Assembly: GCA_947561395.2 (NCBI GenBank) | Contig: OX387182.1 | Location: 4,660,001-4,724,000 of the forward strand | Direction of reading: 5' to 3' | Source of the DNA: Buxus sempervirens | Lineage: Eukaryota; Streptophyta; Magnoliopsida; Buxales; Buxaceae | DNA length: 64,000 nt | Shown: in pieces, positions 1 through 64,000 of the stretch | Layout: each line of letters starts with the position of its first letter | Numbering within the stretch: the stretch's first letter is position 1 | Program-made: the position numbers and the translations under genes | Notes under the pieces: generated by a model | What the model was told of the DNA's origin: nothing | The model's database searches: none | Seen by the model: the letters and a program-made list of their open reading frames with translations, nothing else

Positions 1-113
1 TGCTGGACTCTCCAGTGTGACTAGAATGAATTTATGCGAAGAATCCCATTGCTTTTATGTTTTCTTACAGCTACTTATTGTGAAGCTGAATATTTTTAAA
101 CATTACTTTTCAG

Positions 114-3100
114 ACAAGAAGATGCTCAGGAGTTTTTGAGTTTTGTTATGGATCAGATGCATAGTGAATTACTCAAGCTTGAAGGTCAAGCTTCTAGCTT
201 GAATGGGGATAAATTATCATTGGTTTCATCTACAGACGATGATGGTTGGGAGACTGTTGGCCGGAAGAACAAATCTGCAGTTACACGAACACAGAGTTTT
301 GTTCCGTCAAAGTTAAGTGCAATTTTTGGAGGACAATTGAGGAGTGTCGTGAAGGCAAGAGGTACACAAAATCTATTTCTTTTTTTACCTCTTGTCCGTT
401 GTTATGGGGATTTGTTTTGCCTTTCTGGCTGCTATCTTTCAATATACTCTGCCCTTTTGATGCATTTCTTGATTTTGAAACGTTATTTCCTTATTCTCGA
501 ACTGATAATGGGATGTTTTTATTCACTAATGAGCTGAATCTCCTGTAGTTTTTTCCTGTTATATGTTGAAACAGCCAATTTGATATTGAAATTAGCTTGT
601 TAAATGACTAAATGAATGTAAAATTTAATTGAGAATTTGCATATGGAAAAGAAGAAACATTAAAATTTTTACTTGAATCCTGCAAGATATATCATACATA
701 TATATGCGCATGTGCACACACACACAGACTTTTCATATTTGCATTATATCCCTGGTTTAGACAAGCACATGGCTGTGTTGTAGCCAACCAAACTTAATAG
801 GACGGATTTATTTGGTCCGGTATCAGGTCTAGAAAGACTAGCTGAATAAAATGGCTGCTCTATTTAAATGTATCACACATTATAAGAATTTCAATGTTTC
901 AACTATCTACTTATATAGGTGGTCTTTTTTTTGTCCTTTTTTGAAAAAAAAAATCTGAAGCAGGTAACAAAGCATCTGCAACAGTTCAGCCATTTCTCTT
1001 GCTCCACCTTGATATTTTCCCTGAAGCTGTTCGTACTATCGAGGATGCACTTTGTTTGTTTTCAGCCCCTGAGTCACTTGAGGGATACCGAGCCTCAGCT
1101 GCTGGGAAGGTATTTTATATTAATTATTTTCATTTTGTATGTTCATTCAATCTTTCCACTACAAGCATAATACTCTATTATCTATCCAATGAAAGGAGAT
1201 TGGATAACCTTTTTTGTAGAATATTTATGGGCTTATAATGCAAGCCCTGGTTTCCCTGATATATAATCACAAAATTTGCCAATATTTCTTGGACCCTTTT
1301 CATTATGATGCAGGACAATAACAACTGATTAGGGCTTGGAAATTTACATACTAGGAAATTTGAAAAAAAAAAAAAAGGTGGAGCCGCCTGAATAAGATAA
1401 TTAGCATGTGTGAGGTTTCTTGAAATTTATAATCAGGAGCAGAAACATAAAATACATATAAAGAGATGGACATATATGGATTGAATTATATAATACACTA
1501 TTTGAAACCTCAGTGTCTGACCTCTAACCTACACCTCATCTTTGAAATAACACCATATAGCTACTGAAACTTTAGTTTAGTTCTCCAATTAAAATTGTGA
1601 AGTTCACAGATATCTGTTGAATTTGCCCTTTGGCATCTTTACTAACTTTGAATTTCTGCTAAGAAACAACTGATAAATATGGCCAGTTTTAAATATTTTC
1701 CAATATTATATGACATGACCTAAGTTTGTAAGTTCATTATGCAAATCTGGAACTCTAAAAAATCTAGCAGAAAAATTGGATTATAAAGTCTTGGAGATTA
1801 TAAAGTCTTGGAGAATTTCAATTGGATTATAAAGTCTTGGAGATTTTTTTTTTCATCCAAGAGCAAAAAAATTGATTTCAAAACCAAAATTTGGAACCTC
1901 GTGCAATAAAGGAAGGAGTTATTCTCTTCTTCATGAACTTAAAGTGTTAATATGGCTGAAATTTAGTGTTTTTATTGGTGTTACGTAACTATGCTGTGTG
2001 AAATGCACACAATAAATCTACTGCCTTTTACTGATTATCTAGATGCATGTTCCTTTTTAGGCTGGAGTGGTGAGTGCTAGCAAGTCTGTTAAGATTCAGA
2101 CACTTTCGAAGATAATGATATTGCACTTGATGCGCTTTAGCTATGGAAGACAAGGAAGCACCAAATTGCTCAAGCCTGTCCGCTTTCCTCTTGAACTGGT
2201 TCTGGGCCGTGAATTACTTGTTTCTCCATCTTCTGAGGTGATGTTCTGCTGCAACATTTTTTATGATTTTCATTTTATTTTGATGGTTTTTTATTTGGTT
2301 ATTTTAGACTCTAAACTCCGATGATGAGTTACTAATGTGCACTCATATCTTTGCTTCTACCATAAAGCTCTGCCCTCAGTGTGCATAATTCTATTTTTAT
2401 TTCTTTTCACTTTTTTCTGGAAGAATTTGTGTTAACGCCATATGAATAACCAAAAGCTTGTCCTGCCAGTTGCACAGATGTGTAGCTGTGCTACTGATCT
2501 AAGTAAGGTGAAGTTGTGCCTGTTCACTGAAGTAGATAGAATGTGACTTATTAAAGTGTGGGTTTCATGCTCCCATCGGGGTGTCTGTGATCCCTTGTTG
2601 ATCCAACTATCAAATTAGAGGGTCACTTCAGATTGGCAACAGCCAAATGAATGAACCTGTCTATACTCGTGGCTTTATATATCATCCAGTTTAGACTGTG
2701 AAACCAAAAGTTGCCATTACTTAATTGGTTGGCAAAAGTAGAACATTATCTAGCATACTCTTTTTCAATTAGTAGATATGGGTTTAGGATGTGGGGACAG
2801 GCAATGGGTTTGGGTGTTGACCAACAGAAAAAGGAAAATGGAAGGAAGGCGGGGGGGAGAGGTTGATTAAAATGTGCCATTTTTTACTGGTCATTTTCAT
2901 AGTTTTGTAGAGAGGATTATACATAATGTTTTCTATTTTATTTTGCATGCCTATTAAATAATCTAGTTTTGGTGTTTGCTAGTTAAAATAATCGGAATCA
3001 AATACTTGATTTGGTGATTAGACTTGAATCATGGTTGAAATTTCACACAATCTCAGTTCAAGTGCCATGACTGAAAACTAAACATGGAATTCCATAAACT

Positions 3101-4166
3101 TTTAGTTTTGTTCAAAATTTTATAGATTTAGAAAATGTTGAAGCCTGTATTAATATCTGAAAATACATGATATGTAGAAAATATATGTAAAAATGTAAAA
3201 GAATATCTAAAAGAGTGAACATTTGGTGATATTTGGCAGCATTCCAATGGTTTCGGTTCTCAGAAAACCCTTGCCATGAAGATTGATAGGATGGGTTTGG
3301 GATGATTCATTTTGTTTGTGGCTCAAAACTGGATCTGCCTAAAGCTGATAATAGGAATGGTACTTGTCATATAGATATGAAAGCATACAACTAACCTGCT
3401 TGGGATGAGCCATAAACTCGGATGTCTGAAGGTTCAAACTTCATTCTGATGCTCTCTATTTTAAATGATACATGGGCCTTGCGGGTGGGTTCATGTATCC
3501 GGGGTTTAATCCTCTGGGGTGGGTCCAAAGGGCCTTGCTTAGGGTAGGTCCCATGTCATAAAAAAAAGGGTTTGAAACTTGTTTCAGCCTGGGTCTTGAT
3601 GATTCCCGATGCTATCCTCAACTGAGGGTTAATTATCTTTCTCTAGGATCAACAGAACTCTCTTGAGAACTTATTAGCATCTCTCAGAATCTTTACTGAT
3701 ATATTATCAATCCTAGAACCAGCTCAATCTTACCCTGTAATTTGGTTTCTACCTTCTCCGACCTAGGGTTGAATCAATTTTTTAGAAGGAAAACCAAGCC
3801 CACCCCAAATTTGGATCTAGTCATAGGGTTTTTGGTCAAAAAACCAAGTTGCATGCCATTTATACCTGTTACCTTTTTTTTTTTTTTTAAAGGAATGTGT
3901 CTTTGGTTGCAGATGTGAATGCAAATTTTAAAAAATTCTCGTGTTGTTTGCATGTACAGGGCCGGAAATATGAGCTTGTCGCGACAATTACGCACCATGG
4001 GAAGGAGCCCTCAAAGGGACATTACACTGCTGATACCCGCTACGCTGATGGTCAGTGGCTACGGTATGATGATGCATCTATAACTGCCATTGGCCCAAAC
4101 AAAGTATTGCATGACCAGGCTTATGTTCTCTTCTACAAACAAGTAGAGAAAGGTCTAGGGCTCTAG
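114..4166 (+). CDS. UBP24: Ubiquitin carboxyl-terminal hydrolase, UBP24/USP10-like (3' part of gene)
   Basis: A cysteine protease that removes ubiquitin from proteins; in Arabidopsis UBP24 acts in abscisic-acid signalling (family knowledge). Only the last four exons are in the window: 114-361, 964-1109, 2061-2237 and 3960-4166. All borders are AG/GT and the phases join cleanly into 258 codons ending in TAG. The peptide runs from [20 protein letters not shown] (start of the catalytic domain after the missing Cys box), through [17 protein letters not shown] fingers/palm sequence, to the His box ([19 protein letters not shown]) and the WLRYDDASI segment with the third catalytic residue, finishing [13 protein letters not shown]. 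The Cys box and the N-terminal region lie upstream of the window. The order and spacing match plant UBP24 and animal USP10. The reading frame is intact, so the gene is probably functional. About 300 bp of likely 3' UTR follows. The family is certain; UBP24 rather than another USP10-like paralogue is probable. Confidence 0.93.
3390..3570 (+). repeat. Possible tRNA-derived SINE relic in the last UBP24 intron
   Basis: This intron segment has a weak pol III A-box-like stretch (TGGGATGAGCCA), a B-box-like GGTTCAAACTTC about 30 bp later, a GGGTCC-rich body and a short terminal A-run (ATAAAAAAAAGG). That order fits a plant SINE, but I see no clear target duplication. It could be chance similarity. 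Confidence 0.3.
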
Positions 4167-5439
4167 GTAGGGGTTTGTCCGCTTCTGTTAATTTATACCT
4201 GTAAGAAAGAATTGTCGCACGAAAGCAACATGGAAGAGTTGAATGCCACTGAAGCTAGCCAAGACCCTGCACATTTACTATTTTATTATGACGGTCATTT
4301 GACCAAGAAAGTTGAGAGTGCCTTTTTGGGGACGCATTGAGGAGTTCATGCTGGCACTGAATGTAATCAAATGTTATCCATCGGGAACTGAAAGTTTGTG
4401 AAAGTTTTGCATTTATTTTTTATTGAATCATAACTTGTTGTACATTCGATCTCTTTCCCTGTTAATATATTGTTGAAGAGAAAGAAGTATCTGGATCTGG
4501 GGCTTAATAACCTTTTGCTTTAGATTTTCTTGAGGGAATATATAAGAATTTGACCTGTTTCTTTTTGTGGGAATAAAGACAAGGGATGTGCCTTCATCCA
4601 TCTATTTGGCATGGTAACATGAATATTGCATTCCAGCTCGTCAGAAACTGTATGCTCTGATCATGTACCTTAAAAATCCATTAGATTTGGATCTTTAAAG
4701 TTTGCATTATCGTGTACTTTTGATTTTTAGCAAGAAAGGAGATAAAATGAGAGAAATTGTTGCTTCTGTAGGTTTCTCTGATAATAAAATTAAAATTGTC
4801 TAGCAAACAGCTATCTTTGGCCTTAAGATCCTGATTATTGTATGTGCAATACCCCAATATCCTCCATCCATTGGATGGAAATTTCGCGTTCCGCAGAAAT
4901 TTCGTTTTCATTGGTAAGATCCAACGAAATTTTGGCGAAATAGGGGAATATTTCTTCCATGAGGGGAGGGGAATATTTCTTCTGTGAGGGGAAATATGTG
5001 TTTTCTTTTTTTATTTTTTATTTTTTCTTGTATTCTATACATTTATAAGAAATGCATACATGGGAATATCTGGGGATATTTTGCTAGATTTTTTCAAATT
5101 ATACCGAAATTTCACTAAAATCAAAGAAACTGGGAAAATCTCTTTTTCTCAGACATTTTGTGTCAAGACCTTGTGAATCGAAATTTCGCGAAATTTCAAA
5201 CCATGCCTCCATCTCTCCCTTCTAAAACCATGCCTGAATTTCTTATAAAGTGAACTTTCATGGCATAATCATCTTTCTGGTCTCTTTGAAGGTTGCCAAC
5301 TGGATTAGAGATCATTTGAGTGCGAGTTTAAGAGATGATCAAAATATAACAATTAAATGTTAATATTCCGAAGTACTGAACTTGGTTGATTATACTTTAA
5401 TGTCGTCCCATAAAATTCCAACAAACATTTCCCCACAAA
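4167..5439. other. UBP24 3' UTR, then intergenic DNA
   Basis: The first 300 bp or so are probably the UBP24 3' UTR. The rest has no coding signal. Around 4880-5200 there are several AAATTTCG and CGAAATTT words in both orientations (for example GAAATTTCGCGAAATTTC near 5180) and a short direct duplication of GGGGAATATTTCTTC at 4944-4985. This looks like the decayed palindromic body of an unassigned MITE. Confidence 0.4.
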
Positions 5440-6115
5440 TGCTCTGATCGCAGATGCTGAATACACAACACATCTTTGTGTCCCTCTAAGATCGAGCATT
5501 AATCGTCTACAGCGTAAGCTATAAACACCCCCTCACATTCAGTGGGGTCCCACCATTCATTTGATGGGCCCCACCATTCAATGTGAGGGGCTGTCTACAG
5601 CTTACGCTGTAGACGATGCCCATTCTCTAAGATCCCCTTCAGGAAATGTGAGGCATTGCCTTCCTTTCTCCATACCTCAATTTTCCCATCTGCAGATGCT
5701 GAGTACACGATCCCATTTATGTGCAGCCAACCCGTGTGGGTGTTTATTGACTCCAAGCACTTTGAGATCCAAAACCCTCGAAACCTTCAAGGTTTTGTCC
5801 CACAATTCTGAATAAATCAAACCATTGTAAACAGCAAGGCAAGAGATACAATCACCATTTCTTTTCGTGGCTGCTTGTGATTCCGTCTGGTTTGAAGAAA
5901 ATTCCTCTGCTTCATGAACTTGCCAATGTAGTCCATAGTGGTTGGCATTGTGGCAAAAAGTCTAGACATCTTCTCTGAGCTTGTTGACACCCATCTTCTC
6001 TGAGCTTGTTGACACCTTCTACTCCTTAATCCTACCATCTTGATGTGCTGCTGTGAAGATGGTGCTGCCGGCAACAATAATGGCCTTGACCGAACCAATA
6101 CCTTCGCCCAAATGA
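5440..6115 (-). pseudogene. WD40-repeat protein pseudogene (JINGUBANG-like family)
   Basis: Read on the minus strand, the segment resembles plant WD40 proteins of the JINGUBANG type, which fold as beta-propellers. Pieces seen in order are GEGIGSVKAIIVAGSTIFTA, AAHQDGRIKE, RNFLQTRRNHKQPRKE, VSLALLFTMV, LWDKTLKV, LDLKVLGVNKH and INGIVYSASADGKIEVWRKE. They fall in different frames. Stops (KE*KV, MVWF* region), a 25-bp tandem duplication (CATCTTCTCTGAGCTTGTTG twice, about 5966-6015) and a 131-bp MITE at 5494-5624 all break it. No ATG or full propeller remains. A second, more decayed copy of the same family lies at 20,425-20,790. The WD40 identity is fairly secure from the repeat signatures; the subfamily is my judgement. 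Confidence 0.68.
5494..5624. mobile_element. 131-bp Mutator-like MITE with 10-bp target duplication
   Basis: The 19-bp arms at 5502-5520 (ATCGTCTACAGCGTAAGCT) and 5599-5617 are perfect inverted repeats. Pairing continues imperfectly inward (CCTCACATT with AATGTGAGG), so the element could fold along most of its length. The 10-bp word CTCTAAGATC flanks it directly at 5484-5493 and 5625-5634. A 9-10 bp target duplication is typical of Mutator-like elements. The outer 8 or so bases of the two ends are poorly matched. It sits inside the WD40 pseudogene. Confidence 0.72.
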
Positions 6116-7116
6116 AGAGTGACGAAGTTCATAATGTTACCACACTATGATGTCCACACCTTGGAAGGCAGTTGTTGGTAGGAATATAATTAAATATATA
6201 AAGTTCACCTTCACTATCACCTTAGGCAAACATGATGTCCACAGTTTTTAGTAGGAATGGTGTTCTATAAGGTATCATAGCCTTGGGCAAACATGCGCCA
6301 AGGTCTTGGGTTCCAACCTCCATTCCACCCGTTGAGTGTTGAGAAAAAAAAATATTCCACGTGTAAAACCTCCCTATAATGGGTCCCCTAAAAATAGTTT
6401 TGAGTCTAGCCCACACATTCAGCTTGAGCTTTTAGTAGGAACGGTGTTCTACATTTACATACTTTACTTCAATGGGTCTACTCAATGCACTCTAGGAGGT
6501 AGTTATATGTACATCCTTTTACTGTATTGGTTATTTTTTTCACTCTAATGGATGCACCCAAGGATGAACTCACCACAGAGAACCATGTAGGAGATTGATC
6601 CAACATCCCCTGAAAGAACAGCCCGTGGTTGGTAAGGCAAGGAAAGAAGAGTGCTTGGAAACAAAATAAATATACGTGCAGCTTAGGGTCGTCAATGGGT
6701 TGTATTTTAGATCCAAACTCGGCCTGTATTCAATTAGAATATTAGAGGCCGTTTGGTAACCTTTTTTTTTTTATAAAACAATTTGAAAACAAAAAAAATT
6801 TCAAATTGTTTTTGTGTTTTTAAAAACAATTTAAAAGAAACCCGTTTGGTAATGTTTAAGTCAAACATAATTATAATTTCAAAAATCTACAAAAATGCAT
6901 TTGGTAAGCAATTAAAATTTGATTTTGCTTATATTAATTTACATCATATAATGCATAAAACTTTTTATAAAAGCTGTGCACACTAATGCATAATACATTT
7001 CGAAAGGATCATACAAAATTATCCTTTATAGCTTAATAAAAAAAAAAAGTAAGTTTGCCAAGCCAAAACTAGAAAGTCTTGCACAAACCATCCCTTTATT
7101 TGCAAAAACCGTTTCC
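6116..7116. other. Intergenic DNA with repeat relics
   Basis: No gene is visible. At 6264-6345 a GGTATCATAGCC word and, 35 bp later, GGGTTCCAACCTCC resemble the A/B boxes of a tRNA-derived SINE or a decayed Ty1/copia primer site. At 6746-6910 the AT-rich phrase CCGTTTGGTAA recurs near runs of AAAACAATTT in both orientations, as in a decayed MITE. Confidence 0.35.
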
Positions 7117-7124
7117 TCTACAAA

Positions 7125-7296
7125 CAGTGGCGGAACAACGTTGTGCCTAACTTTTATTTTTTCATTAAAAATTTATATATTTTTTAAATTAAAATTTATG
7201 TTTTGCCCTCCCCTAAAATTTCTGGTTTGTCCCCTAATCCATTGAAATTTTTATATTTCATGAGAACCTCCTCTAAAATTTCTAGTTTGGCCCCAC

Positions 7297-7332
<36 letters not shown>

Positions 7333-7416
7333 CTCACTGAAATTTCTATATTTTATGAGAAGTGTTAATTGAAATTTCCTCCTCCCCCCCGATTTAGAAT
7401 CTTGGTTCCACCACTG
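7125..7416. mobile_element. 292-bp non-autonomous hAT element
   Basis: The ends are CAGTGGCGGAACAA at the left and, in reverse complement, CAGTGGTGGAACCAA at the right: a CAGTG-type hAT terminal repeat. The 8-bp word TCTACAAA flanks it exactly at 7117-7124 and 7417-7424, the length hAT transposases make. Inside are two related segments of the type CCCCTAAAATTTCT...GAAATTT and a run of 32 C residues at 7299-7330. There is no coding capacity. Confidence 0.85.
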
Positions 7417-7424
7417 TCTACAAA

Positions 7425-8040
7425 GTTTTCTTTTTTTTTTTTTATAGCAAATTAGAGCATTTGAAAAAAAAAATATTATTGAAAATAACAATAAAAAATC
7501 CATGGCTATGTCTCTTTCTGAGATCAATCACAACGATGCTCATATAGTCTGTAGTACCAAGGTTTGCTTTGTTACTTTCGCCGTTGTCTCGTAATGGCTT
7601 GCTGTATCGTTTCATCAAAATTTCGTCTGCACGTTACTCATGCCTCTGTGTCAAAAAAAATTTAAATAAATATTAATATTTTTGAGATATGTTTGTTATA
7701 TTATATTGTAGATATGGACTATATTAAAGATATTATATCTATTTATATATATTATTTTATAAATGTTTATATATTAAATATATATATAATAGATTAGAAA
7801 AGAGTTCACCCAAAAAAAAGGATTAGAAAAGAGGGGTTCAATTATGGGAAAATTAATTTTTAGTGGTACGTTTGAGAGCACCTTTATCAAAACATTTAAG
7901 ATTCAGTAGTATTTTATTATCAAAACATTCAAGATTCAGTGGTATTTTATTGTTACATCCTATTTTCTTTCGATAATGCCCTTAAATTTTATTGTTTTTT
8001 TTAATTTAAAAAAAAACTGAAACTAAATTACTCATTTACC
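7425..8040. other. AT-rich intergenic DNA
   Basis: No gene seen. It includes a TA-rich stretch (7660-7795) and a direct duplication of about 35 bp (ATCAAAACATTTAAGATTCA-type units at about 7886-7920 and 7921-7955). Confidence 0.4.
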
Positions 8041-8340
8041 CTCACTCAAACCCTCCATCGCCTCCATCGCCCTCCTCTAAGAGGAAAACACATTTTCCCT
8101 CTTCTCAAACCCTCCATCGCCTTGCTCTCCCCGCCATTGCCTCCGGTGTACTTCTCCCTCCATTGCCTCCATCGCCCTTCTCTCCCTTCTCTCCATCGCC
8201 CTTATATCTCCTCTCTCAATCGCCCTTCTCCCTCCATTGCCTCCATCGACCTTCTCTCCTCTCTGTTGATCGCCCATCTCTCTCCATCGCCCTCTCTCCA
8301 TCGCGCTTCTCCCTCCATCGCCCCTCTCTCTATCACCGTC
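8041..8340. repeat. CT-rich minisatellite-like array
   Basis: About 300 bp of imperfect copies of CCTCCATCGCC / CTTCTCTCC. Long open frames across it on both strands (Ser/Pro-rich on plus, Arg/Glu-rich on minus) are a side effect of the composition. It ends near AAGAAAAGGTAAGG (about 8417-8430), which looks like a splice donor, so it could be an untranslated leader of a lost gene, but I see no downstream exon. Confidence 0.5.
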
Positions 8341-9277
8341 TGCGAGCTATCTCACCGTCAGCTTCCTCTCCGTCGCCAAGAGGGTTGCGAAGCTCTCCAA
8401 AAGTTTAAGATTCTTCAAGAAAAGGTAAGGAAAAACCCTACATTCTTTTATTTTTTTCGTCCTTAGGTTTCTTTGGTTTCCTTTGTGCAATGTACGATGG
8501 GATTGATTCTGATGAGGTTCCTTTGCACTTTCATGTTGCTGCATTGTCGTGCGGCCAATGTCATAGGTGTTAGAGTTGATATAAAAATGTGTGAACCGTG
8601 TTAATAGGATTGAAAAAAGGGAGGAATTTTCTGGAATACAGGAAGAAAAGGGATTGTGGAAAAAGCGTGTGGGAGGGTGAATTTTTGTGTGGTGTGATTC
8701 AAAATTTATCAGTATTATGGAAAGGCATGTTGTTTTCCTTAAGGAATATTTATATTTATTCTTCAATGAGTTTTGGGTTGAGGGCTTTGTGGTGCTAGAT
8801 GATAACATTGTGTTCTCAAGTTATTTTTAATAATATAAAGAAAATGTGTGTAATATGGAAATATCGTTGACATTTGGTGTTAATGTTTCTATAGATTTTT
8901 ATTTCCATGGGTATATTCGTAAAAATGCCAAAGTATTTTTCTGTTCTTGAGATAGTACCTCAAATTATTGAGATAGTCTTTGAACTTGGTGGACATAACT
9001 CGGGTTGGCCAGGTGACCTAATGTGTTCAATAAACGAGGTTCAATGTTCATTTTATTCTAATATCCCATGAAATATATTTACCTTTACCTTATCAGAAAA
9101 TTTGCAAGACTTGCTTAGGTATAAGAAGATTTACTTCTGTAAGATTGTCACTTCTCTCAACCAAACAAGGAAAATGATTTTCGAATGCAAGGTTTAATTC
9201 AAAGGTCAAAACTAGTAAAATATCTTTATTACCCAAGGCTTATACTAACTATTTGGTGCTGGTTGGAGTAATAGTTT
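8341..9277. other. Intergenic DNA, no gene recognised
   Basis: No coding segment, terminal repeat or RNA gene could be supported here. Some of it may be a degenerate 5' part of the neighbouring LINE. Confidence 0.35.
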
Positions 9278-9779
9278 TTGTTAGTTTCACTCTACCTAGA
9301 GCAATATGTTCTCAAGCTAACCAACGGTATATTAAGTGAAGCTGCAATCTTAGAGAATCTCATTGCGGGGTGTTCCTTCAATCATTTATCTTCTTCTCTT
9401 CTTGGGTCAAGGTCGCCTCTCCTTCCAGGTACTGTTTCTTGTATACAATCTCCTATTTTATCTTCTCCATTATCTGCTGACTGTTCTGGTTTTGACCATG
9501 AGATTATCATGGGTACTCCAATCATTGCTGAAACACCAGAAGTTCTGTTGAGCAGTGTTGTGGGGGTTGCTTTGTGGGAGATGAGATAGATGGGGTGGTC
9601 GGTGAGGTGTTAGAGTCCTCGGCTAATCGTCGAGAGGAAGAGGGGGTGTGGGAAAGGGTTGAGAGCTTTGCCAATATATTTATTGATAGGGTGGAGAATT
9701 CTAATGGTGAGAGTATTTCACTGCATAGAGTTCTGCAAAGAAGTAGAGAGAGATCGGAGGAAAGAAGAAGGGTTTCCTA

Positions 9780-12700
9780 ATGAAGATAGTTTCTTGGAAT
9801 ATTAGGGGGTTGGGGTGTGAGGATAAAAAAAGAGCTGTTAAGGATATTTGTCTCGGAGTCAAGTCTGGTATCTTTGTTCTTCAAGAAACAAAGAAGGAAT
9901 CCATCGAGAGAAGGCTAGTGAGAAGCCTGTGGGAAGACAGAGATAAGGATTGGGATTTTCTTCCATCAGTAGGTTTAGCAGGTGGTATTTTAATTATGTG
10001 GGATACTTTGAGTGTGAGAAAAGAGGAGAGAAAAATGGGGGAATATTCTTTGTCTATCAAATTTATATCTTTGAGTGACTATTTTGAGTGGTGATTCACG
10101 GGAGTGTATGGACCATCATGTGCTAGAGGCAGGGATCGATTTTGGAATGAATTGGATGAGGCATACCCAGGATCAGATGTGCCATCGCTCATTAGGGGGG
10201 ATTTTAATGTGATTCGTTATTCTCATGAGAAAAGTAGTGAGATTCTGGGCGTAAATAGGAGTATGCAGAATTTTTGCAATTGGATTCAGAATTATGATCT
10301 TATAGATTATCCTTTAAGTGCAGGTCTTTTTACTTGGTTTAATTTTCAGGTTCGTCTTTTGTGTTCTAGGATTGATAGAACCCTAGCTTCTAACGCATGG
10401 GATTCTCATTTTCAATTGGTGGTTCAGTCCTTACTATCTAGACCCATTTCTGATCATTACCCTTTATTGTTGGTTAGTGGAGGGGTTTCTAGAGGCCCAT
10501 CCCCTTTTAGATTTGAGAATATGTGGGTAGAGCACCCTAATTTTGGTCAGTTAATAAAAGATTGGTGGTCGGAGGTAAATGAAGAAGCACAAGGGTGGGC
10601 GGGTTTAGGGCTGGCAATGGGTCGGATATATATCCGAATCCGACCCGAATATGAAATTACCGAATTCGGATATAGGATTTAGATCCATGGTTCGGATACG
10701 GATCTCGAATTTCGGATCCGAATTTTTTCGGATTCGGATATACATGTATCCAATCCGAAAAAGATCCGAACCGAAAACATACTTATAATATATATAAACT
10801 TAGCCTAGACCATGGTTCAACCATAAATTAAAAGGGTTAAATCATCATTTGATCATTAGATACTTGGATTTGTGTTAAAATTTATAGTTAAATTTACTTT
10901 AATTGTTAAAATTGTTTTTTAAAGTTTCAGGTTCAAACAGGCTCGAATTCGGATTTCTAATCGAATTCGGATTTCGGTTTTGAATTCGGATTTAGGATCG
11001 AATTCGGATTTCGGATATTCATTGAATTCGAATTCGGATTTAAGTATTAAAGATCCGTCGGATATCGGATCGGATTCGGATCTTAGCAGATCTGTACCAT
11101 ATTCGACCGATTGCCACCCCTAGGCGGGTTTCAGGTTTATGAGAAGCCTCAGAGGCATTAAATTCAAGTTGAAACAATGGAATAAGGATTGTTTTGGAAG
11201 TCTTGAGGACAGGAAGAAAAAATTGTTACAGGTCTTAGGAGATTTGGATAGGAAGGAAGAAGAGGGGTTGTTCTTTGAGGTCGACAGATTTAGGAGACGA
11301 GGTAAAAATGGAGTTTCTTGAGATGCTCAAGATGGAGGAGATCTTGTGGAGACAGAAATCTAGGATTTCATGGATTAAGGAGGGGGATGAAAGTACAAAG
11401 TTTTTCCATAAAATTGCTTCAAGTCGGAGAGTGAAGAATAACATATCGAAGTTGGTGATTGATGGTAGGGAAACAAAAGATGTGGGAGAGATCCTTCAAG
11501 GCCTTACTGATTTTTATTCTAATCTTTATAAGGCAGATCAAGAATTCAAATTCTTTTTGAAGGAGGAAAATGCATATAGATTGGATAGAGAAATGTCTGA
11601 CTGGGTGGAAAGACCCTTTGTTGAAGAGGAGGTGGAAAGGGCAGTTAATGAGTTGGACAGAAATAAGTCACCTGGTCCTAATGGTTTTTCCTTGGCTTTC
11701 TTTCAAAAGAATTGGGACACTATTAAGGGACTGTTGATGCAAGCTTTCAGTGAATTTTTCTCATTTGGAATTATTAATAAAGGTACGAATGAGACGTTCT
11801 TAGCTTTGATCCCAAAAAGAGTAGGGGCCTTGGAGATTAAAGATTTTAGACCAATCAGTTTAACCACTAGCCTCTACAAAATCATTGTTAAGGTGCTGTC
11901 CAATCGTATTAAGAAGGTCCTTTCGAGTTTGGTAGCCCCAAATCAATGTGCTTTTGTTGAGGGTCGTCAAATTTTTGATTGTGTCATAATAGCCAATGAG
12001 TGCATCTACTCTCAAAGTCGGTCTAGAGAGCCGGGCTTGATTTGTAAACTTGACTTAGAAAAGGCCTATGATCGAGTGGATTGGGGATTCCTAGATTCCG
12101 TTTTAGAATGGAAGGGTTTTGGGAATAGATGGAGTAATTGGATTAAAGGGTGTGAGGATAAAGTTCAGTTCTCTTTCCTCCTAAATGGTTTAGTTTCAGG
12201 TTTGTTCCCATCCTCTAAAGGGCTTCGCCAGGGGGATCCCCTTTCTCCCTTCCTTTTTACACTAGTAGGCGATGTGTTGAGTTGGTTCTTTAGGGTTGCC
12301 CAGGAGAAGGGCTTGTTCAACAGTTTCCAAGTAGGATCAACAGGAGTTCATGTGTCTCATCTCTAGTTTGCTGATGATATTATTGTGTTCCTAGAGGGGA
12401 GTTCTGAGCAGGTGGATGTATTGAGGAGTATCTTAAAAACTTTTGAGTTGATTTTAGGATTAAGAATTAATTTGCATAAGAGTTTGGTTATTGGGATGAA
12501 TATGGAAGCTCAGTCAGTAGAGCATTTAGCAAGTAGACTTGGATATTCAGTTGGGACCTTGCCTTTACCATATTTAGGGTTACTAGTGGGTGGTGTATCT
12601 AGGTCTATTTCCTTTTGGGAGCCGGTTATTGAAAGGGTCGAAAGGAGGGTGGCTAATTGGAAAAGGAATGATTTATCGTTTGGTGGCAAGATTACTCTTA

Positions 12701-14449
12701 TTAAGTCGGCCCTTTCTAATTTACCAGTGTATTATATGTCTATGTTAGGATGCCCAAGAAGTTGGTGAATATCATTGAAAAGTTACAAAGGGATTTTTTG
12801 TGGGAAGGTGGGGGAGGAAAGAAGGATCATGTAGTCAAGTGCAAAGCTGTTTGTATGAGTAAGGAGAAGGGAGGGATTGACTTAGGAAATCTCTTTGCTC
12901 GGAACTTTTCATTACTTGCAAAATGGCTTTGGCGTTTCAGCAATGAGAGGAATAGCCTTTGGCATCAAGTGATTGATTCTAAGTATGGTCTTACAAATAA
13001 TGGTTGGGATGTTAGTGGGGGTTCTCGTACTTTTGCTCTCAGTATCTGGAAGAATGTTGCGCCTTTACATACCTTATTCCAGTTCCATGTTCGTTTTTTT
13101 GTTGGGGCTGGCACCTCTATTTCTTTTTGGCATGATATTTGGTGGGGTTCATCAGCCCTATCCATTTAGTTTCCTAGTCTTTTTTGGGTGGTCTCTGTGC
13201 CTGATGCTCAGGTTTGCGATGTTCTCTCCCCTTCTTCGGTTGGTCTCAATTGATTTCTTCCTTCTAGAAGGGAGTTGCGTGACTCTGAATTAGTGGATTT
13301 GACATCTTTGTTGGAATGTTTGAAGGATGTGCCTCTTGATTCGAGGTATCATGATAGTCGTATCTGGTGTCCTGAGGCTTCAGGTATCTTCTCTTGTCTG
13401 TCTTTTTTGATTTATGTAGGCTTGATTCCCCTCTTTCACCTTCTTCCTTCCCTTGTTCATCTCTTTGGAAGCCCTTGTTACCTCCTAAGATTAAAGCATT
13501 TGTGTGGACCGTTCTTCTTTACAAAATAAATACTGCTGATCACCTCCAAAATAGACAGAAATGGTTATCTATATCGCCTAATGTCTGCTTCTTATATATA
13601 CGGCAAGGAAAGTCCATTGATCATCTCGTTCTTCATTGTGTTTTTTGCTGGAGGCATCTGGAGTTACTTTATCGTGGAGATTGGTGTTTTTTGGGCTATG
13701 CTAGAGAAGTTCATTGACTTGATTGATCAGTGGGGATTCCCAGGCATTGGCAAGAGGGGAGAGATTCTGTACAAATTACTATTTCATACAATATTGTGGT
13801 TCATCTAGAAGGAGTGAAATAGCAGAATTTTTTAGGATAAAAAGTCCCCTAGATGGTTAGTAGTTGAAGCTATTAGAATATTAGTTGTATTATGGGCTAA
13901 TAGGTACCCTGAGTTCCATGGAATTTTTGGTAATGATATGATGAGGAGTTGGGCTACAGTTTGCTTTTCTTCCCTAGTAGTGTTTGCACCTACTTGTGTT
14001 TGGGCACCATCTTCTGAAGGGTTTATTAAGTTGAATTTCGATGGATGTTCTTTGGGCAATCTTGAATTAGCAGGTGTTGGAGGAGTTTTTAGGGATCACT
14101 TGGGTCATGTCATTTCTGCTTATCGTGGCCCTATAGGAGTGGCGGATTCTACTCGGGCAGAGTTATTGGCACTTATCATAGGGATTCACTATATTCATAC
14201 CATGGGGCTTCAGGGGTTTGTAATTGAGGGGGACGCCGCCAATATATTGGGATGGATGATGAGAGAGGATTCTTGTCCATGGAGATATTTGGAGCTGATA
14301 AGAGTGGCTCGCTCTTTGGTGCGGTGTTTGAACGTCTTGTTAAAACATGTACCAAGAGCCCCAATGATGTTGCAGACAAATTAGCTAAGTTTGGAGCGAC
14401 TAGTAGTTCTCTAGTCTTTGGAGAGATGGCTTATTGTATGGGGAGTTAG
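9780..14449 (+). pseudogene. LINE ORF2 (endonuclease - reverse transcriptase - RNase H), inactivated
   Basis: Domain order by eye: an AP-type endonuclease beginning MKIVSWNIRGLG with QETK, GDFN (near 10,195) and SDHYPLL (near 10,450); a reverse transcriptase with KSPGPNGFS, KDFRPISL, motif A KLDLEKAYDRVDW, motif B GLRQGDPLSPF and motif C FADD at 12,367-12,378; a zf-RVT-like region at about 13,040-13,720; and an RNase H with FDG, RAELLAL and EGDA at about 14,030-14,240. Damage: an in-frame TGA at 10,092-10,094, the hAT insertion at 10,606-11,122, a frameshift at about 11,290, a TAG at 12,364-12,366 just before FADD, and frameshifts at about 12,755, in 13,170-13,400 and at about 14,340. An RNase H after the RT is known in plant L1 lineages. 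Confidence 0.88.
10606..11122. mobile_element. 517-bp non-autonomous hAT element inserted in LINE ORF2
   Basis: The ends are TAGGGCTGGCAAT and, in reverse complement, TAGGGGTGGCAAT, the classic TAGGG-type hAT terminus. The 8-bp duplication GGCGGGTT lies at 10,598-10,605 and 11,123-11,130. The interior is built from many overlapping copies of GAATTCGGAT and CGGATCCGAA-type words in both orientations. There is no coding capacity. Removing the element with one target copy restores the LINE frame (AQGWAG joins FRFMRSLRG). Confidence 0.9.
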
Positions 14450-14568
14450 TATGTTTTAGTTTAGTGGCTAACTCTATTGCTACTGACCACCGCCAATAGC
14501 AACAACTGCCTTACTAAATTTTCCCTCTCTTTCAACCTTTCGTTTCGTGTTTTGTGCAAGCAGCTTCA

Positions 14569-14778
14569 ATGGCGGATCCTGTGCTCCATCCCGAGACTCC
14601 CCACTGAACACTAAAGCTCTTCAAAGAAATCACCGTTGACTATTGTCCCCATGCCTACACTCACTCGTTGGAATTCGACAAAGTCATAGTCGCCTTTGAT
14701 GACAAAGGCATAGCTCAGTGGCGATCCAAAACTCGGTGGCTGGAGCTTAGTTGAGGAAAGCTCAGAAGGCTGGTTTGA
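14569..14778 (+). pseudogene. Fragment of an unrecognised protein-coding gene
   Basis: Starting at an ATG, the frame reads MADPVLHPETPH, stop, TLKLFKEITVDYCPHAY, FDKVIVAFDDKGIAQWR, SKTRWLELS, stop, GKLRRLV, stop. The amino-acid composition and the single frame with only three stops look like a decayed exon rather than random DNA. I do not recognise the family. It follows the LINE closely and could have been carried by it. Confidence 0.4.
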
Positions 14779-15557
14779 AATACATAGAATATTGGAAACT
14801 CTTTTTTTTTTTTGGGTTTAGTCAAGTTACCTAATTGAACAAAGCTTGAATTCAATTTTGTAAATTTGACAAAGCTTCATGACGTTTTCGATATATTTAA
14901 ATGATACAGGATTAAAACTAAATATTAAAATTTCACCTTTTCTCCAACTTATTAACTTTTATTTCAATACCCACTTCTCTTGTTTTTCTTCTTTCATGTC
15001 ACAAACAAATGCCTGAAAAATAGTAATTGGGAAATTTTTTTCTAAGAAAATTTTTTTTACACAAAATATTTTCTACTGACAAATATTTTCTGGTGAAACA
15101 AGCAAAGCTGAAGGAAAACATTTTTTCCTTGACATAAATGAAAAAAATAGGTTATTTTACATTCTCATCATTGATTGAGCTTCTCTGTAAAAGATTGTAA
15201 GTAACGACTTTCCTTCTTGCTGCACTATAAGAATTCTCATTTGGTATACGCATTGCATGGGCATTAAAGTGATCTTAAGTCTGTTGGCATAAAATTTTCT
15301 CTTGATTTTAGGGTATTCTCAACATAAAAGAGATTCATGGCTAGTTCTTGTGCAATTCTGATTGTTACCTAAAACTCAGATTCAAATTTCAGAACTCATT
15401 GCAACCTTAATTTCCATTTATGAATACCTTATTCTCTCTTTTTCCTTGCAGCACTCAATAGCTGCAATGCCTAAAATAAACCTTGGTGTTACTACCATAG
15501 GATCTCTCCGAACCACAACTATAAAAATATTCACGAAGACAAGACTGATGCTAAAAA
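14779..15557. other. AT-rich intergenic DNA
   Basis: No gene or element is supported. A 13-T run near 14,800 and several TTTTC-rich stretches around 15,030-15,130 are the only structure. Confidence 0.4.
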
Positions 15558-15800
15558 ATGGTGGGAACCAAGCAAACCGCCAGAGAATCCATGGGAAAGA
15601 AAGCTCTAAGGAAGCACTGGCCAACAAGAGCTGCTCAAAAACCAGCTATGCTGACTCAAGTAGCAGATAAACCTCAGATCAAGGCTTGGAAATTTGGAAT
15701 GGAGGTAATATGGAGAATATGAAGCATTGAAAGTGCCTCAAGATACCAATCTTGAGGCACTTCCTTGCTAGACTTGAAAGATTGATGCCCAACCTTTAAG
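15558..15800 (+). pseudogene. Histone H3 pseudogene
   Basis: From an ATG at 15,558 the frame reads MVGTKQTARESMGKKALRKH, then WPTRAAQKPAMLTQVADKPQ, then IKAWKFG. This follows the H3 tail residue by residue: T-K-Q-T-A-R-x-S, G-x-K-A-x-R-K, T-x-A-A-x-K and the KP before the globular domain. A TGA at 15,720 ends the frame. Weak similarity to the IRKLPFQRLVRE region continues in another frame to about 15,800. No intron is seen, so a processed copy is likely. It is too diverged to make a functional histone. Confidence 0.72.
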
Positions 15801-16404
15801 GATTCGAAGGAAAAGAGTTGATTTCATATGTTGTCCTTTGTGACCTATTGTTTATTGATCTGATTAAATAATGTGTTGAAGCAACATATGGGAATCTTTT
15901 GTATACACTTTGAATTTAATTTTTGCTGCAATGGATGGATAAAACTGGAATTTATGGTTCTGTGTAACCTTCATATTTTCTCAATTTGCTTTTAAAAATT
16001 TACTTTTATCATGCAAGACAGCAGGACAGCTTTTATTAATGGGTGACGCCAATATAGAGGACACAATGTGTTATTGTTTGCAACAAACACATGTACAGCA
16101 GCTAAACTGTCGACATAATTGGGATGAGTTCCTTTAAGCATAACCAAAAATGATTCGGATTGCTACCATTTTAACCATCTAAATCTTTTCTGCTTCTTGT
16201 TACATTCCTCTTGCAATTCTCAGCGAGTGAATGAAAGATACAACAGGGATCTCTACTTCACAAACATCACAACAAGCAAAGATGAAATACTAGGATGTTG
16301 GTCTGCGAGTTACGCTAAACTTGTGAGCTTTTTCTCGGTGTTGAGAGAGAGCTCCTTATCAGCAAAATGAAGAAGCCGTCTTAGTTGCAGTACCATATCA
16401 CAAT
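15801..16404. other. Intergenic DNA
   Basis: No coding segment or repeat could be supported. Confidence 0.35.
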
Positions 16405-17720
16405 GGAAAGGCTGTGCAGTGCACCTCTCCAGGTATGCCGCGGGTAACCGTCATCCACAACAAAGCATGAAGCTCTGCTGCTACAGACTCGAGAATCAAA
16501 TGGATCTAACATTTCTCTCTCTACTTTCAGGGCCTAAACTCTTACCTGTCTAGCCAATTTTTCTTGAATAATGTTGTTGCATCCGTGATAACAAGACTAA
16601 CTGCAGGGACTGAAGGCCATTCTTCTTTCTTGTTGCTCCTAGAATCTTTCCTAGTTGAGGGGACTGCTTTTGACACCATGAACCCTGTAGACAATGGAAT
16701 CGCAGAGGCTTTGCTGTGCAAGAGATGAGCAAGAGAAAGATAGCGCATACTGTGAGAAGGGATCAGAATAAAGGACGCTGATGTAGAACCAAGAAATTTT
16801 CATTTCACGGGGCTGAACCCTTCCAAATATACAACTGATACCTTGAGTTCCTCCTGCACAATCAACAAAAGCATTCTCACGAACGCTAATAACACACACT
16901 GGATAAGGTGTGTGGAAGTTGAGGAAATCTAAAAGACTTCCTGTCAATTTTCATCTACACTCCCGGGTTTCATGTTCCAGGGTAAAGAAAATGTATGATC
17001 CTCTTGATATGAAAGGCAAGACGAGGCTTACTGAGTTCCACCACTCTTGAACATAATTTAACTAAAACTGAGTGTTTCATATCCAGTACTGAGAATATCT
17101 TGTTGAAATATTAGACGAAAGTAATGATGAAATAAATCAAAGAGACTGAGAACTACGTGCAAATAAAAATACTGCAATTAGACTGATGCTCTGTACCCAT
17201 TTAGATAAACCTCTTGAGCTATCAACTTCTGTATGCCAACCTGTAATGTGCTTCTCACAAAGCCAGAAGATTTGGCAATACTGTACAAAGATGGACTCTC
17301 TTGGATCAAACTCATGTCATGTTGCTGCAAGGAAGCCCCATTACTGCTTACAATATCGAACACAGGTAATAGGATCAATGCTAAAGAAGGAAATGTTCAA
17401 CGGATAGCTAATAAAAATGTAAGATGACATTTAATTGCACACCTTTGCATTCAAGCTCAAAGAAGCATCCAATGCGTGTAATGTAATGATGATATCTCTT
17501 GGCTTGGCAGCTTGAACATCAGGAGAAGAACATGGAAATATCTGGCAATCTTGCACAAGTAGCTGAATGAAAAGACATTGGAGAACTTGAAGCAATTCTC
17601 CCCTAGAACCTGTCCAGATGCAGATGATCCAACGCCAGTCCTCTGTCCAAAGCCATCTGGCTCAAGCACAAAACATGGTCCCATATCAGCACTTCCCACC
17701 GAGCTGGAGTTTTGCATAAA
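16405..17720 (-). pseudogene. Degenerate minus-strand exons of an unidentified gene
   Basis: Several minus-strand segments look like exons. At 17,443-17,620: LLQVLQCLFIQLLVQDC, then QAAKPRDIIITLHALDASL, ending SLNAK before a GTGTGC donor. At 17,205-17,345: NGASLQQHDMSLIQESPSLY and SIAKSSGFVRSTLQVGIQKL, ending IAQE before GTTTAT. At 16,550-16,940: YPVCVISVRENAFVD, TQGISCIFGRVQPREMKISW and, in another frame, EEWPSVPAVSLVITDATTLF before GTAAGA. At 16,408-16,505: SVAAELHA and, frameshifted, SCFVVDDG. Frame changes between and inside segments suggest a pseudogene. The last piece faintly recalls the C-terminal OB-fold part of plant CTC1 (CST telomere complex), but that is from memory and weak, so I leave the gene unnamed. 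Confidence 0.42.
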
Positions 17721-17819
17721 GCCTCCACAACTACCCTCAATCAGAAAATGGCCTCAAGATTCAATTGCTAAGTGGGGTGAAACTTAGCAAGCCGGAGTTT
17801 TGCATAAAGCCTCCACAAA
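17704..17819. repeat. Short direct duplication
   Basis: GGAGTTTTGCATAAAGCCTC, continuing CACAA, occurs twice about 88 bp apart (from 17,706 and 17,794). A separate 17-bp word, GACATTTAATTGCACAC, occurs at 17,426-17,442 and 18,058-18,074, bracketing the segment. These point to local duplication or rearrangement. Confidence 0.6.
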
Positions 17820-18109
17820 CAAGCTGGGTGAAACTCCATGCTCCACAGAACATTATCTTGACAATGAAAATCTCAACTTCACCTTCTCTACGGAGGGATT
17901 GTCCTGTAACTCAACAAGTAACAGTGTCCTTCCAAATCCCCGAGATTGGAGAGTTCATATTCATCAAACCCGAATTTGATCTACGAGATGGATGATGAAG
18001 AAACTAATTCATTTGAAGATGAACCTCCAATTCGTCGGGCCTTACAGCCGGAAACACGACATTTAATTGCACACTGCAGTTTTCCAACCAATGCCGGTAA
18101 CGGTAGAAT

Positions 18110-18970
18110 ACCACCAGTGGTTTCTGCAAAGCGGTGGAAAACGATCTTTCTGAGAAACCAGCCGTTAAAACACCAGGTTCCGTTCTGAATAACAGTAGTG
18201 TAATATCACCGCCGGAAAAGAATTTTCTATCAACTGGAAAACTATCAGGGCCGACTCTAAAAACCGTCGGAAATAATGGTTATCTGAGCAACGGCTTCCG
18301 TTAACGCCGGAATCGATTTCTGGGGCGGCTCTAGAGATCGTCGGAAATAATGGCATATCACCGGCGGCTCAAGATACGCCGGGAATGGATTTCCGTCGAC
18401 ATCGTGGTACCGCCGGGGAAATATCTTCATTGGCGGTTTATCTGAACGCCGGAGTAGATCTTGCAGTCTGCCGTACAAACTCGCCGGTAAAATATCAGGG
18501 GCGGTTTCAGAGCCCCTTGGACTCATATACCGGCATTGCAATTACCGCCGGAAAATAGCATCACTGGCGGTTTTATAAACGCCGCAGATGCATTTCTACC
18601 GGGTACTTCGCCGGTAAAATATCAGGGGCGGTTCAAAAAACTGTCGTAAATAGTGTCAATATCACCGGCGGTTACTTAAAACGCCGGAATAGAACTTTCG
18701 TCGGCATTCACATCAGTGGCGGTTCTACTTAACCGCCGGTATATTTGCAGAAAAACGCCGGAAATAGATCTTTCGGCAACTCGCCGGTAAAATATCAGAG
18801 GCGGTTTATAAAGCCGCCGGAAATAATCACCGGCGCTCCCCAAAACGCCGCAATAGATTTTTCGTCGGCATTAGAAGCTCGCCGGTGAAACATTTGTGGC
18901 GGTTCTAGACAACCGCCGGAAACTTTTTAAAAACACGGGCGGTTTGGACGTATCAGGGGCGGCGGTTTAC
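18110..18970. repeat. GC-rich block of hairpin-forming CGGCGGTT/AACCGCCG repeats
   Basis: About 860 bp that is much more GC-rich than its surroundings. It is made of recurring words GGCGGTT, AACCGCCGG, ACGCCGGAA, TCGCCGGTAAAATATCA and TTTCGTCGGCAT. Adjacent words often form small stems, for example GGCGGTT-CTACTT-AACCGCC near 18,720 and GGCGGTT-CTAGAC-AACCGCC near 18,900. This pattern is typical of subterminal repeats of CACTA (En/Spm) transposons, but no CACTA terminus is present next to it. No protein is encoded. Confidence 0.6.
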
Positions 18971-19884
18971 ATAAAGCACAAAAAAATGCTTGTATCAGGG
19001 CGACTTTTGCACTCCTCGTTCACTCCAGGTTTGAAATGTCATTGGCGTGATTTCGTAATGGAGAGCTCAAGCATCGTCGGTTTGAGCTGCGTTCGAATCA
19101 GAATCAACAATTCCCGTATCAATAACTTGGTTGGTGTTGTCTTGCTTTTCAAGCTCAGAGGAAAACCAATGAATGCCTCAGAAAAGGAGAACCCCGAATC
19201 AGTTGAAAAGAGACAAACCCCAGAAATAGATTTACTTCATCACCATCATCGTCATCAATTTTTTTTCATCTTCCCGTCTCTGTATTCTTCTTTGTAGTTT
19301 GAGGTTTGTCTTTTAGATTTGAAATTGCAACCCTTATCTCGAGGTTTTCTTTTCTTAATCAATTGAAAACTTAAATTTGCATAATGTTGAATCCCAATTA
19401 ATACTAATTGCAAGTTAAATATTAATAATGCGTAGAAATGAGTTGTTTATCAATGTCTGCAAGTTACGAATTTAGATGAACCTTTAAGTTTGCTGATTAA
19501 CAGTACACAGTTATCATCTAGAGATTGAACACGTGTTTTTAGTTTCCTCTTATAATTGCTTCTGAATTTATGGCTTCTGTTTTGATGGATACACGTTGTC
19601 GTCCGAAATTGAATATTTTGATGTACTTTTCTTCATCTTACACAATGCTCTTCATTGGGTCAGAATTTTACTTTTGGATCGACAAATCAGTTCACTAAAT
19701 TTTTATAATTTATTTGATCAGATTCTGCTTCCATGTTTATGAACTGAAATCTTCAATCCTCAGATTGGCAATTTGATTCAAATCCAATTCACTAATATTT
19801 CTCCATAGGATCAATTTGGGATTTGCACCATACAAATGATGAAACATGAGGATGTCAGATTTACAAGCCTTCTGTGTTTCTCTC
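18971..19884. other. Intergenic DNA, no gene recognised
   Basis: A frame from about 18,896 to 19,297 has no recognisable domain and overlaps the repeat block, so I do not call it a gene. The rest is AT-rich without clear features. Confidence 0.35.
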
Positions 19885-20412
19885 CAATTTCATGAATGGA
19901 TCTTTTGCTAGTTGGGACAGTTCTAGCTATGGCTTGACAAGGTTTGTTTGGAAGTCATGTAGTTCAGGAAGCTTATCGATGGTTCCTGAAAGATAAAGCA
20001 AGTTAATCTTGGTGTCAACTCAGAAGCAGTGTCAATGTTAGCTATAAAATTTGATTGCATCTGGTTAACTTTGCTGCTTAAAGATTGCTTAATTTAATAA
20101 GAGAATTGGTTATGTCCTTTCTTGTGAAACAAAATATCCATGTTTTCCCAGCTTTCTAAGAGGACAAAAAACTCATGTACCTAGCTTTATTTATGTATAG
20201 AGAATGCTGACAGGCCTTGAAGTTTCCTGCTAAAATAATGAGCTGGTGGATGACCTGTTTTGCCATTGTGTCCAAGTATGGTTCCCACAGTTGTTGCATC
20301 TTCCAAATTTCAGTTAGGGTTCTGATAAATTTAGAGTTCCTTTGTCCAGAATTTGTAGGTACTATAAATTACAAATGGAGGATGGAAGCCTTCATAAATC
20401 AGTCTTTCTTAA
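19885..20412 (-). pseudogene. Partial, decayed copy of the neighbouring NLR leucine-rich repeats
   Basis: Two blocks match the LRR-coding part of the intact NLR. 19,893-20,165 aligns with about 21,993-22,252 (shared GCTAGTTGGGACAG, GTTTGTTTGGAAGTCATGT and CCAACTTTCTAAGAG-type words) and 20,275-20,412 aligns with about 22,388-22,512 (shared CCAGAATTTGTAG, ATGGAGGATGG and CAGTCTTTCTTAA). Order and strand are kept, but the DNA between the blocks is shortened and frames are broken. It is a truncated tandem relic 3' of the functional gene. Confidence 0.82.
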
Positions 20413-20424
20413 TTGCTAGAGTTT

Positions 20425-20790
20425 TTTCCTTACTTTCCCCTTGCCTTGATTTTCACATCTGCATACTTATGAGTGACTAACCCATGACTTGCATCATCAT
20501 GAGCCTTAATCAACTCCAATAACTTGAGATCCAAAACTTGCCACACCTTTAAGGCCTTGTGCCAGGATCCTGACTAAATGGCACCATTGTATACTGCAAG
20601 GTACGAGATACTATCAGTGTGTTTGATCCATAGCTATTAGGTTCCTTCTGGTTTTAAGTTTTAACATGATGGCTCCGGTTCATAAATTTTTCCAATGTTG
20701 TTGATATGGTATCCAGTGTGGCTACAAGCCTAAACATATCGTCCAATGTGGAGACGGGTTAGGCAATTGACTTGTCTTCTCTGGCTGTAA
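20425..20790 (-). pseudogene. Second WD40 (JINGUBANG-like) pseudogene fragment
   Basis: On the minus strand the DNA parallels the WD40 pseudogene at 5640-6000. Matching landmarks are AACTTGAGATCCAAAACTT against ACTTTGAGATCCAAAACCC, AACCATTGTA/CACCATTGTA with GCAAGG after it, and the following GAGATAC and TTCTGGTTT stretches. Reading gives VLDLKLLELIKAHDDA, close to the WD40 phrase VSDLKCLESI. Everything else is decayed. Confidence 0.55.
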
Positions 20791-21625
20791 GACCTATATT
20801 CTTCCTCTTTCTCTTATACAATATATTGTCATTACTGATGAAAAAATATATGTAAGAAGCTACCTGCCAGTTGCTTCCTCACCTAAGCATTTTTGGCTAA
20901 TGGATTTTAATGCAGGTCTGTTGGCTTTTCTTAATTAGATGTCAACAACTGTGCAATCCCTAGCTGGGTGTTGTCTTGTGTAATCAATGATTGTAGATTT
21001 AAAAAGTTCTTGTCAAAATTATAGATAATTTGTTCACATAATGTGCATGTTTTCTTTCTAGTATTATTATATGTACTTTATGTATGCTGGCGTGATATAA
21101 TTATTTTTAACCTTGATTTACTAAAATTTATGCAGAAGTAGCTATCCAAGCCTAGACTGGTCTATGCACCTCAACCAAACCCAACCTGTCCCTACCAGCG
21201 TCAACCTGAGTTGAATTTGGTTGATAAGATAGCCTTTATAGACCAGTGCACAAGCTTCCATAATCAATGCTATTAAAGAACTTAGTTTAGTGTCAACTTG
21301 CGTTTCTCTATAGTTTAAGTCAATAGAGTACTCAAATCAGTAGCATTAAGCTCCAAGGTGCTTCCAAGGACAAAGAAATTTAATACTGATAGTTTACAGT
21401 AAAATCTAGAATCAAGCAAATTTGAAAAGTAAACTACTAGAATATTTAGCTCGTTAGACTATTGATCATAACATTATTATATATTTTATAAGAAAATTCA
21501 AACTATGCTTTGAAATGAAATATCTACGAAAGGAAAGCTACAGGAAGTTCTTTACCTGTCCAAGTCTTCTTGTTGTGTAGGTATTAACAGAAGCTGCTAA
21601 ATTCCTCTGTCACAGTACACAAATC
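20791..21625. other. Intergenic DNA 3' of the NLR gene
   Basis: Includes the likely 3' UTR of the minus-strand NLR (from 21,625 downward). No other gene or clear element is seen. Confidence 0.4.
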
Positions 21626-24325
21626 TTACAGTTTTATAATCACAGATGGTATATGTTGGATTTTATACCTATCATCTCCCCATTGATCTTGAATCCGAAA
21701 TTCAAATTCATCAGGCATACTCTGGACAATCAATTCCTGAAGCTTATTCACATATTGCAGTCCTTCTGGAATCATCTTTAGTTCTTCACAGCCATTTATT
21801 GTCAGACGCCGAAGGCATGGCAATGCTCCTTCCTCCACCCTCCATTCCTCTAATTTATCCAAGTTCACAAGTTCTAAGCTAAGGAGTTTAGGAAATCCTC
21901 TTGCAGAACAAACCATTTTCTTGCCAACAAAGGAATTCGACAACAACCTGAGAATTCTTAGATTTCTTAGCTGCTCCAATGTCACTAATGGATCTTCTGC
22001 TAGTTGGGACAGCTCCAGTGAAAGCTTGATTAAGTTTGTTTGGAAGTCATGTGGTGCAGGAAGCTTAGCTATAGCTCCTGAAATATAAAGCTTTTGAACC
22101 TTTAGTTGACTCAAAAGTAAAGTCAAGGTTGGCTCTAAAATTTGATCGCATCCGGTTAACTGTAGTGTTTGAAGATTGCTCAACTTGACAAGAGCATTGG
22201 ATATATCCTTGGCTTGTGACACTAGGTATCCATGTATTCCCAACTTTCTAAGAGTAGTCAACCTACCCAAGAAGTCATGTATCCAACTGTTGCCATATAT
22301 AGACACTGTCGACAGAGTACAAAGGTTCCTTCCAAAATCATGGGGTGGTGGATAATCTGTTATGCTGTTGTTGTTCAGGTATAGGTGCCTCAGTTGTGGC
22401 ATCATCCAAATTTTGCTTGGGATCCTGCTAAAGCTAGTGCCCCTCGTATCCAGAATTTGTAGACACTTTAAATTGCCAATGGAGGATGGGAGTCTTTGCA
22501 AACCAGTCTTTCTTAACCCCAAGTACCTCAGATGGATGAGTTCTCCTATTTCATTTGGTAGTATATGGACTACTGCACCCTCTAACTCCAACACTCTGAG
22601 CAGTTTAAGGCTTTGATAGAGATTTTTCCATTGATCTCTTCTAAGTGATTCTTCAAGACTCGATATGCGCAGCATGGAACGCAGGTGTGGATTGAAGTGG
22701 CCCATGGACATGTAGATACCAAGACTAGAATGTATTGCCAGTCGACGTGCTCTGGTTGTTGCCAAGGAAGAAAAATTGATAGAATCAAGAATGCTGAGAA
22801 ACTTACATTCTTTGGCTTCTGAGATGGCAAGGTCACGGAGAAGATCATGGATGCGGCAAGTCTTAATTCCCCCATCAAACTTTCTTTTGGTAACTTGAAT
22901 CATGCTTCTGTCAACTAGCTCTTCCAAGTAGTCTTCTGCGACATCTTCCACAGATTCTTCATCCCTTTGCTGAACAAATCCTTCAGCAATCCACAGTATG
23001 ATCAGTTTCCTTCCAGAGATTTCAGAGTCTTCTGGGAAAAGACCAAAATAGAGAAAGCATGGCTTCAAATAATGTGGCAAGTCATTGTAACTCAGAGCTA
23101 ATATTTCTAGCAATTGTTTTGGATCTTGAGTGAGTTGCCAGCTAACGCTCTGGAGAACTTTCAACCAAATGGTTGGATTCTTTTCCTTTCTAGATAAGAG
23201 GCCTCCCAAAATGACAATTGCAAGCGGTAGGCCTCCACATTTTGAGACTATCTCTTTCCCTACTTTCTCCAGCTCTGGTGGACAAGTGGTTGTATTATTC
23301 TCCATTGGTAATGCCTTCTTCAGAAACAATTCCCAACCCTCCTTATCACTTAGGAAATGTGGCTCATGCAAGGGGCTCCCTGGATCAGCGTGTAATGCGA
23401 CATCTCTAATGCGGGTGGTAAACAACACTCTGCTTCCATTACATCCATCCGGAAACACAGCTTTCAGTTCATCCCAAACTTCAATTTTCCATATGTCATC
23501 CATGACTATCAAGTACCTCTTCCTTGATAAAATCTTAGAGAGCTTCACCACAATATCTTCTTTACTCATCTGTGTTAATCCCTCCTTCCCAATTCCCATG
23601 ACCTTTCCTATCTCGTATAGAAGTTCTCTTGCTCTGTATTCTTGTGATACATAAACCCAGGCACAAAAATTGAAGTGCTTCTTAACATCCTTATGATTAT
23701 AAACTTTCTTAGCAAGCGTAGTCTTCCCCAATCCACCCATGCCTACAATCGAAATCACACAACGCCGTTCCTCCTGCCCAAGCAATCGTGCCACCAGTGT
23801 CTCGATGTCATTGTCCAAGCCGATAACATCCTGCTCTTCAAGGCGAGGGGAGGATCGCCTCCTTTCCCGCAACCTCTCACTTACATAGCTTGTTCCTTCT
23901 CCTCCTCCACCTATGTTTTCAATCCCATATGTTCTCCTGCTTTCAGAGATATCACTGATCTTGTTCTTGATCCCCTCTATCTCCTCGGCAACCTTATGCC
24001 GCATGATCAGCTCTTTGAAGAAGAAAAGGTACCTTTTAACAGAGCCAATGAATCCAGTCCTCCTCCTATGATGTGTTAGTCTGAGGATGAAGGTGTCTAT
24101 CACATCTTCGGCTTCATAAGCCACATCTCGCATGTCACTCACCCAGTTCCTTACACGCTCATCTCCCTTTTGTTTTGTGTCTGCATCTTTTAGAAAGCAT
24201 TGAATCCTCTTGAACTCTCTTTCGATCGAGTCAACTTGATCACGTACTACATAAAGGGAAATTGCTTCTTGGATCAGCAGATCACCAAGTTTTTCTATAA
24301 CAAAAGAAACAACAGCTTCCGCCAT
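21626..24325 (-). CDS. CC-NB-LRR (CNL) disease-resistance protein, RPP8/RPP13-like
   Basis: An intracellular immune receptor of 899 residues in a single exon. I start at MAEAVVSF (ATG at 24,323-24,325), the usual CNL start; the open frame extends 29 codons further up to 24,412 without typical sequence. Motifs: Rx-type coiled coil at 1-150 with EDVID at 73-77; P-loop GMGGLGKTT at 195-203; kinase-2 LIVMDDIW at 272-279; RNBS-B GSRVLFTTR at 297-305; GLPL at 365-368; RNBS-D CFLYFGLFPEDSEI at about 423; an MHD-position IHD at 492-494; then leucine-rich repeats from about 530 to the end. The Ile at the first MHD position is common in this subfamily. All motifs are intact, so the gene is probably functional. 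A broken LRR copy lies just downstream, as expected of a tandemly duplicating family. Confidence 0.95.
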   Translation of the reverse strand: MAEAVVSFVIEKLGDLLIQEAISLYVVRDQVDSIEREFKRIQCFLKDADTKQKGDERVRNWVSDMRDVAYEAEDVIDTFILRLTHHRRRTGFIGSVKRYLFFFKELIMRHKVAEEIEGIKNKISDISESRRTYGIENIGGGGEGTSYVSERLRERRRSSPRLEEQDVIGLDNDIETLVARLLGQEERRCVISIVGMGGLGKTTLAKKVYNHKDVKKHFNFCAWVYVSQEYRARELLYEIGKVMGIGKEGLTQMSKEDIVVKLSKILSRKRYLIVMDDIWKIEVWDELKAVFPDGCNGSRVLFTTRIRDVALHADPGSPLHEPHFLSDKEGWELFLKKALPMENNTTTCPPELEKVGKEIVSKCGGLPLAIVILGGLLSRKEKNPTIWLKVLQSVSWQLTQDPKQLLEILALSYNDLPHYLKPCFLYFGLFPEDSEISGRKLIILWIAEGFVQQRDEESVEDVAEDYLEELVDRSMIQVTKRKFDGGIKTCRIHDLLRDLAISEAKECKFLSILDSINFSSLATTRARRLAIHSSLGIYMSMGHFNPHLRSMLRISSLEESLRRDQWKNLYQSLKLLRVLELEGAVVHILPNEIGELIHLRYLGLRKTGLQRLPSSIGNLKCLQILDTRGTSFSRIPSKIWMMPQLRHLYLNNNSITDYPPPHDFGRNLCTLSTVSIYGNSWIHDFLGRLTTLRKLGIHGYLVSQAKDISNALVKLSNLQTLQLTGCDQILEPTLTLLLSQLKVQKLYISGAIAKLPAPHDFQTNLIKLSLELSQLAEDPLVTLEQLRNLRILRLLSNSFVGKKMVCSARGFPKLLSLELVNLDKLEEWRVEEGALPCLRRLTINGCEELKMIPEGLQYVNKLQELIVQSMPDEFEFRIQDQWGDDRYKIQHIPSVIIKL

Positions 24326-24503
24326 TATCTTCTTCTCTCGTTTAGAAGAAATTGTTACAGACACAAAAATGGTTTGATCCTTATGCTGAGTTTCAAGTCT
24401 AAGCACCGTCAACGTCCACTTTTTTTGGTGGGACCGTCAACGTCCACTTGCTCATTTTATTTGTAAACTACTAGCTGTAAACATGTCTTTCTTTGTCTCT
24501 CAG

Positions 24504-24931
24504 TAAATTACAGAAACCTCCCTTGAGCCATGCACTAAATGCACCTTCCTCCCTTCACATTTCTGAAATAACACTTCCCCCTTAATAACACGTCCATTAT
24601 ATAAAGTTTTATTTGTTTTTATTTAAATGATCACTTCTTTACTAGAAAATTACTTTCTTTTCCCTACTTCTTTCTTTCTTTATAAGAAGATGATCTCCTC
24701 TTTCTTTAATCCTTTTTTAAACTTCCCAAAAAATTAACAGAAAGCATAAATTTATTTTTTCATACTAGAAAATTGCTAATATTATCCATTACCTGCCAAA
24801 ATTTGGACAACTTGTTTATGGACGGTGGTGAGTATGACCTTTTTACGAACATTAAAGGAAACTGGTATTTCAAAAACATGGAGGGGGGTTTGTGAAATTA
24901 GTAAAACCTCAAGGGAGGTTTCTGTAATTTA
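24504..24931. mobile_element. About 428-bp MITE with 24-bp perfect terminal inverted repeats
   Basis: The left arm at 24,504-24,527 begins TAAATTACAGAAACCTCCC and the right arm at 24,908-24,931 is its exact reverse complement. Similarity continues inward imperfectly (both ends run into CCCCCT and AAATRCC-like words). The arms end in TA, which would fit a TA target duplication, but the superfamily is unassigned. It lies about 180 bp upstream of the NLR start codon, within likely promoter DNA. Confidence 0.7.
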
Positions 24932-26016
24932 TTCTTTTTATTAAATTGATTGAGGTACTGGGAGATGGGCCACCAAATGACCAGACAAATCTGCCGTCCT
25001 TCACACTTGATTGGCTCGGGCAGCTTCTTGGTTGGTGTGAAAAGAAAACAAAACCGTGGTCTTTCTTTATGCTTCCTATCGCTGCCCATGTTATAATTTA
25101 TTTTCCCCTTAAACTTTAGACCTAGATCATCATATTATATCCTTAAATATGACATTATAGACCAGTCTTTGACTCCTGTTTGACATGTTTAATAGGCTCA
25201 TCAATCCAAAAATCCTCTGATTCACACCTACCATTGTGTTGGGTTTGTGTGATTTGGATATTTGTTAAATTAGCAACACAAATTATCTCGGTACTTTGAA
25301 ATTACTGATTCATGTCAGTCAGGTTGGAGCCTTGGATGCGAGATTTATTTGAACTTATCTAAGGGATTTGCAAAGTAGTTCCATATTTATCAACATGACT
25401 GGGTGCTTCACAAAATGATAACTAACAAAACAAGACACCAATATATGTGGCCTACAAAAATAATAGTTGGACAAAAGATGTTTTTTTTTTGATAGGATGG
25501 GCAAAAGATGTTGCATTTCCAGAAATTGGTGGCAAAGCAGGGGTAATTGAAAAACATAGATTATTAGAGTTCAACCAGCAAACATGGATGATACTGTGAT
25601 TTTTCGTTGCACTTGTCATAGCTTGATAAACATAGGCTGTGGGATACCAGGCATTGGTGCCTGCAAAGAACACTTTGACAGAAAACACTTGTTAGCTGTT
25701 TCATGTTTTCTCTGCTGATCCGAAATCGTTCCAATCCACTGGTCCCAGCAACACAGAGATTATTCAAATATAATTTCAAATTCTTCAAAACTTTTAGTAG
25801 GATGAATGATAATCTCCAAGGGGAATTCTGCAAGTATTGTATGATGGTCATCACAATACAGATATGAATGAATTATGAACACAATGAATACGCGACCAAT
25901 AAATCGTAGCATTATTAATAAATATGCGCCAAAAACCATGAATACTCATGGAAGCAAACTACTGAGTGAATGCCTCTTAGTTGTCTTGTCGCTCTAATCA
26001 GTCTTATTTTTTATTG
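24932..26016. other. Intergenic DNA and FPGS 3' UTR
   Basis: The 200-450 bp just below 26,017 are probably the 3' UTR of the minus-strand folylpolyglutamate synthase. The rest has no supported feature. Confidence 0.4.
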
Positions 26017-29000
26017 CTATCCTCTCCTCAATAGCTTTAATACATCTCCAATTAGATGCAAGGATCCAGTGACAAGAACCTGCAGATCCACAAGAAACAT
26101 ATATAAGGTCCTCCCCAGCAAGAGTGGATTAATAAATTATTATTATTCTTATTATTTTCTTTTTGGAAGAGTGATATGAATAATTTCATCTCCCAATTTA
26201 GTATTTTCCTTGCTTGCATACTGGGTTTGGCCTGCTACTTCCAAAGACGAACACTCAGATCTCTATACAAGATAGGCATCGTCGCATAACTGTATTTGGA
26301 ATTTTAATCAATATTTATGGTCTTATATCCAATTAGAAAGGATGGAAATGGTAACTTTTACCTGAATTCTGATGGAAGGATTTTCCTTGACACAGTCCCT
26401 TAACCATTTTATTGTCAAAGGCAGTGTAGGAACCACCTCACCGCAATTGTAAAATTTATTCCCAGGATTACTTCTCTGAGAAGGATCACCATAGAGGAAT
26501 GCACGAGATGGCAAGGCCCCTGTGTTAACCATATTGGAGTTCACATGAAGTGTGACATCTGCTAGTGCACAAGAAAACACATTAAAAGCCCAAACTGGTT
26601 AGTCAATATTCAAAGGTTTAAAAATTGAAAATCAAATAGGGAACAGTTACTTTGATTGCCTAAATCATCAAATAAATTAGCTAAAAAGAGCAACCATATA
26701 TTGTCATTCTTCATGAACCTTCTGTGTCAATCATTGACAAAGCTATTCCTTTTCTTGAATGTGGGAAGACAATGAAAATCTTGCCTATTTCAGTGGATGT
26801 CAGACCTAGTGGGTGTACTGAAAATAAAAACATAAATTTGTTGAACTTCTGAAGCTTTTGTGTCTCAAACCATTACAATTCTGGTAATTAGGATGGATCC
26901 CTAATCCAGCTTGCTGCTGTGTAGCACAACCCGTAAAAGGAGACTACTGCGTTATTTGCATATAATGTAGAAGTCCAGAAATTTGCTCTATCTCTACAAT
27001 AATGAGGGGTGCATATGCATGGAGCTCTTTTGGAATATTTCAAGAACCAAGCGGAGCACAAGCTTGAGAACCATTTTTCAATTGATAAAGAATCAAGTGT
27101 AATGCTAATAAATTAACTCAGCATATACTTAAAGTCTTGCTCTGGATACCTACTGAATTACTGGACATATCACAAGTTAAATGAGGATGACGGTGAGGAT
27201 TTAATGCAGTCCTTTAACCTGTTCCTAGGAATCTTAAACTTTGAGGGAGAGGCTACTTGTTGTGAGTTTATGTCAATTAGTTTGATTCAACCATTCCAGT
27301 GTTTTGGAAGCATCCACACAGCCTTCATGGCTTAGAGCCTTAGACTGGGCAGTATATATAAGATAAGCATAATAATTGGCAAGACATGCAAAATCTTATT
27401 ACAAGCTATGAGATATTAAATGAAAAGAAGTTTACCGTTTCCATGTATTATCTTCTCCCAAACTTTTTGGAGGGTAAATTGCCATGACAAGTCCTTAGAA
27501 TTAATATCTTGAGGTATGAATGTTGCAGAAGTGACCTTATTATATGTAGACATACTTGGGACAAAAAGGGTTTTCGAGAAATTAACACCTGACCAAGTTA
27601 GAAAAAAGTCAACACATGATTGCTAAATAAAAGAAGCACATATAAGAGCAAGGAATTGCTTCAAGACAAACAAAAAAGATGCCTATCTTTGTGTTAAGCT
27701 GCAATACCAAAAGAAGCACAAGTATTGACCAGTTGTGTAAGCAAAGTGTGAGGGTCTCTCACCTCCATGCAATTGAATAAAAGAACCTGCAATAAAGATA
27801 ATAACACCGACATGTCACTGGGATCATGAAAACTGTTTTAAATTTAACAAAGGAAAAAATTTTGAGTTCATTAACCACTTCGAAGTTGTATTACAAATTT
27901 ACAATGTTCGTGAATTTGTACCTGCTTTGAGATTTTTGTACACACATCAAAATTCTCTTGTTTTTGTTGAGAGCCATTGTCTACCATTGATTCCTCCACT
28001 GTTCCATTCTCAGCAGTAAAAATATTAGAATTATTGCTTTCTTTAATAGCTTGGGAGAACCACTTAGCACACACTTCCATACTTTCAGGGGTATGAGCTC
28101 CATCCAAGTAGAAGACCAGATCTCCAGAAGAATTTTCTTGCATTTCTGATGACTCAAAAGATTTCAATGGAGCATCATAAACAACCTCAGATCTTCCAGA
28201 AAGCCTTGCTGTTGAAAGACCTCTCAAAAATGCCTCTGACAAATCTTCTTCCTGCTTACCCCAATTTGAGATCATAACCAGTTAGGTAGCTAGAAGATGA
28301 GACATGATTATAAGTATAACAATTGAGACACATAATTTGAAATTGCTCTTTGTGCAGTGTCAAAAAGTTGATAAGTTGACAGAGAAATGACCAATTAAAC
28401 TAATAAGTTACATTTGACCTATTCCTATTAAATGATTTTCATCCTCTCCTGTCATCCATTTCTCAAATCTAACTTCCTATTCAGATCATTCATTGAATCC
28501 CATCTTTCTTCAATATATTCCATTGGATTGACTTACCCAACTCATATAAGCCTGGGTGATTAGAAAATAAACAAAAATGGTTAGGCCTTACTAAAGAGTA
28601 GAGGCAAGTTTTAGAATTAAATAAATGCATCCAAGGTCCTTTTGTGTTGTCATCTGGATGTGCGGGTTAGATACTCCTTGATTTGCAATTAATTTGCTTT
28701 TACTTATTTTTGGACCTCATCTATTCTTTTAACAATCATCAAATGCAGCTCAAGGGCTTTTCTTAAACATAGATGGAAACTTGGCATATTTTAGGTGATT
28801 TTAGAAAAAACACAGTAATATTATTCAAGTGATATATAGTTAAGTCCTTTGATAATGTTATTTATGTCCAAAAATTATAGTAAATTTTTACAACTATAAA
28901 TGCTACAATAAAATAAATTATTAAGCATTATACTCATTGAATGATTTTATTTTCATTTTTCTCCATATGATTCAAGTTTTTCGACATTCATGATTATGGG

Positions 29001-32000
29001 GTTCTAGTGCCCCCTCTCAAGTAGATGTTTCTTCTATTATTTTTCTTTCTCTATGTCATTTTTATTTAAACTTGTTCTTTTAAATAAGCAACAAGCTCAA
29101 CATGAAGCAACATTAATAAGAAAATAATACATCGTGTAGCTCCTTTGAAATTCCTGTGCTTCTAAGCCAACATCTGCAAAGAGAAACAGCAAGGCCAGCA
29201 TTTATGAACTGGTGATCACCAGACAAGCTAAGCTCTGCTCCGTTCAACTTTTTGGGGTCAAGTGGTGCTGCTACTCCCAATGGAACCTGCAATTTGTAAG
29301 ATAGATCAAGTGACAGCGTTGCATGTATGCACAAACATTTAAAAGAAAAGATCAAAACCACAGAGAAAATTCTGGGAAATTTTACATCGTTAATTGTATC
29401 ATATGCATCAATGATTTGGTTTTGCTGATGCCCACTCGTAGAACGCATATAAATGTTACAAGACTTGTAGCAATCTAGTTGTCTACATTAGCACTGACAT
29501 GTTTTGCCTTCACAAAGTTATAAAAGAAATATGGCAAAAAAGAACAGTCTCATTACTAAGCGTTTACAGTTTAATTCAACATGTATGACAGATATATTTA
29601 TTCCGATAAAGCATTTTGCAATATGGCTTTTTTACAAAGTTAATAATCTAAGGAGGATAATCTTACCAAAAGTTCAGAGGCCCTCTGCTGAAGAACATCC
29701 ATTGCTTCTAGTGGTTGGGAAACCGTGAAAGCAGGGATTAGAGGCTTCAGGATCAGGGAAGAGATAACCGGTTTCAGAATAAATTTGAAAATCAAGACAT
29801 ACAATTTGGACGATCAGAAAAATAAAACCAATTACTAATTCTTCAAAAAATTATATTAATAACAGGTTCAGATCAGAACCATACCTTGAAAATTCCAGCT
29901 TTGTGTGACGCTATTTTTCCAAGTGTATCTCCTACATATGGTTTCCAGTAAAACACCCCAGTGCATTAGAAATCTACTTGTAGTTTATTCCTCATTAATA
30001 ATTCCACCAAAAAAATTTAATGGAGAAGTTGAAAGGTAGGGAAATCAAAAGATAAGAAGATTTAAATCCAATTACATATAAAAAGTGCGTAAGAAAATTG
30101 AGCATGACAAAATTTACATTTCATGCATGATGCACAAAAGAAAAGTTCAATCTATTAACAAGTGAAGCACAAAACCATTTTCACAAGAACGAGAATTTTC
30201 AGAAAAGAAAACACACCTAATGCCTCCATATGATCCATCCCTAAAGAAGTAATGCCACAGACAATTGGTTCTTTGATCTGTACAGATTTACCACAATTCC
30301 ATAACCAAAAGTTCATTTATTAGAGTGATTTATACAGCTGCAGAAAAGATTGGCAGGACAATATAAGATTTTTTTTTTATTAAATTATAGTAATGCCATA
30401 TCTGATAGCAAAAATCAAGGACAAGAAAGCAAATCCAAAACCATTGTTTAATGAGATGATCCATACCACATTTGTTGAGTCCTTCAGGCCCCCAAGACCA
30501 ACTTCAACAATTGCAACATCGACCTATGACCAACCAATACTTTTCCACAGTGATGTATGTATACCATAAAAATGGAAAATCTAAATGAGGGAAATAGAAT
30601 AAAAGTTAAACTCAAGGAGCAACTGTTTAGAAGTCATATTATCAAATACAAAAATTACACTGTGAAATGGTACCAACACTACGGTTGATATAAATTACAA
30701 TTGTTTAAGGAACAAAGAGTGCACGAGTTCAATATAGAAAAGGGTTTTATCCAGCAGTGACATTTAGCCAAGTGTAAACATGCCAAATATGTGGCTTTGG
30801 AAAACACCTGATATTGTGAAATTATCTTGTTGGATCCGCCACTGCATCACAAGTTGTTCAATACTAGATGGTTTTCTTGGCCTTATCAGAAAGCATAGGT
30901 TTAGGTTTTGCACATGATCGACTCAGTTATAAACACTATCTCTTGAAGGCAGCATTTGGAACCACTGAGGCATTATCCTATTGATTCCACTCCAAGTCAC
31001 AGCACATATCCATTCTGATTATTTGAAACGATGAATTACAGTATAAATCCCCTCAGAATTTTATATAGAAACAAGAACTTACCCTGACATTTCTGACATT
31101 ACACCAGCTCCCACTGTATTCTAGTCACCAAAAATTATACCTCCCCTTAATTAACCGTGTCAATGTCAACTGTATATATATATTTTGGGGTTCTCCGACT
31201 AACTAATATCAAAGATAAATCCAGGGAAACATTGAGTATATTTGTTTTTATCTTCATAAATTTTCATTTTCAATCAAAGCCCTATAAGTTTGAATCTCGA
31301 CTTTCTGCATTCAATTATCATGTGGTTGATGATTTACGGAATTCATGCTAACAACTCTTTGTGATTGTCAACATAGTTTTAAAGTTCCCTTTTTGAAGGA
31401 CATTTAAAATTTCTCTATAATGGTATTTATTTCCCTATATAGGTATTTCCCTGAGCTTGAGAAATTTTTTTCTTATTCCTTCAGTATGAAGTAATACAAA
31501 ATAATAAAAGTTTGCCCTAGAAGTTCCTTTTTTGTGTGAGCACGTGTAAATTCCATGTCATCTATTTTTCTTCTTGAATTTCCCCAATATGCTTTCTTGC
31601 ATCAATAAAACAACAAAGTAATTGTTGAAACAACCAAATTTGAAATAAACAAAAACTACAAGAAGCACTAAAGACACAGCATGAAACTAACCTTCTCTGA
31701 TAAGAATATTTTAAATGCCAACAAAGTGAGAAACTGAAATAGTGGAGGCATAGGCAAGTCCTCTGTAACTTTTTCCTGCAGATGACATTTCCCCGTGTTA
31801 GGACAACATCTTCCTTTCATGAATATTATTTTGAAGCAGGTAAAAGGAAGTTGAATCAAATAACTATAGTGCTTCTCATGAATATTACCTTACAAAAAGG
31901 AGAAAAAAAAAAGAAGAATACCTCTCTTGTGACACAAGATAGTTTCATGTCGATTTGTATTCTTCAGATCTCAGTATTAACGTCCTTTAAATGTATCAAT

Positions 32001-35000
32001 TTTCTTTTGAAGTAATTGCATGGAGGGAATTACAATGAAAATGGTCTCTAGTGGCATCCATGTGGCATGGAGTAGCGTCATCATCATCATCCTAGAACAA
32101 TTTGACATTTGTATTGAGAAGCTACATGCTTTTTTAGCACAGCAAAGCCATTTCATATCATTTATGCCATGCTTTTGTAGCTGGAGATTGTAAGTTACAT
32201 CACATGCAGGTGATCAAGGGTTTGAAGAGAATAGGGAGCAGCTAAATACTATTTGAAGTATTTGAGACAATGCAAACAGCTATGCCCTCTAAGTATCCAT
32301 TCTTTGTTCAACCTGAATGGAGGCATACAATCAAAACCAGATACTAGGTATTAGGCAACTTAAAGAGGATAGACATCATTTTTTTTTTTGGAAACTCAGG
32401 GTATCCGGGCCCACTTACGCTCAACCGACTAATCCCTAAGGGCCCATGCAAGACCCTGCAACCCACATGGCCCAGGTAAGTCTAAGGCCTATAGACCTTA
32501 TGCAGGTAGCCTCAAAGAATTGATAACACCTGAGAGGTTTTGAACTTGAGACTTTGGAGAGAGCACACCCCCAGCCCCCAAGCCCTGAGTCCCTAACCAC
32601 CATGCCAAGAAATATATCCCCAGTCTAGCTTTTTTTAAAGAACGAAAGTTCACTCCTCAAACTGTTGAATTCATTATATCACTTCAAGAGCTTTTTGAAG
32701 TTGTCTATATTCCTTTTGACATCCACAATTGATGAAAGAGGGATAAAGCAACAATAGGAAATCATGTGGAGTAAAATTTCATAGTTTCCACCTCTTGGTG
32801 AGATGAAACCAGTGTCAAAGGTGTGTTTGCCACAACATTGTGGGGGAATGTTGATTTGGCCTCTTATTTTGTCCAACACAGTGCTTTTGGGCAAATTTTT
32901 ATGGTTATTTGTAAAGGGACTTGGCAGAATTCTGAGAGCTACCAACTTATCATTAAAGTCAAATATGGCACAATTTGCACAAATTCAGATGGTATTTGTG
33001 TTTCTGGTAGTTTTTTTTTTTTTTTGATCGGTAAAATAGTATGAATATATTGATAAAATAGGGGTAGAAGAAAAACATAGTTATGGTACACGGATAGTGT
33101 ACCAAACCCAAAAAACTCTAGGCAGGAAGACCATCCGAAGACAATACAAAGAAACCCTTCCACAACCCTTCCCTAACCTAATCTAGGAAGCTCAACTTGC
33201 CCAAAAAATCTTCATATTTGATGCCGTCCATAGAAATGTACACTACCAACCAGCTTTGGATTAGGCTTAAAACCTTCCTCCCCAAGACTTTGGCCTTTAA
33301 CTCTGTATCTCTGAATATCCTTCTGTTTCTTTCTCCCCATATCACCCACGCTGTTGCTGCTGGCGTAACATTCCACGCCATGATCCTAATAGATTTCCCT
33401 TTCAACAGTCCCCAAGATTCTAACACAGTTCTAAAGCTTCTTGGTTGTACCCAAGGGATCCCGAACTTAGCTATAGCCACATTACATACCTTCCAAACCT
33501 CTGTGCAATGAACAAGTAGGTGGTCAACATTCTCTTCATCCCTCTTACACATAATGCATCTATTTGGTATTTGCCATCCTCTACTCTTAAGATGGTTTAC
33601 TGTTAGTATCTTATCAAGAGCTGCCACCCATATGAAGACAATGTCAATGTCAGGATTTACCATTATGAGTTGTGTTCCCAGGAAATTTTCCATTGCAGCA
33701 GTCTGTAATTTTGTGGCGTGAGATTGCATGGACAGGATGGGTGTGCAAGATTATAAGCTGAAGGCTGATATTTTGGAGGCAGTGAAAGGATTTGGAGGTG
33801 GAACACTTCTGGTTAGATAGTTGTTGTATATTCAGCTTCATTGCAGGTATCTGGTCTAGATAGCAGAAGGTGGAATGGAACTACTTTCTGTTTGGGTAGT
33901 TTTTGAATATTCAGCCTCACTTTTCATTCATTCCCCATCATGGGAAGCATTGATGGCCTTTCCTGGATGAAACTTGGATTCATAGTTGTTTAGGTGATGT
34001 TCAGAGACCCATTAGGAGTTTTTGTGGCTGTTGTTGCCATTTGATGAGTAGAATAACATTGATTATGTGAAAGATGTGTGCTTTTTCCATCTTTTGGTCA
34101 GTTTGGAGCCTGTGAAGCAGTGAAGAGGACTGGAACCTTCTGTACTCCCATAATTTTGTATTTTTGTATAGTTAAACCATGGCTTGCTGTTATTTATGAT
34201 TTTTTTTCTATAAATAAAATCCGATTACGTGTAATAAAAAAAATTTATGTAATCATCAAAGACTCAGTGTCCCATCTTCCATCCCCGCTAGGGTAAGGTT
34301 GAATTAAATGAAGTTGAAATCATTATGTTGAAAAGCTAAGAGCAAGGTCACAAGATCACTCATTTAACCAGAATTGAAATCTAGAATTCCTATGCATGAT
34401 AAGTTCAGAATAGAACTGTTGCTATATTGTATTGGAAAGATCATATGAAGGAACAACATTATACCTTCAGTTGGTTCCAACAGTCCCAAAAGTAGTGCAG
34501 AAATCTGTTTTCTGAAATATCCAACCTACAAAGGTAATTTTGTGCCAGATATTAGACAACGTTGTGCCTTTGAAATTCTTCCAAAAGATAAAAATGATGG
34601 ACAATTTATATGCCCTTGGCTTCAATTAGGAAGACTGATTCTAACAAAAGGCAATTTTGACTCTCATTCAAGATCTGAAACTATTCAGTAAATTCTGAAT
34701 CTAAGAAAGAAAGTCACAAAGACTCAAGTTTCAGATTACGAGGGCCCTTGGAAGGAAGGAAAGTTGAACTCTTTCACTTCATCTAACAAATTAACAAGCG
34801 TCACAAAACTAGGAAATGAGGATGAGTTTTATGTCTTTGGTGGATGAGTTTTTATGTGCTGATATAGAAAATTTTTAATTTTGTCTGTCAGCTCCCTTTT
34901 TTCCCTGTATTGTTCTTCTCATTCTTTGTATTTTTTTTTTTAAATAGAGTTCTACAAGTTGAAATAAGATATTTAGCCTTGATTGATTTACTGATTGAAA

Positions 35001-38000
35001 AATCTACAGGTATTAAGGCAAAAACAAAATTCATATATAACAGTGTTCAAGACTTCCAAGTAATAGCTGTACATAATTGGGATTTTTGTGACTGTACACT
35101 TATGTTTTCCAATCTTTAGAATATCCACCATTTTTTGTGCACACATGATTTCATTACTCTAAATTTTTCATATCGTTTGCAACTATATGGGCCATACCCT
35201 TGACACCAGAATGTAATATTTCTGTAGCTTCATGCATTTTAGTGACAAAAATGCCTCCTGTAAAGAAAAGGATGATTGCAAACACCCCCTTATGCTTAAT
35301 CTTCACAGTTGCACCTATATCTACTGCAACTTTACCATACTATTAATACTGGCATTAATGTTACTTTCCAAAACTAAGTGATAAAATCCTTCATGTAAAC
35401 TACTGTATCCTACAAAAAACTCTCATTTACTATCCTTCAATCACAAGACAATTATAAAAACCTGCCAGATCCCTAGGTGATACCAGCCTAGGTGACCTGA
35501 GCTTAGGCAACCACTTGGACTTCTAGTCAAAGTGACAGGCCATTAGGCAGCCAAATTAAGTGGGATTTTGGGCTAGGCTGTCACGTAGTATTATCGAAAA
35601 GCACTTATTTTCTCTAAAGCAAATAATTTAAATAATTAATTTTTGTTTTAACTTTTAACCAAACGATAAAAGTTGCATAATTAATTTGTAAATTAATAAA
35701 ATAAGGATCATAACCTAATATGAGTCCCACTAAAGCAGGTTCCAAGTGGATTGAACCAGCAGTGGACCTAACCTTCAGAATTTTTTATGCCAAAACGGCT
35801 GAACTTAGAATCAAATCCCCATTTTCTTGCTTTTAATACAACAAATCAATTTATTTAATAGCTTCATATCACTTAAACATGAGTATAATAGCCAACATAT
35901 TACGGCTTTATTCATTTGATAGTTGATAACTAGGAAGACTTGATTCTCAAGCATTCAGTTTCAAAAGCCATAAGCATGCTATACTTCCACCATCTCTATC
36001 CTTCCTAAAGACAAGCCAATAATACCATTTGTTTATTTATTTTTTTTCCTCAGATCCCACTATTTTCTCTTCTTTTTCCCTTTCTTTTCTTTGTCATTAT
36101 ATTTTTAATTTTCATAATCTAACTTCAACTTCTTCTTTTTTAAGGTTTTTGTTTTTAAATTGGAAATATCACAGATTTAAAGACATGGAGATGCGCTATC
36201 CCAAATTTTAAAAGAAAAAATTTGGCACTTGGGCAAGTACTGAATTGCCAATGCTACGGGGAATTCTATTGCTAGCTTTGCCTTGGTATTTTAATAACAG
36301 AGATATAGATGAGGCCACCTCAATCACTCAGCACTAGAATGGTGTAAATGCAACGTTCAGATATCAAAGGTAAAATTGCAAAATATATTTAAGATGTAGG
36401 GGCGTGGATAGAAATACACAAAACATTACGGTATATTTTCAAATACGTTAAAAAGTAAGGGTGCAAAACTGCAAAGAAAATATACTTTTTAAATGAATAA
36501 ATTGTCATCACTAAAATGTACAGGAAATGAGAACAATCAACACAATTATAAATATGGACAAACATATGGACACTGCAACAAAAAGGCTACATAGTTTCAA
36601 TCAATGAGGCTTTTGGTAACTAACCCATCGATGCGAAATCTTTCTCTCACATCGATCAGATGTGGGGATGTAAATAGTCCAGTACGAAAGCCACACTCTC
36701 GTAAAATGGCCTCACAAAACGAACATGTCGAGCCCTGAAATAAGATTCCTTTAAGTAGTCTAGATTGGGAATGTGCTCTAATTAGCATAAATTATATGTC
36801 CAATCAAATGCAATTTCTAGTACCAAGCAAAATGTAATTTCATGAAACAAGTTCATTAGACTTTGGTGAGTACCTTCCCTTTGGTTCCGGCAACATGGAT
36901 AATCTTGAGCGTAGAAATATGTTCCTCCAAGCTTAATATCTGCAAATATAAAAGATAGTGTAACTATGGGACTTAAAAAGATAGAAGGAAAATGAGGAAA
37001 CAATCAGCAAAAATAGCAAATATGAAAGTAATTCATAATTGTCTCTAAAAATTATCTTAACAGAACAATGTATGAAAAGGTAGCACATGGGAAGTATAAG
37101 AAACTATATGCATGTGTGTGTGTGTGTGTGTGTGTTTCTATGCTTGTATTTCAAATTCTTGAAAGATTCTTTGTTTCTATTTTTGGAACATAGAACATTT
37201 AGTGACGAATTTCAACAGGGATGGCAAAGGATTAAAACCCAGGCCCATTGCACCCAACCTCTCAAGGAGTCACATAGATTAAGTTTGATACTAGGGGGGT
37301 TTTGCTTTGGTTTAAACCAAAATTGCATCTTTTTAACTCTTTTCAGTTCTGTTACAGCCTAAAAAAAATTTTTTTTTTGTTACAGCTTAAAAATTGAAAA
37401 CCAAATTAGTTCAGTTCAGTTTACTATCACACCATTGATTAAACTGAATCAAACAGAGAATCAAGTTGAATTAAACCGAATGCATATAAACTGAAATCAA
37501 ACATGATGAAACCAAAATATATATATTACTTAAACCTTAAATCTTAAACCAGGTTGGTTTAACCAGCTGGTATGATTTGAGAGTGAGAGAGGATAAAAAA
37601 CAGATACTCTTCACTTTTCTTCAACCTAGGTCTCAAACCTGTTTTGCTAACTCTAGTCTTCTTCCTCTTGCCAATCAGAGTTTGTTCATGCTGAGAAAAA
37701 TTGCCCAACTGCAACAAAAGGTGTCAGTGGCCATATCATAGGCGTTTCTCTCTCACTTTCTTGCTCCCTCTCTCCTCTCCAACTCAACCTCTTCTCACAA
37801 TTCTGGACTATCTCACATTCCTACTTGAACCAATTCTCTGCCAGCAGTCAGTTGATGCCCTCTTGCTCACTCTCTGTCAGAGTCAACTGACTGGCTGATG
37901 CATACACCACCACCACCACCAAACCCTCCCCCCCCAAAAAAAAAAAAAATTTAACAAGCTAACCTTAAGGTCTCTAAACTTCTGTTTTCCTCCTTTCTTC

Positions 38001-41000
38001 TTCTTCTTCCGAATCTCACTTTATTTTATTCTATTTTAGTTCTATGAAACCAAACCAAAATGAATTTACAAATTTGTTGTTTTTTTTAAATCAGATCTGT
38101 TTAAAGTTAAGCAAATAGAATCAGTTTAGTCGTTTTTAAAATTTGGTTACCATTTCGGTTTGATTCTGTTTGGTCTTGGTCTGACCATTAAATGGAACAA
38201 AACCAACTGGACTACAGCTATACTGGAACCAACAGAGATCATCTGATTTTGTGTTTGGACTGTAGCAGTCTGGTATGTTTCATAGAATCAAGGACCCTTC
38301 AACTCATGGTATCAATTAAGTCCAATATCAGTGTGTATCAGCTAACTCACATGAACAACATCTGGTAACTTGAATCATGCTGTAGGAACCGTAATTGGAC
38401 AAATCTGGTTATAACATACAAACATAACCAAAAAAAAATGGTTTGCAAACTAAGCTAATTTCATGGTTTTAAGTATCATCCGATTTGTATCAGTATCAGC
38501 ATTAAATGATACAAACCAGCCTTCAGTGTGAATGGTTCCACTACAAACCATGGTATCAGCCTGTATAGACTGATACTGATATGTATCGATATCATGCAGT
38601 ACTCCAGTATCATCTGACTGATTTAAAAGCCCAAGACGAGCTCCAGGTGCAGGTACCTTTTCCAGCACTCTTAAGCTTGTTTCTCATCACCCATTTGTCC
38701 CCAAAAAAATAATAATAATAATAATAATAATAATCCCTTACAGAGTAATCTTTTTCACTTGACAACTTTGATGACATGAATTGAAGCTTATCAGATCTAA
38801 GAGATTGATGAAAAATTCTGAATTGGTTTCAATTTAATTCAGGGCTATTTATAATTTTTTAAATATATTTTGACAATTATCTTTTTATTGCAGTTCTGTT
38901 GCGTTTTTTCTATTTTCTAAAAGTTTTAGCATTTTTTTTTAGTTTTTCCGGGCCAATTGAATCAAAAACCCCATATCAGCCCCAAGCCGGCCAATACCAA
39001 TGGCATTTCTGAGTCAACTTGGTATCGACCTCAGGTGATACTGAGGCTGATACCAAGTTTTTGAACCATGGTTAGCTATTAGAAAGTAGATCAATTTTTC
39101 AAAGACCAAGTTAAAAATTCAAATCTTTTAGAGAAATTTTGTTGGAAAAAGAAATAGTATCAACTTCATGTCATATTTAACACCAAATAAACAACCCTTT
39201 TCATACAAGCACCCCAAAAAAACATGTATAATAGAATTTGAGCTATTCCAAACTTTTGTCAGTCTTTAGGGCTCAGGTTATGTCAAACATAAGTATGGTG
39301 ATGATCTTGAACATTGACAAGAAAAAATATAAAAAAATAATTAGTCTATTACACTCATACAAAATATTTTTAATTTTTCAAAGAAACCATTCATGAACAG
39401 AGAAGATTTTGCATGCAAGGAACTAAAGAAAGCAATTGGATGCACAAGGTAAAGACAGAATGTTTGGCATTTACAAAAATTACAGCAGCAATTTTTAATC
39501 CATCATTTTCTACCGCATCAGTGAACTGCCCTCAATCAGAACAGAATAAATGCTTTGTCACATGATGTTTCAAACTGCATCAATGTAGCACAAAGACACA
39601 AGTAAACGATGCAGGAAGATCTAGAGACAAGGGAACATGTTTAGGTTATCTGGAGCACTTAAACAAGATTTCAGATTCCTACTATCCCAATAAGGTGCAA
39701 AAATTAGAGATAGCATCAAAAGTATTATCTAGAACGGAAAGGATTAGGATGAGCATTCAGGAGTGCAATATTACGACTGAAAAGAAAATACATGTAATAG
39801 AAGAGAATAAAAAGGAAAAAAAAAAAGAATATTGGATCATTAAAAAACTTGGCGTAAATTCTCACGATGAAATGGAAAGTGAAAGAGAGGATGCTGGTTG
39901 GGTCACAACTTGGAGGATAGAGGATGAGTCACACAGCCTAGTGGTGTGATTTGGTGGCATCTATGGACAATCCAACCTGGGATTGGAGTTTCACAAAACA
40001 TCAGGTAAAAATGATGTCAGATCATCTTATGGCACGTAAGGAAATGAAAAGGTATTTATATTTCAAAAACAAATGATTTATACGCAAAAAGTTGGGAGGT
40101 ATACGCAGATCCAGTCATAGTCCTATTTACTTGTTATTTGTTAAAGGAGGATTTCCTTTTAGGTATAAGTCATTTTGTAAGCATGTCTAAGCCATAACTA
40201 CCCCCTTAGTGTTCAGACTGATGTTATTTTTCTTCCTGAGCTCAATGGCCCAACACAAATAGCAGGTCATAGCCCATGTCGCATGAATCAAACAAGGTTT
40301 AGCATTTAAGAAATTGATAGTAAAGCTAATTGCAGAAAATTTAGCAAAGCTGCAGGTCAAATTTCATCGCATGTCTGCCACAAGGATAGATTAAAATAAT
40401 TTAACAACTAAAAAGATGCATTTACTGTTATTTCATAAGGAATAAATAAGTTAAACGAGGTACAGGCTAAACATTGATGCACAAATGGACAAACAGAAAC
40501 CATCAATGTGGACACTGTACAAAGAGGAAAAAGGCAAGCAACTTAAGGCTGATGTTATGTAAAGATGGACATTGTAGTCTAGTTAAGGCAAGTTTTATTA
40601 TGATCACAGGCCTGCTGGTAAAAGTACTGCCAAGACTGTGTTGAAGATTAGGTGAAGCAAAACATAGAAAAGTAAAATGGTACATTTTCAGAGAAGACAG
40701 ATTGACTCCCGTAAGGACAATGATGAGAGGAACGGTATCATTCTAGCCTAGGCAGTTTCCTGTAGAGTTAAAATGGACTGTAGGAAACACCAGAGATGTA
40801 GAAGCGAAGTAAAGTCAAGAAAATATTATTAGTTGTTTCAAGACTAAACATTTAAATAGATTGACATAGGTGTTACTATATTACCTTAAGATACATCAAC
40901 ATCCTTTCCAGTTTCTTATATTTGCTTGATATTCTTTCACATGTGTTTGACTTATCGCCACGTCTTTTACGAGTAATGAGGGAAGAAAGTGCTTCCATGG

Positions 41001-44000
41001 CAGTTTCATAAGATGACGAAAGAGGCAACTCTGTTACGTATTCTTTAATTGCATCACTCCCCATCTTATCAACTTGATTAGACCGATCCGTATGTCTCAA
41101 ACCTGAAACGTTACGCCAGAAAAGAAGTTCAGAGGCTCATCACTGATGGTTTGCAACATACATTGATATGAGCAGTAAATACTGTAATGGAATGCTTTCT
41201 AAAAATATTTTGCATTGATGGAGATCTAGTGAAATAGAACAAGCATAAAAATTTTTAAAAATTAAGAAGAAAAAAAGAAAAGGGAGATCAGAACAAATAT
41301 ATGGAGGGACATCCAACTGATGAACCTAATCTGAGATCAGCATGGTATCTTTAAAATTATTGTGTTACCCAAGAAGAATTCATATGCAGGAAAGAGAAAG
41401 CAAAACTGCTACATAGGGTCCATAAAGAAGAGTCACATAGACAGAGGAACAAGGGAGAAGAAGAGGGTGAGGATGAAGCATTAAAAATGATTGGGAAATG
41501 CAAGAGAAATGGCAGGAACAACAAATTTACTGTGCATTATTTATTCCTAAATAAAAAACTAAATAATTTGCTTTTCTTTTCACTTTTCTTAATCTTAGTG
41601 TCCAGAAATACTAGTTCCTACTTTATTTCTTTATCTATTCTATGTTACCGTCTTTTATTACTTGTAAATTTAGCAGAAAGGAAATTGTAGTGAATGCAAA
41701 ATGATTAAGAGGTAAGTACAAAACATCATAAGCAATGGATGTAAATTTCTCACAACGAGTTGGGGATGGCTTCATAAATCATATTGCAAATTCAGTTAAA
41801 CCATGTCTTCTCAAATCTTTCCTCACTGACTCCATTTCCTCCTCTGCATTCTCTATCATACTTTTATAACCTTCTATTCTATATGTGCATCTGATGATCT
41901 TATTAGCTTTGTCATTGGTCCTTGCTTAACATTCCAATCATTTCAGCCATATCTCATTTATTTTTAATCGTACTCTAGCTGATCATTTCTAATGATCTTT
42001 CCTACAGTTTCCACCATCTAAATATCCACGACTGTCTTAGCATCACCTAAAATTGAGTTGGTTCTCAGTTTGAAACATTCCATGACATGAAGCAGACAAT
42101 CCCATAGCAATTTTAACAAGATTTTCCTTTTAATTTGACAGAAACGTGACAATCAGATAAAAATCCATCATTATTTCACCACTTAAACAACCAAACTCCA
42201 ATACTACCAGCATTGTTCTCCTCAAAATCACCGTCCATAAAAATGGTTGAAGTCATTATAACAAAACCTAAATTCAATATGACTGGAACAATGATTGAAG
42301 ACATTCTAACAAAAGTTTTATCCAATATGAGTGGAATATAGAAGCCAATGGAATTGGAAAAGAAAAGCTGAAATTGATCAAATATATTACTAAGCCTTGA
42401 ATAAATTGGGATAATATTCTTTTTATAATTTAAGTTCATCTATCACTGCCAATTATAGTTGTGAAACTTTTATTATTGACCCATCAGTTGCTTCACTACA
42501 CAGTTGATAATCTACTGAGAGATATATTTCCATATTATTTAGCATAGTACATATCATATCAGACTCAAACATGCTGTTGTTTCACTTCCCATATTTTGCC
42601 TCTTTGATTATTCTCCTCTTTCTTCTTCATACTAGAAATAAAACTCAATATCTTTAGTAGAAAGAGACTGCAATTACAAATGCATATCAGAAAGAGAATA
42701 ACAGCTACAGGAAACCAAGTGTATTACCAACATTGCCAAAATGCATTTGCATCCATGCACAAATCAACTAAGAAAAAAACTTCACGATACAATATTATTG
42801 ATGACAAGAAACACCAACACGCAGGTAAAACAGCAGCACAAGCATAAAGACAACGGTCAATCCTGCTACAAATATCCAGGATGGAGCTGCACTTATCCAC
42901 AAAAATTTCTCCTGTCTTTTCCTTTCAAATAGAAAGGAATCATATCCAAAAGGTTTTCTCATAAATGTATATAAAAAATTGAAACCTTATTCAAGAGACC
43001 ATTCTCTGTTTCCTTAACTCGTGGTAATCTAAACTTGCTGGGAATGACAAAACAAACTGTGTTAAACTATCAGAAACTATATATTCAGTAAGCTTATTTG
43101 CTTTGCAATTACTCTTAAATCTCTCCAACCAGATCCTTCTGTAATTTCCTCTGGGCCTTTTAGATCCTTCCCACTTGTACCATACTACCTAGGGGTGCAA
43201 CTCGGTCCGGTTAAAACCGAACCCGAATCGACCCAAACCGACTTCGGTTCGGTTTGGTTCGGTTTTATAGTGGTTCGGTTCGGTTTCGGTCCAAAAATCC
43301 CTAAACCGAACTAGGTCGGTTCGGTTTCGGGTTTCATGTTCGATAAACCGAACCGAACCGAACCCGAACCGAAACCGAACCGAATGCATGTATTTCCCTA
43401 AACCGAACCGAACCGAACCGAATTTATATATATATCTTATAAGATTATATATATATATTATAATATATAATCTATGTTTTATATATATATATAATATAAT
43501 ATATGTTAAACTTTTATGATATTACAAAAAAACCTTTATTTGAAATAAAAATATATTGGTCCAACCCGAACCGAACCGAACCGAATAGTTTTCATGTAGT
43601 TCGGTTCGGTTCGGTTTGGGTTTCGGTTTTTTCATATATTTTCGGTTCGGTTTTCGGTTTAGTTGGTTCGGTTTTAAATTCGGTTCGGTTCGGTTCGGTT
43701 CAAGTATACATATTTTCGGTTTGGTCTTTGGGTTGACATCAACCCGGACCGAACCGAACCGAGTTGCACCCCTAATACTACCATCTCACAATCACCTATA
43801 TCTATTCCTAGCATTCCCAGACCAACTAAACCTGACACTCTTCTTCTTATTCCAAGCTTATGCTACTCCTATGCTCAAATAACAAAGCTTGCATTACACC
43901 ATTCTCATCAGTCATCTCAACCAAGTTCATATTTTGAATGAATTGCTTCTTCGCCACTGGGCATATTTCCCAAATATTATACTTCGGATGGAAATCTTCC

Positions 44001-46506
44001 AGAATGTACCCCATGATTTAGGTGGAATTTGTCAATCACATGCAATCAATTAACACCTCTTCAAAGCCACCTGGTAGTGGCTCTCATTGGAAATCCTCCA
44101 TTTCAGTAGGCACATTGCGAGACAACATTCTCACCACACCAGTGCTAATCATTCTACACACGTTTCCACTCACTGTTCATGTGGTATGGAAGATTTTCAG
44201 TCCCACCCATTCTTCTATCTAATATCCGGAAAATAATAAATTTGTTTAAATAACAGGAGTATCATACTCATCAACCTGGAACATTTCTGCAGCATGTTCT
44301 TCTTGGGTCTTATCATAGGAGCTTATTTTTCCACATGATCCAACATTTTGACATCCTCATTGACAATTTTTGAGCTGTCTGTAACATTAAATTGCTTCAT
44401 ACAAAGAACGAACACTTTCTTTACATTTTAGGCATTTTGACAGACACTTTCCATAAATACCCTAATGTGTCCTAGTAGGATTAAGGCCGGCTCCTTGTGA
44501 ACTAGATCCACTTTATGAACACAATCTTGAAATATCTTTCTCTTAACCTGATCCTGCTCCAATTTGTGCTTCAATATCACCATGTATCAGAGTTGTAGGT
44601 TTTGTCTGCTATGACTCCATACCTGATGTTACACCATTCTTTTTAACAAGATGAGCACTTTGATATGTGTCCATGATGTTCAACATAGGCTGGATAGAAT
44701 GTACAGCCTTTGTGAATGGTCATAGACCACTGTGTTTGTTCAAATCCATTCCATAATTCAGACAGATAACTGTGTAACCACTGCTTCCAACAACATAATA
44801 GAACCCTTCACCCTTCAATCTAGCTGTAATGATCCTAAATTTTTTCCTTAAAACTACAAACACTGGGTAAGTGTTTAAATCAATTAGTTGCAAAAAACCC
44901 CCCAATCTATTTTTCTTTTTACTCTCTGACTAAGTAATCTTCTTCTTTCTGCCTCTTTCCCAAGACAATTTAAAATAAGTTCCCACCATAAAGAGGCACT
45001 AGCCTCAACCGTGGAACCTCTGAAAAGCATTCAGCTGATTGGTAAAATCCTCCCCCTTCATCTGACGCTACAGTCTGGCTTGACTTTGATTTCATGATCA
45101 GTACCTACACTCTTTGCATCAAGCACCATTATACAATCCACCACATCACATGACTAAGCAAAATCATAATATGGGCTTATGTAATTTTGCTCCAATTTAC
45201 GATCATCATTGGCTGCTAAATGCCTCCTCAAAACCAGATTTTTTGCATCTTGTAGAACTCACACTTGATGCATGTTCTGGCACCTTAGTCTTCCACATCT
45301 TACAGACATCTTTCTACAAAATCAGACGATGAGAATTCTAGAATAGAAAAGGCAAGGTCTGATTCCACTTAATGGATATCTGATTCTAACTACAGAAAGA
45401 AAGATCACCAAAATACAGTGACACACAACAGTGAGATTGAGAAGATGTCTGCAGTAGATCATGCAAGCAACACCCTAAATGTAAGGTCAAAATGTGGGGT
45501 GATAAGGAAAAGAAAGAAGTGAGATCTCTCGCTGCAAAAACCTGCTTCCAAATTTCCAAAATATGAACGTAGTTCCATTACAGTGACATTCACAGGGAAA
45601 CTTTAAGGAAGGAAACTCTGCACTTAATCCCATCAATTACATTTCCTATCATAACTAAGATTAATTTACTCTAAATATAAAATTATCTGTCAAATTACCT
45701 CTACAACTCAGGGAATCCAGTAGTCTAAATTGAAGTTCTATATGACAAGTACAAAATGAAAGGGAACATTTTGTGGTCTCTCATTAATTTTTGTGCCTTT
45801 TGGTCCCTTCTTTGGTGCCCTGGATGATCATGGTCTTCAGATAATGATTTAAAGAACTTTTTTGGCCATAATTCCATCAAAATTCAATCCAAACACAAGT
45901 AGCTGAAATATTTCCCAAAACTCCCAAATTTTGACAATTTACAAGTAACTATTTTCTTTATTACATTTAATGATATAAAAATATGACACATTTGTAGAAA
46001 AAGATGGCAAAATTTAAAAGATTCAAATTAATCCATGGATGCTTTCATCTTTAGAAACTACCAAATTGCTGCAGAAGTCTGATAATTTTATACATAAAAA
46101 TTTTGATCCTGTCCTCGACAAATATGCAAAATTTTGAAACCATGATGTCAATGATAAAGTACTATTCCTCCAACTTCCATGACATAATTCTCCCAAAGTT
46201 AACCTATTCTTATGATTACATCACATCATACCATCTTAAAATTTCATTTTCACTTTAAAATATGTAAAACAATCAATGTTAGTGATACCAAGATAAAATC
46301 ATATGTTGGTTCAGTGTAGCCCATGTGCATGCTTTTGCCAGGAACTGAACTTTACCTAGTCCAGTGAGACTCTGCTTCTCTAGTCCAAATGATGAAGATG
46401 GAATAGTCTTTATTGCACTGATACAGAAACGATGCCACACTCCCTCACGAAGTCGTGGAAAACCAAAGATGTCATGGCTTAGATAAGTATTTTGATGAAC
46501 GAGCAT
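26017..46506 (-). CDS. FPGS: Folylpolyglutamate synthase, 16 coding exons
   Basis: Adds glutamates to tetrahydrofolates (ATP-dependent; EC 6.3.2.17), retaining folates in cytosol and organelles. Coding exons from 5' to 3': 46356-46506, 40885-41102, 36874-36939, 36625-36734, 34465-34525, 31692-31775, 30467-30523, 30217-30277, 29885-29931, 29667-29744, 29131-29286, 27922-28251, 27708-27786, 27436-27588, 26362-26561, 26017-26079. They total 1,914 bp, giving 637 residues plus stop, with GT/AG borders and consistent phases throughout. Signatures: [15 protein letters not shown] near the N-terminus; the ATP-binding loop [12 protein letters not shown] split between exons 3 and 4; [93 protein letters not shown]; and C-terminal [17 protein letters not shown]. 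About 63 residues precede a second Met ([13 protein letters not shown], near 41,064) and could be an organelle-targeting extension. Introns contain a LINE fragment, a SINE, a MITE and a hAT element, yet no exon is damaged. Confidence 0.95.
32373..32620 (-). mobile_element. tRNA-derived SINE in an FPGS intron
   Basis: On the minus strand it starts with an A-box-like TTGGCATGGTGGTTAGG, has a B-box-like AAGTTCAAAACCTC about 50 bp later, then a body including GGGCCCTTAGGGATTAGTCGG, and ends in a short A-run (the T11 at about 32,379 on plus). This order and length (about 250 bp) fit plant SINEs. No clear target duplication was found. Confidence 0.5.
33010..33735 (-). mobile_element. 5'-truncated LINE fragment in an FPGS intron
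   Basis: On the minus strand a frame from 33,729 to 33,178 encodes the zf-RVT-like C-terminal part of a plant [41 protein letters not shown] and [14 protein letters not shown]. The C-x2-C...H-x4-H-C pattern is clear. It is followed by a 3' region and a T-run on plus (33,011-33,025), that is, a poly(A) tail on minus. Endonuclease and RT are missing, as expected of 5' truncation. It lies between FPGS coding exons 5 and 6. Confidence 0.8.
37113..37134. repeat. (TG)11 microsatellite
   Basis: An uninterrupted TG dinucleotide run of 22 bp in an FPGS intron. Confidence 0.95.
38453..39077. mobile_element. Palindromic MITE-like element in an FPGS intron
   Basis: The left end (AGCTAATTTCATGGTTTTAA then GTATC) and the reverse complement of the right end (AGCTAACCATGGTTCAAAAA then CTTGGTATC) match imperfectly. 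Interior GATACTGA, GGTATC and TATCAG words occur in both orientations. A (AAT)9 run is inside. No target duplication is certain, so the borders are approximate. Confidence 0.42.
38708..38734. repeat. (AAT)9 microsatellite
   Basis: Nine uninterrupted AAT units inside the MITE-like element of the FPGS intron. Confidence 0.95.
43190..43774. mobile_element. 585-bp non-autonomous hAT element in FPGS coding intron 1
   Basis: The ends are TAGGGGTGCAACTCGGT and its near-exact reverse complement. The 8-bp word ATACTACC lies exactly at 43,182-43,189 and 43,775-43,782. The interior is a series of GGTTCGGTTCGG / CCGAACCGAACC blocks on both sides of a TA-rich centre, so the element could fold into a long hairpin. 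No coding capacity; the Phe/Gly/Ser-rich frames in it are artefacts of the repeat. Confidence 0.92.
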
Positions 46507-48307
46507 TAGGAAGCATCTGTCCTGTGAGACAGTCGAGATTTATTCAAGTGCAAATGTAATTCCAAAAAACTCAAGGAAAAAAAGATTCTCTTAAAATAAC
46601 AAACAGATGGCACTTTAAGCAAACACTTCCATGACAAGGTTTAGCTCACAATTTTTTTTTTTAAAGGTAAAAGAGTATTATATTATAAATTTAAACAGAA
46701 ACAAAATACACATAGGGAGGTGAACATGAAGTGTGTAACCTCCTAAAACAACTTAGGATCCAAGGAAGGTTTAGCTAACAATTGCATACATAAGTTATTT
46801 AAACCAAATGAAACAGATCCGAAACCTTCCTTTTGTCTATCAGAAGGTTGAAGACATGTATATGGACACGTTACTAGTTTAGGTTTTCACTAGTTCTTTA
46901 GTCATGTTGAAATCTATCATCCTTTATTTGTACCCTCCTATTTCATTTTCACAAAATTTCATCTTCTCCATGAGAAGAAAGAAAAAGAAATATGTGAATG
47001 AAACTTCTTTTTGCAACACAATCACCGAAAACTACACCAAACTATTGCCAAAAATTAAGCTTGTATTTACCCTAGACAATGTCCTAGTCCTGTCAAACCT
47101 CAAATAGACATAATTCCTAATTTAATACAACAGACTTGGAGCAAATGCAGTAGCTGACGAGATGAGGATATTATAATGATCCATCTAACGGTTTTAAACA
47201 TCAGTCAATATGTACTCAGATACAATCTACTCATCATAAAAACTAAGGGTTGACATAATTTAGATAGGATTAAATATAAACGTACCTAATTTGATTTCAG
47301 AGTTAATTGAATGCGTTGAAAACGTATGCTCTTAATTACAACTCAACATTATGTATCACCCAAGAGCTTGTTGACATCTTTCCTCTCTGAAACCTGTTTA
47401 GAGGACAGGTGCAAATCATCCAATTATAATTAATGCACCAATTAAAATTATCAGGCAGTTGTTGTTGTTGATTTTTTATTTTTTTTTCCCCGATTAAAAC
47501 GTACTGTTGTATTAAGAATTAAAGGAAAGATGATAAAAGGAAAGTATAAAGAAAGAAGCTGGAAGAAGAAGCCTAACACCCCAACCAAAAACCCACCCAA
47601 CTCAAATGTGAATATTTCTTCCTGAGAATGAAAAAAAAACTCCCATGAACATTTGACAATATAAACTGAAAAACATCATAATTGTCTCTTTGCTCCGGAT
47701 ATAAAACAACAGACTCAAAAGTCTGCACATTGCCAACACAGTATATTCAAATAAAAATTAAAAGAATAACTTTGGTTATATAAAATGTGCAGCACGTCTC
47801 ATTCTATATATGACTGACCTCCACGGAATGACATGATTCAAAATTTCGAGGTTACATGTTTAACAGCATATTACCAACTAGCTTGAGAAACAAAAGAAAA
47901 AAAAACGAACAGAACAAAAAATAACTTAGAATTTCCAAAAAAAAAAAAGGAAATAAACTACAGTTATTTCAGCATACAATGAGCAACCACACTCAAAAAA
48001 AATACAGAGCATCAGAAGAATAAAATGCTTTGTGTCTTCTCTGTTTCCCGCAGAAACATATTTAAAATATAATTAACAACCCAACAAAACCCAGATAAAC
48101 AGATGCCCAAACATCAATGAATAATCACCAATCACGCAAAAAAAGAAACAAAAATGCATTTTCGGAATGGGGATTCCATAAGCAGAACACAAGCGTTGAA
48201 AGCAAAAGCAGAAATCCCAATGAAAGAAAATGAGCTAAGCTAAATGAGAAAAATAACTGACAAACGAGAATGTTTCCGAGACACGCGTCGGTAGGTAGGT
48301 TGGTTAC

Positions 48308-48440
48308 CTGGTTTCGTAGCCTCTCCTCTGAGTTGATGCCTTCGATCCCGCTCGGTTTCCGTTATCTTCTCGTTCTGCCTCTGGCTTCTCCTACTGTTGC
48401 TTGTGGGTGCCGTTGTGCTATCTTAAAGCGCGCATGTGGT
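48308..48440 (-). other. FPGS: Probable 5' UTR exon of FPGS
   Basis: On the minus strand, GC-richer sequence ends AGGCTACGAAACCAG followed by GTAACC, a good donor. A matching acceptor (CTGTCTCACAG) lies just upstream of the first coding exon, 12 bases before its ATG. There is no in-frame ATG of note. The transcription start, and so the right border, is a guess. Confidence 0.5.
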
Positions 48441-48689
48441 CTGCACCAAAAGCCTACACCCTTTCGTGCAACGCGTGTTGTGATCGGTGCATCCATTCCA
48501 AAAAAAAAGAAACAAGGAAATCTATTTGTTTACACGAATTCACCGATCACATCACGCGATTGCCGTAGGATTTGACGAAAGTTTCGTTTGTTGGTGCTGA
48601 TCGATGACGTGAGTCGTGAGGGGACAATCGTGGATTGGATTCTGACGTGAGATGCGCGTGAGCGTGATTAGGGTTCGTGGTGTTCCACG

Positions 48690-50470
48690 TTGCGTTTTTT
48701 GAATTTTGATTGAGGGCTTTCATCTAAATCTACTTTTCGCTGGCCCGAGCTGGATGGCATAACCAGTAATGGTGTGAGGGGCACACAGGGAGCTTTCGCC
48801 TTCATTTCATTTCAACTATCAGGTCCACGTGAAGTATTGACACGCACGTAAAAAAGGGAGGAAGTAGTTTTAAAACTGCACGTGGAGAGAGAATAAATGG
48901 GGAGAGAAGGAATGGAGAGAGGAGAAGTAAGGATAGTTACAACTAATTGTTTTTGAACGAAAATAGTGAATTGAGACAGGTATAGCCCTGTATTATTGAA
49001 ACTAAACCATACAGGAGATGGGCATTTTGTGAAAGTTGTAACTTGTTGTTTGGCACGATTCCCAAAAAGGGCGCCTCGCTTTATATATAGTAAATCTACT
49101 TTTCGCTGGCCTGAGCTGGATGGCATAAACAGTAATGGTGTGAGGGGCACACACGGAGCTTTCGCCTTCATTTCATTTCAACTAGCAGGTCCACGTGAAG
49201 TACTGCACGCACGTAAAAAAGGGAGGAAGTAGTTTTAAAACTGCACGTGAAGAGAGAATAAATGGGGAGAGAGGGAATGGAGAGAGGAGAAGTAAGGGTA
49301 GTTACAAACTAATTGTTTTTGAACGAAAATAGTGAATTGAGACAGGTATAGCCTTGTATTATTGAAACTAAACCATACAGGAGATGGGCATTTTGTAAAA
49401 GTTGTAACTTGTTGTTTGGCACGATTCCCAAAAAGGGCGCCTCGCTTTATATATAGTAGATTTTAAAAAAGATATAGGGTGGCACGTGAGAAAATATGTA
49501 ATTAAATCTCTAGGCCCCCTTGGGAATCGTGCCAAGCTAAATGTGCATCTTGCCTTAAAAAAAAAACTAAATGTGCACCTTTCTTAAAAAAACTTTTACA
49601 AATCACTCTTAAGATTGTTTAATGAAGGGGTATAATAGTCAAAATTGTCTAATCCTATTAAAACTGAACTTAGCGGTTCTACAAGTGTTCCCTCTCTTAT
49701 TTTTTTATATACATGCAGTATTGCACATACAATTTGCTAGTAATTATATATAAGATGTATCAATAATGATGCATGCAACAAAACATATTTCCACCCAAAA
49801 AAAAAAAATGCAACAAAACATAATTTTAAAAGAAATGTTGCTGTTGGAAACTTGGAAAAGTGATTATTATTATTATTTGGGAAAATTGGTTTTTAATGAT
49901 ATTTTTTAAAAATAACCAAGATTCAAACGTTTAATTCTTGATAATAGGAAAATAGTGATTTTTTTAATATGTATTTGAGAATGAGTGTCATTTTACCATT
50001 CGCATATGTTTTCTTCCAAAAAAACCCTTGAAAGACTTCTTAACCTCGTTAAAGATGATGACAAACAAATTGTTTAGAAGTCTTTTAAAGACATTTTTTG
50101 AAAAAAAAAATCCTTTAGTTTCTAACTTATGATTAGAAAAAAAAAAACCAAAACAAAAATTTAAGGTAGATTTTGAAATTATTTAAAAGATAAATTTTCT
50201 TTCTTTGTTTTATTTTGTCTGAGTTATATTTTAGTATCATTACTATATAGTAGTTAAATAAGTATACACATAGGATTTGTCAAGAGTCAGCCTTATATTG
50301 ATTTTCGGGACCCTTACCTTTAAAATATTAAACATAACATTGCAATTTAAATTAACTAGAATTTTGTGGTGATTCCCGTGGCAATGTCGAAGTCGTAATT
50401 TCCGCTAATAATGATAGGTATAACTAAAAGAGCACACACACTTCGGAAGCAAAAATGAATCTTTTATCTT
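48690..50470. repeat. Duplicated segment, copy 1 (upstream of FPGS)
   Basis: This region matches a second copy at 50,905-51,500, continued at 63,111-64,000 on the other side of the LTR element. Matching landmarks are GCGTTTTTTGAATTTTGATT with GTGTTTTTTGAACTTTGATT, AGATTGTTTAATGAAGGGGT with its 51,390 counterpart, CAATTTGCTAGTAATTATAT on both sides of the junction, and GATTTTCGGGACCCTTACCT at 50,298 and 63,909. Divergence is visible throughout, so the duplication is older than the LTR element insertion. Confidence 0.8.
48725..49455. repeat. Tandem duplication, two 366-bp units
   Basis: The sequence starting TAAATCTACTTTTCGCTGGC at 48,725 repeats at 49,091 with few changes. Each unit contains AAAACTGCACGTG, GAGACAGGTATAGCC and ends GGGCGCCTCGCTTTATATAT then AGTA. 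Near identity shows the tandem event is younger than the larger segmental duplication, whose copy 2 has only a single unit. Confidence 0.92.
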
Positions 50471-50904
50471 TTGGGTTGGTGAGTATCATTCTTCTATTGC
50501 TTTGCGGGCAACGTTCAAGCAGACTTGGACCTGACTCAAAAGTCAAATTATGGGGGTGTTAATCGTATGGACCATAGACAAAGAAGCCTTGTGATTTTTA
50601 TACTTAAGGATTGGGTCTAAAATTCATCATCACTCAATCAAAAAAACCGTGCTCAACATCTTGCTTCTAGCTGAAACTTTGTAAGTTATTGAGTTGCTAT
50701 TAAATGCCAAGTTGCAAATCTCATATGAAGGTACGCTCTTAAAAGAAGCATGTGTGTAATTGGTGTTCGTATATATCGGCTATGTGCCAGGTGGGAAGTG
50801 CCTATAACAAATGTTTCAAAAAAAAAAGATAAAAAAAGAGAGAGGTTATACCAAACCAGATTGTTGGATCAGCAGATGTTCCAGCGTGAGGGACTAGTTG
50901 ATAT
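50471..50904. other. Junction between duplication copies
   Basis: About 430 bp between the two copies. It contains no recognisable gene or terminal repeat. Confidence 0.35.
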
Positions 50905-51500
50905 AGTCTTGTCCCACATTGTGTTTTTTGAACTTTGATTGATCATTAAGGGTTTTATTTGAAATCTACTTTTGGCTAGCTGGCCTAAGCTGGAAGGAAT
51001 AATCTTTTTTCTTTTTTTTTTTGGATTCGAGATTTACTTTTATTAGAAAGAGATGAAGTCACAAAACAAAACGAGCAACAAATCTCCCAATAGAATCATC
51101 CAACAGAACATGGGAGCAGGGATATTCTTCAACCAAAAGCACGAAAAAAGTCTAACGCAAAATTCGCCAAAATATCTACAGAGTTGGAAGGAATAATTAG
51201 TAACGATGCGAGGGCCACACACAAAGCTTTCGCCTTCATTTCATTTTAATTTTCGAAAAGATATATGGTGGCGCGTGAGAAAATATCTAATTAAATCTCT
51301 ACTATATATAAAGTGAGATGCCCTCTTGGGAACCGCGCCAAGTTAAATTTGCATATTTCTTTGAAAAACCCTTACAAATCATTCTTAAGATTGTTTAATA
51401 AAGGGGTATAATAGTCATAACTGCCTAATTATATTAAAACCGAACTTAACATTTCTACAACCATTCCCTCTCTTATTTTTCTACATACCTGCAGTACTGC
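50905..51500. repeat. Duplicated segment, copy 2, left part
   Basis: Homologous to copy 1 from about 48,690 to 49,717, with one instead of two 366-bp-type units and most of that unit missing. It carries a small LINE insertion at 51,004-51,184 and is interrupted at 51,500 by the LTR element. The five bases ACTGC at 51,496-51,500 are the LTR target duplication. Confidence 0.75.
51004..51184 (-). mobile_element. Short 5'-truncated retroposon with 13-bp target duplication
   Basis: TGGAAGGAATAAT is present exactly at 50,991-51,003 and 51,185-51,197. The 181 bp between begin on plus with a T-rich run (CTTTTTTTTTT), a poly(A) tail on minus, and continue as a 3' tail resembling plant LINEs (GATTTACTTTTATTAGAAAG). 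Copy 1 of the segmental duplication lacks it, which confirms the insertion. Confidence 0.85.
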
Positions 51501-51615
51501 TGTAGACACCCCAAATTGCACTAAAAATGAGAAAATAATTGAAAATATTAATTGGGATTTGAAACAGGTCAAAAAAGTGTAAAATCTGACCAAATTGGTC
51601 ATGACCGTATTTTAT

Positions 51616-51713
51616 CTACGGACTGGTCATACCTGCAGTTGATATACGGTCACGGCATACCCGTATTAATAATACGGGCAGGGCGCGACCGTAATATATA
51701 TACGGGCACGGGG
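51616..51713 (+). repeat. 28-bp tandem hairpin repeat in the 5' LTR
   Basis: Units start at 51,616, 51,644, 51,672 and 51,700 with an exact 28-bp period and share the core ATACGGKCASGGC...CCGTA. Each full unit has complementary ends (ATACGG with CCGTAT). The same array is in the 3' LTR at 61,412-61,509, and a related one is in the internal leader at 54,555-54,672. Confidence 0.85.
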
Positions 51714-51914
51714 TCTTTGTGCGAATTTTACCTTTTTGATTTTTGAGCCTTATCTGCACCCAAATATCTCTCTTGGATAAGCGAATTCTCTTATTTATCT
51801 GTTCGAATTATCTCATTTATCCTTGTGGATAAAGGATTGGCATGATCTTGTGTTTAACTCAAACTGAAACTCTATCTTGCCAAACCTTGGACCAACCATA
51901 CCCCTGTGTTTGTC

Positions 51915-51923
51915 TATAAATAG
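51915..51923 (+). promoter_or_regulatory. Likely LTR TATA box
   Basis: TATAAATAG in the context TGTCTATAAATAGAGGC is a strong plant TATA box and would place the transcription start about 30 bp downstream, near 51,950. The copy in the 3' LTR is at 61,711-61,719. Confidence 0.65.
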
Positions 51924-53316
51924 AGGCTCTCTCCTCTAGCTAAGGGCCACGAAATTTTGAAGAATCAAAAGCTCCAAGAGAAGGAAAGGAATCCCTGCTG
52001 CTCTGCCTGCTCAATCCAGGTAAGTCCCCTATCCCTTTTTATTTTCTGTCTTCAATTCTAGATGTAATAGGATCATCTCTATTGCTGTAGAATAAGGCCT
52101 TATCTGTTTTTGTATTCCTAAACTTGTCTCTAAGTACCTCAAGGGTCTCTCTAGCCGTAAAACGTGAAGAGAGAACTAGGGGAAAGGGGAACAGGTGGAT
52201 CCCTAGAATAAAACCCCATATCTGTTTTTTTCCTTTTTCTAGAATAAAGCCTGTGATTGTGTTTGTGTACCCAAACCTATCTCTAAGTACCTCAAGAGTC
52301 TTTCTAGCCGTAAAACGTGAAGAGAGAACTAGGGGAAAGGGGAACAGGTGGATCCGTAGGGTAGACCCCCATGTGCTCAAATCTGTGAGATGTGGCTGTT
52401 TTAAATATCCTGATCATGTTTTAATGCTTTTTATGATATATCTGAATGAATAACATGAATCTATGATGTTTATAGCATGAGATCCTCTCTTTTTGATAAA
52501 ATTTGGATTTTTCACATATTTGCACCTACAGCACTGTTTTCGTGATTTTTGTGATTTTAGGCTAAGATCTTGGATTTATCATGATCAATATGGTAGATCT
52601 GGATCTAGAAGCTTGAAAATAAATTCTAGGGTTTCATGATATGGTTTTTAAATTGTTTTTCATTATTGAGAGAAGACCCTACGATCTAAATTCTCCCCTT
52701 TTGGCGTTTTTCATCAACGTTGGTCTTTTTGGTTTTGATTTACAGATTTAATGTGAAATTTGGGCTTTATCTATGTCTTGGATTATTCAAGTTCAATTTT
52801 GAAATATTTTATAAAAATCATATTTTTCTAATTTCTAGAATTTTGACTTGAAGCCAGATTTTGGGATTTTTCACTTTAAATTGATTTTATCCGATTTTAT
52901 CTCAATTTTATTTTGATCATGAAACCCTAGGAATGGTATGATCATGTTTGATAGTTCTGGATCAATCAAACTATTCATATGAAAAAACCATATATTTTTG
53001 CCTTTTTTGTGATTTTTCCTGATTTTTATAGCAAGCTTTTTCCTTTATTTTAAACATGAACAAATACCTGGCAACCACCTTGTGTGGATGAATAGGGGTG
53101 CCTAATACCTTCCCTTGTTCATAACTTAATCCCCTTACCCATCTCTGGTTGTTTTTTTTAGGATGGATATTTTGCCCTAAAATTTGCCTTTTTGCTTATT
53201 TAATATTTTGGTGTCCATTCACACCTAAATTGAATGGTGGCGACTCTTTGTTTTATATAATCCCGCGTGATGATTGAGGAAATCATTAGATTTGATTTTT
53301 TCCCATGTCTCACAAC

Positions 53317-53335
53317 TGGCGACTCTGCTGGGGAC
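53317..53335 (+). other. Primer-binding site
   Basis: TGGCGACTCTGCTGGGGAC begins two bases after the 5' LTR end. It starts with the TGG expected to pair with the CCA end of a tRNA. I could not assign the tRNA from memory. Confidence 0.75.
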
Positions 53336-54554
53336 TTGTGGATTTGAGCCTTTTGGTGTTTGTTCTTGTTTTTGATTTTTTTTTTTATGCTTGCTATTTT
53401 GTGTTCTTGAGCATGTTGAGTATATTTTAAATCTGAATTATTGCTTAAGAATTCATGGGGGTAGAAACATGCTTAATTTTGATCTATAGGATTGTTTCTA
53501 CAAACATGCGTAGGGGAGGTCCGTTTTGCTGAACCATGCTTATTTCTTGTTATATTTTTATGATAGCATGTTTTAATTTTCAGCATGATCTCCATGATGA
53601 TTTTGGGTGTATAACATGATCATATGTTTGCATGATAGATTTTTTTTATAAGCATGTTTTAGGTGCTATAGGATTGCTTTATTTACTTGTTTATTTTAAA
53701 TATGCTTTCCTATTATGCCTTGGTTTGTTTATGCATGGTTGCGAAAAGAGTGGCAAGGGTTTGGGACGTTGTGAATGCACCCAATTTTTACAATGCACTG
53801 TGCAAATTTATTTTTTACACAGCCTACCCTTAACCTATAGGAAGTTGAACCCGAATGTGTGTAGCTTGGCGCAACGAAGTCGATACTTCGGAAAGCGAAA
53901 GTGAAAACATTCACCTTAGAACTTTGAGCTAATGATGTGATGATAATGTGGATCTGGGATTCTGATCATCACTAGGCTTGAGTGCTAAGTTGCCATTAAG
54001 CCAAAACCCAAAACCCAAAACCCCTACGCTGGAAGGTGGAGTTACACGTTTTTGGCTAAAGTACACAATTACGTGGGAATATGGGTTTGTATGATTGTGG
54101 GAAGGCCGTGTGCATGGCTTACAAACCAGAGCATAATGCGGATGCTATATTTAAGGTAAACAAGGTAACAAGGTAATCCTATTGTTTTGCATTATTTTCA
54201 TGTCATAGGGGTGTCATGGTGCCCATTGGTTCGGGATAAAATTGGTCCCGAAATATGCATCTTTTCTAAAGTTGGTGCAGCCCATAGGAAGAGTCTCTAA
54301 CTCTGTCTAGAATCAATCCTACCCTATGTACACACAAGAGGCAACACAAGGGTACCAAATTCTAGAATATGGTGTCAAGTTGGAGGGTACATGTGCCCTC
54401 CCAAGCATGTGTTTTTACAAATAGGCCAAGGTCCACTTTGGGACAGTTTAGAAGCTCTGCACTAGGTGAACCGTATGTTTGGATGAGCAATTAAAGTGAT
54501 CAAACCACTAAAAACTGGAAAAATATAACAGGGTTCCGTAAAACCGCATTTAGT
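53336..54554 (+). other. Untranslated leader of the LTR element, first part
   Basis: About 1.2 kb with no protein signal. A small run CCAAAACCCAAAACCCAAAA at about 54,001 is not a telomere repeat. The rest shows no obvious structure by eye. Confidence 0.45.
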
Positions 54555-54672
54555 ACACGGGCTGGGCTTGCCCATATTTGTTATACGGGCTAGGCTCGCC
54601 CGTGTTTTCCATACGGTCACGGCTTGCTCGTAATTTGAATACGGGCAGGGCTGGATCGTACTGTGTATACGG
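54555..54672 (+). repeat. 28-bp tandem hairpin repeat in the leader
   Basis: Units start at 54,555, 54,583, 54,611, 54,639 and (partial) 54,667, with the same exact 28-bp period and ATACGG start as the LTR array. Stems such as ACGGGC...GCCCGT are visible in the second unit. It is probably derived from the LTR array, or the reverse. Confidence 0.85.
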
Positions 54673-54854
54673 TTTTCTCGGAATATTCAACTTTAATCAG
54701 TTTTTTCCACTAAAATCTTCCTTTAACCTTTAAATAATGATAAAGGGAAACAAGTTTGAATAAAATGCTTCAAAAAAAAACAAAAAAAACAAAAACAAAC
54801 AAACAAACAAAATAATTAAAAGAAAGAAAATGTGAGAGAAAGGTTCCTTGGGCT

Positions 54855-56138
54855 TCTGAAAGCCTTTGAATTTCAGACTTTTTCAAAACTCTTGGGCTTC
54901 TGAAAGCCTTTGAATTTCAGATTTTTCAAAAAAAATCCTGGGCTTCTGAAAGCCTTTGAATTTCAGATTTTTCAAAAAATTCCTCGGGCCTCTGAAAGCC
55001 TTTGAATTTCAGACTTTTTCTCCAAAAAAAAAACTTTTGGGCCTCTGAAAGCCTTTGAATTTCAGACTTTTTCTCAAAAAACTTTTGGGACTCTGAAAGC
55101 CTTTGAATTTCAGATCTTTTGGGCCTCTGAAAGCCTTTGAATTTCAGAACTTTTGGGCCTCTGAAAGCCTTTGAATTTCAAACCTTTTTCTTTTGGGCTT
55201 CTGAAAGCCTTTGAATTTCAGAACTTTTGGGCCTTTGAAAGCCTTTGAATTTCAGACCTTTTTCCTTTGGGCCGTCTATAAGCCTCTGAATTATAGACAC
55301 ATATCCTTTGGGCCGTCTAAAAGCCTCTGAATTTTAGACAAATCATTTTTTTTTGGGCCGTCTAAAAGCCTCTGAATTTTAGACAATCATTTCTTTGGGC
55401 CGTCTATAAGCCTCTGAATTATAGACACATATCCTTTGGGCCTCTGAAAGCCTTTGAATTTTAGACTTTTTTCAAAAATATCCTTGGGCCTCTGAAAGCC
55501 TTTGAATTTCAGACTTTTTTCAAAAATATCCCTGGGCCGTCTAAAAGCCTCTGAATTTTAGACAAATCATTTCTTTGGGCCGTCTAAAAGCCTCTGAATT
55601 TTAGACAAATCATTTCTTTGGGCCGTCTAAAAGCCTCTAAATTTTAGACAATCATTTCTTTTGGGCCGTCTAAAAGCCTCTGAATTTTAGACAAATCATT
55701 TCTGTGGGCCGTCTAAAAGCCTCTGAATTTTAGACAATTATTTCTTTTGGGCCGTCTAAAAGCCTCTGAATTTTAGACAAATCATTTCTTTGGGCCGTCT
55801 ATAAACCTCTGAATTATAGACATATATCCTTTGGGCCGTCTAAAAGCCTCTGAATTTTAGACAAATCATTCCTTTGGGCCATCTATAAGCCTCTGAATTA
55901 TAGACACATATCCTTTGGGCCTCTGAAAGCCTTTGAATTTCAGACCTTTTTCAAAAATACCCCTAGGCCTCTGAAAGCCTTTGAATTTCAGACTTTTTCT
56001 AAAAATATCCCTGGGCCTCTGAAAGCCTTTGAATTTCAGACCTTTTTCCAAAAACACCCCTGGGCCTCTGAAAGCCTTTGAATTTCAGATCCTTTTCTCT
56101 TTTTGTGGGACCCGTTGGAAGCCCTAGAATATTCCAAC
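54855..56138 (+). repeat. Array of about 30 hairpin units with covarying stems
   Basis: Tandem units of about 35-48 bp, each containing an inverted repeat around the loop GCCTTTGAA or GCCTCTGAA, separated by a GGGC-containing linker. Stem classes: TCTGAAA/TTTCAGA (about 15 units), GTCTAAAA/TTTTAGAC (about 9), GTCTATAA/TTATAGAC (about 4, two of them with a single change), one mixed unit near 55,443, and a final GTTGGAA/TTCCAAC unit at 56,114-56,138. Both arms change together between classes while the loop is kept. The array ends about 195 bp before the gag ATG, so it belongs to the untranslated RNA leader. Confidence 0.93.
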
Positions 56139-56332
56139 AATTCTAAAAAAAAAAAAAAAAAAAAGAAGCAAATAAAGAAACAAATCCAAACTCGTGTTCA
56201 CCCAGCTTGCACATAGGCATTCATAGGCATGTGAATAAGATTAAATGGGCACTGATATTTTCTCCTTTATTTTTCCAGGTACCAAGTACACTTGCAACCA
56301 TAGCTCTTGTAACCAAATCAAGAGCTCGCGCC

Positions 56333-58030
56333 ATGAATCCCATTGAGACTGAAGCTGATGCTCCTCACCCAGATATTGTCTTGCTTCAGGAACAAGTGGC
56401 AGGACTAGCCCGAATGCTAGAAAACATACTATCAGTGCAGGCCGAACAAGTCCAAGCCCAGAACTAAGCCTCCACTTCCAACCAAGCACCCCCGCCTCAA
56501 ACCAACATTCCACCTCCAGTTCAACCCATTCCTGAACCCATTTCTGAACCTACCCCCGAACCTATACTGATCAGGGAGGAGACGGTTGAGTCTGAGAAAG
56601 AGAAGGAAAAAGAGAGAATGAGGGATGAGATGGAAAAGAAGTTCATGCATAGGCTGGAGATTATTCAGGATGAGCTAAGGGAAGTGAAGGGAGTTAAATC
56701 ATTTGGAGGCACGAATTTTGAAGATCTGTGCCTATACCCCGATGCATGTCTACCGGCCAAGTTTAAATGCCCAGATTTTGATAAATATGATGGCACTAGC
56801 TGCCCAATGAGCCATTTGAAGTTATACTACGGGGCTTTATGCCAGTTTGGCCGAGATGACGGCATACTAATTCAGCTCTTCCAGAGGAGTTTAACTGGAG
56901 CTGCTTTGAGGTGGTTTGCCACTTTGGATCATGGGAAAATAAGAAGGTGGAAGGATTTAGCAGATTCCTTTTTGGCACAATACAAGTTCAACTCTGAGAT
57001 TATACCAGATAGGTACGACATGATGAGGATGACGAAGAGAAATGATGAGACCATAAGGCAATATGCTAAAAGGTGGAGGGAGTTGGCTGCACAAGTCAAG
57101 CCACCTGTGGGAGAACCAGAAATGATTTCAACCTTCATCAGCACACTGGGGCAACCCTTTTACAGTCACTTGGTGGGTCAAACTACCACCAACTTTGCTG
57201 CCCTAGTGCAAGTGGCAGACAGAATTGAAGATGGGATCAAGTCTGGGAAAATAGCTGATTACTCTGCAGTGTTGACCCAGGAAGCTTCCACCACTCTCTC
57301 TACACAGAAAAAGGAGAATGGTAATGGAAGAAGAAAGAATGAAGAAAGGATAGAAGCAGAAGTGAATATGGTGCAACTTCCTAGGGAACCCTTTCAAATC
57401 AATTTCCATCCACCTCCTATCAAGCCAACCCATCAATTTCCTTTGCTGCCTATTCAAATTAATGTCCCTTCTGCACAGCCTGTGAAGGAGGAAACAGAAG
57501 TAAGGAAGAGAAGGGAATTTTCTAAACTGCCTATGAGACCATCTGAGCTTTTGCTTACTTTACTTCAAAAGGGTTATATGACTTTGAGGTTGCCAAATCC
57601 TCATGCAAGTAAGGGGAAGGGTTATGATTCATCTGCAATCTATGAGTATCATATGAGCACTCCAGGGCATACCACAGATCGTTGCTTGGCCCTAAAGCAT
57701 GCAATCCAAGATTTGTTGGATAATAACTCCTTATCATTCAATTCAATCACACCCATCCCACCTACTGATAACAATGGGGCAGGCAGCTCAAATGCAATAG
57801 GGGCAATTTTCTCTAGAGAAAGAAGATTTGACCCTTCTCAGCTTATCGCTCCTATTGGTCCAACAGTCGGGGTTTATCTTGAAAGAAATGCTCCTAGTTA
57901 TGAACAGGAAGACCTGCCTCACCCAGCAGGAGAAAGAAGTTTTCTGAAAAAGAAAGAAAAATCAGCTTTTGCCTTTAAGAACAGGCGCAATTTTCGAACT
58001 CCCATGTTCTTTGAAAAGAAACTCCCATAA
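56333..58030 (+). pseudogene. gag: Ty3-type gag, one in-frame stop
   Basis: The ORF starts at ATG 56,333 (MNPIETEADAPHPDIVLLQE), meets TAA at 56,465-56,467, and continues in the same frame to TAA at 58,028-58,030. After the stop comes a Pro-rich stretch, a charged helix (REETVESEKEKEKERMRDEM), and a retrotransposon gag domain: KLYYGALCQFGRDD, LIQLFQRSLTGAALRWFATL, WKDLADSFLAQYKF, MTKRNDETIRQYAKRWRELA and ISTLGQPFYSHLVGQT. Near the C-terminus YEYHMSTPGHTTDRCLALKH resembles the CxYH...GHxTxxC knuckle but has lost its first Cys. The remaining 470-codon frame (from 56,618) is intact, so a truncated gag could still be made. Confidence 0.9.
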
Positions 58031-60752
58031 GAAGAATCCACATTTCCTGAGAATCCTAAGGAGCCTTGTTCTCAGGAAGTGATTTCAATAAAGGCTCTTC
58101 AAAAAAAAAAATAAAAAAAGATTTTCCCCTTTAACATTTTTCTAGAAAAAAAAAAGAGTTTTTAGCAAGGTCCTTTTACTTATGAATCATATCTCCTATT
58201 GAATTTTATTAAGTTGAATATGACTTTGACATTGGGCTCAATTTTGAGACCAAAATCGAAGAAAAAGACATTTTATGTGAAAATTCAAATTTTTTTAAGT
58301 GTCATGAGAAGAATATTCTGCAAAATTATGAAATGACCAATTTTATGGCCTTTGGAACCAAAGATGACCCATAGTCTTCAATAGAAAAGATAGAAGAAGA
58401 TTTGAAGTTCCTTCATTATAATTCAGAAAAGGATCGCACCACTTGCTGATTCGTTCAAAGGGAAGTTGAGAATATTGTTTGAAGAAATTTTGGGGCTTTG
58501 CACTTGAAAATATGGGAGAAGATTTGACATTTTCGTTGGAAATAGAATTGGGCATTATTTGTGGAAAGAATCCAAATTCATAAGATTGATCAAAAGGTGA
58601 AGAACTTGTTCATAATAGAGATCTTATTTGAAGAGGCTTTTATCTTGATAGAAGTTGATTTAAAAAGAAGGAGAAAAAATTCCTGAACTAGTCATGTAGT
58701 ACAACTTTACCGAGTCTGAAAATTCAAACTTTTCTTAAAATGATAAGAGGCCTTTCTTTCTTATATCCCCAAAAATTTTGAAATCCCTAGTCAGACCCTT
58801 TGAGCTTGATACATTTTTCCAAGTAACCTAGACTGAGAATTGTAACCCCACACTGGGGCAAATTTATTAAGGCATAAAAAAAAGGGGGGGGGGGGGGGAA
58901 TGAAGGGACAATTGTTGAAGTTTAAAAGGGATTTAGAAGATGTTTTCAGAAAAGGGGGCAAAGAAAAGAAAAGAAAAAAAAAAGAAGAAAAAGAAAAAAA
59001 AAAAGGAAGAAAAAAAAGATAATCAAATGCTATTTGGAGAATGTCTTCAAAATTGTGAAGAAAAGAATGGAAAAAAGAAGTTCAATAGTGGAGAATAAGT
59101 TTCAAATGAAGAAATCAAATTGAGGGAAGAACTTCATTACTGGGGCAATTTTGTATTCATTCCAAGGGAAGAAATGCCTTAAAAATTACAATTTCAGTTA
59201 ACCCATTTGATCATAGGGTATTTGAGCCTTTTATTCCTTTTCTTTCTAAACTAACACCAGGCCTTCGTTTCGTCCCATTCATAAGTCCTCTTTGATTAAG
59301 AAATTTTGAATTAAGGCAGTTTTGACTACATGGTTATTGGTGATGAAGGATAAAAAAAAAAAAAGAAAAGAAAAGAAAGAAAAAGAAAAAGGAAAAAATG
59401 GAGAAAATGTAGTGAAAACCCGAAAGGGTGCTACATGGCAAATAATCAGCTATCTACAAGAAGGAAATCGTCAGAGAGGAAAGTCCAGAATTGGTATAGA
59501 TCCAGGTGAAGTCCTCATGTTGGTGGTTATTTTGAGATACAGTCACTCTTCAAGTGATTGAGGAAAGTCTTCTTTTCAAGACTGAAGCAACATAATCAAA
59601 ACTATGGTATGAAGCATCTGTGAACAAGCTGATGGCCATCAAAATTGTCATTAGGAAATTATTGCTGAAGTTGAAGTCATAAATTCCTATATCATGAATA
59701 CAATGGAGAAGCAATTGCTCTTCAATTGGATAAAAGAAAATGTCTTTCTAGACTGGGGCAAAATAGTTAGATTGAAAGAGTTGTTATATCTGGAGCATCA
59801 ATTGACAAGCTGATGGTCATAGGAATGATTCTAAAGGTTCCGAAGGCTTATTTTGGTCTTTCTTCATTTTCTGAAATAATCTTCTCATTATTCAACTTGA
59901 TTTTAATTCTTTTGAACTATATGCTAATAAGTGATTGGATCATTTTTTTCAAAAAAATATAAAAGCACAAAAAAGCAAAAAAATATATTTTTGGCCTATG
60001 ATGAGAATCTATATCTTTTCATAAAACATTGGTTTTGCAAGCATTAGAGAATTCTGAGGCAACTAGTATAAAACATATTTTCTTATGTTTGCATTTGCAT
60101 TCTTCTATTAGGGTTTCTTTTTGGCAAAGGTTAAAAAAAAAAAAAAGAAGAGAAAAAAAAAAGAGAAAAAGGAAAAAAGAGGATCATCTCTATTGAGGGG
60201 CAAATACTTCTTCAAACAATCAAAACCGGGGCATGCTCAATGTCTTTCCTTCTGGGTTTTCATTGGAATGGATTCCAACATCTAGAAGAAGCAATCAAGC
60301 TTTAGTCTTCGAATTTGAAAGAAAAAAAAAAGGCTTCGAAGCAATGGCATGTTTTCTTCATTAAACAAGGGTTCCCAATTCTTCAATCATGAAGAAGGAT
60401 TTTACTGGGGCAGCAAGAAGGCATGAAAGACAGATAATGGGTTGTAAAGGCATGAGGTTAGATCAACAGATCATGATCCATCAATCAAGATGAGAGCATT
60501 CACTTGGGCAATTAAAAAGCATATAGACAGGTTATGAGCAGTAATGGCACATACATCGTTATTGAGAGAGCAAGAAGATAAAGAAGCAAAAGCAAGTTGC
60601 AAAATATTCAAGCATAGGTTCGGGCATCAAATGGCACCCAGGTATATCAAATAAGAAAATCAATCAGGAAAATTCAAAAAGTGAAAAACATCAAAATCAA
60701 TTGAGTTTGCAGTGGTCAATTTTAAATCCACATTCTTTTCAAAAATTGCTTG
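58031..60752 (+). other. Non-coding interior of the LTR element where pol would be expected
   Basis: No reverse transcriptase, integrase or protease motif in any frame. Features are purine-only stretches (GAAAAGAAAAGAAAAAA-type, near 58,965, 59,350 and 60,135), a G11 run at 58,887-58,898 or so, and the word CTGGGGCA at 58,853, 59,140, 59,753 and 60,405. This looks like unrelated or strongly decayed filler rather than a recent pol deletion. Confidence 0.7.
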
Positions 60753-60798
60753 TCTCAGATTTCTTTTCATAGCCATGAGAGCTCCAAGAAATCTGAGA
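60753..60798 (+). other. Hairpin with 13-bp perfect stem near the 3' end
   Basis: TCTCAGATTTCTT at 60,753-60,765 pairs exactly with AAGAAATCTGAGA at 60,786-60,798 around the 20-nt loop TTCATAGCCATGAGAGCTCC. A second hairpin with a very similar loop but a different stem lies about 310 bp downstream. Confidence 0.85.
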
Positions 60799-61069
60799 TA
60801 AGGAAGAGACGCCACCCCACTTCAAGCAGGGGTTTCATTGGCTATCTTCGAATCCATGTTTTTATCATTTCTTTGTTTGACCAAAGCAAGTTCAATTAAT
60901 GAAATGTTGTGTCTATTCTTTACTGTTCATTGTGCTACAACTACAAGCCACCCAGAAAAATTTATTTTTCATCATTTTCTCCACACTTTTCAGGAGATTA
61001 ATGTTTATATTAGTTGTAAGTTGCAAGGATTGCCACCTTACCCACTTTTGTTTTAAAATTTGTCTCAAA

Positions 61070-61101
61070 TCTCACTTCATAGCCACGAGTGCTCAGTGAG
61101 A
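61070..61101 (+). other. Second hairpin sharing the loop sequence
   Basis: TCTCACT at 61,070-61,076 pairs with AGTGAGA at 61,095-61,101 around the loop TCATAGCCACGAGTGCTC, which matches the first hairpin's loop apart from about three bases. It lies about 180 bp before the polypurine tract. Confidence 0.75.
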
Positions 61102-61282
61102 CTAGAGAGGAGGATTTGGCCCTTAAGCTGAGGGACTTCTTAGCAAATCTTCCGCAATGAATTCTTTTTACCAAAATCATCCATTTAATCCTTGCAAAAT
61201 GCAATTAGTTAGACAAAGATCTCAAAAAGTGCAATTGGTGGGTCTTTTTACTCTCTGCTGGTAATTGGTTCCAATCACCAGC

Positions 61283-61296
61283 AAAGAGGGGGCAGC
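61283..61296 (+). other. Polypurine tract
   Basis: AAAGAGGGGGCAGC directly precedes the 3' LTR, as expected for the plus-strand primer, although CAGC rather than pure purine abuts the LTR. Confidence 0.72.
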
Positions 61297-63110
61297 TGTA
61301 GACACCCCAAATTGCACTAAAAATGAGAAAATAATTGAAAATATTAATTGGGATTTGAAACAGGTCAAAAAAGTGTAAAATCTGACCAAATTGGTCATGA
61401 CCGTATTTTATCTACGGACTGGTCATACCTGCAGTTGATATACGGTCACGGCATACCCGTATTAATAATACGGGCAGGGCGCGACCGTAATATATATACG
61501 GGCACGGGGTCTTTGTGCGAATTTTACCTTTTTGATTTTTGAGCCTTATCTGCACCCAAATATCTCTCTTGGATAAGCGAATTCTCTTATTTATCTGTTC
61601 GAATTATCTCATTTATCCTTGTGGATAAAGGATTGGCATGATCTTGTGTTTAACTCAAACTGAAACTCTATCTTGCCAAACCTTGGACCAACCATACCCC
61701 TGTGTTTGTCTATAAATAGAGGCTCTCTCCTCTAGCTAAGGGCCACGAAATTTTGAAGAATCAAAAGCTCCAAGAGAAGGAAAGGAATCCCTGCTGCTCT
61801 GCCTGCTCAATCCAGGTAAGTCCCCTATCCCTTTTTATTTTCTGTCTTCAATTCTAGATGTAATAGGATCATCTCTATTGCTGTAGAATAAGGCCTTATC
61901 TGTTTTTGTATTCCTAAACTTGTCTCTAAGTACCTCAAGGGTCTCTCTAGCCGTAAAACGTGAAGAGAGAACTAGGGGAAAGGGGAACAGGTGGATCCCT
62001 AGAATAAAACCCCATATCTGTTTTTTTCCTTTTTCTAGAATAAAGCCTGTGATTGTGTTTGTGTACCCAAACCTATCTCTAAGTACCTCAAGAGTCTTTC
62101 TAGCCGTAAAACGTGAAGAGAGAACTAGGGGAAAGGGGAACAGGTGGATCCGTAGGGTAGACCCCCATGTGCTCAAATCTGTGAGATGTGGCTGTTTTAA
62201 ATATCCTGATCATGTTTTAATGCTTTTTATGATATATCTGAATGAATAACATGAATCTATGATGTTTATAGCATGAGATCCTCTCTTTTTGATAAAATTT
62301 GGATTTTTCACATATTTGCACCTACAGCACTGTTTTCGTGATTTTTGTAATTTTAGGCTAAGATCTTGGATTTATCATGATCAATATGGTAGATCTGGAT
62401 CTAGAAGCCTGAAAATAAATTCTAGGGTTTCATGATATGGTTTTTAAATTGTTTTTCATTATTGAGAGAAGACCCTACGATCTAAATTCTCCCCTTTTGG
62501 CGTTTTTCATCAACGTGGGTCTTTTTGGTTTTGATTTACAGATTTAATGTGAAATTTGGGCTTTATCTATGTCTTGGATTATTCAAGTTCAATTTTGAAA
62601 TATTTTATAAAAATCATATTTTTCTAATTTCTAGAATTTTGACTTGAAGCCAGATTTTGGGATTTTTCACTTTAAATTGATTTTATCTGATTTTATCTCA
62701 ATTTTATTTTGATCATGAAACCCTAGGAATGGTATGATCATGTTTGATAGTTCTGGATCAATCAGACTATTCATATGAAAAAACCATATATTTTTGCCTT
62801 TTTTGTGATTTTTCCTGATTTTTATAGCAAGCTTTTTCCTTTATTTTAAACATGAACAAATACCTGGCAACCACCTTGTGTGGATGAATAGGGGTGCCTA
62901 ACACCTTCCCTTGTTCATAACTTAATCCCCTTACCCATCTCTGGTTGTTTTTTTTAGGAGGGATATTTTGCCCTAAAATTTGCCTTTTTGCTTATTTAAT
63001 ATTTTGGTGTCCATTCACACCTAAATTGAATGGTGGCGACTCTTTGTTTTATATAATCCCGCGTGATGATTGAGGAAATCATTAGATTTGATTTTTTCCC
63101 ATGTCTCACA
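61297..63110 (+). repeat. 3' LTR
   Basis: 1,814 bp, the same length as the 5' LTR, with about seven substitutions, all in its last 770 bp. It is followed by the target duplication ACTGC. Confidence 0.96.
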
Positions 63111-64000
63111 ACTGCACGTGCAATTTGCTAGTAATTATATATAAGATGTATTAATAATGATGCATGATGCACGTGATTAATTTAAAATTATATTAAAAAC
63201 ATAATAATAAAAGAGATATTGCTGTTGGAAACTTGGAAAAGTGATTATTATTATTATTTGGGAAAATTGGTTTTTAATGATACTTTTTAAAAATAACCGA
63301 GATTCAAACGTTTAATTCTGGATAATATGAAAATAGCGATTTTTTTAATATACACTTGAGAATGAGTACCATTCACATATGTGTAGAATTATTTAAGTAC
63401 TATATATATAGTAATGATACTAAAATATAGCTTAGACAGAATAAAACAAATGAGTACCATTTGTTTACAAGTCTTTTAAAGGCATTTTTTGAAAAAAAAA
63501 ATCCTTTGGTTTCTAACTTATGATTAGAGGGAAAAAAAAAAGCAAAAATTTAAGGTAGATTTTGAAATTATTTAAAAGATAAACTTTCTTTCTTTGTTTT
63601 ATTCTAAGTTATATTTTAGTATCATTACTATATATATAGTAGTTAAATAATTCTACACATAGGATTTGTTGTAATTGGATGGTTTGAATTGTTCTTGCCC
63701 GCAAGGGAAGATAGTCTTTTCACAACAACTATTGTCAACTCTTCAGGAAATAAATTGATCCAATAAAAACCACAGCTTATGTACATGCACAAAACCATTA
63801 GGCATGGAGTTTTGACCAAATGGCAATGAACCGCCTATCAAATATTTGTTGGTGATGTTAGGTTAGATTTGGGTTGACTTGATATTGGTCAAGAGTCAGC
63901 CTCGTATTGATTTTCGGGACCCTTACCTTTAAAATATTAAACATAACATTGCAATTTCTGCTAGTAATGATAGGTATAACTAAAAGAGCACCCACACTTC
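63111..64000. repeat. Duplicated segment, copy 2, right part
   Basis: Continues the homology to copy 1 (about 49,717-50,450): GCTGTTGGAAACTTGGAAAA, then GTGATTATTATTATTATTTG, and later GATTTTCGGGACCCTTACCT and TAACTAAAAGAGCAC. There are small indels relative to copy 1, and extra DNA at about 63,665-63,885. It runs off the window end. Confidence 0.8.

Follow-up and report, generated by a model that had tools for sequence, protein, structure and literature searches.

Why should the leader of a plant LTR retrotransposon carry about thirty copies of a short inverted repeat whose two arms change together? The question is raised by an element in the window (the whole 64,000-nt stretch of Buxus sempervirens DNA analyzed here), for which a sequence-only reading had described tandem hairpins with compensatory stem changes and proposed a role in the RNA.

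The array-bearing retrotransposon

The element is an LTR retrotransposon of 11.6 kb on the forward strand. Its 5′ LTR (51501–53314, TGTAGACACC...TCTCACA) and 3′ LTR (61297–63110) are 99.6% alike, so the insertion should be recent, and they are flanked by the target duplication ACTGC at 51496–51500 and 63111–63115. The primer-binding site TGGCGACTCTGCTGGGGA (53317–53334, +) is suggested by its position and form, its complement ending in CCA; like the 5-bp duplication and the purine-rich tract just before 61297, it was assigned by eye. The gag gene (56333–58030, +) matches PF03732 (Retrotrans_gag) and, though its frame is broken by one in-frame TAA at 56465–56467, is the sole ORF of at least 120 aa with a start codon between 44000 and 64000. 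The 3′ region (58031–61296, +) has no recognizable pol: in a Pfam search of ten of the short frames lying downstream of gag and before the 3′ LTR no pol family was found, the one match being at chance level (E 0.05). In a divergent subfamily the longest frame in a 1.2-kb sample downstream of gag (L107) is 71 aa, and two short frames there look, by eye, like frames near 58.2 kb of the window. On account of the single large ORF, the lack of pol in Pfam and the lack of a long frame in L107, the family is probably gag-only and TR-GAG-like: matching LTRs, a target duplication, a primer site and gag are all found, and pol is not, just as TR-GAG elements have LTRs and gag and no pol. The form of the element alone points to the Tat/Ogre lineage, a placement that is only suggested, no pol having been found.

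The sequence into which the element has inserted is present a second time next door (window 49568–50280, 51344–51500 and 63113–63669), which allows a direct comparison with the empty site. Upstream of the insertion, at 48725–49458, lie two 366-bp tandem copies that are ~97% alike, and each LTR contains two internal direct copies of ~134 bp, 87% alike (52088–52372 and 61884–62168).

Thirty units between the primer site and gag

We counted 30 tandem pseudoknot-like units at 54850–56139 (+), in agreement with the thirty previously placed at 54855–56138 between the primer site and gag; 29 are of the GCCTYTGAA type and the last is of the GCCCTAGAATA type. Searches within the array found neither a tRNA nor a long ORF. 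The first unit, an example of class 1 (54850–54877, +), can be parsed as a short 5′ strand GGGC (S1), a T (L1), the 5′ arm TCTGAAA (S2), a second S1 strand GCCT, the linker TTGAA (L3) and the 3′ arm TTTCAGA. Class 2, as in 55310–55339 (+), reads in the same order GGGC, C, (G)TCTAAAA, GCCT, CTGAA and TTTTAGA(C), and class 3, as in 55269–55298 (+), has the arms (G)TCTATAA/TTATAGA(C), which differ from those of class 2 by a coupled change of A-U to U-A. The last unit (56108–56139, +) is of the b-type, GTTGGAA-GCCCTAGAATA-TTCCAAC after GGGACCC, with the architecture of the units of ~75 bp in the L075 subfamily. Thus, the stem versions named earlier, TCTGAAA, (G)TCTAAAA, (G)TCTATAA and one GTTGGAA unit, are all present.

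The seven-base arms are wholly Watson-Crick in 27 of the 30 units and, with G.U allowed, wholly standard in 29. One-sided changes had been reported at three places: those in the units starting at 55229 and 55438 were recovered; the unit at 55876, near the third, is indeed altered, but only in its outer eighth pair (A-C); and a further one, an A-C mismatch in the unit at 55155, had been missed. Similarly, the inner 7 bp of the stem as first drawn hold up, but many units of the GTCTAAAA type have A-C where an eighth, outer pair would be, and the stem is better counted as 7 bp. Upstream of the array, in the same leader, are 3–4 decayed 28-bp repeats, tandem and inverted, around ACGGGC...GCCCGT (54557–54672). 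A search of the leader (53300–56400) against Rfam gave nothing above the gathering score; as its two matches, at E 0.55–0.6, lie far below gathering, a known Rfam RNA is ruled out.

Paired changes in the stem across the genome

Units of this architecture occur in thousands of copies in the 676-Mb genome: the exact 30-mer of class 2 has 2482 genome copies against 0 control matches, the b-type pattern 10,629 against 0 and a further, c-type, pattern 1050 against 1. We collected 1878 units from 76 loci, the window's own copy (L001) among them, anchoring on the loop alone (AA or TT beside it); removal of 70 lacking a purine-run S1 strand and of 1 false anchor left 1807. The sampled stretches hold 7 to 51 units each, some of them ending within the array. 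The stem sequences of divergent subfamilies number more than ten, and pairing is mostly retained in them: besides TCTGAAA, TCTAAAA and TCTATAA these include TTTGAAA, TTTGGAA, CTTGGAA, GTTGGAA and TCTAGAA, each with its complement, as well as CTTGAAA, CCTGAAA, TAAGGAA, TTCTAAA and CCTGGAA with theirs (CCTGGAA being paired over CTGGAA), and a TGTGGAA type with a standing mismatch. Over 1808 units every one of the seven S2 pairs is at least 94% Watson-Crick, with several pair types at positions 3–7.

A MAFFT alignment of whole units (68 strings, some of 73 being left out) did not keep S1 and the 3′ arms in register, and covariation was therefore tested on pieces in fixed register, using 113 distinct 22-letter unit forms picked in a class-balanced way from 239 distinct forms, all from related loci of the same genome. 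Over the whole structure we found 161 double-change cells, where shuffles average 46 (0 of 500 reach 161) and sliding the structure by 1–3 columns gives at most 41; S2 by itself has 153, with a shuffle average of 45 (0 of 500) and no more than 38 on sliding. The numbers of pairs showing a double change are less distinctive, namely 6 against a shuffle mean of 4.7 for the whole structure (75 of 500 shuffles reach 6) and 5 against 3.7 for S2 (44 of 500 reach 5); all these shuffle statistics take the units as independent, ignoring their kinship. Hence, the paired arm changes first noticed in the window recur far more strongly genome-wide, and one-sided changes, whose equal frequency would have counted against the sequence-only reading, are rarer than paired ones: of the 791 S2 cells, 153 are double, 23 one-sided and 46 unpaired. 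Simple tandem-repeat drift is ruled out by paired changes so far above both shuffles and slides. Among one-sided S2 changes G.U should outnumber A-C, but no clear excess is seen (160 against 136 cells, p 0.18); without the outermost pair the counts become 128 and 80, a choice that was post hoc and with units that are non-independent. Taken together, the stem S2 is well supported by the sequence comparisons.

Additional hairpins accompany the arrays in some subfamilies. In L071, L075, L079, L082, L090 and L098 another hairpin, close to GATTGGT/ACCAATC, is interleaved with the b-type units, and its stem varies too (GTTTGGT, and GGTTGG with G.U). Upstream of the arrays, L075, L079, L082, L090 and L098 have CCGAC...GTCGG-like hairpins, roughly four in tandem, of which some have decayed and some show whole-stem variants, e.g., ATCCGAT...ATCGGAT.

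A second helix and a likely H-type pseudoknot

The loop of these units had been described as nearly constant. In the 45 commonest groups it is not: it starts with GCCT, GCTT or GCCC, following the bases before the 5′ arm, so that GGGC, AGGC, AAGC or GGG can pair with a loop start of GCCU, GCUU or CCC as a second helix, S1. In the main class of the window GGGC goes with GCCT, with one G.U. Among units with the stems CTTGGAA and TCTAGAA, all 30 with a GCTT loop have AAGC before the arm. A GCCC loop start mostly accompanies GGG, and GCCT accompanies AGG or GGG. The TCTAGAA stem carries both AAGC/GCTT (13 units) and AGGC/GCCT (8), and since the arms are identical, S1 changes apart from S2. Pattern searches for the b- and c-types, which are free of the purine-run rule and whose listed places are all on one contig (C1), point the same way. 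For the c-type, where neither side was fixed in the search, 37 of the 61 units with letters among the 100 matches listed have A-U as their second S1 pair and 19 have G-C, the remainder being 2 A-C, 2 U-U and 1 G-U; for b-type units starting with A at the first S1 position, the base opposite is U in 88, C in 11 and G in 1 of 100 listed of 1745. Over 1808 units the first S1 pair is G.U in 1325 and A-C in 8. Where neighboring units differ in S1, each pairs better with its own partner in 77 of 85 cases, equally well in 5 and better when swapped in 3, which rules out S1 pairing with a neighboring unit.

The covariation results for S1 are mixed. In the 113 forms its three pairs show 8 double-change cells, where shuffles average 1.4 and 0 of 500 reach 8. 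Against S1, seven window-type units with GCTT retain GGGC; 95.0% of cells are paired in register against 97.3 and 99.1 when slid by +1 and +2, as purines there face pyrimidines; and the number of pair types is within the shuffle range (402 of 500 reach that of S1). In a stricter set of 81 forms seen at least 2 times, with four S1 pairs, 85.5% are paired against a shuffle mean of 84.1 and maximum of 85.8, with 2 double-change cells where shuffles reach up to 4. The second pair is A-C in 36 and A-U in 37 of the 1808 units, a count to which units in the wrong register contribute. The register itself was set by a purine run favoring R-R-G, a rule that biases the 5′ letters and not the 3′ letters. 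Thus, the covariation case for S1 is positive, but weaker than that for S2 and partly negative; it comes mainly from whole classes differing on both sides, through few independent changes, which we judge to be three or four.

The two crossing helices with their short connecting loops fit an H-type pseudoknot. Such folds have an L1 of 1–2 nt over an S2 of 6–7 bp, an L2 of 0–1 nt and an L3 of at least 3 nt over an S1 of 3–5 bp. In 1723 of the 1807 units both helices are kept (all three pairs of S1 and six or more of the seven of S2, G.U allowed). The linkers of the units comprise an L1 mostly of 1–3 nt over the 7-bp S2, an L2 of 0–1 nt and an L3 of 3–7 nt, ending in A, over an S1 of 3–4 bp. The loop lengths thereby lie within the H-type limits, the b-type having an L1 of 3, an L2 of 1 and an L3 of 7, and a few units fall outside. 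By a rough energy sum, combining helix energies from ViennaRNA with an assumed pseudoknot penalty, six of eight unit types favor the pseudoknot by 0.9–3.5 kcal/mol over the best single fold, while the two b-types, the most numerous units, do not (−6.2 against −6.9 and −4.5 against −4.9). Weighing these lines, we consider a pseudoknot to be the likely form of the unit as an RNA feature. The earlier proposal of a hairpin whose loop is read by a protein is altered accordingly: the unit is probably an H-type pseudoknot and its "loop" is in part the second strand of another helix, so that no protein reading the whole loop is required to account for its constant start. The strand comparison also favors the RNA-level reading of the array put forward at the outset: its first 900 nt fold better in the sense orientation than 20 of 20 shuffles (z −2.4), as against z +0.5 in antisense, where 13 of 20 shuffles are as good.

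A predicted intron around the array

Candidate splice signals flank the array on both sides. On the 5′ side we identified a cluster of three candidate AAG|GTAA sites (54155–54174, +; GT at 54155, 54165 and 54173), and on the 3′ side a candidate acceptor (56253–56278, +) comprising a branch-like CTGAT, a pyrimidine tract and CAG, so that the array lies within a probable leader intron of 2.1 kb, ending at 56278. Rows for the 3′ site were obtained from 59 of the 76 loci: one is a false anchor, and each of the other 58 combines a branch-like motif with a pyrimidine tract (median 83% pyrimidine), ending in CAGG in 49 and in another AG form in 9. For the 5′ site there are rows from 25 of the 76 loci, 23 with AAGGTA and 2 false anchors. 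Loci lacking a row appear mostly to be those whose stretch ends before the site or whose anchor word differs. In two L077-type loci, CTAAT, a pyrimidine tract and AG are kept amid different sequence; the 5′ site gave no row from any L077-type locus. If the array is indeed intronic, the unspliced genomic RNA alone would carry it, which counts for a mark on that RNA and against the simple block to scanning that had been raised as one of the possibilities.

The array of the window contains no AUG, while AUGs are frequent in the leader outside it. The same holds over the 76 loci, with 156 AUGs in arrays against 1426 expected by base composition and 824 in the flanking leader against 774 expected. 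Ranked by depletion among the trinucleotides, however, AUG comes only 6th, 9th and 3rd in the three subfamilies compared, and CAT is far less depleted than AUG in arrays, being enriched in L077-like ones. As other trinucleotides are equally depleted, the scarcity is not peculiar to AUG.

Relation to known systems

Viral leaders with pseudoknots in tandem, and plant Ty3/gypsy elements with tandem arrays in their untranslated regions, are both known. The retroviral packaging signal lies downstream of the major splice donor, between the primer site and gag; like the array, as predicted here, it is a structured leader element kept in unspliced RNA only, but it consists of few non-repeated stems rather than tens of equal units. 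The upstream pseudoknot domain of tobacco mosaic virus has few pseudoknot copies, and the transport element of the mouse MusD retroelement is a single copy with one complex fold, acting where export machinery differs from that of plants. As far as the available portion of the source describes it, the MusD element is otherwise similar in containing a pseudoknot, belonging to an LTR element and acting on full-length RNA (PMC12786077). The tobacco mosaic virus domain likewise comprises consecutive short pseudoknots in the RNA of a plant virus and is important in replication and translation, but unlike the array it is in the 3′ UTR (PMC4683447, in part). A further parallel is foot-and-mouth disease virus (FMDV), which has pseudoknots in tandem and in variable number in its 5′ leader; they are reported to be needed for infectious virus, a role in virion assembly has been suggested, and more copies are reported to confer a competitive advantage (PMC9203018, available portion). 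FMDV differs in being a picornavirus with 2–4 copies and not tens, with no LTR element and no intron. Finally, Tat-lineage (Ogre) elements have variable tandem arrays in plant Ty3/gypsy retrotransposons, some of them non-autonomous and gag-bearing, but these are located in the 3′ UTR, and in the available text of that study the words "hairpin" and "palindrom-" are absent and no pairing is described (PMC7004042).

In the literature searched, which was mostly open-access, no paper came up on arrays of repeats, hairpins or covarying pseudoknots in the leader of an LTR element, and we know of no leader pseudoknot array in TR-GAG elements.

Possible function and rival explanations

We tentatively propose, at slightly less than an even chance for the explanation as a whole, that the array works in cis as an RNA element of the retrotransposon's sense-strand transcript and serves in packaging. 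The full-length genomic RNA would retain the intron with its pseudoknots, and the spliced RNA, without the array, would make Gag. The repeated pseudoknots would then form a multivalent tag through which Gag recognizes, dimerizes and packages the unspliced RNA, with repetition raising avidity, which would matter since a gag-only element must use the reverse transcriptase of another element. New stem versions would arise by mutation on both sides and then spread via unit amplification, and either Gag or a host export factor would read the array as a label of genomic RNA. Packaging by Gag, taken as a function by itself, is an inference and to our mind falls somewhat short of an even chance; we rank it first because the tandem leader pseudoknots of FMDV are reported as necessary for infectious virus, with that suggested part in virion assembly. 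Counting against the packaging explanation are the 31 AUGs upstream of the predicted intron in the window and the scarcity of AUG within the array, which is not something that an intron would need.

The main non-functional rival, which we regard as rather unlikely, is that DNA template switching, to the nascent or the opposite strand, corrects quasi-palindromes to perfect palindromes, with the units then amplifying as a neutral by-product. Such events could give paired stem changes without selection, as a single one can both make a stem and restore its pairing (PMC8794818, in part), and tandem repeats are common in Tat-lineage untranslated regions (PMC7004042, in part); the overall balance of one-sided G.U and A-C changes also agrees with it. 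By itself, however, template switching would predict neither a crossing helix of 3–4 bp re-paired independently of the arms, nor linker lengths within the H-type limits, nor the retention of a G.U at one S1 pair across a whole class. Nuclear export or retention, the main functional rival, is an unlikely alternative in which the pseudoknots would let intron-containing genomic RNA leave the nucleus unspliced, in the manner of the transport elements of certain animal retroelements. Those known in animals work as one or two copies, unlike the tens of units here. The array is held by a probable intron, where an export element would be needed, and according to a review MusD uses pseudoknot and kissing-loop motifs to export its full-length transcripts, but whether plant elements possess export motifs of a different, CAR-like kind is described there as unclear (PMC12786077, in part). 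We rank export second, since intron-retaining RNA needs it and the MusD element provides a pseudoknot precedent.

It is improbable that S1 and S2 are alternative hairpins of a conformational switch that never form together. In some types S1 alone is about as stable as S2 alone (the c-type with AGGC, −4.5 against −4.3), but the loops of six units that we examined (a-, c- and e-type) allow both helices at once and the energy sum favors both, and there is no evident reason for 30 equal switches. More improbable still is translational or splicing control, whereby the leader structure would hold off ribosomes or draw distant splice sites together. The 2.1-kb predicted intron and the scarce AUGs of the arrays would suit it, but AUGs are abundant in the flanking leader and, AUG being only one of several depleted trinucleotides, their scarcity may reflect repeat composition.

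Implications

These arrays may represent a new class of retroelement cis-element, a proposal that we advance with some reserve as it falls a little below an even bet: tens of tandem H-type pseudoknots would be carried only by the unspliced RNA of a gag-only element, both helices would drift under selection for base pairing, and the pseudoknot "alphabets" of subfamilies would diverge, possibly as specificity tags keeping the RNA of one subfamily apart from the Gag of another. To our knowledge, it is poorly understood how plant LTR retrotransposons tell genomic RNA from mRNA, and how gag-only elements compete for the enzymes of another element. That one genome should offer natural variants of a small pseudoknot by the thousand is unusual in itself, and such data could serve to weigh compensatory evolution against template switching.
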